A DNA stretch of 41,958 nucleotides from Prasinococcaceae sp. CCMP 1430 (taxonomy: Eukaryota > Prasinodermophyta > Palmophyllophyceae > Prasinococcales > Prasinococcaceae), in the NCBI GenBank assembly GCA_013416795.1, contig RQSC01000024.1:225982-267939 (forward strand). The letters run 5' to 3'. Below, piece after piece: positions 1 to 41,958 of the stretch. Numbering within the stretch: the first letter of the stretch is position 1; the number at the start of each line of letters is the position of its first letter. Made by a program: the position numbers and the translations under genes. A model generated the notes under the pieces. That model searched no databases and was not told the origin of the DNA. It worked only from the letters and a program-made list of their open reading frames with translations.

Positions 1-1929
1 CTCGGCGCGCGCGCGTTCGACGCACTCGTCGGCGCCGCGGCCGCTGCGGACGCCGCGCTGCGCCCAAATGCCGCTGGCGGTGCGCCGCGCGCCTCAGAGG
101 GCTTCTCCCGCTTCGTGCGCTCGCCCTTGTGGGCGGCGCTGCACGAGTGGGCGCGCGCCCACGGCCCGGTCTTCCGCCTCGCGTTCGGACCAAAGGCCTT
201 CCTCGTCGTCTCCGACCCGGCGATGGCCAAGCACATCCTCGCGACCAACGCCAGGGCATACGACAAGGGCTTCCTTGCCGAGTTCGCGCGCGACTTCATG
301 GGCGACGGCCTCATCCCCGCAGACAACGCGACGTGGGCGCGGCGTTCGCCCGCCGTGCGTGCGGCGCTGCACGCGCGCTTCCTCGACGTCGCGCTCGGCG
401 TGCAGTGGGAGTGCGCGCGCGAGGCCGCTGCGGCGCTGCGCGCGCGCGCGAAAGCCGCAGCAGACGGAGGCGGGGAGGAGCTGGTGGTAGACCTCGAGGA
501 ATTCTACGCCACCGTTGCGCTGCGTACCGTCGCGCGGCTGCTCTTCAACGTGGATGTCGGGGTGGAGGGAGGAGGCAGCGCAGCCGCAGGCGGCGAGAAC
601 GGCATCGACGGCCAGGGCGGCCTCTCCGCGGTGCTGCGCGCTGTGACCGGCGTCATGCAAGAGGCCGAGCACCGCTCCACCTTCTTCGTAGAGTACTGGA
701 AGCTGCCCCTCGTGGCGGCGCTCGTCCCGCGCCAGAGGCGATTCCAGGAGAACCTCGCCACCCTCCGCCGTGTGCTCGGCGGGCTCGTCGACGAGGCCCT
801 CGCCGGCGACCGCGCCGAGCTTTCCGCCGAGGACCTCGCCGCGCGCGACTACTCATCGCTGCCAGACGTCAGTGTGCTGCGCTTTCTTGTCGACGTGCGC
901 GGCGAGGACGCCGGCGCCAAGCAGCTCCTCGACGACCTCATGACGCTGCTCATAGCCGGGCACGAGACCTCCGCGGCGGTGCTCACGTGGGGGACATTCC
1001 TGCTGCTGGGGGGTGGTGAGGCGGCGGGTGTTGACGGAAGCACCGAGCGCTGGTGGGAGCGCGTGCAGGCGGAGGCGGACGCCCTCGTCGACGCGGTGGA
1101 TGCGCGCGCTGCCAACACCGAACGCGGGGGTGCGGATGTGGGCGCAGACGGGGCACGGGTGCGCGCACCCTTTGGCGTCCCGCACCTTGAGGACCTCCTG
1201 CGCATGGAGGCGGCGCGGCTGTGCGTGGCCGAGACGCTGCGGCTGTACCCCCAGCCGCCGGTGCTCATCAGGCGGCCGCTCGAGGACGACGTGCTTCCGA
1301 AAGGGGGAGGCAGCGGGGGCAGGTGCGGGCGGCGCGCGTCGTCTTGCAATGCGTGCGTGCGCGTGTGTGTGTGTGTGTGTCGCACGAGCTCTCTTTCGCT
1401 CTCACCGCTGACAGCCCGGCGCTCGCGTGCACGCGCGCGCTGTTGTGCCTGCTCTCTGCGCGTGTACAGCGCCACTGGCGGCGGCTACGACCTGCCCGCG
1501 GGCACCGACATCCTCCTGTCCGCGTGGAGCCTGCAGCGCTCCGAAGAGGTGTGGGGCGCGGACGCGGCCGTCTTCGACCCCGAGCGCTGGCGCCGCGACG
1601 TGCGGGCGCGGCCAGAGCTCGGGTGGGGCGGCTACGACGCCACCGAGGGCGCCGCGCGCGGCCTCATCCCATCGGAGCGCGCGTCGGACTTCGCCTTTTT
1701 GCCCTTCGGCGGCGGCATGCGGCGGTGCGTGGGCGACCAGCTGGGCCTCTCGCAGGTGCTCCTCGCGCAGGCGGCCCTCGCGCGCGAGCTGGACGTCGAG
1801 CTGGTGGACCCGGCCGGCGTTGGCATGCGCGCGGGCGGGAGCATCCACACCGCCGCCGGCCTGATGGCACGGGTGCGCGCTCGCAGTGTGGTGCCGCCGC
1901 GAAGCCCCGCGCCCGCGGGCCCCGCGTGA
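1..1929 (+). CDS. CYP97: Cytochrome P450, CYP97-like (carotenoid hydroxylase family), 5' partial
   Basis: The reading frame is open from base 1, so the N-terminus lies off the window. Visible P450 landmarks are the I-helix AGHETSAAVLTW (about 955-990), the K-helix ExxR in AETLRLYP (about 1229-1252), FDPERW (about 1573-1590), and the haem loop FLPFGGGMRRCVGDQ (about 1696-1740) with its cysteine ligand. The text around the I-helix and PQPPVLIRRPLEDD matches the CYP97 family, which hydroxylates rings of carotenes in plastids. An intron at 1323-1469 (AG|GTGCGG ... GTACAG) separates EDDVLPKGGG from ATGGGYDLPAG. It is 147 nt long with no in-frame stop, so the frame runs through it; the odd Cys/Val-rich stretch it would encode argues for splicing. 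The stop is TGA 1927-1929. Carotenoid substrate is inferred from family, and the plastid location cannot be checked without the N-terminus. Confidence 0.88.
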   Translation, partial: LGARAFDALVGAAAAADAALRPNAAGGAPRASEGFSRFVRSPLWAALHEWARAHGPVFRLAFGPKAFLVVSDPAMAKHILATNARAYDKGFLAEFARDFMGDGLIPADNATWARRSPAVRAALHARFLDVALGVQWECAREAAAALRARAKAAADGGGEELVVDLEEFYATVALRTVARLLFNVDVGVEGGGSAAAGGENGIDGQGGLSAVLRAVTGVMQEAEHRSTFFVEYWKLPLVAALVPRQRRFQENLATLRRVLGGLVDEALAGDRAELSAEDLAARDYSSLPDVSVLRFLVDVRGEDAGAKQLLDDLMTLLIAGHETSAAVLTWGTFLLLGGGEAAGVDGSTERWWERVQAEADALVDAVDARAANTERGGADVGADGARVRAPFGVPHLEDLLRMEAARLCVAETLRLYPQPPVLIRRPLEDDVLPKGGGSGGRCGRRASSCNACVRVCVCVCRTSSLSLSPLTARRSRARARCCACSLRVYSATGGGYDLPAGTDILLSAWSLQRSEEVWGADAAVFDPERWRRDVRARPELGWGGYDATEGAARGLIPSERASDFAFLPFGGGMRRCVGDQLGLSQVLLAQAALARELDVELVDPAGVGMRAGGSIHTAAGLMARVRARSVVPPRSPAPAGPA

Positions 1930-3302
1930 CTCCGCGTGACGCGTGCCCGTCCCCGCGCACCCGCCCGCGTTCCCGTTCCGTCCCGGCGCCCCGCGCACGG
2001 CCCGCGCCGGCACTCGGCAGCCCCTCATCGGAAGGCGTCCCGCCGCGGCTGCGGCTGGATCCCTGCCGGGGTTCCTCACGAACCCACCTGCGATACGCAC
2101 CTGCCTGAGTTGGGCCCATGATTGTCAATGATTCGTGGGTTGGAGGGCGGCGGCCGACGGGGTTGCTAACGAGCCTCCGATCATTCCGCCGCCTCGGCGC
2201 GGCGCTCGGCCTGCGAGGCAGCGTGGTGAGGGCGGGGGTGGAGACTGGCTGGGGATGTGACCTGAACCTGACTGATGGTGGTGGGGAGCTCGATCGAAAC
2301 GCGTGCGCGGCTCCACGTCGACGGCGCCGACGACGGCCTGACTGGCGCCCGCCCGCCAAAGGGCCGAAGTTTCGGTCGAATATTTGGAAGGCCCATCGGA
2401 TCGTCGGTCCGAGGCGCAAGTGTCGGGTCTCGGCATTTTCGCATTTCGGGGCGTTGGTTGGCTGGTTGGCGTTGGTTGGCGGTCGGATCGACGGGCGATT
2501 TGATCGGGCGTCCGGAAAATTTAGAGCTCGGGGCGGCGGGCGCAGTGTGGCAGGCGCACACAAACCCGCGCTTGGCGAAGCTCGCTCCGAAGCCAGCCCC
2601 CCACGTGCCGGCGAGGCGGCGTCGGCGGATGATGGATCGGCTCAGCGGCGCGCTGATGGGCGCGACGCGAGCGTCGCCCTCGTGGGAAATCTGATGAGTC
2701 TGGGTGCTGTCGTGTCAGGCGGGACGGGCGTCGCGTCGGGGGCGTCCGAGGCCGGGCGCGCTCCCTCCCCCCCGTGTTCTGAATGGTTCTCGCGGTCGTG
2801 CCCGCCGGCCCGTGGCGCTGCGCCGAGGCTCCGACCGGGCGAGATCATCCGGGGCCGCTCGAGGGGGGAAGCGCCGGCGCGCACTTCGCCGCCGCTCCCC
2901 GCCCCGCCCCCGTTCGAAGATCGAACCCGTTTCCATCGGAGTCTCCCGGTCTTTCGCACGGGTGCGACCCCGCATCACCCCGGACAGACCGGGGTTCCCA
3001 AGGGGCACGGAACGAGCCCCACCGCGGAAATTCGGAACGGCGGCGCGAAGGGGCGCGCTGAGTGGCGCACTGATTCGGAGGTCGGATGCATTCATTCGCG
3101 CCATCACATCACGCAATGCGAACAGCTGCGCGCAGGCGGGGGGCGCGCCGGCGGCTGGGGGTCGCCACTTGGAGCAGCGCGGCGGCGGGATCGGTCGCGC
3201 TGCCAGCGCCGTCGCGGGCGCGGCGCGCTACGCACTGGCGGCGGGCGACGAGGTGTGACCGGGATGGCGCGGTGAGTGTGACCTCTCGGCGTGTAACCCG
3301 CA
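1930..3302. other. Intergenic region between P450 and glucan synthase genes
   Basis: About 1.37 kb of GC-rich sequence follows the P450 stop. It must hold the P450 3' end and the promoter and leader of the synthase gene. A long open frame (2118-3275, plus) is Arg/Gly/Pro-rich and looks like chance openness in GC-rich DNA. I see no TATA box, repeat array or RNA gene. Confidence 0.5.
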
Positions 3303-6035
3303 ATGGCGGAGGGCGGCGCCGAGGGCGCCGGCGCTGCGGGGGGCGGTGCGCCAGCTTCGCAGGCGGCGGCCGCCGAGACGCAGGTGGATACTGCTGCCTG
3401 CGATGAGGTGCAGCCGCCCATGCCGCCGCCGCCTGCCGCGACGGGCGAGTCGCGGCCATCGAAGCCACGACGGTGCCGCCGACAGCAGTCGGAGCACATC
3501 GCGGCGCAGCTCGACGAGCACAGGCAGCTGCAAAGAGATCTCGTGGTCTTGCATCGGCAGCGGTCGCGGCGACGGCTCGCGAGCGAGGGCGGCGGCGGCA
3601 GTGAGAGCGGCGGCAGCGACAGCGGTCATAGCGGCAGCAGCGGCAGCAGCAGCAGCGGAGCGGAGAGCGACAGCAGCGATAGCTCTGCGCCGGGTACGCA
3701 CACCCCTCATGCGTCGACCAGTGACGACGAAGAAGAGGCGGCGAGCGCGCCAAGCATCGTCATCGGTCACGAGGTCCCACGGGAGCTTGGCGAGGTGGTT
3801 GTTCGACGCAAAGCGCGGTTGAGCGAGCGAGCGCGCAGCAGCGGTAGCAGCAGCTGCAGCGTTGGCACCAGCGGCGAGGCCAGCGAGGGGAGCGAGAGCG
3901 GCGAGGCCGGCAATGCGACCACGCCGACCGGGCACGCCGGCGCCGACGTGCGAGACGACGGCGGTGAGGATGGGCATGAGACCGCATGCGACGACGACGA
4001 CCAGGCCGAGACTGAGGAAGCCAAGAACAAGGCGCCCCGCAAAGCGAGCCAGCGGGGCATCGAGCTTTACTTCAAAGTCTGGACGACCTTTGCCGTGGTC
4101 GCCGCCGTTCTGAACGGCCTCAACGTCAAGTGGACGCACCTGAGTGCATGGTCCATTCCGCTCGCGGTCATCCTCTTCATCGTGCAGTGCGCGCTGCAGT
4201 GGTCCGCTTGCGAAATCCCGCTGATCTCCTTTGCCACGCTGCTCGTCACGCCCCCGGAGGATGAGAAAGCCGACGGCAGCAAGCTCACGGTCGCCATCAA
4301 CTACAACCTGCTGGCCAGTGACAAGCTCGAGGTCGAAGCCTGCTTGGGCAACGCATACGAGGCGTACATAGGCAATCTTGCACCCATCGTTTTGAGCATA
4401 TTGGTGAGCGCGACGGGCGACCCGGACCTCAAGAACTACGAGATGGAGTACCGGGACAGGTGTCGCGAACAGATACGCGAGCTGGTGATGACAGAGGGCG
4501 CGGCGGTGTGCGCAGGCGGCGAGGCGGCGGAGGCGGTGGACGTCGGGCGGCGCAAGCGGCTGTACGAGCCCGAGCTCGCCGCGGGCGCTGCGCTCGAGGA
4601 CATCGCCGAGCGCGCGGCGCTGGACTTCATGGTGGTGCAGCGCGTGACGCGCGTGCTGCGCAAGTGCGGACAATACCAGGATTTGATGATACTGTCCGAG
4701 CGCTCCAACGTGACGTACACCTACTGCGACCCGAAGCAGTACAACGAGGCTGCACGTGAGGGCGGCGGGCCCATGTTTCATCCCAGCGCGGACGTGAGCC
4801 GGGTTGAGGGCCGCCGCATCGACTACGTTCTCGTGTTGGACGGAGACACGGGCGTGGTGAAGGACTCGCTGGCCGAGCTCATGTCGGTTGCTGCCGCCAA
4901 CCCCGACCGCGCCATTGTGCAGCCTGCAATCAAGCTCTTCGCCAACCCAGACCAGCCGCTCTTCATGCACATTGACGCGATGCGGCAGGACCTGTGCGAG
5001 CCCATCTCGGCGGCGCTGACCACTCTGCTCGGGCGCTCGGGCTTCTTCGGAAAGGGGCTCATCAACAGCCGCCTGTACATAGACAAGCTGCTGGGAACTC
5101 CCGACAAGCTCATCGAGCAGGTGCCCATAGACGTCCTGTCGCACGATACGTTCGAGGCCGCGGCCACCGGCCCGTTGTACGTCAAGGGCGTGCATCTCCT
5201 GGAGGAACCTTGTGGTAACTACACCACCTGGGACATTCGCGAGTGCAGATGGAACCGAGGCGAGCTCGTGCTGTCGCATTACTTCTTCCCAGAGACCGCA
5301 GGCGTGTGGTTCACGCGGGCGATGAACTACGTGCGGCCGCTCATGGGCAAGAAGAAGCCGCCCGTGTTGCACCTGCGCACGGAGACGCACCTCGATGAGC
5401 CAGGCGCGTACATCGCGCACTCGGCGCTGCGGCAGATGCTGCTGAAGCCCTCGCTGCTGCTGTACATCGTGCTGCAAACGATGGTGCCCAATCTGCTGTG
5501 GTACCCATGGCAACCCATCTGCATCGTCATGTTTATGCTGCTCGTGCTACCCAAGTTCGCAATCGCGCGCTGGGGCAACCTGCATTTGCTCGTCTTGGAC
5601 ACCATTTGCTCGATCTTGCAGTTCACGCCGGAGCCCATCATGGGCACGCTGCGCGGCTACAACTCGTGCTACGCTCACATCACGGGCGTCTCGGGATGGG
5701 TGCCGCAATTCAAGGTGGAGCAGGAGTTTGCCAGCTGCAACGCACTGCTCGCGAGCTTTCGGTTCCTCTGGAAGGTGTGCTTGGTCGGCACGGTCAGCTC
5801 GGTGTGCGTCATTATCTTCCTCCCCAGCTCATGGCTGATGCTAATCACGCTCGGGTCGACCGCCTTGCTGCCGTTCTACTGCGCAATCACGGCCGTCTCG
5901 CCTGACGACTATGCGGCAATGGGGCAGCAGGCGGCTGAGCTCCCCGGTCGCATGGTCCAGCTGTTCATCGCAGGGGTCAAGCGGCTCGCGAAGACGTGTT
6001 ACAGTGGTGGCTCCGATGTGGAGCTCGCCGCATGA
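3303..6035 (+). CDS. Membrane family-2-type glucan synthase, NdvB/OpgH-like
   Basis: Single-exon gene of 910 codons; ATG 3303 has a G at +4 and sits just after a stop-containing leader. Residues 1-250 are low complexity: Ser/Gly runs, then acidic clusters. Two membrane segments follow (about 257-275 and 282-300). The cytosolic transferase core shows LDGDTG (512-517, nucleotide-sugar/metal DxD), GFFGKG (580-585), LSHDTFE (612-618, likely catalytic Asp) and RECRWNRGE (646-654, the R..RW motif). At least three further membrane helices lie at about 717-755 and 820-862. The GKG...SHD...RW order and spacing resemble bacterial cyclic beta-1,2-glucan synthases and OpgH more than plant CesA, whose motif is QxxRW. 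It probably polymerises UDP-glucose into a beta-glucan at a membrane. The phosphorylase-like C-terminal half of bacterial NdvB is absent. The product is not determinable from sequence. Confidence 0.8.
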   Translation: MAEGGAEGAGAAGGGAPASQAAAAETQVDTAACDEVQPPMPPPPAATGESRPSKPRRCRRQQSEHIAAQLDEHRQLQRDLVVLHRQRSRRRLASEGGGGSESGGSDSGHSGSSGSSSSGAESDSSDSSAPGTHTPHASTSDDEEEAASAPSIVIGHEVPRELGEVVVRRKARLSERARSSGSSSCSVGTSGEASEGSESGEAGNATTPTGHAGADVRDDGGEDGHETACDDDDQAETEEAKNKAPRKASQRGIELYFKVWTTFAVVAAVLNGLNVKWTHLSAWSIPLAVILFIVQCALQWSACEIPLISFATLLVTPPEDEKADGSKLTVAINYNLLASDKLEVEACLGNAYEAYIGNLAPIVLSILVSATGDPDLKNYEMEYRDRCREQIRELVMTEGAAVCAGGEAAEAVDVGRRKRLYEPELAAGAALEDIAERAALDFMVVQRVTRVLRKCGQYQDLMILSERSNVTYTYCDPKQYNEAAREGGGPMFHPSADVSRVEGRRIDYVLVLDGDTGVVKDSLAELMSVAAANPDRAIVQPAIKLFANPDQPLFMHIDAMRQDLCEPISAALTTLLGRSGFFGKGLINSRLYIDKLLGTPDKLIEQVPIDVLSHDTFEAAATGPLYVKGVHLLEEPCGNYTTWDIRECRWNRGELVLSHYFFPETAGVWFTRAMNYVRPLMGKKKPPVLHLRTETHLDEPGAYIAHSALRQMLLKPSLLLYIVLQTMVPNLLWYPWQPICIVMFMLLVLPKFAIARWGNLHLLVLDTICSILQFTPEPIMGTLRGYNSCYAHITGVSGWVPQFKVEQEFASCNALLASFRFLWKVCLVGTVSSVCVIIFLPSSWLMLITLGSTALLPFYCAITAVSPDDYAAMGQQAAELPGRMVQLFIAGVKRLAKTCYSGGSDVELAA

Positions 6036-6512
6036 CTCGGGCTCAAAACTAGCCATGCGCACCACGCAAGGCTCCAAAACTCCAAACTACCACTCCGCAC
6101 GGCGGACGTGCGTCCTAATACATCACGCCGTAGCCCACATTGAGCACGGCGGTGACACGAAACAATGCGCTCCCTAAAACACTAATAACGGCACCACGTA
6201 TACGGTGCCGCTGTAAGAGGAAAGACATTGGCGGATCTTCTCGATGAGCCAGAGCCGACGCAACGCAGACGTGCGCAGCATGTGGGCCCCAGGACCTTGC
6301 TCCCCGCTGCTAGTCGATCAGCGCAGCCACCGCGAACGTGCAAACGAGCGATCCCACGCAACGATCGAAAGCGGCCATAAGGACGACCACGGGCGGCCTA
6401 TGCTCCCAAAGGGCGCCATCCGAGGCGGACAGCACACAGAGCATCAGACACGCCGCCAACGGGGCCCACAGCTGCGCACGTGTGAAGTCAGCGGTGACAC
6501 GACGAGCACTCG
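6036..6512. other. Intergenic region between convergent genes
   Basis: This 477-bp stretch separates the 3' ends of the glucan synthase (+) and a small minus-strand gene. It is less GC-biased than the coding DNA. Apart from one short inverted repeat at 6189-6210 I see no gene, array or RNA. Confidence 0.5.
6189..6210. repeat. Short inverted repeat (7-bp arms, 8-nt loop)
   Basis: CGGCACC at 6189-6195 pairs with GGTGCCG at 6204-6210 around the loop ACGTATAC. It lies about 155 bp after the synthase stop, in the shared 3' region of two convergent genes. It could fold in either 3' UTR. A role in 3'-end formation is only a guess. Confidence 0.4.
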
Positions 6513-6872
6513 CTAATCATGGCACATCGCGACAACGCCACCCACCGGCGGCAGGTGACATGGCGCCGTGCTTTGAGGAGCGGCGCATACGGGCCATGTC
6601 GCATGACGCACCTCTGCGCTGCCGGGCCCTGTGCGACCACCAAAAAGCATGATCAGGGTGGCAGCTGCAGCCGCCTGAAGGAGCGCCGACCCGATTGAGC
6701 CTGCAAAGCACAGCCAGGTCGGATACACGTTCCTCCACGCCGCCGGCTTGCGTCCGCCCTTGTCCTTGTTCATCTCCTCTTCTAACGTCGTGGACACGCA
6801 CTTCGTGTAGTAAAATGCCTGCAGCGCGAAGCGCGCCGCCGCCGCGACCGCGACGGCCGCCTCCCAGCGCAT
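6513..6872 (-). CDS. Small predicted membrane protein, unknown
   Basis: An open frame from ATG 6872 to TAG 6513-6515 gives 119 residues. The N-terminal half is protein-like: an alanine-rich hydrophobic stretch (residues about 4-20), a charged segment with EEEMNKDKGGRK, then a second hydrophobic stretch from about 50 to 75 ending in LIMLFGG. After that the composition becomes mixed, Cys/Pro-rich and random-looking, so the true C-terminus may lie in an unrecognised exon. The frame continues upstream without a stop to about 6968, but no ATG lies beyond 6872. I do not recognise a family. The gene may be real with a wrong 3' end, or a chance frame. Confidence 0.35.
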   Translation of the reverse strand: MRWEAAVAVAAAARFALQAFYYTKCVSTTLEEEMNKDKGGRKPAAWRNVYPTWLCFAGSIGSALLQAAAAATLIMLFGGRTGPGSAEVRHATWPVCAAPQSTAPCHLPPVGGVVAMCHD

Positions 6873-7271
6873 CGCGTGACGCGAAGGACGGCACGAAAAG
6901 CCCCGGTCCTGACGCCCTACACCGCCCCGTGGCCCTCCGTTCGTCTGTTCGGCACGCGCGGTGCACACGCTCGCACCGGTGTACCCCTGGCGCAGCAGGC
7001 GCGCGGCGGTGCGGGCGAACAGTTTGGCACAGCTGGCGCTGCCCGCACTCCTTTTTTTTTTAATGGGCGTGACTTCAATTCGACCAATTTTATCCGAAAA
7101 AGGGGGCTGCAGTACACAAGCACGCCACGCATGCCATCAATCGCCTCGTGCGCGCCGCAGCACTGCCAGCCTCCATCGGGCGCTGCTAGGCTCGCGTGGG
7201 TCTGCGCCCGGTTTTGCGAGCGTTCGTTCGTTCGTTCCCCATCGCTCCGGCATCGGATCCACGACCCCTCC
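6873..7271. other. Intergenic region with T-tract and GTTC repeat
   Basis: This ~400-bp stretch lies between the channel stop (7272) and the start of the small membrane-protein gene, both on minus. It contains a run of about 11 T at 7051-7061, a short A/T-richer block to about 7105, and a (GTTC)n patch near 7217-7235. It would serve as 3' UTR of the channel and promoter of the downstream gene. Confidence 0.45.
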
Positions 7272-9832
7272 TCACTCGGGCCCATCCCCGTGCGTGCTGG
7301 CGGCACTGCTCGAGAAAGCCGACTGCACGAGGCGGAGTCTGCGTTGACTAGTGCTCTGCTCCTCCGCGTGCGGACCGAGACCCTCGCTTGAGGTCGCCGA
7401 CTGCACGCGGCGCAAGCTCGAAGTCTTGGTGATCACGCGCGATACCGCCTTGCTGCGTGCCGCCTTTCGCGCGTCGATCGCCTCCTGCGCGCAGGATTGC
7501 ACGACGGGGAATTGGGCGAGCAGCGGCGCGACCGCATCGCGGTGCAGCGTGAGCACCTCGCAGAGCTCGGTCGCAACCACTGTGGCCGTTCTTCTTTCTG
7601 AGAAGAGGCACGCGTTCTCCCCGAAGTTGCTTCCTTGGCCAAGCGTGGCCACCACAACACCGCCGTCCAGGACGATGGATACTTGGCCCTTGACGATGAA
7701 GAACATTTCGTCACCGATGTCACCTTTGCTCACGACCTGGTCGCCGGCCAAGATGAGCTGGGGTGTGACGCATCGAACGAGCGCCTTCACAAAGGAGAGG
7801 GTTTGCTGCTCGTCTCGCGCAAATGATGCGGACACAAATCCAACCTTCAGCAAGAACTTCGCGTACAAATGCATCGACACCTCGGTCTGCATGAATGACG
7901 GGAGGTCGCCGAGAGTGTCTTCCATGCTGCTTGACTGGAACCCTCCCAGCCGCTCGAACAGAGTGTTGTAGTAGGTGAAGAGCCGGTGACGCAGTTTCGC
8001 TGGCAGCTGGTTCGTGTGGCAAAAGCGCGTGACCTCATCCATGCGATTCCGATACCGGATGGCGCGCACGTCGCTGGCCTCGGTCAGCTGGCCCACAGCA
8101 TTCACAAGCTGCGCGAAGAGGAAGAGGCCGAGCACAGAGACGAGAAAGGTGAAAACGACTTCGAGCGTCGTCACCGGGGTCGAAACGTTGCCGCTCGTCA
8201 TCGCACTCCACGCCCACCAGAGCGCGCTCACGTACGCCGCCAAGGGGCCGTGGGATGCCTCAGTGATCCCATAGAACTCTTGGTACTGCCAGCGCTCCAC
8301 TGACGCGAGGAACAGAAATGCGCACGCCACAATATGCGTAAGCACAAAGCCGTAGTATGCAAGGGACAGAAAGTAGGTCGCGACAGGCCCGAGTGTCCGT
8401 TCCGCGAGGTGTTGCGTCCCGCGCGCCATCTTGCCAAGGTAGTGAGAGGACAGGAGGAGCCGGGGGATGCGCGCCAGAGCGCGCGTCTGCGACGCCGCCA
8501 GGCCGGGCATGGCGGGGTTCAGGCGCGCGAGGTTCAGCAGCAGCTGCCATGGCGTACAGGCCACCAGCCGCTGGGCCACCCCCCGGTACCACCACCAGGC
8601 CATGCCCCCATTCCCGGACGCCTCCCGCTCGCGTCGGTGCCACGCCTCGAAGTCGACGTTGTGCTCCGTCCGGTTTGCAGTCGCCGACGCAAGAGCGAGC
8701 TCCTCGATGTCCACCGCAACGGCGAGATAGCGCACGAGGTGAATCACAGTAAGAGTGTCGGCCAGCGCATCCACCCAGCCCAACGTCACGAGCAGCTCGT
8801 CCTCAAGCTCGAACGCGCGGAGCATGGGTCCGATGGCGGCCCCAGTCGTCACGACCAGCCAGTTGTATAGGAGCACAGCGCCATTGAGGAATGCCCACCA
8901 TGTATCATTGGCGGCGGCCGTACGGCGCAGCGCCACCACCGCATCATGCTCGTGCCACCTCTTGGCCGGGTGACCGGCCGCGAGCATCTGCGCGGCGCGT
9001 GACATGCCTATCAGCGCGGCAACGGCTTTCAGCCTGCCGCTGAGCGTGCGCCAGCGAGCCCTCGCCACCGCCTGGCGGCGCGCCTTGCGCGTTCCGATTT
9101 CATCGCTGTCCAGCTGGCGCGCGCGCGCGACGAACGAAGAGAATCTAGCGGCTGTCCCGCGCCTCATGTTTGTCTGCTTGCGCTGTAGAAGCCCCAGACC
9201 ATCGAGCGCTTCTGACGTCTGGGGAGAAAAGGAGGGACACGCATGGCAGAGGGAGTCGTCGGTGGTTGCGTGAGTGCCACACTCGCAGTCGACGCGCCAG
9301 CAACAATGCTCTGCATTGCACGCACACGCACCTTCTTCGCTTCGCTGGCCCACGCGCGTGCACCCGACCTGCGGCCAAGCATTCTTTGGGCCATGCGCGC
9401 CACGGAGAAGACCGAGCTGGTACCACCGGCCGGTGCGGAGTCATGTTCGTCCGTGGCAGCGTCTGCATCTGCGTTGCCACCAAAATTGCTGGTGGTGGCA
9501 CTGGTCGCAGTTCCCTGCGTGGGCTGCTCGCGCGCTTGCAAGGGCGTGGCCGCCTGCCTGCCGTTGCTGCGAACGCGCCCCGTGGCTTGGCTTTGAGGTG
9601 TGCCGCTGCCGGGAGCAGATACAGGCACCTCAGTGTTTGCTGCGGCTGTTGAGGCGCCCATGGGAGCGGCTGCGCGTTGCGCTAGCCGCTGCCACGGCCG
9701 GGACGGGGGCGCCTTAGTAGGAGGCGATGGGCGCGGTGACGATGGCGTTGGCGGTGCCGACGACCTGAGCCCGTTGATGCGCTTGCGAACCCATCGCTGC
9801 AATCTGCTCGCCGCAGAGACGTCAGAGCTCAT
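7272..9832 (-). CDS. Cyclic-nucleotide-binding voltage-type cation channel (CNG/EAG-like), two exons
   Basis: Joining complement(9332-9832) to complement(7272-9218) gives 815 residues. The intron 9219-9331 has donor AAG|GTGCGT and acceptor CTCCCCAG, phase 0 on both sides. ATG is at 9832 and TGA at 7272-7274. Exon 1 encodes a basic then Ser/Pro/Ala-rich cytosolic tail. Exon 2 holds six membrane segments including an S4-like stretch RALARIPRLLL, a pore loop WWAWSAMTSGNVSTP (about residues 500-516), a C-linker with YRNRMDEV and LPAKLRHRL, and a cyclic-nucleotide-binding domain (about 642-742) with GDEMFFIVKGQV and the phosphate cassette FGENACLFSERRTATV, whose Arg is kept. It is probably a plasma-membrane or organellar ion channel modulated by cAMP or cGMP. 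The filter lacks GYG/GFG, so ion selectivity is unclear. The C-terminal tail after 742 is Ser-rich. Confidence 0.87.
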
Positions 9833-10198
9833 CGCTCCTGACTGACGCCCACACCTCCCGCTCTGTGGGAGCAAGTCTGTCTACCTCGCCCCCTTTGAGG
9901 GTGCACGGCCGGCCGGCCGGCCGCCGTGGCCGGCGCCCCGCACAGCTCGGCGGCGCCGCGCGCGCGGTGTGTGGGACGCCTCCTCTCGCGGCCTCGCAGC
10001 GCGCGCGTGCCGCTCGAATGGTACCATCAGATGGTCGCTCTCATTGATTGATACAGCATTTTCCCTTGCTCATGTCAAGTGGTGATTTCTTTGTCGCACG
10101 TCGGTACGACACTCAGGTGCAGGAAAGACTGTGCACGCAGGCTTGCTGGAGCGACATAACGAGAGAAGGAGTGCAGTGCATTATGATGTGTTGTCTTA
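9833..10198. other. Intergenic region upstream of channel gene
   Basis: These 366 bp separate the Spinster-like gene stop from the channel ATG, tandem on minus. It holds a GGCC-rich patch (about 9905-9925) of CCGG/GGCC palindromes and a more A/T-rich block at 10030-10200. No gene is visible. It likely contains the channel promoter and the transporter 3' UTR. Confidence 0.45.
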
Positions 10199-11641
10199 TT
10201 AAGTAGCCTCGCCCCCTCGCTGCTGCTCCAGCGGCGATCGCGCAGCCGAGCGCTTATGGTGCCGAAAGCTGAGGTACGCCGCGAGGCCCCAGCCGAGGCC
10301 GGCGGGGAGGAAGAGCAAGCACATGATGGACATGGTGCTTCGCCAGTCGTGGAGCCTGTCCTGCAGTACACCCGCGAGCGGGGGCATCGGCACGTCGCCG
10401 AGCAGATGGATTGCGTTCACGCATAGCGACATGGCCAGCCCCCTGAGCTCGGTGGGCACGATCCACATTTGCGCAGCATTGACGGCCGCTTGGGGCAGCA
10501 TAAGGGCCACGAAGGCCACGGAGAACAAAGACAAGAATCCGACGACGCTATCGCATGCAAATCCGCCAAGCAGCACAAGACCGCCCACGACCGTCGAGCA
10601 CCCGCACAGCGCGAACGCACGGTGCGCCGTACCACCCAGCTTGTCGAGGAGGAGTCCGCCGCTGAGGGTCCCCACGATGCCGCTGACGACTGTCGCACCC
10701 CCGATGGCGATGTTGGCATCGTCACCGAGGGAGCTGTACGCCTCGCGCGCCGCAGTCGGCCCCCACACCGACAGCGTGCCGAGCGCTCCCGTATATAGCC
10801 CGGAGGAGACAATGCTGGCTACGTACGGAGCGATGAGCAGCAGTGTACGCACGTCTGCGGCGAAGCTGGAGCAACCCACGCGGCTGCCCTCGTGCGATGG
10901 CTCGAGGCGTCTTCTACCGAGGGGAATGGGCCGCGACAGCGCGCAGAAAAGCACGAGCGGCAGGCCAATCATGGCCTCGACGCCGAAAACCCACCGCCAG
11001 CTGCCAGTGAGCCCCTCGACCACGCCGCCGAACACGTAGCCGAGCGCCGTGCCCGCCGCAATCCAAACGTAGAACAGCCCAAGCCAAATGGTCTTGCGCC
11101 GGCGCGGCGCGTAGTCGTCAATGAAAGGGGCCGCGAGGCAGACGATTGATGCTTCGCCCGCGCCGACGATGCAGCGGCAAGCGACCAGCTGTGCATATGA
11201 GCGCGCAATGGAGCATCCGGCGACGGCGAGGACCCACAGGCCGAGCCCACCCGCGATGCAGTGCAGCGCCGACCGCGCGTGCGCGAGCCGGGCGAAGACG
11301 GGAGAGCTCACCATCAGCCCGACCATGAACGCCGACTGAAGCATGCCCGCCTGAGCGCTGCTCAGGCCGAACTCGCCAATGATACCTTCGTCAGCGCCAG
11401 CGCCGCCATCGCCCTCTTTCCTTCCGAGGACGGCGGTCGAGGACAAAGTGCCTCTGTCCAGGTAGATGAGCGCGTTCAGCACGCAGAGCAGAGCGGTGAG
11501 TCGCCCGGGCGTTGCCCACGGGTGCCCCGCGAGCTGCGCCGCTGCCGACTCGGACGCTACGCCACTGCCCGCCTTGCTCCCACTGCTCGGAGGCAAGTGC
11601 GACAGCAGCGCATCAGACTCCATCCCCGCTGGCTCCGCCAT
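10199..11641 (-). CDS. Spinster-like major facilitator superfamily transporter
   Basis: A single open frame gives 480 residues from ATG 11641 (a second ATG at 11623 is also possible) to TAA 10199-10201. After about 45 hydrophilic residues the first helix carries ALIYLDRGTLSS, matching the NYLDR hallmark of Spinster proteins. LSSAQAGMLQSAFMVGLMVSSPVFARLAHAR follows as helix 2 and the loop 2-3 motif, and VGAGEASIVCLAAPFIDDYAPRRRK as helix 4-5. About twelve hydrophobic helices can be counted. Animal and plant Spinster proteins move lysophospholipids, sphingosine phosphate or sugars across endolysosomal or other membranes; the substrate here cannot be read from sequence. It lies head-to-tail with the channel gene and divergent from the gene at 12108. 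Confidence 0.85.
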   Translation of the reverse strand: MAEPAGMESDALLSHLPPSSGSKAGSGVASESAAAQLAGHPWATPGRLTALLCVLNALIYLDRGTLSSTAVLGRKEGDGGAGADEGIIGEFGLSSAQAGMLQSAFMVGLMVSSPVFARLAHARSALHCIAGGLGLWVLAVAGCSIARSYAQLVACRCIVGAGEASIVCLAAPFIDDYAPRRRKTIWLGLFYVWIAAGTALGYVFGGVVEGLTGSWRWVFGVEAMIGLPLVLFCALSRPIPLGRRRLEPSHEGSRVGCSSFAADVRTLLLIAPYVASIVSSGLYTGALGTLSVWGPTAAREAYSSLGDDANIAIGGATVVSGIVGTLSGGLLLDKLGGTAHRAFALCGCSTVVGGLVLLGGFACDSVVGFLSLFSVAFVALMLPQAAVNAAQMWIVPTELRGLAMSLCVNAIHLLGDVPMPPLAGVLQDRLHDWRSTMSIMCLLFLPAGLGWGLAAYLSFRHHKRSAARSPLEQQRGGEAT

Positions 11642-12107
11642 GAACGCCCGCCCGGCCGCACGATCCGGCCCCCTCTCCTCCGCCACGGCCGAGCGCCCTC
11701 ACCCGGCTGCGGCTGCGGCGCGGCGCGGCGCGGCGCTCGCGCGTTGCGCAGCGCCACGCACCGCGCGCCGCGGCAGGCGGGGGCGCCTCTGATACGGCAG
11801 GCGGGCGCGCACGAGGGCGGGGACGGACCCCCGCACTGGCAACCCGCCCACCCCTTTCCCCCTTCCCACCGCACGGCCCCCGGCGCGCGCTGTGTCGCGC
11901 CCGCACGACGGGCGCCGCGTCAGCAGCGGGCGCGTTTTCCTCACACGTTCATTTTGATATACTATCAGAACAAGAGCATGACCGCGTTGAAACTTGAAAT
12001 TCGAGTTCAGCACCCCAGGTGTGTGCAGGTTGAGAAAAAAAGGCACGCCGAGGGCGCCACATGTGCGCAAGGCGGCGGCCGCCACGGCGCCCAGTCAGGC
12101 TGCGCAC
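11642..12107. promoter_or_regulatory. Divergent intergenic (bidirectional promoter) region
   Basis: About 466 bp separate the ATG of the Spinster-like gene (minus) from the ATG at 12108 (plus), so both promoters must lie here. It is GC-rich with CGGCG runs near 11720-11780, then an A/T-richer patch at 11940-12005 containing TTTTGATATACTATCAG. No defined promoter element is identifiable. Confidence 0.4.
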
Positions 12108-13742
12108 ATGGGCAACGCGCATCCAGGCGGGCCGCCGATGCCCACGTCGTCGACGCAGTCGCCGCCGCCAGCCCTGCCCTCGCGGGCGGCGGGGACGGCG
12201 GCGGCCGCGGGCGGCGGCCGCGGCTGTGAAAGTGTCAGCGACGGCGTGCAGACATTGCAGGGAGGAGAAGACGAGGCTGCCGTGTCGGAGGGCAACGAGG
12301 AGCGCGAGGGCGCCGGCGATGGAGCGTCACTCCCTCGCAGTCACAGCGGATCGGGATGCCTTGGCACTGCTGGCTGTGTCGACGGTGGGAGCGGTGAGAT
12401 CAGACCCGGTGTCGGTGACGACTTCTGCCGCACCACTGCAGCGGCGCGCACTGGGGCACAAAAAGAGACCACCCAGCACCTACCCCCGCCGACTCGCAGT
12501 GAAACGATTGACGTGGACGCACGTTCAGCAGGAGGGACGCACTTGAATCCGAGAAAGAAAGAGTCAGCCAGACACGAGGAAGCGCCGACGCCCGCATCGT
12601 GCGTGCCTTCTCAGAAACAAGGCTACCCTCCGTCTGTCGAACCCGCTATCGCACCGGCCACCTGCCCTGCGAGCATCGCCAAAGGTGCCATGACTCCGCA
12701 CGACCGTGTCGCCGACCGTAGGCCGGCAGTTTCCCCCCCGACGGCTCCCCCATGCGAGAACCATGCGACGCTGTCCACGTGCGACGGTGCCTTTTCTCGT
12801 CCTAGCGCGCGCTGCTCTTCCATCGCGCTTCGCCCTCCGCTCTCCTCCGCGCCGGCCGCCTGCCCGTTCCAGGTGCTGTCCGACGTCGCACTCGACGAAG
12901 CAATCGCGTGGGCATCGCACCCGAATGTGCACGTCCGGCGGGCGACACACAGGGCTCTGGCTGACTTCCTCAGGCAAGCGAGTGTCATTGTACCCGCGCG
13001 ATGTTTTAGTGGCCTTCCACCTTTAGACTGCAGAAGCCTTGAGGCCAAGCAATGCGATGGCGGCTCAAAGGATCTTCCGTATGCCATCGACAGCGCCTGC
13101 AAGTGGATGGTCACAGGCGTTGAGTCGCTGGTGGCTCTGACCGACGAGCTATCTGCCACGTGCGACACCCTGGAGCGGCGCACAAGCATGGCCGTCCGCA
13201 CGATGCCCATACGCGCCCCGTCGCCGGCGCTTGCATCACCTGGGATCATCCTACGTGGCTCGGACTTGCCGTCATCACCCGCCACTCCCGCGGAGGTCGC
13301 AGATTCCGACCACGAGTCGGAGGAGCCTGCGAAGAGAGAATGGCCGACGCAAGTCACTCAGCACGCGCCGATGAAAAAGAACGTCCGCTGGCGTCATCCA
13401 CTGACCTCTCCCTCGCCTGCAGAGCGCAGCACTTGTGGACCGTCGGGGATGCGGTCGAACGTGTCACTTCGGCCGCCAAAGACAACACCACCGCCGTCGA
13501 TATTTGCGTCGGTTCCGACAGTGACCCTCTCGATGCCCCACGATTATCCAACAACGAGCCAGGGCACTCATCCTCAGCCATTTGCGCCAGGAGCGGATGC
13601 CTGGGCGGCGGCAATGCTAGGCGAGAGCAACGTGACCAGTGTCTATGGCCGCCGCCGCAGCGCTGCTGGGAATCTTCCGCTCTCGTCACGCATGAAGAAC
13701 AAACGCAGGCGGACGGACTGGACAGGTGACGATGACGGCTGA
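12108..13742 (+). CDS. Unrecognised Ser/Pro-rich protein with possible PP1-docking motif
   Basis: ATG 12108 gives 544 residues to TGA 13740-13742; the frame is open about 110 nt further upstream but has no ATG there. Residues 1-260 are low complexity (Gly, Ser, Pro, Thr). A short helical patch at about 255-300 (VALDEAIAWASHPNVHVRRATHRALADFLRQ) looks like one or two HEAT-type helices. A second helical segment (CKWMVTGVESLVALTDEL) follows. Near the C-terminus KKNVRWRHPL fits the [KR]-x-V-x-[FW] docking motif for protein phosphatase 1, and the end is basic (MKNKRRRTDW). The N-terminal MGNA could be N-myristoylated. I do not know the family. A phosphatase regulatory role is only inference from a short motif. 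Confidence 0.55.
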   Translation: MGNAHPGGPPMPTSSTQSPPPALPSRAAGTAAAAGGGRGCESVSDGVQTLQGGEDEAAVSEGNEEREGAGDGASLPRSHSGSGCLGTAGCVDGGSGEIRPGVGDDFCRTTAAARTGAQKETTQHLPPPTRSETIDVDARSAGGTHLNPRKKESARHEEAPTPASCVPSQKQGYPPSVEPAIAPATCPASIAKGAMTPHDRVADRRPAVSPPTAPPCENHATLSTCDGAFSRPSARCSSIALRPPLSSAPAACPFQVLSDVALDEAIAWASHPNVHVRRATHRALADFLRQASVIVPARCFSGLPPLDCRSLEAKQCDGGSKDLPYAIDSACKWMVTGVESLVALTDELSATCDTLERRTSMAVRTMPIRAPSPALASPGIILRGSDLPSSPATPAEVADSDHESEEPAKREWPTQVTQHAPMKKNVRWRHPLTSPSPAERSTCGPSGMRSNVSLRPPKTTPPPSIFASVPTVTLSMPHDYPTTSQGTHPQPFAPGADAWAAAMLGESNVTSVYGRRRSAAGNLPLSSRMKNKRRRTDWTGDDDG

Positions 13743-13999
13743 AGATACGGCACATCGCCCACACTCACGCACCTTGCCATACATCGTGGTGGACTCTGCT
13801 TTCAACGATTTTCGGTAGCACTCGCATTTGCGAGCCCAATGCGCAAGGGCCACTCTCACATGACGAGTCACATCGCAGCAGACGCCAGAGCTACTTCCAA
13901 CCGACGCAGCTGGCTATGAATTCATAGATGCATCCAAGCTTCACAGACGCACTGCTACTCCTCTGCTCACAATGTACAAAAATTGATACTGTACAAGAT

Positions 14000-16900
14000 T
14001 TACAACAGATCCGGCGCGTTGCCGCCCGCGGGCCTGCGCGTGAGCAGCCGCGCGTCCTTCCAGGCTGACAGGGAACACCAGCTCTGCTCTTTGGGTGGAA
14101 TCGCGGTGCGCGGGGCCTCTTCAAGCCAGTAGTGAGCGCGCGAGCTCTGTCCAGGGTCGTACACCCCAAAGGGATTTTCCTCCGTGACGCGCGTGAGCGG
14201 GCGCCATCGCGTTGGCCGCGCCTCGCGCGTGACCAGCGTGAGGTTGCTCGCCTCGAGCGGTATTTCCACCACCACCTCTTCACTGGTCGAAACCAACGCA
14301 TCCCAGGCCAGCACGCCATCCACGTACACCTCAAAGCGCGCGCCGCATTGCGGCACGGTGGCGTTGCACTCACCGCAGCTCGCGTCGTCCTGCACAATGC
14401 CTGCCTTGGCCGCGAAGCCGCTGAATTCGAGCCCCAGCGCGCGGATGGCGTCCAGGCGGAACGCAATGGCCGTACCGGGCGGGGCGCCCACCCCACGCCC
14501 CCGTGGTCGGCGCGCTGACTCTGGGAAGAGCAAGTTGCCCTCCGGATCCGCCCCGGGTGGCTTGGGGGCGATCGGATGCGACACATCGATCTCTCGATAC
14601 AGGGGGTCGGGCGAGCCGCTGCAGTCTGGGCAGGGCCGCCCGCTCAGCACTTGCAGGTGGGTTGATGTGCAGTCGCCGCCATTCCCTGCTCCTTTCACGC
14701 CATCGTATGTGCTGGATGGTCCCGCGCTCGCTTGTGAGAGCGACCCATCGCCGCAAGCCAGGGGCACGCCAAGCGGGGCGCCCATGTAGCAGCTCAGGAA
14801 GAGTGACACCTGCGAGTCCAGGGCCTCGTCCTCGCAAAGCGTCGAGGCGAGGCCCAGCACGCGGCGCGCGCATCCGCGCGTGGGATGCGCGTCGTAGAAG
14901 TCGTCGCATTCACACTCGCCAGTCTCGTAGCGGCACTTGCCGTGGCCAGAACACTGCTCAGGGCAATGAGTGAACTCGCATGCGACCCCAAAGTGTGGCC
15001 AAGCACACATGCACTCGCCGGCATGGTAGTCGCACGCGCCCCGGCCGTTGCAGGTCATAGGCACGCGTCCGAAGCGCGCGAGCAGCGCGTTTTCCTGCCG
15101 CTCGAGTGCAGCAGCCTCTTGCGCGAAAAGGCGCGCACGGCTGGGAACGCCGCGGCTGGGCAGCGAGCCGAGCTCTTCGTACAGGTCTGCACGGGCGCGC
15201 TCCGCATCTGCGGCATCGTAGAATTGCAGGTACAGCACGGCCTGATCGACAGGCAGCGAGGGGTCTCGACCTCCAATGGGGTCGGCATTAGGGACCTCGC
15301 CAAGTCGCGCCAGTAGCTCACTGTTCCCAGAATTTGGCACCCCATCGCCAGTGTCGAGATACGCCAGCTGCGCGGGGTCGCCATAATATGGCGCCTCGAG
15401 CAGGCCGCCGCCGAAATTCTCCGAGCGCAGCGTTCCACCGCCAAGGAATGGCTTCGGGATGAGGGGCAGAAGCTTTACTTCCACGAGCCTGCCATACGTC
15501 TTCCCGTACATCTCCTCATAGTATGCCTCGCCTGCTGAAAAATTGGCGTCTGGCACCACCATGCGATTGCGTGGGCACGCGCGCAGGCTGCAGTCGCCTC
15601 CGAAAAACGGGGCATAGCACGCGCACTTGCCGGTGCCACCAACGCAGCGACGTTCACCAGTCTCAGGGTTAGACTCACATTGGCGCTGGTCGTCGCACGC
15701 GCCGTTGCCCGTGCAGTTCGCTGGACAAAGCACGTGTGAGCAGTCGTCGAATGTGTACCCTTCGTAGCACTCACATGCCGGTGGAAATACTGCGGTATTG
15801 CACCATCCATGCCCTGCGCAGTCGTTGAGACAGCGACTCGCGCGCTCGGAAACTAACACTCCCAGCTCGCGCAAGCGATGCTCAAGAGGGCCATGCCCGC
15901 GCTCTGTGAGCTCCTCACTCATGGCCGCCAGGCCGTCTTCCAGGTGGTGCGCAAGGCCATCCGCACGCACCACGCGCATGCGCGTGGCGTAAGAATGGGG
16001 CGGCGTCGGATACGGAAATGAGTGGTCAATGTCGAGCGTCACTGCCACCAGCTGCTCGTCGTCCACTTCCGTGTACCCAAAGCCGTTTGGCAATCCCGCC
16101 TCGGCAAGGGCGAGCTCTACTTGCGAGTGCAGCCGTGGCAGGTGCACCACTAGAAGCGACGTGCCAGGCGTCCACTCTGGCGCGTACTCTTCAGGCAGCC
16201 CTGCGTACTCTTCGTAGCGCCTCGCGTACTGCGAGCACCTATCCGAGGCCGCGCGCATCAGGTCAACAATATCGTCGGACGCCACCGCCCGCCGGGCGAG
16301 GTCTTCGTAGGGCACATCGGCAGGTTCGAGCACGACGCTCTCGATGCTGATGCCTCCTCGGCCGAATCGCACGTCCAAGACGTGCTCGCTGTTGTACGCA
16401 TCGAAATCGCATGAGACTGTGTAGTTGGACGGTTTCGTCGAGCAGAGCGTCTCGATGAGCACGCGCAGCCGTGTGCCGGTGTGCTCGAGCACACGAGAAC
16501 CCTTCATCGCGCCGCTGGAGAGCGCGTCCTCCAGCTGTGCGAACCAGCCGCCCAGGCTCTTGCCGCGGGCCACGGGGCCGCCCACACGCACAGCAAGCAC
16601 GCGCGCATGCTGCGCGGCTATCGCCGAGCGCGCACGCACACCCAGGTCACGTACGGCCAAACCCATGCCCGCAACTTCGGCCGCGTCAAGCACGCGCTCA
16701 ATCTCGGCCTCCCTCAGCCACGGCTCGGCCAACAGGCCCGTCAGCAGCGTCCTGAGCGCAGATTCGGCCTTGCTGCGCCCATCCACGAGTGCGATGCCGG
16801 CGGCATCCTCAGGCAGCATGCCCACAGAGCCCGGCGCAGGCACGTGCTGATGATAACCGAGCGCCTTCGCTCGCAGCTGCGCCGCCTCGTGTTCTTGCCT

Positions 16901-19139
16901 CGTGGGGAAGAGCATTTGCCCCTCCGTCTCAGACAACAAGCTTGGCAGGGGAGCGACCTCGACGAAGAACGTCTGACGCACCACATAGATATGGTCGGTG
17001 GCCTCGAGCACAACACGGTGCCTGCCGGGCCTCGCGGCTTCCATTGCCGACTCCGGCACCTCCACGTCCGAGCGAAGCGGAATCCCGGATAGCACTTGCG
17101 CAAAGTCATCGTACACAAGCCAGACGGGCAACTCAATGGCCGAGATGGTCACGCCGGCCTGCTCGAAGGCAGCATCCGCGTCGCGCGCCACTGGCGTGTA
17201 CATGTACAGGCTGTCTTCCGCAATCTCAAGCGGCGGCGAGGACACGAACACCGGCGGGTCTGCGTAAGTGAAGCCACGCAGGGGTACGCCCCAGCGCGGG
17301 TCGACCTCGCCTGGCGCGCAGTCCGTAAACGGGTACTCCTGGCTCTCCGCACCGCAGTGGCCGGACTGATGCCCACCGAAGGGCCCATGCTTGAGGTTGC
17401 GATCGTAGTCTCCCACTACGACGCTCACGGTGACGCCCACGCCCTCGCCTGGCGGCGTGAGGCACACCAGCGAGCCGCGCTGCGTCATTCTAAGCTCGGT
17501 GCATTCTTGCTCGCCGACGAAGACCGTGAGGCCGTCCACGCTCGAACCAAAGTTCTTGCCGGTAATCTCAATAAGCGTGCCGCCCGAGCGTGGCCCCGCG
17601 AAGGGCTCGACGGAGAGAACCTGCACCCACGCGCGTGGCACGACGAAGCTGTCCAAAGCCATCCATCCGAAGTCGCAGCAGCGGTAGTCGATGATGTCAA
17701 GCACGTACTTCTCGCCGACGGCATTGAGCTCGCGCAGCTGCTCTGCGCTGAGCTGCTCGGCCATCCAGAATCGCCGCGAGCGCACAGGCACCGTCGCCAC
17801 GCGATAGTTGTCTCGAAGACGCGTCAGCGCCACACCCAGTGAGCCCTCACCCACCGCCGCCAGGTCCAATGTCGCACGCGGCATGGCTGGGACGCTCACA
17901 TCCCCGCCGTTGGACCTGAAGGTGAGGTCACCGTCACCGAGCACGAAGGGCACCGAGCGCACGTGCAGCAGGCCGTGAGTGAGCTCGCGACGCTCCAGCG
18001 GGTACGCTGAGCACAGCTGGAAGTGGCCGGACTGTGGAGGCCGGAAGCAGTCCCGCCGGACGGCAAAATTAGGCATGCCAGATGACTGAACGCATGCGCG
18101 TGCGCGTGGGTGCAGAGGGTCAGCAGTGCGCAGCTTGCCTCGATCCTCACCCTGCAAGCGCTCTCGGGCGCACACGGACCTTGAGGAACCAGAACGGCTC
18201 GAATGTGCCCTCCTCGAAGCCCCATCTGAGCGGCTCAACGGTGTAGTACCTGCGCGCGTACGGTGGTACGTTGTGCGGCTGCGAGTGGCCGTATCCGACG
18301 GGATCGTGAGAGTAAAGCCAATCCTCGGGAACGCCGGCGCCCTTAAGACCATATACCTCACGCAATGGCATCCCTGCGCGCCCAGCTCGCGCAGCGAGCT
18401 CCCGCTCCATGATGTGCCGCGCGCCAAAGCCCGCGGCCATCGCAAGCACGAGGTCTGCGTCAACCTCACCCGCCTTGTTCGCCGCATCGGGATTGATGGG
18501 CGCGAAGACGCCGCGCTCGTGCGGGCCGTAGAGCTCCGGGTCCAGGGGCCGATCCCCGACGTAAGGCCCGCTATCCTCTCGAGGCAGCCGGTCGCCGGGG
18601 TAAGCTGCGCGCCTACAGCTCACCCACATGTTGTCGCGATAGCCCTGGGTGTCGGGATCGAGGTCGGGTAGCTTGGAAAATGGCAGCGGCTGGGGTTCGT
18701 GGCCCCCGCTGTAGTGCCCCTGATCCCTCACGCGATCGCCGTCCACTGCGACGCCACACTCGTCGTCCCACACCTCGTACTCCGTGCCACTCATGAGCTT
18801 CCGAGGGCGGTACACGCGGGTGCGCTTCTCCGGGTTGGGCGAGTCCGGGTCGTACGTGTAGTAGCCGTACCGCTCGGGGAGCCCGTTGGACGCGCTTGTG
18901 CGCCACGCATACGTGTGCACGTAACCGGGCGACTCGAGGAATACCTCGTCCTCGCGGTTCTCCTTGCGGAAGAACGCGGCATCGAGGCCCTCGCGGTCGT
19001 CGTCCCAGTGCTCCTCGAGGTCCCATGCGGCGCGCACGGCGCGAGGCGCATGCGAGAGGGCCAGCAGCGCGCACAGCGCTGCTGCGCCGCACGCCGCGCG
19101 CCGCCCGCCCCCATGCGCCTGCGCCTGCTCCGCGCGGCT
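14000..19139 (-). CDS. Very large secreted or cell-surface protein with IPT/TIG, EGF-like and NPCBM-like domains
   Basis: Two exons, about 1,670 residues. Exon 2 (14000-18085) ends at TAG or equivalent at 14000. The intron is best placed at 18086-18179 (AAG|GTCCGT ... GTTCAG), phase 0. Exon 1 begins with a signal-peptide-like core (RRAACGAAALCALLALSHA, ending AVRA before AWDL), but no ATG is in frame; see findings. Domains in order: an unknown Tyr/Pro/Asp-rich region; an IPT/TIG fold (17405-17625, SVEPFAGPRSGGTLIEITGKNF); a cadherin/He_PIG-like segment (16955-17250); a coiled or helical middle; EGF-like modules (about 15560-15850 and 14890-15060, with CxxxCxGxGxCxxxxxxCxCxxGxxGxxC spacing); and a C-terminal NPCBM-like region (about 14220-14480, FEVYVDGVLAWDAL). 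This is a typical adhesion or matrix layout. Function is not known. The end boundary at 19139 is approximate. Confidence 0.7.
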
Positions 19140-19572
19140 TCTTTTGCGGCGTAAAAAAAGGGGATAAAAAAACGGATGCGCCACAGCGCGCGCGCGGCGC
19201 GCCCTGTGCCCCCCTCCTCCTCCCCTCCCCACACCGCACGCTACACACCCGCGGGTTGGACACCTGTCCCTCTGGCCCGTCCCCCCCCAACGAGGCAACC
19301 TGGTTCAATCTCGCAACAACGACAAGACACCCTAATACATCCTACCGCAATCCCGGTCCTCCCGCCGATAGACCGGGTCATCGAGCGCGCGGGGGCCTTC
19401 TCGGGACCGGCGACGACCTCATTTCTCCTTGCTTGACCGTTGCACAACGGAATCGTAGGTACAAAAAGGCACCGTACTAGGTACCAGGCCAGCACAGCTT
19501 TTAGGTGTAGGTGCGGCGCACGCGCAGCTGCGCCGACGGCGTGCTGCGCAGCTAATTCAGCGTGCTGCGCAG
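19140..19572. other. Intergenic region between LACS stop and secreted-protein gene
   Basis: These ~430 bp hold the promoter and leader of the secreted-protein gene (minus) and the 3' UTR of the acyl-CoA synthetase gene. On the minus strand an AT-rich pyrimidine tract at about 19145-19175, ending in AAAAG, could be a 3' splice site. A 21-bp direct duplication lies at 19540-19581. No gene is visible. Confidence 0.4.
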
Positions 19573-19581
19573 CTAATTCAG
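19540..19581. repeat. 21-bp tandem duplication spanning a stop codon
   Basis: Two perfect copies, 19540-19560 and 19561-19581, each contain GCTGCGCAGCTAATTCAG. The second copy includes the last codons and TAG of the LACS gene on minus, so the leader-distal copy repeats the same Leu-Asn-stop just downstream. Confidence 0.8.
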
Positions 19582-21794
19582 CGAGGCGTACATTGCAGCG
19601 ATCTCCTTGCTATACTTCTCCTTGAGCTGCGGACGCTTCGCCTTAAAAGTGGGCGTCGTGAGGCCGTTGTCCACGCTCCAAAGCTCCCAGTCGAGCATGA
19701 CAGCCTTTGGCAGCTCGAAGCCCTGCAGGCGCGACTTGGCGCCCTCCTTGAGCATGGAAGCGAGCACCGCCTCGCGCGCCTCGGGCAGCCGCGAGAGCGC
19801 CTCGGGCGTGCGCTCACCACCGATGCCGTTCTCGTCCGCCCAGGCGACGATGGCCTCTGGGTCGACGACGACCACCGACACGAGGCACGGCTGCAACGAG
19901 TCGCCGTGCACGAAGACCTGGGCGGCAAGCGGAGAGCGGCCGAAAACGCCCTCGAGCTTCTCAGGGGCGACGTACTCGCCTTGTGCAAGCTTGAAAATAT
20001 TCTTCTTTCGGTCGATAACCTTGAGGCGCCCGCCGGGGATCCACGTGCCAATGTCCCCTGTGTGCAGCCAGCCGTCCCCATCGATTGTCTCGCGGGTCTT
20101 TTTCTCGTCCTTGAGATACCCGCGGAAGACGCTCGGGCCGCGCACGCAGATCTCACCTCGCGCAAATGGCTTATCGCTCGTCGTGTAATTCATCTCGGGC
20201 ACCGACACGAGCTTGATTTCGTTGACGACGGCCGGCGGCCCGACGTTGCCACCCTCCGTCTCCCCGGGCGCCGTCGAAGACATCACGCCGCCCTCGGTCA
20301 TGCCATAGCCCTCTACTACCTCGCAGCTGAAAGCAGCGCGCAGGAAGTCGAGCACTTCAGCGCTGATGGGCGCCGAGCCGGTGGTCATCACACGCACCCG
20401 CCCGCCGAGCTTTGCCTTAATCTTGTTGAAGACCAGCCGCTCCCAAATCGGGTTGGGCTTCTTGCCCGCCTTGTATGCCGCGCGGTTGGATGCCATGGCC
20501 ATTGCGAACAGCCGCTGCTTCACGGCACCGCCCTCGCGTACCTGCTGGTGGACCTGGCGGAGGCACCAAGGTGGCGCCAGGCGCGCGGCAGTCGCGACGG
20601 GTGTCAGCTTTTGAAGCCAATGCAGCACACGAGCGAGGGCGCAGCGGAGGGGACGAATCCAACGTCCACATGCACGCGCGCGTTCGCGCGGGTACTCACC
20701 CCATCGTAGATGCGGTTGAACAGGCGCGGCACAGAAGAAAAACACGTAGGCCTGAGTTCGGCGATGTCATCCAGTAGCTTGAGCATGTCACCGCGGAAGA
20801 AACCACAGCGCACACCACGGTGCAGGTTGGACACCAGGGCGAGGCGCTCGTAGATGTGCGCCAGCGGTAGGTACGAGATGTGTGTGTCAATGGTGTCAGG
20901 GTCCGTCTTGCCGACCATCATGCGGCGCTCACACGAGGCCGCGTTGGACACCAGATTGCGGTGGGTGATGAGCGCGCCCTTAGGCAGACCCGTCGTGCCG
21001 CTCGTGTAGCAGACGGTCGCGACGTCGTCCGCATCGCCGGGCGTAAACTCCCGCGGATTCTGTGCGCCCTCGCTCAGCATCACCGAGTAGTGCACCACGT
21101 CTGCGCTCGGGCACACTGGCAGCGCCTTGTCCGACATGAGCGTGTGCTCGGGCGCCACCACCACCAACTTAACATTGGTCTTGGGCACGACGGGCATGAG
21201 CTTGGCGAGCTCATTTGTGGAGCACACGACCGCCTTGAGGTTCGCGTGGTTGCAGATATACTCCACCACGTCCGCACCGAGAGTGTCGTATAGCGGCACA
21301 GACACGATCCCCATCGCGGAGCACGCGAGCTCGGCGACGGCCCACTCCAAGCGATTCACCATGTACAGGCCGACTGCATCTCCCTTGAAGATGCCGCGGC
21401 CGCGCAGCGCAGAACCGAGGTTCGCGCGCGCTTCAGCCACCTGCTTGTAGGTGTGCCACACGTACGGCTCGCGGCCCGGCGGGGGCGCGCGTGTACCCAT
21501 GCACTCGCGGTCAGCGTACCTCTTCAGCCCCGCCTCGAAGCTGTCGTGGGTCGTGCGCACGAGGGGGTCGTCCTCGTAGAAGTCGATCAGCGCCCGCGGC
21601 GACTGGGCGCTGCGGTAGACGTCCCAGTTGGAGTCGTTCAGGCGCTCGGGTAACACGGCTGCCAGACCGGCCGGCGACGCGCCGATCGCCACGCTCGCCT
21701 CGAGTGCTCCAGCCTCATCCCTGCTGGCCTGTGTGCCCCTCCCTGCGCACACATGGCACGCGACCGCCGCGGCACGGCGCCGCGCGGCGTCCAT
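19573..21794 (-). CDS. LACS: Long-chain acyl-CoA synthetase (LACS), two exons
   Basis: Joining complement(20700-21794) to complement(19573-20553) gives 691 residues. The intron 20554-20699 has donor GGG|GTGAGT and acceptor CGCCAG, phase 0, restoring RLFNRIYDG|VHQQVREGG as in known LACS. ATG is at 21794 and the TAG at 19573-19575. The adenylation domain shows YTSGTTGLPKGALITH (263-278, ATP-binding loop), ISYLPLAHIYER, YGMTEGG (448-454), GWLHTGDIG (526-534) and the fatty-acyl-CoA synthetase signature through DRKKNIFKLAQGEYVAPEKLE (about 546-566). It activates long-chain fatty acids to acyl-CoA with ATP. The first ~50 residues are Ala-rich with one Cys-containing patch, and may be a targeting peptide. 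No peroxisomal SKL-type end is seen (it ends SLN). Length is normal for the family. Confidence 0.93.
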
Positions 21795-22716
21795 CGCGCT
21801 GAGCGAGGCGCGCGCGGGCCGTGAGGATGGTGAGGTCAGCGCGAGTTGCGGGCGCGCTCGTCGATGCTCGTCTGATACTCACGTGCGCGATGGGGGCCGC
21901 GCGGCGCAAGCCGGCAGCGCCAAGACGCGCCAGCCTGCGCGCGGCGCCTCCTCAGCCCTCTGCGCTCGCCTAGATCCCCCCGTTTACCGCCTCCTCTACC
22001 ACTTCCTCCCTCCCACCCACATCAACACCCCTGGCGCGCCGCGCAGGCCCCGACCGACCTGGTCCACGCCGCGAGCGCGAATCGGAAGTGCCGCGGCTGC
22101 CCCCGCGCGGCGCGGCGCGCAGGCGCGCGAAGGCGCGCCCGCCTCCGCACCGCCGCTCGCACGAGGCGCGCGCGCGCGTGACAGGAGGCTCCTTGACCAA
22201 TCCCAGCCCCTCGCGCCCTCACCTGCCCTCGCCCCGACGCAGCGCGTACGCGCTGTGGGGGTGCTGCGGAGCAGAAAAGCGTCGTCTCGAGAGAGCGAGA
22301 GGGAAAAAAACAGAGCTGCAATATAAAAACGGGAGAGTAATAGCATATGTCGAAATGAATTGGATTCTTCACGCGCGAACGCAGATGCGGATCTTTTTTT
22401 TTTTTTTTTACGCGGGGGCGCCACGNNNNNNNNNNNNNNNNNNNNNNNNNNNNNNNNNNNNNNNNNNNNNNNNNNNNNNNNNNNNNNNNNCGGCGTCCGC
22501 CGCCGCCGGGCCGCGAGTCGCGCGAATGTGTACGTCAGCGGCCGCGCGGCGGCCGCGCGGCGCGCGAGCGCAGCGGCACGACGCGTGTCAGTGCGAACCC
22601 TAAGTGGTGCACCGGTGCGGCGCCCTCTCTCTCTCGTGCTGACTCGTGCGCGCCGCCGCTGGCCTTATGCCCCACCACACGTCGTCCCACTCAACCTCGC
22701 ATCGCCTGTCTCACAG
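21795..22716. promoter_or_regulatory. Divergent intergenic region containing an assembly gap
   Basis: The region lies between the LACS ATG (minus) and the first recognised exon of the plus-strand gene ending at 23379. It carries GC-rich DNA, an 18-T tract (about 22393-22409) and 65 undetermined bases. Both promoters, and probably the first exon of the plus gene, fall here or in the gap. Confidence 0.5.
22426..22490. other. Assembly gap (65 N)
   Basis: A run of 65 undetermined bases preceded by a poly-T tract and a GC-rich block. The true length is unknown. Confidence 0.98.
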
Positions 22717-23379
22717 ATGCTGCCGCCGCTGATACCGCCGAAGAGTCCTCCAAGGCCGCGCTCGATGCGCTCATGGCCGAGTCGTGGAAGGACGGAGTGT
22801 ACCCGGCGATGCACTACAAGGTGCGCGCGTGGCTGCGGCGCAGGGCCGCGGCGCGGTTGCCGCGCCCCGCCTGGCCACTCTCGCTCGCCTGCCTGCGATT
22901 GACACCACGCCGCCGTCTCTGACGCCGCGCGCCGCTGCCGCTCGCCTCCCCTGCAGATCGACGCGGCGTACAAGAAGGCCCCCGAGGGCGAGACCAAGGA
23001 CAAGCTCTTCGCGGCGATGAAGAGCGCCGAGGCGGTCACGGACTTCGGTGCCATCATCGACCACTTCCGCACGGAGGTGGACGAGCAGACCGGCGGCAAG
23101 TTCGGCGACAGCACCGCGAAAGAGCTGAGCGACGAGCACGCGGCGACGCTGCATCTCATCCTGGAGCGCTACGAGGAGTATCTCGGCTCGTTCGGCGAGG
23201 ACGAGGCCGAGCTGAGCAAGAAGGTGGAGCAGGAGCTGGGATGGAGCATGCTGCAGCTGAAGCAGCGCGTGACGGGCAACCTGGGCACTTCGTGGTCGGC
23301 GATGCCCGTCTTCGGCACCAGCGGCATGGCGGGCTCCATCGTCGACAAGCGCTCGCTCGGCGGCCAGAAGGCGTTGTGA
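22717..23379 (+). CDS. Unrecognised acidic helical protein, two exons seen, 5' end unresolved
   Basis: Exons 22717-22820 and 22957-23379 join across intron 22821-22956 (AAG|GTGCGC ... CTGCAG), phase 0, with TGA 23377-23379. The 5' exon starts after TCTCACAG (22709-22716) in a phase that needs one base from an earlier exon. The visible product reads ESSKAALDALMAESWKDGVYPAMHYK then IDAAYKKAPEG; an internal ATG at 22773 is another possible start. The upstream exon may lie in the N gap, or could be a tiny one at 22526-22529. The product (about 175 residues) is rich in Glu, Asp, Lys and Ala and mostly helical, with a small Gly/Ser tail (GTSWSAMPVFGTSGMAGS). I recognise no family. Strong GC3 codon use like the neighbouring tubulin suggests high expression. 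Confidence 0.65.
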
Positions 23380-25445
<2,066 letters not shown>

Positions 25446-25943
25446 GCGTCTCGCACCCATCTCACGCCGCGCCGCTCGATGTACAATATCTTGTAGCGCG
25501 CAACCCCAACCTTCACGCACAAAATCTCAAGCATGTAACAGCTCTCAGTTGCTACACAACATGGTGCAGCACATGCGAGGCGTGCTGGGTGAGGCGGAAG
25601 CGCGCCAATGCGCAGGCCCGCACTTCGTGGCACACCACGACCTGTACGGCGTCGGCCGCGATGCCATCTGCACCATGGGATGAGTATGTGTGTGTGTGCA
25701 CGCGCGCGCGCGCGCGCGCGTGGCGTAGATGTGTGTAAGTGGATCTTTTCTGTGTCTGAGTCACCCGAGGCCAGGGCCTGCGCCGGCGCGACGTGCGCGC
25801 TCTGTCCCCACCGAGCGCGTTCGAGCAGCGGCTGTTTTCGCGCGCGAACTCGCGAGGCTGCCACAGGTGGTGCCACAGAGCGCGCGTGGGAGAGAGCCCG
25901 CCCGCGCGCCCGGTGGGTCGGGCCGTTTGCGGCAGCTGGCACT
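25446..25943. other. Intergenic region after alpha-tubulin with GT/GC microsatellite
   Basis: These ~500 bp hold the tubulin 3' UTR and the promoter of the LpxB-like gene. A (GT)n(GC)n tract sits at about 25687-25721. The frame of the next gene is open through much of it, but the translation (Arg/Ala/Cys-rich) does not look like protein. Confidence 0.45.
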
Positions 25944-27665
25944 ATGGTGCCAACGCCAGCGTGCGGGCTGCCGCGGGCCCGCCCGCTCTCCCGCGTACCG
26001 GGCGGCGCACGCGCCGTCGCGCCCGCTGGTGCTGGCGGCGTGCGCACGCGCGTACGCCCGTGTGCGAGGGCGGGCGCCGGCGCCAGCGCTGGCAGCAGGC
26101 GGGATGGCGCCGACGTTGGCGCCGCTGGCGTCGGCACCGAGGTCGGGGCTGACGGCGATGGCGTGGACGTTGTGCTCATCACGAATGGCCCGGGCGAGCT
26201 CACGTCGTGGGTACAGCCTGTTGCCGCCGCACTTCGGGCGCGCGGGTGCGCGGATGCGGCGGCGCGCACGCGCGTGAGCGTCGTGCTCACGCCGTGCCCA
26301 CACGCGAGCGGCGCCGAGCCGGAGGCCGCCATGCGCATCGCAGACTCTGGCCGTGTCTGCGTCGCGGGCGACTTCTTCCGCCTGCTTCTGTTCCTGCGCG
26401 GCGCCGGCTGGCGGCGCTGGGGCTTCCGGAGGCGCGGCGTCGTGGTCTTCCTTGGTGGCGACCAGCTGCACGCGGTGCTGCTCGCGTGGCGACTCGGATA
26501 TGCGTGCGTGATCTACGCCGAAGAGGAGGCGCGCTGGCCGCGACTCGCGCGATACGCGTTGCGCTCGCCGGAGCTGCTCGTGAAAGTGCCGCAGAACGCA
26601 CGCGAACGCGGGTCGGCAAGGGTCGTCGGTGACCTTTTCGCGGACGCCGTGCGCGGGGGCAGCGCGGACGGCAGCGCCGGCGCCAAGTTCGACGCCAGTG
26701 TGCTGCCGCTCGCCAATGCGCGCGCAGGTGTCACGGATACGGATGCGCCAGCCGTCGCGGACGCCGTCGGGCACGTGAATTCAGACGCGAACGTGCTGAC
26801 AGTAGGCCTGCTGCCGGGTTCCAAGCTCGCGAAGCTGCTCATCGCCGTGCCCTTCATGCTAGCCACCGCCGACGCGCTGGTGAAAATCCTCGCACTCGCG
26901 AGCGCTGGAGACAACGCCGCATCCAGGAACGTGCGCTTCGTGCTGCCGCTGGCGCCGACAGCTGACGTGGACACCCTCGCACGCTGCGCACGCGCCGAGT
27001 CGAACGAGTACGTGCGCCGCCTCGGCTGGGCGGAGGCAGACCTGGAGGACCCCGCTGGCGAGCTCGAAGTGTGCGCCATCCGCACGCGTGCAGGCACGCG
27101 CGCGAGCGTTGTGCGCGCGAGCTTGCACAGACACGCGGCACCCTACGAAGTGTACACCGAGTGCGACCTGGTGCTCACGACCATTGGAACCAATACTGCC
27201 GAGCTAGGCGTGCTGGGCGTGCCCATGGTGGTCGTGCTGCCCACGCAAGCGCTGGAGGTCTTCAAGGGCGGCGCCGGGGGGATCGCCGGCCTCTTGTGCC
27301 GCCTCCCAGGCGCGCTGGGAGACTTCTTTACACGTCGCGTCAATGCTGCCCTTCTCGCTGCGGCGGGTGCGTTGGCATGGCCGAACCGATGGGCAGGTCG
27401 CGAGGTGGTACCGGAGCTCGTGGGCGCGCTCACACCCGAGACTGTCGCGCGAGCGTGTGCGAGTCTGCTCCTGGAGCCAGCGCGGCTGAGAGCCATGCGC
27501 GCAGAATTGAGAGCGGCGTCGGGTTCGCAGGGCGCCGCGCATGCCGGCGGCGCCGCGCACGCGCTCGTAGAGATGGCCGCGGAGGCGGTGGTGGAGAGGT
27601 GGCCACAGGGGAGCGGGTCGGGAGACGGACGAGGGCCCAACGAGGCCGCCTTCGCGCACGCATGA
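25944..27665 (+). CDS. Lipid-A-disaccharide-synthase-like glycosyltransferase of cyanobacterial/plastid type
   Basis: From ATG 25944 to TGA 27663-27665: 573 residues. The frame is open upstream, with other ATGs near 25680, but 25944 starts an Ala/Arg-rich, acid-poor stretch of ~50 residues that resembles a plastid transit peptide. The core begins VDVVLITNGPGELTSWVQPV (about 74-93) and continues with SVVLTPCPHASG, VVFLGGDQLHAVLLAWRLGY and YAEEEARW. These match the LpxB-related proteins of cyanobacteria, not classical Gram-negative LpxB. A second Rossmann half follows, with LLPGSKLAKL (about 291-300), YTECDLVLTTIGTNTAELGVLGVPMVVVLPTQ and a C-terminal helical region. It probably transfers a sugar to a lipid acceptor in the plastid, but no lipid A is expected there, so the substrate is unknown. 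No intron was needed. Confidence 0.8.
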   Translation: MVPTPACGLPRARPLSRVPGGARAVAPAGAGGVRTRVRPCARAGAGASAGSRRDGADVGAAGVGTEVGADGDGVDVVLITNGPGELTSWVQPVAAALRARGCADAAARTRVSVVLTPCPHASGAEPEAAMRIADSGRVCVAGDFFRLLLFLRGAGWRRWGFRRRGVVVFLGGDQLHAVLLAWRLGYACVIYAEEEARWPRLARYALRSPELLVKVPQNARERGSARVVGDLFADAVRGGSADGSAGAKFDASVLPLANARAGVTDTDAPAVADAVGHVNSDANVLTVGLLPGSKLAKLLIAVPFMLATADALVKILALASAGDNAASRNVRFVLPLAPTADVDTLARCARAESNEYVRRLGWAEADLEDPAGELEVCAIRTRAGTRASVVRASLHRHAAPYEVYTECDLVLTTIGTNTAELGVLGVPMVVVLPTQALEVFKGGAGGIAGLLCRLPGALGDFFTRRVNAALLAAAGALAWPNRWAGREVVPELVGALTPETVARACASLLLEPARLRAMRAELRAASGSQGAAHAGGAAHALVEMAAEAVVERWPQGSGSGDGRGPNEAAFAHA

Positions 27666-27748
27666 CGCGAGCTGCGCGAGCGTGCTCGGCTAATGTGGAC
27701 CATGTATTATGACGACGCAGCAATAGATATGCGTGCGTCATCAGTGTG

Positions 27749-28456
27749 CTATTCTGAGTCGCCCTCGCCACCTGGCGTCGCTATGTCACACGCGGCCATC
27801 CCCGCTGTGACTGCGTCGGCCGGCGTCGCTGCCATCGTAGGCACGAACGTCTGCGTCGGAGGTTCGCGCACCTCGCCCCCCATTTCCGCAGCCCCCTCGC
27901 TCCCGGCCGCGTCGGCACTCTGTGGCCCGATGCCCGCGCACATCTCGTCTCTGAACGAGCTCGTCAGCTTGCTGAGGCCCTCCTTAAACTTCTGCATGTC
28001 GCCAGCGTCCTGCGTTGCAAAGAATTCCATGAGCCGCTCCTTTTGGGCCTGCCACGCCGCTACCACCTCTGGGCTTTCATCCTGCAGGTAGAGCGCGTCT
28101 AGCTGGTCGAAGCCGCCAGCAAGCTTGGCGGCTACGCGACCTGTGCGCCGCGCGGGACCGTGCAACAGCCCACGAGCGTGCGGGCACGAAGGGATGCACC
28201 GCTTTGGTCAACAGCCAGCGCAAGCAAGCACAGGCGAAGGCGAGTCTACTCGCGTGCAATACGCGCGCGCGTGCCCGCACGCACCCCGGATAGCAGTTTG
28301 TGACATGCCGGCAGCGTCAGCCGCGGCCTCGGCCTCAGCGCCTGCGCTGTGCCTCGCAGGAGGCAGAGGCGGAGGCGGAGGCGCCGGCGGTGCTGCCGCT
28401 GCCTCCGCCGCGGGCGGGCCGTCCTCTGCGGCGGCGCGGTCATCGCTGCCGTCCAT
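27749..28456 (-). CDS. Unrecognised small protein, two exons
   Basis: Complement(28285-28456) joined to complement(27749-28140) gives 187 residues. The intron 28141-28284 has donor CCGGG|GTGCGT and acceptor GCGCACAG; the join is phase 1 and reads SQTAIRGRVAAKLAGG. ATG 28456 starts an Ala/Pro/Glu-rich N-terminus with a PPAPPPPPLPP run. A conserved-looking helical part follows: GGFDQLDALYLQDESPEVV, WQAQKERLMEFFATQDAGD and MQKFKEGLSKLTSSFRDEM. The last 50 residues are Ala/Pro/Gly-rich. The FDQLDALYLQDESPEV segment recalls histidine-phosphotransfer proteins, but no conserved His follows, so I do not assign one. The stop lies at 27749-27751, about 85 bp from the convergent LpxB-like gene. Confidence 0.6.
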
Positions 28457-28779
28457 CGCCTCAGCGCGCGCCTCCAAGACCCGCGCGGCGACACGCGGCG
28501 GCGCGTGCAGCGGCCACCAAGTGCCCCTTTCCCTTGCCCCCTCTCACCTCACGTGCGCGCGGCGAGCCTCAGTCGGCACTGCGGGCGCGCGCTTGCGCGA
28601 CCGCGGCGCTCGCGCTCTCGGGGAACCAGTTCCGGGTGAACGCAATTCAGTATCTCCCAGGTGGAGCACTAACCCGAATGGCTGCGTGGACGAGCAGGCC
28701 GAGGACAACGACATCGAGGCGGCGATCGTCACGATCGAGGGCGGCACGAGCTGAGAGTCTAAGTTACCCACGCTTACTA

Positions 28780-29644
28780 TTAGTCATCGGCATCGCCACC
28801 GCCGAGCGCGTCGACCACGAGCGGGGCAGCAGCGCCCACCAGAGCGAGCGCTGCGACTGCGAGCCGGCGTCGCGCGCGACGGCGGCGCGGCAGCGGTCGG
28901 CGCCGGCGTGGGCCTGCGCCGCCCCCCACTACGAACACGACGGTCCCCTGCGCGCACACGAGCGTCTCAGAGTCAGCGATTGCAAGGCGAAGATGCACGG
29001 ATGCACTGCTGCGCAACGGGGAAGGTGGGGAACGAGTGCGCGCGTCGCAAGGCCTGGGCACGTACTGGTAGCATTGCCGCCCAAGAACAGAGCGCGAAGG
29101 TCGGCAGTGGCACATCCTCGCATAGGCCGAAGGCGTAGTTGGAGAGCTCGTAAGGCAGCACTGGCGTCAGGCGTGCGAGAACGACCGCACGCGCTGCGCC
29201 GACGCGCTCGACGCTGCGCTCAAGCCGCTCGAGCGCGCCGCCAGCCACCCTCGCGGCGAATGGTCTCAAAGCGGAGCGTGCTGCAACGAAGGCGACGCAC
29301 GCAGCGAGTGTGGAGGACACGCTCACGGCAGCGACGCCCTTTGTGGGACCCCACAGCGCGCCAGCACCGACGCTGAGCACGGCTGTCGGCGGAAAGAAGA
29401 CGAGCGCCGACGAGCAGTAGAGCGCCGCGAACGCGCCATAGCGCGCCGCCGCGGGCAGCTCGCCGAGGGCGTCCGCAAACGTCGACGCATCACCCGCGAG
29501 CGCATCACCAAGTGCGCCCACGTCAAGTGCCACCGCTTGTCTCCTTCGCCGCCGCGCGCCCAGCCGCTGCCCCGCGCGGCTGGCGCGCGGCTGTAGCGTG
29601 CGCCTGCCGGCCGGCCGGGCAAGCGCCTGCTGCGCAGCAGCCAT
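28780..29644 (-). CDS. VTT-domain (TVP38/TMEM64/DedA-type) membrane protein, likely plastid-targeted
   Basis: Complement(29066-29644) joined to complement(28780-28947) gives 248 residues. The intron 28948-29065 has donor CCA|GTACGT and acceptor GCGCGCAG, phase 0; the join AAMLP|GTVVFVVGG rebuilds the MLPGT motif of the family. Other VTT features are FFPPTAVLSVGAGALWGP (re-entrant loop), a long helix ending FVAARSALRPF, and ARLTPVLPYELSNYAFGL. The proposed start ATG 29644 (MAAAQQALARPAGRR) gives a basic, acid-free leader like a transit peptide. Upstream ATGs at 29722 and 29749 would add a polyglycine read from the poly-C tract and are less likely. VTT proteins act as lipid scramblases or transporters in Golgi, ER or plastid membranes. 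Stop TAA is 28780-28782. Confidence 0.85.
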
Positions 29645-29674
29645 CGGCCTGAGGCCCGGCGCGCGGTGCAGCCG

Positions 29675-29711
<37 letters not shown>

Positions 29712-29980
29712 CCCTCGAGCATGCAGCGGTGTGGCAAGCACACGCACATGAGCGTTATCCAACCCTGCCAATGCCCGGCGTTAGGGTTGGGACTGTGCCC
29801 GCAAGCTTGAGCACGCGATTATTGATCCAGAGTGATGGGTGATTTCCAGGTCGGATTTAGGGATAAACGACAAGGGTTTACGTACACGTGGCGCTATCCA
29901 GCGGGTTCCCGCGGGGTGTCGTCTGAGGTGCGAGTGGGGGGCGGCACAGGCGCGGTCCTTGGCGAGGCGCGCCGTCGAAG
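29645..29980. promoter_or_regulatory. Divergent intergenic region with poly-C tract
   Basis: 336 bp separate the starts of the VTT gene (minus) and the renalase-like gene (plus), so it should hold both promoters. It contains the 34-bp poly-C run and, near 29820-29880, a less GC-rich block. No TATA box is evident. Confidence 0.45.
29675..29708. repeat. Poly-C homopolymer, 34 bp
   Basis: An uninterrupted run of 34 C on plus (G on minus), 31 bp upstream of the likely VTT start. Length of such a run in an assembly is unreliable. Confidence 0.95.
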
Positions 29981-31598
29981 ATGGCGGCAGGCGGCGGTCC
30001 CGCGGCCTCCGTGGTGCCGCCGCACATCGCCGTTGTCGGGGGTGGCGTCGCCGGCTGCGCGGCAAGCGCTCCGCGCGTGAAGTTCTCACGCTGCACACGC
30101 GGTGAGCCTCGCCGCCGACAGTGTATTCCCGCGCGCTCGCGCGCGCGGGCGCGGCGCGCGTGACAGTGCTCGACTACGGCTCAAGAGGCGTGGGAGGCCG
30201 CGCGTCCCACCGGGAGCGGCGAGGGGCCACGGACGGTCCGCCTGACTCGCGGCACGATCATGGGTGCCAGCACGTGTGTGTGCGCGCGGACGCATCGCGG
30301 GTGTGGCGCGACACGGTTGCCGAGTGGGTGGCGGCCGGCGCCCTCGAGTCCTGGACGCCGCGAGTGGCTGCGGTCGGCGCCGGTGCCGACGCCAGCTTCT
30401 TCGGTGCATCAGCCACGCTCGCTGCACGCGACGGCGGGGCGCTCGAGGCGCTGAGCGTTGAAGAGCGCCCACCCACGGCCGAGAGACTGTACACTGCGCG
30501 AGGTGGACAGCGCAACCTTTGCGAGGCGCTGCTGCGTGGGCTTGACGGCGTGTGCGTGCGGCGCGGCGTGCGCGTGCGTGCTATTGAGCGCGTCGAGAGC
30601 GCGCAGCGGTGGGTGCTGCGTGGCAATCCGGGCAACGATGCTCACCACGAGGCCAGCGAGGCGCGCGTGGGCACCGTCGACGAGGTTGAGCTGCTCACCG
30701 CCGATGGCGTCGTATTTACCGATTCCATGTGCGCCTTCCCGGACTGGCACCGCGCGGCAGTGCTAGGGCTGCATGCTGAGGCGCCCGCGCTTGCGGCCGC
30801 CATGAGCGCGCGCCGCATGGCGCCCCTCTTCGCGTGCATGCTATCTTTCGAGTCCGCACCGGTGCTGCCGCTCAGGTTTGACGCATGCGTCATGGGCGCG
30901 CCCGGCGGCGAGGACGTCGAAGAGAGCGTGCTGCAGTGGGCGTGCAATAACGGCAGCAAGCCGGGGGGCGAGGGGACGCACGAGCAGTGCTGGACGCTGG
31001 TGTCCACGCGCACTTTTGCAGAGTCGTGCCTTCGCGATGAGCCCATGTCGGCACCCACGGCGGAGGGTGGCGCATCAGGAGAACATCAGGGCGCGTCGCG
31101 CGTGTACCGGCCCCAGGAGCAGTGGTACCTGAAATCAGCGCCCGCCGAGGCGATGGTGATCGCCTTCAAGCGCGCCTGTGAGGGGGCGGGTCTCGTGCCC
31201 ACCGGCTTCCAGTGGCCGCGCGTGGCACACAGCGTGTGCCAGCGCTGGGGTGCCGCGTACGTCGACATGGACGCGAGCGAATATGTCGAGAGAGGGCTCT
31301 GGCGCGGTGAGGCTGCAGGCGACGGTAGTGGCGCTGGCACGCACACCGCGCCGTACCTTCTCGACGAGGAGCTAGGTGAGTGCACACCCCCAGCCACCAC
31401 CGCACCTCATGGCGCCGCACCCACGTGCTGACGCGCGCGCCCGCGCGCCGTCGACTTGCTCCGCTCCCAGGGCTGGCGGCGGGTGGCGACTTCTGCGGTA
31501 GCGGCCGCGGAGTCGAGGACGCCGCGCTGAGCGGGGCAGCCGCAGCGACGGCGCTGGCCAAGGCTCTCTCAAGAGCGCCACATCGAGGTGCCATTTAG
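29981..31598 (+). CDS. Renalase-like FAD/NAD(P)-binding amine oxidase, three exons
   Basis: Exon 1 from ATG 29981 (AAGATGG context) encodes IAVVGGGVAGCAA, the dinucleotide-binding GxGxxG. Exon 2 (30122-31375) continues with RALARAGAARVTVLDYGSRGVGGRAS, the end of the Rossmann unit with its acidic residue. Exon 3 (31471-31598) ends GDFCGSGRGVEDAALSGAAAATALAKAL, the C-terminal FAD-contact motif. Intron 2 (31376-31470) is G|GTGAGT ... CTCCCAG, phase 1. Intron 1 is unclear: GT-AG at 30102-30121 would be only 20 nt, while GC-AG at 30066-30121 gives a 56-nt intron and a better Rossmann loop; both fit the phase. The middle has PPTAERLYTARGGQRNLCEALLRGL, typical of the renalase/amine-oxidase family. 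Total about 480 residues. Substrate unknown; such enzymes oxidise amines or dihydro-nicotinamide isomers. Confidence 0.82.
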
Positions 31599-31764
31599 TA
31601 ATTTGTTAATTTTGCCCCGCCCAGCTGCACATTTGCAACGCTTCGCACCGGGCGAGGACGCATCTGACACACGGCTGCGCGGCTCAGCTTGGACGCGCGC
31701 AACCCCAGCGCGCGCCTGAAGAGAGCGCACGAGCCGCACATACGCACGATCGTGTACCCGCACA

Positions 31765-33731
31765 TCACGCATACGCCTGCTGGGCATCGGAGAGATACTC
31801 GCCGCACGCCTCCTCCCGGTCCGCGCCGTCCGTGGCGCCCTCGGCTTCTTCCGGCTCGGGCTCGGGGAAAGCACCCTTGTGCTTGAGCCAAACCTTGGGG
31901 CGCGCGTGTGGGTCGAAGCCACCGGTGTCATCAGGGCGCTTGGCGTGGCGCGTGACGACAGCACCTTCGACCGCCACGCGCTTCACGCGCTCGACAGGCG
32001 CGTCGGACTTCTCACGCTCAGCCGCTTTCACGAGCACCAGCCGCCGCGCGAAGGCCGTGTGGTCCGTGCCGCGCTTGAACGGCGAATCAAAGGTCTTGCC
32101 GCCCTTGTGCCGGTCGATGGACTCGCAGAGCGACACCTCAACCTCGTCGCCCACCCCGAGCTCGGCATCGCCCATGACCTCGTGCACATGGAAGCGGATG
32201 TTCATGAGACGATGCTCATTCGTGATGTCCACGTCGAGGATCCCGAAGCTGCCGCCCACCGACTTCACCAGCGCCTTGAAGCGGCGGAGTGTCACGTTCG
32301 TAGCACGCCGCGCCTTGGGGTCGCGCTTCGCCGCCGCTGACTGGAATGACACCCAGTCGCCCGGGCGCGGATACGCCTCGCCTTTCGACAGATCGCCGCG
32401 GCCGAAAGGCAACCGCTCGATCAGCCGACCGGTGTCGTCCTCGAAGGGCTCACCGACGGGATCGCGCGGGCGGTTAGGCTCTTCGCTCTTCGCCTTGGAT
32501 GGCGTAGTCTCAGCAGGTGCCTCGGTATCCTCAGCCTCGGCGCCGGCGGCGGTCTCTGCCTCCGTGACGTCGCCCTCAGCCGCGACGGCAGTCTCCTCTG
32601 CGGGCTTCTCCTCAGGCTCCTTGGGCTTCATGCGCCAGTCCTTGAAGTCAGCCTTGGTGCCCGCCTTGATGACGCGCTCGAGCAGGCCGTCGGGAGACGC
32701 GCCGCCGCGGCCGCCCCGGCCACCGCGCCCGCCACCACGACCGCCCGGGCCGCTCCCATCCCCAGCACGCCGCACGATGGTGCCGAAAAGCACCTCCTCG
32801 TCGATGGTGTCGAAGACGGCCGATCCCTTCGGCGCGGCCTTCACGCGCACCGCCACAGTGCGCTTGGAGCGCGGGTCGAGCTTGACGCTGAAGCGCAGGT
32901 CGATGCCGACCGACAGTTGGTCCGGCGACAGGTCCTGCAGCTCGCTGAAGTGGAAGAAAACGTCAGCGGCAGTTTCGCATCGCTTGATGAATCCGTACGA
33001 CTCCGCCAAGCGCGCGACGACACCGAGTTCGGTCTCATCCTCCTTGCGCTCGACCACCTTCACGGCGGTGGCCATGCGCTCGTTCGACTGCTTGTGCACG
33101 CTGACCTGGAAGGACACCGTGTCCCCCGTGGCCGCGGCCTCACGCGGGTTGTCCATGTCGTAGAGGGTGTAGGTCGCGCGGTGCTCCTTCGCCTCGTCCC
33201 CGTCACCTTCGGTGTAGACAATGATGCCAGCATTGCGAGCCTCGCGGCCCGAGGTGGCATCCTTCTCGACCACGCCAGTGAATGTGCCCGAGAGAGACTC
33301 GTCAAACTTCACGGTGCCATGCGGGAGTTTCTCCAGGCGGCTCGCTACTGGCTTGCCCGAGCGCGGGTCTGTCACCACCATGAAGCTGACCTCGTCCTCG
33401 CGCTTGACCCGGCGGACGCCGCTCTCGCCGAAGCAGCACTCGGAGAAGTGGAACCAGAGGCGCGCCTCCGGGCGGTCAGCGCAACGGATGTGCCCGAAGT
33501 TGTCACCCACGGAGGTCACCAAGCCTGTCTCTCTTTCTTGCGTCGGCACGCCCAGAAGCTTCAAGTTGGTCGCGCGCGCGCGGCCACGGTCCGCCCGCTG
33601 CGGCACCATGATGGAGAACTCCACGAGGTCGCCCACGTGCAATCGCTCCGGCGACTTGGTGCTGCCCTCCGCGGCCTCCGCGTCATCGGCTTCCAGGTCA
33701 AAACCCACCGACATTGGCACACGCGACTCCC

Positions 33732-33769
<38 letters not shown>

Positions 33770-34424
33770 CCGCCGCCAGCGCGCGGGGCATCCTGCTCGC
33801 TCCCAGCGGCGGGTGGCACCCCGCCATCGCCCTCTCCCCCGCCGGGAGCAGCGGCCTCGTCGGCAGCGCCCGCGTCGACGTCCAGCTTCTGCACCTCCTC
33901 TGCCGCGGCCGCGGCCGCAGCGTCAGCGGCAGCGCGCTTGTCCTGATCGGGCTGATCGACGCCCTTGAGGGAGACGTTGCCGCGCCTGTTTGCGCCGAAG
34001 AAGCTCACGATGCCGCGGAACACGCCCGGGAGCGGCTCCTCGAACTTAACCGAGCCACGCGGCAGGAAGGTCACGTGCTGCGCCGCCGGCCTGCCCTTGT
34101 TGCCGCCGCTGCCCTGGCCGACGGTGAACTCGACCTCCTGGCCCTGCCTGATGAGCTCGTACATTGTCGGCCGCATGCCGTACGCTGCCGCGCCCTCCGG
34201 GGAGTCCTGTGGCGGCACGATCTGGCTCACGTGCGCGAAGACCTGCTCGTCGCGGCCAACGCACTTGATGAAGCCGAAGGACTCGCGCACGGACACCACC
34301 ACACCACGCTCGCGCGGCCCGGGAGGGGGCCCGGCCTCGTGCGACGCGCGCCCGCCGCCGCCGCCCAGGGGGGCTTCGCTACCTCCGGGCGCGCCAAGGT
34401 GCACACGTCGACCGTGGCGCTCAT
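31765..34424 (-). CDS. CSDE1: CSDE1/UNR-like multi-cold-shock-domain RNA-binding protein
   Basis: The main exon is complement(31765-34308), 847 codons plus TGA 31765-31767. Cold-shock motifs recur with canonical cores RESFGFIKC, GDNFGHIRC, AESYGFIKR and GGSFGILDV. Between them are non-canonical half-repeats GVFRGIVSFF, GTFTGVVEKD and VLFGTIVRR. This alternating array is the layout of UNR/CSDE1, which binds mRNAs and steers translation and decay. A polyglutamine run of about 12 residues (33734-33769) and an RGG-like patch (about 32690-32760) are interspersed. The 5' end is uncertain: no ATG is in frame with the main exon. A 42-nt first exon from ATG 34424 with a 74-nt intron (34309-34382, GAG|GTAGCG ... 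GCGAG) keeps phase and would give 861 residues. An indel is the alternative. It is divergent from, and overlaps, the 2H gene. Confidence 0.8.
33734..33769. repeat. CTG trinucleotide run (polyglutamine-coding on minus)
   Basis: Twelve CTG units on plus (33734-33769), read as CAG on minus, encode polyglutamine within the CSDE1-like protein. Such runs vary in length between strains. Confidence 0.9.
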
Positions 34425-35206
34425 CCCCCCGGACTGCGCATGGGAGCGCGTGCAGGCCGCGCGCTACGCCGTGCGCGACAGGGGGCTCTGGAGGTGGCCG
34501 CCGCACGTGGTGCGTGGCGTGACGTGGGGCGGGGCGCACCGTTTGCCGCGCGCCCCAGCTCGCGCGTGCCAGCGCGTTGCAGCGCGGAGCGCTGACTCGC
34601 GCGCTCGCCACGCCGCCGCGCTCTGCGGCTGAGCAGAACCTCCTGTACCCCTTCGCACCCCTGTGCGACGTCGGGGCGCACGTGGACGCGCTCGCCCGCG
34701 CCGCCGCTGAGGTGGAGCCCTTCGATGTGACCCTTGGAGCATTTCGCACCTTCGCCCACCGCCACTCCGCGACGCTGTGGCTCGACCCGGCGTGCGAGCC
34801 GGCCGGCGCCCTCGACGAGCTCCAGGCGGCGCTCATGCGAGCCGCTCCGCTCTTCGACGACCAGCGGAGCCTGCACGGCGGCGTGTTCACGCCGCACATG
34901 TCGATCGCGCACTTCCCTTCGATCAACGCCGCGCGCCGTGCGGAGGAGGAGCTCGCGCGCGAGTGGGAGCCCGTCGCGTGGAGGTGCACAGAGGTCCACG
35001 TGATGGCGCGCGAAGGCGCCGCGGGCCAGTTCAGGCGAGTTTACCGCATCCCGGTCGGCAGCGGCGGGCCGGCCGGCGCCGCGGCGGCGCTGGCGGACGA
35101 GCCGCCGCATTCGTACCCGCACATGCCCGCCGAGCCGCCCGAGTGGTGCGAGCACGCGGCGCGCGGCCGCCGGTACGGCGCGCGCGGGGTCGCATCGTCG
35201 ACGTGA
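34411..35206 (+). CDS. 2H phosphoesterase / 2'-5' RNA ligase superfamily protein, 5' end unresolved
   Basis: Exons 34411-34509 (5' part) and 34637-35206 join across intron 34510-34636 (CACGTG|GTGCGT ... TGAGCAG), phase 0. The join makes PPHV|NLLYPF, the first HxT-type motif in an HxN form. The second motif is PHMSIAHFP (about 34893-34919). The two histidines are the presumed catalytic pair, hydrolysing or forming 2'-5' or cyclic phosphodiester bonds on RNA or nucleotides. The reading STVALIPPDCAWERV precedes them, as in other family members. The frame runs upstream with no ATG until about 1 kb back, inside the antisense of the CSDE1-like gene, so the real start is unknown; a splice acceptor CGCCCAG at 34362-34368 is one option. 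Stop TGA is 35204-35206. Substrate unknown. Confidence 0.72.
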
Positions 35207-35281
35207 CGGAGCGCCGCCGCGCGCGCGGCGGCCCTCGCCGCGGACGGACCGCCCTCCCCCTAACACTCCCGACAACCCCCT

Positions 35282-35300
35282 CACACACACACACACACAG
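35282..35300. repeat. (CA)n microsatellite in WDR33 leader
   Basis: A run of CA dinucleotides 48 to 66 bp before the WDR33-like ATG, followed by a short C run at 35329-35338. Confidence 0.85.
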
Positions 35301-35347
35301 ACCGCACAAAAAGACACACCCGCACTCCCCCCCCCCCCGCGGGCAAG

Positions 35348-37246
35348 ATGAATTCCCTCGCGGCGTACCAGAAGGACCGCCTGCGCGAGGGCACCATCAT
35401 GCAGCCCGTCGGCGGCATGCAGCGCCTGCGCAAGTCGGTGACGCGCAAGACCATCGACGCCGCCACGTCGGTGCTCAACCAGCGCTCGGCACACGCGCAC
35501 CGCGCCGACGCCGAGCGCGACGCCGAGTGGCTGCAGGCCCGCACGGAGGACGTGTTCCGAATGGAGCCCCCGAGCTCCTACCCGCACCTCCCCGCGACCA
35601 GCATCTGCTCGAGGTTCGTGCACAGCGCGGTGAACGTCAAGGCGAAGACGCCCATTTACCAGGCGGCTTGGACGCCAGACGGCCGCCGCGTGGTCGCCGC
35701 GTCGCAGAGCGGCGAGTTCACGCTGTGGTCGGGGTCGGCGTTCCACTTCGAGTCGATCCTGCAGGCGCACGAGTGCGCCGTGCGCACGCTGTGCTGGAGC
35801 CGAAGCGGCAACTGGCTGCTCGCCGGCGACGACAGCGGCACCGTCAAGTACTGGGAGCCCAACCTGAGGAACGCGCGCGCCATCCAGGCGCACAAGGAGC
35901 CGTGCCGCTGCGTGGACTTCGCGCCGAGCGACCTCAAGTACGTCACGGGCAGCGACGACACCACCGCCAAAATCTGGGACTTCGCGAGCGGAAAGGAGGA
36001 GATGACGCTCGCCGGGCACGGTTGGGACGTCAAGGCGACGGGGTGGCACCCCCACAAGGCGATGGTCGCCACGGGCGGCAAGGACAACCTCGTGAAGCTG
36101 TGGGACGTGCACTCGGGCAAGGAGCTCGCGACCATGCACGGCCATAAGAACACCGTCATGAATGTGAAGTGGAACGACAACGGCAACTGGCTGCTCACGT
36201 GCTCGCGTGACTCGCTGGCAAAGGTGATGGATGTGCGCATGATGAAGGAGCTGCAGACATTCCGTGGTCACAAGCGCGACGTGACGTGCTGCACCTGGCA
36301 CCCCATCCACAACGAGTACTTCGTCACCGGCGGGTTCGACGGCAGCTTGAATCACTGGATAGTCGGCGAGAAGGACCCCGTGCAAGAGAGCAATGCCGGG
36401 CAGGACCAGGCCGTCTGGTCGGCCTCCTTCAACCCGCAGGGCCACATCCTCGCAACGGGCTCGCAGGATCACACGACCAAGTTCTGGAGCAGGAACCGCC
36501 CGGGCGAGAACCTCGTCGAGGACTCGCACGCCGCCGCGGTGCACGCGCGCGACGACGAGGACATGCGCGCCCCGCGATATGCGCGCGATGGCGGCAGGGA
36601 AACCGACGCGCGCGGCGGCGGCGCGTACGACCGCAGTGGCGGTGGTGCCGAGCCTGCCCACGCCACTCGCAGCAGCGGATCGGGCTCGGCCATTCCGGGC
36701 CTGGCAGGGGCCGGCGGTGGCATGCCCGGCATACCTGGCGTGGGCGGCGGTGGCATTCCTGGGCTCGGTGGCGGCGGCGCCATTCCCGGACTCGCGGTCG
36801 GAGCCGCGGCGGTGCCTGCCGCCGCAGGAGCGACGGCCCTGCTCGGCGCGTCTGTATCGGCCTCATCCAAGCCGATCGACCGCGAGGCGCTGCTCGCTGG
36901 CTCGAAGCGACAGGCAGACTCGCGAGGGGGCGCGGGCAGCAACAAACGCGCGCGCGGCGGCCCGCCTCCCTTCGGCATGCCGCCCCCGATGATGGGGCCC
37001 GGCGGCATGCCACACATGATGCCCCCGGGCGGGCCGGGCTTTGGCGGTCCGCCCGGCATGGGCCCCCCTCCGCCTGGCATGCCGCCGCCACCTGGCTTCC
37101 CCGGCGGCCCGCCTGGGCCGCCTGGCCAAATGGGCCAGATGGGCGGGCCTCCCGGCCCGCATGGGCAGCAGCAGTGGCGGCCCGGCATGCCGCCTCCGAT
37201 GGGCGGCCCCCCGCCGCCCGGGTACCCTCCTCCGCCCCGCGGCTGA
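35348..37246 (+). CDS. WDR33: WDR33/FY/Pfs2-like pre-mRNA 3'-end processing factor
   Basis: One exon, ATG 35348 to TGA 37244-37246, 632 residues. A conserved N-terminal stretch (residues 1-90) includes RKTIDAATSVLNQRSAH. Seven WD-type repeats follow (about 95-400), with signatures such as SGEFTLWSG, DSGTVKYWEP, DTTAKIWDF, DNLVKLWDV, HGHKNTVMNVKW, GHKRDVTCCTWHP and DHTTKFWSRN. The C-terminal 230 residues are Gly/Pro/Met-rich (GGGIPGLGGG, GMPPPMMGPGG), as in WDR33 and plant FY, which carry proline-rich tails. WDR33 belongs to the CPSF complex and contacts the AAUAAA polyadenylation signal. The gene lies between the 2H phosphoesterase and CARM1-like genes, and is convergent with the latter at 243 bp spacing. 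Confidence 0.95.
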   Translation: MNSLAAYQKDRLREGTIMQPVGGMQRLRKSVTRKTIDAATSVLNQRSAHAHRADAERDAEWLQARTEDVFRMEPPSSYPHLPATSICSRFVHSAVNVKAKTPIYQAAWTPDGRRVVAASQSGEFTLWSGSAFHFESILQAHECAVRTLCWSRSGNWLLAGDDSGTVKYWEPNLRNARAIQAHKEPCRCVDFAPSDLKYVTGSDDTTAKIWDFASGKEEMTLAGHGWDVKATGWHPHKAMVATGGKDNLVKLWDVHSGKELATMHGHKNTVMNVKWNDNGNWLLTCSRDSLAKVMDVRMMKELQTFRGHKRDVTCCTWHPIHNEYFVTGGFDGSLNHWIVGEKDPVQESNAGQDQAVWSASFNPQGHILATGSQDHTTKFWSRNRPGENLVEDSHAAAVHARDDEDMRAPRYARDGGRETDARGGGAYDRSGGGAEPAHATRSSGSGSAIPGLAGAGGGMPGIPGVGGGGIPGLGGGGAIPGLAVGAAAVPAAAGATALLGASVSASSKPIDREALLAGSKRQADSRGGAGSNKRARGGPPPFGMPPPMMGPGGMPHMMPPGGPGFGGPPGMGPPPPGMPPPPGFPGGPPGPPGQMGQMGGPPGPHGQQQWRPGMPPPMGGPPPPGYPPPPRG

Positions 37247-37489
37247 TAATAATGATGGTGAAAGACGCGCCCCATTGAGCTCGCGCGACCCGCCCGGCCT
37301 CGCCCACCCCCGCCGAGCGCGCGTCGTGTGCGTGCGCGTCGTGTGCGTGCGCGCGCGTGTGTGCGTGTGCCGCGCGTCAAGGACGGGGTGAGCTCGCACG
37401 CGCCGTGAAGCTTTGGAGAAAAATCATGCGCTATCTTTTTTAATGGAAAAAAGGCTTGCACGCGAGCTCAGCTGTACGCACCCTCGTCG

Positions 37490-39817
37490 CTACGGCCCCC
37501 ATGGACTGCGCGGCGGAAGCCCCGTCACGTCCACAGGCGGCGTCGCCACGGCGACGCCATGCATGGTCGGCCCGTGCGGTGGCGCGCTCGTGATCATGCG
37601 AGGCTGCATGCCGGCCCCCAGCGTCCCGTGGGGTGGAGGCGGCACAATTGGTGCCTGGCCGCCCGCCGCGGGTGCTCCGCCCACCACCGCTCCCGCCGCC
37701 GCCAGCGGTACCTGCAGCATCGGCGCGACCGTCCGTTTCGCGGCGGCTTCGTTTCCCTGCCTGATGAGCAGCGTAGGATCGTTTGCGGCCGAGTCGCGGC
37801 CCCAGCTCGCCTGCCCTGGCGGCCCCGCCGAGCTCTGCGGCGTCAGGTGCACGGTGGACGTGGTGACCGCCGCGGCGCCACTCTGCGCGGAGCCCAGGCT
37901 CGTGAGGCGATAGTAAGGCTCCTTGAGATCGAGCTTTGCGGTGGCGACCATCGGGCGGCCGTGGTGGAGTGGGTTGGAGCTGCCGCTCCGCTCGACCTGC
38001 AGGCTGATCTCGATGTCGTACGACTGCCGCGAGTGCGCGGTGAGCTTCAGGTAGCCCGAGAGCACCTGGCCGGCGACGAGCACGAGCGGCGTCGACATGA
38101 GGCACCGCAACTGGTGCCAGTGCGTCGTGGGCAGGCCGGGCGCCGTCGAGAGCCAGCGAGCGGCCTTGGAGCCGTTGAAGAGCACGTCGAACCAGCACGC
38201 CAGCCCGTGGCAGCGCCCCACCGAGGTGGAGACGTAGTGCAGCGGCATGACGATCTCCTGCAGGTCCTTCTCGTCGGCCGTGGTGAAGTCGATGACGTGC
38301 GAGACGGGCGCCGCCAGCAGCAGGTTGGGCGAGAAGGAGTCAATCACCGGCTGCTCGAGGTAGGCCTTCGTGGCCGTCTCGTACAGGGCCTCCATGTCGA
38401 CGCCGTAGTAGTTGCTCTGCTGCCAGAAACCCGCGCGGTTCAGGACCTCGGTGTAGAGGAACTCGTCGGAGAAGGGCGACACGTGGATGCGCCCCAGCAT
38501 GGGGTACATGCGGCCGTTGGGCTTCATGAAGCGCTTGCGCGCGATGATGTACGTCTCGAGCATGCGCTCGTTCACCAGCAGCGTGCCCATGGGCTCGGAG
38601 ATGAGCACGTCGGCCTGCTCGGGCAGCTCGATCTCTTCGACCTTGCCGCGGATGATCTCGATGCGGCTCGCGTACACCGGGTTGGACTCGACCAGCCGCC
38701 GCGCGTGCTCGCACACGCTCGACGCCTCGATGGCGTACACCTTGCGAGCACCCGCCTGCACGGCGAAGATGCCCAGGATGGCCGTGCCCGCGCCCACGTC
38801 GACCACCACCGCGTCCTCGAAGTCGACGTGGTTCTCCAGGATGGCGGCGTAGTACGTCGACGTGCGCACCATGTCCTGGAGCATGTTTTGCTGGTGCAGC
38901 AGCTGGCCGTAGTAGTGGAAGTAGAGCTCGGCGCTCGCCCTGTCGGTCTTCTGGTAAAAGAGGGAGTCCTCCGCCGCCCCTTGCTCGCCGCCGCTGCCGT
39001 TCCCCCCGAGCGCGAGGGTGTCGAAGCTGTTCTTGCCGTCGCTGCCGCCGTTGACGCCCGCGGCCGCGCCGCCGCCGCCGAGGCCGCGGCACCTCTCCAC
39101 GATCTCGGCGAAGCGCTTCGTCGACTCCGAGCTCGGCAGCTGCACGAGGAACGTGCGCCGCACGCGCGCGCGCTTGCTCGCCTTGCGCCTGCCCCCGCGC
39201 CTGGCCTCGCCGTTGCCGGCGCTCCCGTTGCGCTTGCGCGTGCCCGCGCCGCCGCCGCTGTCGCCCGCCGAGTCGAAGGCCTGGCCAGCCTCCTCGTCGC
39301 TCTCGTCGGTGGGCAGGCCCTCCGAGCTCTGCGCGTCGGGCGAGCTGTTGTTGAACGAGCACGACGTGAGCGCGCGCGTGGCGCCGCCCTCGTCGCCGCC
39401 GCCCGCGCGGCGCGCGACCTCGAGCGACCACAGGAAGCGCTGGCCGCCCATCGCGCACCATTGCAGCCGCGAGTCGGCCGCCGCGCGCACCTCCACGCCG
39501 TCGGCCGTGTTGAGCGTGATGTACGTGTTTCCGTCGCCGTGCTCCTCGAGCCACAGGATGGCGGGGATGGCCTCGCCCACCTCGACGGGCGGCGCCGCGT
39601 GCGCGCCCGTGGGCGCCTTGTCGAAGAGCTCCGAGGCCGTCACGCCCTCGAGCACGACCGTCGGGAAGGTGGTGCTTGGGCCGTTGGCGATGTCGCCCGC
39701 GCCGCCCGCGTCGTGGACGGTGCCGTTGCCGTTGCCCGCGCTCAGGCCGCCGGTCAGCGCGCCGCCCTCGCCGAGCGGGCAGCCGGCCGCGCCGCCGCCG
39801 TCTCCCAGGCCTTGCAT
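37490..39817 (-). CDS. CARM1: CARM1/PRMT4-like protein arginine methyltransferase
   Basis: Single exon; ATG 39817 (MQGLGDGGG) to TGA/stop at 37490; 775 residues. An N-terminal PH-like domain typical of CARM1 appears to be split: QRFLWSLEVAR (about 126-136) and RTFLVQLPSSESTKRFAEIVERCRG (about 221-245) flank ~80 residues of low-complexity, acidic then basic sequence with RRGGRRKASKRARVRR (possible nuclear signal). The catalytic core has motif I VVVDVGAGTAILGIFAVQAGA (336-356), the double-E loop SEPMGTLLVNERMLE (407-421), and THWHQLRCL (565-573). It transfers methyl groups from S-adenosylmethionine to arginines, giving asymmetric dimethylarginine on histone H3 and RNA-processing proteins in other eukaryotes. 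A Pro/Gly-rich tail follows from about 640. Transcription goes left into the WDR33-like gene's 3' region. Confidence 0.94.
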   Translation of the reverse strand: MQGLGDGGGAAGCPLGEGGALTGGLSAGNGNGTVHDAGGAGDIANGPSTTFPTVVLEGVTASELFDKAPTGAHAAPPVEVGEAIPAILWLEEHGDGNTYITLNTADGVEVRAAADSRLQWCAMGGQRFLWSLEVARRAGGGDEGGATRALTSCSFNNSSPDAQSSEGLPTDESDEEAGQAFDSAGDSGGGAGTRKRNGSAGNGEARRGGRRKASKRARVRRTFLVQLPSSESTKRFAEIVERCRGLGGGGAAAGVNGGSDGKNSFDTLALGGNGSGGEQGAAEDSLFYQKTDRASAELYFHYYGQLLHQQNMLQDMVRTSTYYAAILENHVDFEDAVVVDVGAGTAILGIFAVQAGARKVYAIEASSVCEHARRLVESNPVYASRIEIIRGKVEEIELPEQADVLISEPMGTLLVNERMLETYIIARKRFMKPNGRMYPMLGRIHVSPFSDEFLYTEVLNRAGFWQQSNYYGVDMEALYETATKAYLEQPVIDSFSPNLLLAAPVSHVIDFTTADEKDLQEIVMPLHYVSTSVGRCHGLACWFDVLFNGSKAARWLSTAPGLPTTHWHQLRCLMSTPLVLVAGQVLSGYLKLTAHSRQSYDIEISLQVERSGSSNPLHHGRPMVATAKLDLKEPYYRLTSLGSAQSGAAAVTTSTVHLTPQSSAGPPGQASWGRDSAANDPTLLIRQGNEAAAKRTVAPMLQVPLAAAGAVVGGAPAAGGQAPIVPPPPHGTLGAGMQPRMITSAPPHGPTMHGVAVATPPVDVTGLPPRSPWGP

Positions 39818-41154
39818 GGCGACCCGCCGGGGGAAGGGGGTGGGGGCGCGGGCGCCGAGGGCAGCGCACTCCCCACCCGCTCCCGCGACCGACCCTCCCA
39901 CCACCACCCGACCACTCCCTTCTTCCCCTCCGAGCCCTCGCACCGCGCGCCGAGGGCGGCAGGGGTGGGGAGGGCGCGGACCCAGGCGCGGATGGGGGNC
40001 CGCATCCGCAAAAGTCTCCCCCCCCGCCAGGCTGGCCCGGCCGGGACCTCGCGGCTTCCGAGCGCGGCGCGCGCGGCCATCAAAACGCACCCGCGCGCGC
40101 GTATCTCCCCGCCGGCCCCCCTTCCATCCCGGCCGGACCGCGCGCCGCCTTTTGATACGCACGCGCGCGCGCGCGGCGGCCCGCGCGCGCGACACTCCCG
40201 AAATACGAACCGCGAAAACGGCCGGCCGGGGCCGGCCGCGCATCTCGCGCCCGTCTCGCGGAAAGTGCCAGGGGGATCCCCCCGGAATGAGGGGCGACAC
40301 CCGATGCATTCCTCGAGGATGAGACCGGGTGAGAGCGTCGACAGACCGGGGTCGGACGCGCGGGGGAGTTCGCGGAAGCGCCCCGCGCGCCGCTCCGCGA
40401 AAAGCGCGCGGCGCCGCGCCGCGCCCGCGGGAGCCGGCCGGCCGGCCGTGCGCGAGAGAGAGATTTGTGCGGCCCCGGATTTTCGGTGCCGCGGGGAGGC
40501 CCCACGCCCACACGACGGATATATGTGCATCGGAAGGGGCGAGATACATCAGCGCTGCTTCGATTCGATCACGGGCGCGCGCGCGCGCGCGCGTTTCCCG
40601 GATCCGAATCCGCGCACGCCACCGAGTCCCCTTTTCTTTCCCGGTACCCCGTCGTTTCGTGCGCGTCGTCCGCGTGCGCCCCCTTCCGCTCTTTCCCTTT
40701 CTTTGCCGTCTTTTTTCGCGCGCCCGTCTGTGGCCTCCGGCTGCGGTGTTTTGCCGCTCTTCCAACGCTTTTTCTTTTCGGGTGCGTGTGTGTGTTCGCC
40801 TGGGCGTTCCGCCGTTTCTTTCCTTTTTCGTTTGTGTTTTCCGGTGTGCATGTGTTTTTTTGTTGCGGAGTGGAAAAGGGGCGTTTTTTCCCGCGGCGTC
40901 GATCGATCGATTCCACGTGGGGCGCGCGCGGGGCGCTTCCGGCCGCGCGCGGAACTATCCCGCGCCGCGAAAAGATCCTCGGGCGGCGGCCGCGCGGCGC
41001 CGTGGCGCGGCTGCGGCACGTGCGGCCTCGCCTGCGTTTCGATGGGGGATCGGACGGGACGCGCGCGCGCGCGCGCGCGCGCGCGGGGCCGCGGCCCCCC
41101 CAACCCAAACCCGACGCGCGGAGGCCAAAATTAAAAAACAAAAAAAACGGATCT

Positions 41155-41207
41155 GCAATTCCAATTCCAATCCCAATCCCAATCCCAATCCTCCAATCCG
41201 CAATCCG
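41155..41207. repeat. (CCAATC)n hexanucleotide repeat
   Basis: About six imperfect copies of CCAATC/CCAATT, starting GCAATTCCAATTCCAATC and ending AATCCGCAATCCG. The 41161-41191 core is near perfect. Confidence 0.8.
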
Positions 41208-41387
41208 CCGCCGTCGATGTGTTTTCTGTAGTGTTGCCCGTGCTGGTTGGGTGTGACCGTGACCACCACCACCCAACAAACAAACCAAAGTAAAAAGTTT
41301 TTTTTTTCGCGCGCGGCGCGGGCGCTTTGGTGCGCGCGCGGCCGCGGCCGGGGGCTGCGGGGTGGGGAGCCGCCTGCACCCTCTCTC

Positions 41388-41412
41388 CCACCACCACCAC
41401 CACCACCACCAC
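41388..41412. repeat. (CCA)n trinucleotide repeat
   Basis: About eight CCA units at 41388-41412, followed by short (ACAG)n units. Confidence 0.85.
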
Positions 41413-41511
41413 GCGGACAGACAGACAGAAAAGCGCTCTCCGCTCCGCGCTGCTCTGCGCCGAAACCCGCGCACATGGAAATGCACAAAGAACCAATCCT
41501 CAGGAAGCTGA

Positions 41512-41780
41512 GAGCTGGTGACACACGATCTCATAGGTGTGCATTTGGCTTCAACTTTTCATGTGAGCTGGTGACACACGATCTCATAGGTGTGCATTTG
41601 GCTTCAACTTTTCATGTGAGCTGGTGACACACGATCTCATATGTGTGCATTTGGCTTCAACTTTAACTTTTCATGTGAGCTGGTGACACACGATCTCATA
41701 GGTGTGCATTTGGCTTCAACTTTTCATGTGAGCTGGTGACACACGATCTCATAGGTGTGCATTTGGCTTCAACTTTTCAT
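41512..41780. repeat. 53-bp minisatellite, five copies
   Basis: Copies start at 41512, 41565, 41618, 41677 and 41730. Each begins GAGCTGGTGACACACG and ends in CTTCAACTTTTCATGT or similar. The unit is 53 bp; the third is 59 bp with a 6-bp AACTTT insertion and one changed base near its CATAGG (CATATG). The copies are otherwise almost identical, so the array is young or homogenised. It is much less GC-rich than its surroundings. No ORF or known element is evident. Confidence 0.95.
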
Positions 41781-41958
41781 TGGTCGACATGAACCATCAA
41801 GGCGTAGTTCTGCATGCGCCCCGCGTCCGGCGCCGCGCGTTCGCGCGACGTGGTATCGCGCTTCTGAGCGCGCCGCGTGCGACGTTCGAACGAGCGGAGC
41901 GAGCGAGCGAGCGAGCGCGCGGGCGCCCGGGCGCCGGCGCGGGTGGGTGGTGGGTGGG

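Follow-up and report, generated by a model that had tools for sequence, protein, structure and literature searches.

A single-copy algal gene for a stand-alone GT84/OpgH-like membrane glycosyltransferase, a putative glucan synthase that lacks the primer tyrosine of its bacterial relatives

The open reading frame at positions 3303-6035 on the forward strand of the window (the whole stretch of 41,958 nucleotides analysed here) raises the question of whether an alga encodes a relative of the bacterial glucan synthases NdvB/Cgs and OpgH and, if so, what such an enzyme would make. The frame runs from ATG to TGA in the standard code, encodes 910 amino acids and requires no intron. By codon position, GC amounts to 61/42/86% in residues 251-910 and to 72/63/80% over residues 1-250, a pattern that suggests coding in both parts, as expected of a frame in a GC-rich genome (68% GC in the window). 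In addition, the start codon is flanked by a purine at −3 and a G at +4. A chance frame in GC-rich DNA was considered and rejected. An antisense frame of 761 codons lying over the gene (3228-5513, reverse strand), though open too, had no homology support and is probably a by-product of the high GC content. We conclude that ORF 3303-6035 is a real gene, which is present as a single copy in the 24.5 Mb, 145-contig genome.

The family placement of the protein was studied with profile and BLAST searches. A profile of 80 NdvB glycosyltransferase (GT) domains was built from plasmid loci and from GTDB genomes, in which 80 bacterial Cgs loci had been collected. This NdvB-GT profile matched the algal protein with 42.0 bits, equivalent to E=5e-11 at a search size of 20,000 sequences. 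Of 200 shuffled versions, not one was reported at E<=10, and the next best of the 226 ORFs of the window scored 1.8 bits. True bacterial Cgs members reached 605-865 bits with the same profile, indicating that the algal match reflects distant homology and not close membership in GT84. Since the original set had been partly picked by similarity to the query, the profile was rebuilt with the 35 Cgs sequences least similar to it, resulting in 39.5 bits (E 2.6e-10). Equivalent profiles of our own gave 12.9 bits (E 0.022) for OpgH and a score below 0, without meaning, for BcsA. The NCBIfam MdoH/OpgH models (NF003955/NF003960) reached 12.7 bits (E 0.02) against a cut-off of 1037. When searched in full length, the protein had no hit above threshold in Pfam, NCBIfam, PHROGs or the PDB sequences, and none of the chitin and cellulose family models of Pfam and NCBIfam reached it; on the core, the sub-threshold Pfam matches were PF13632 Glyco_trans_2_3 (E 0.022) and, on a fragment, Chitin_synth_2 (E 0.32).

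A tblastn search of 72,556 plasmid records (7.3 Gb), carried out with no preset family, ranked annotated cyclic beta-1,2-glucan synthases and MdoH first (best E 5e-6). Reciprocally, with a bacterial Cgs GT domain as the query, the sole match in the full 24.5 Mb of the algal genome was this gene (E=3e-5). Identity to the relatives was 16-26%, and the best local identity among the 80 prokaryotic relatives kept was about 32%. No relative was detected in viral contigs or phage records scanned with the algal protein, and a scan of the viral contigs with the alignment returned one contig, which carries an ordinary bacterial Cgs. The literature searched yielded no eukaryotic GT84 or NdvB-like synthase. 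Altogether, these data identify GT84 (NdvB/Cgs) as the nearest family, ahead of the OpgH, BcsA, chitin and cellulose synthase profiles, in agreement with an earlier note made from the sequence of this locus.

In a tree containing 27 Cgs, 6 OpgH and 9 BcsA-type sequences, the algal protein was sister to Cgs/GT84 (support 99/99) and fell outside the bacterial GT84 clade, which was itself recovered with support 96/90. Its end branch was long (3.58 changes per site), and the AU test rejected neither a forced grouping with OpgH (p 0.224) nor one with BcsA (p 0.225). We interpret this result as pointing to a deep lineage of its own within the GT84/OpgH group, apparently nearer to GT84 but of unsure placement. 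The NdvB/OpgH-like identity proposed in the earlier note stands as regards the best profile family, but the protein is no clear member of it, considering its 42 bits vs 605-865, its position outside the clade and the loss of a UDP-contacting Asp.

The fold predicted by AlphaFold with alignment A3 (74 sequences, including 73 bacterial Cgs) had a pLDDT of 72.6 and a pTM of 0.78, with values above 90 in the core; a single-sequence control (pLDDT 37.6) was too poor for use. According to Foldseek, the closest solved structures were those of Cgs (8rf9, 8rfe and 8rf0; E 3.5e-16 to 2.4e-15). VIA likewise placed 8rf9 (Z 24.4, rmsd 6.1, 537 aligned), 8rfe (Z 22.6, rmsd 3.1, 510 aligned) and 8rf0 (Z 21.6, rmsd 3.2, 522 aligned) ahead of BcsA 4p00 (Z 17.6, rmsd 4.4, 464 aligned), with hyaluronan synthases also following Cgs. 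Since the model was derived from an alignment of Cgs sequences, its resemblance to Cgs is in part a product of the input and constitutes no independent evidence. The best viral fold match was a 609-aa giant-virus GT2 protein from Yasminevirus (BFVD A0A5K0U8N8; TM 0.56/0.59, 11% identity).

Residues 1-250 (3303..4052) form a low-complexity acidic tail rich in Ser, Gly and Ala (15%, 13% and 14%, respectively), with 17% Asp+Glu, a net charge of −18 and no W, F or Y, as the earlier description of an acidic, serine-rich N-terminus of 250 residues had it. The tail had no Pfam match and no recognisable Cgs N-terminal scaffold domain; we infer that it probably serves in regulation or sorting. The remainder of the protein, residues 251-910, combines a soluble core with six hydrophobic helices. 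TM1 and TM2 occupy residues about 252-315 (4056..4247), based on hydropathy and on modelled helices at 252-280 and 286-315. They are followed by a GT-A fold core at residues 326-670 (4278..5312), delimited by the alignments, the NdvB profile and the Foldseek/VIA matches to Cgs 8rf9/8rfe/8rf0. TM3 and TM4, at residues about 699-754 (5397..5564; profile, AlphaFold model, alignment and hydropathy), start with ALRQMLLKPSLLL, the counterpart of Cgs NLRRSLvaPalll. The TM4-TM5 interface linker (5565..5741) carries an invariant Trp, W799, in the alignments, and TM5 and TM6 span residues about 814-865 (5742..5897; AlphaFold model and hydropathy), succeeded by a short tail and the stop codon.

The protein ends ~45 residues past TM6, and Pfam analysis of the whole protein revealed no cyclase or phosphorylase domain (GH94) after this helix. 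The absence of a phosphorylase half had thus been correctly anticipated, but the picture of an NdvB that lost only this half is incomplete: the algal protein also lacks the scaffold domain found at the N-terminus of Cgs, the cyclase domain and the primer tyrosine. Phosphorylase-less Cgs proteins exist in bacteria as well, as indicated by three acidobacterial sequences of about 1500 aa (L045:5900-10411, L079:6300-10793 and L090:2090-6556) in which the GT domain, the primer Tyr and PF10091 are kept and the GH94 domain is absent.

To map the catalytic residues, positions published for Agrobacterium Cgs (PMC10901819) were transferred through rhizobial Cgs rows whose spacings (97 residues for D527-D624, 45 for Y694-D739 and 34 for D739-R773) agree with the published numbers. 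The motifs LDGDT (D513, D515), GKG (583-585), LSHD (612-615) and RECRWNRG (646-653) follow one another in this order, and each of their columns aligns with its Cgs counterpart. The KxG motif is present as RKCG (4659..4670; R453 = Cgs R586), and the DxD motif D513-G-D515 (4839..4847) corresponds to Cgs D624/D626, conserved in 73/73 bacterial rows. GKG (5049..5057) is as in Cgs, the equivalent in OpgH being GHN. LSHD (5136..5147) contains D615, equivalent to the catalytic base D739, and RECRWNRG (5238..5261) contains R649 and R652, equivalent to R773 and R776. All the catalytic motifs examined for GT84 (KxG, DxD, GKG, SHD and RxxRWxRG) are therefore present. The earlier note had derived the family from this motif order; the order itself was confirmed, but the contrast of RxxRW with QxxRW does not by itself discriminate families, since [QR]xxRW occurs throughout the clade that comprises GT2 cellulose, chitin/HAS, GT84 and GT21 enzymes (PMC7185993).

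Comparison of 21 catalytic or near-invariant columns revealed 19 identities, one D-to-E change (the D of Cgs RGD is E654 in the alga) and one D527A replacement. The latter corresponds to A370 (codon GCG, 4410..4412), a position that holds Asp in 71 of the 73 bacterial relatives and in OpgH/BcsA, and whose alignment agrees with the 97-residue spacing to DxD. In Cgs, D527 and D624 have been assigned to UDP coordination (PMC10901819); the Asp at the D527 site contacts UDP in BcsA as well. The two exceptions, Firmicutes Cgs GT domains L072 and L041, have Ala and Cys at this site, respectively, and intact motifs elsewhere, indicating that loss of this Asp can happen within the Cgs family. Y694, the tyrosine carrying the glucan primer of Cgs (PMC10901819), is conserved in 73/73 bacterial rows and faces a gap in the algal protein. 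The interface-helix-1 segment (residues 553-576; 4959..5030) is three residues shorter than in Cgs and contains no tyrosine, which indicates that Y694 has been deleted. This segment is modelled as one continuous helix (303-326 in model numbering, pLDDT about 91), whereas the corresponding Cgs segment is a loop reaching the primer chamber (PMC10901819).

The sequence thus displays a GT-A core flanked by TM1-2 and TM3-6, in which DxD is the metal/donor site, SHD the base and RxxRW the acceptor-side motif. On these grounds, the gene probably encodes a stand-alone, membrane-bound, inverting and processive glucan synthase of the GT84/OpgH group, which would make a linear, uncyclised chain, probably from UDP-Glc. 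That the product would be a beta-glucan of some linkage is likewise probable. Both of the nearest families, Cgs and OpgH, make beta-1,2-glucan, which renders a linear chain of this linkage the best single candidate for the product. This linkage is plausible, yet, at 20% identity and with D527A, a guess with the odds somewhat against it, and the product could be new. By analogy with these families, UDP-glucose would be taken on the cytosolic face and glucose added by inverting transfer to the non-reducing end of a beta-glucan. Having no cyclase, phosphorylase, scaffold or primer tyrosine, the algal enzyme would be unable to run the Cgs cycle of Tyr-linked primer, length control and cyclisation. 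Other membrane GT2 synthases start without a protein-bound tyrosine primer, and the algal enzyme would most likely do the same. The linear chain may then exit through the membrane domain of the enzyme itself or through a partner, with the cell wall, mucilage or an osmolyte pool as candidate destinations.

Regarding the host, the genome contains 22 matches to the chlorophyll-binding family, and proteins from two antenna loci (C68, C54; L111, L112) have chlorophyll a/b-type antenna proteins among their best solved structures. These observations indicate a green-lineage alga, so that the haptophyte/stramenopile frame in which the gene had initially been set was wrong. When PDB matches of the antenna proteins are ranked by whole-sequence score, entry 9vfj comes first with its long multi-domain LHCI chains, whose scores are inflated by repeats. 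Exon-by-exon searches of the algal genome gave no match to PF10091 (cyclase) or PF17167 (GH94), an absence that is not absolute, and profile searches of the genome gave none to PF04349 (MdoG/OpgG), PF03552, PF03142 or PF13632. Such absences are weak evidence, since the PF13632 search misses this very gene. No gene cluster was found around the synthase, the next genes encoding a cyclic-nucleotide-binding channel and an MFS/OATP transporter. The tail-to-tail neighbour (7272-9353, reverse strand; 693 aa) carries a domain for cyclic-nucleotide binding (E 3e-16) and matches ion channels weakly. Further along the reverse strand, a 1539-codon open frame (14000-18619) matches IPT/TIG and teneurin-like EGF domains, animal-like adhesion modules in an alga, and another (31765-35040) combines a CSDE1-like domain with several cold-shock domains (E 8e-30).

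The data were also weighed against other interpretations of the protein. It might be a polymerase of the same GT2 clade with another specificity (a different hexose, a 1,3-/1,4-glucan or a HexNAc polymer) that shares only ancient motifs with Cgs and owes its GT84 position to a long branch. The AU test, which allows kinship with BcsA or OpgH (p about 0.22), the end branch of 3.58, the sub-threshold matches to Glyco_trans_2_3 (E 0.022) and Chitin_synth_2 (E 0.32), and the BcsA and HAS folds coming next after Cgs in the structure list are in line with this idea. We nevertheless consider it unlikely: the profiles favour GT84 (42.0 bits vs 12.9 for OpgH and below 0 for BcsA), the protein has Cgs features in GKG and the NLRRSLvaP-like segment, and the chitin and cellulose family models remain below threshold. 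There is a smaller chance still that the replacement of Cgs D527 by Ala370 denotes an enzyme that is weakened, inactive or adapted to a different nucleotide sugar. The conservation of this Asp in 71/73 bacterial relatives and in OpgH/BcsA, its change to Ala (GCG) here and the role of D527/D624 in coordinating UDP (PMC10901819) would fit such a change; on the contrary, all other catalytic residues are intact, which is unexpected under decay, the 910-codon frame is free of stops, and L072 (Ala) and L041 (Cys) are bacterial Cgs without this Asp in which the motifs are otherwise intact.

A recent transfer of a truncated bacterial ndvB, or bacterial contamination of the assembly, appears very improbable. 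The lack of introns, the bacterial family and the single copy would be compatible with it, but the contig encodes eukaryotic-type proteins (cyclic-nucleotide-gated-type channel, OATP/MFS, TIG/EGF and multi-CSD), the best local identity among the 80 prokaryotic relatives kept is about 32%, and the protein has a low-complexity tail and a position outside all sampled Cgs. An ancient bacterial gene transfer may be the origin of the gene.

Returning to the interpretation as a GT84/OpgH-type glucan synthase, what is new on the sequence evidence is a predicted eukaryotic Cgs/OpgH relative that is stand-alone, devoid of the primer tyrosine and not a plain GT84 member. As a natural minimal Cgs, with no primer tyrosine, cyclase or phosphorylase, it would reveal the parts needed for polymerisation alone. 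More tentatively, it might represent a third GT84/OpgH lineage, in a green-lineage eukaryote, whose product, a linear beta-1,2-glucan or some other new beta-glucan, would be made with neither tyrosine priming nor cyclisation and serve the cell wall or mucilage. This would be the first eukaryotic beta-1,2-glucan synthase, and possibly part of the answer to the wall make-up of a prasinophyte without cellulose synthase, although we regard this fuller scenario as doubtful. Prasinoderma coloniale (25.3 Mb, 69.8% GC) is reported to have a thick wall, and its genome paper found none of the enzymes of cellulose, mannan, xyloglucan or xylan (PMC7455551). If the host is a prasinodermophyte, the gene would be a candidate for the wall chemistry that the genome paper left unexplained (PMC7455551).

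Among known systems, chitin and hyaluronan synthases share with the algal protein the fold clade, DxD and the RW motif, but differ in that Chitin_synth_2 matches only a fragment at E 0.32, the algal motif is RxxRW instead of QxxRW, and the genome shows no family match. BcsA and plant CesA-Csl enzymes have in common with it the GT2 fold and membrane domain, [QR]xxRW and interface helices; on the other hand, the algal protein has neither a profile match nor PilZ, carries SHD where they have TED, and PF03552 was not found in the genome. OpgH/MdoH (GT2) builds the backbone of osmoregulated periplasmic glucans, a linear beta-1,2-glucan. Like the algal protein, it is a stand-alone GT between membrane helices with LSHD, RxxRW, an LPK motif in the helix following the GT domain and no 14-residue insert; it differs in GHN vs algal GKG, in the weak profile score (12.9 bits, E 0.022) and in its OpgG partner, whose family PF04349 was not found in the algal genome. 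Cgs differs from the algal protein by its N-terminal scaffold, cyclase (PF10091), GH94 domain, primer Tyr694, D527 (Ala in the alga) and a 14-residue insert before the (I/L)xQP strand, with identity of 16-26%. It nonetheless shares the six-TM plan of TM1-2/GT/TM3-6 (2+GT+4; PMC10901819), the KxG, DxD, GKG, SHD and RxxRWxRG motifs, the interface Trp (W799) and the NLRRSLvaPalll segment after the GT domain, equivalent to algal ALRQMLLKPSLLL, and it is the best profile, BLAST and fold match of the algal protein.
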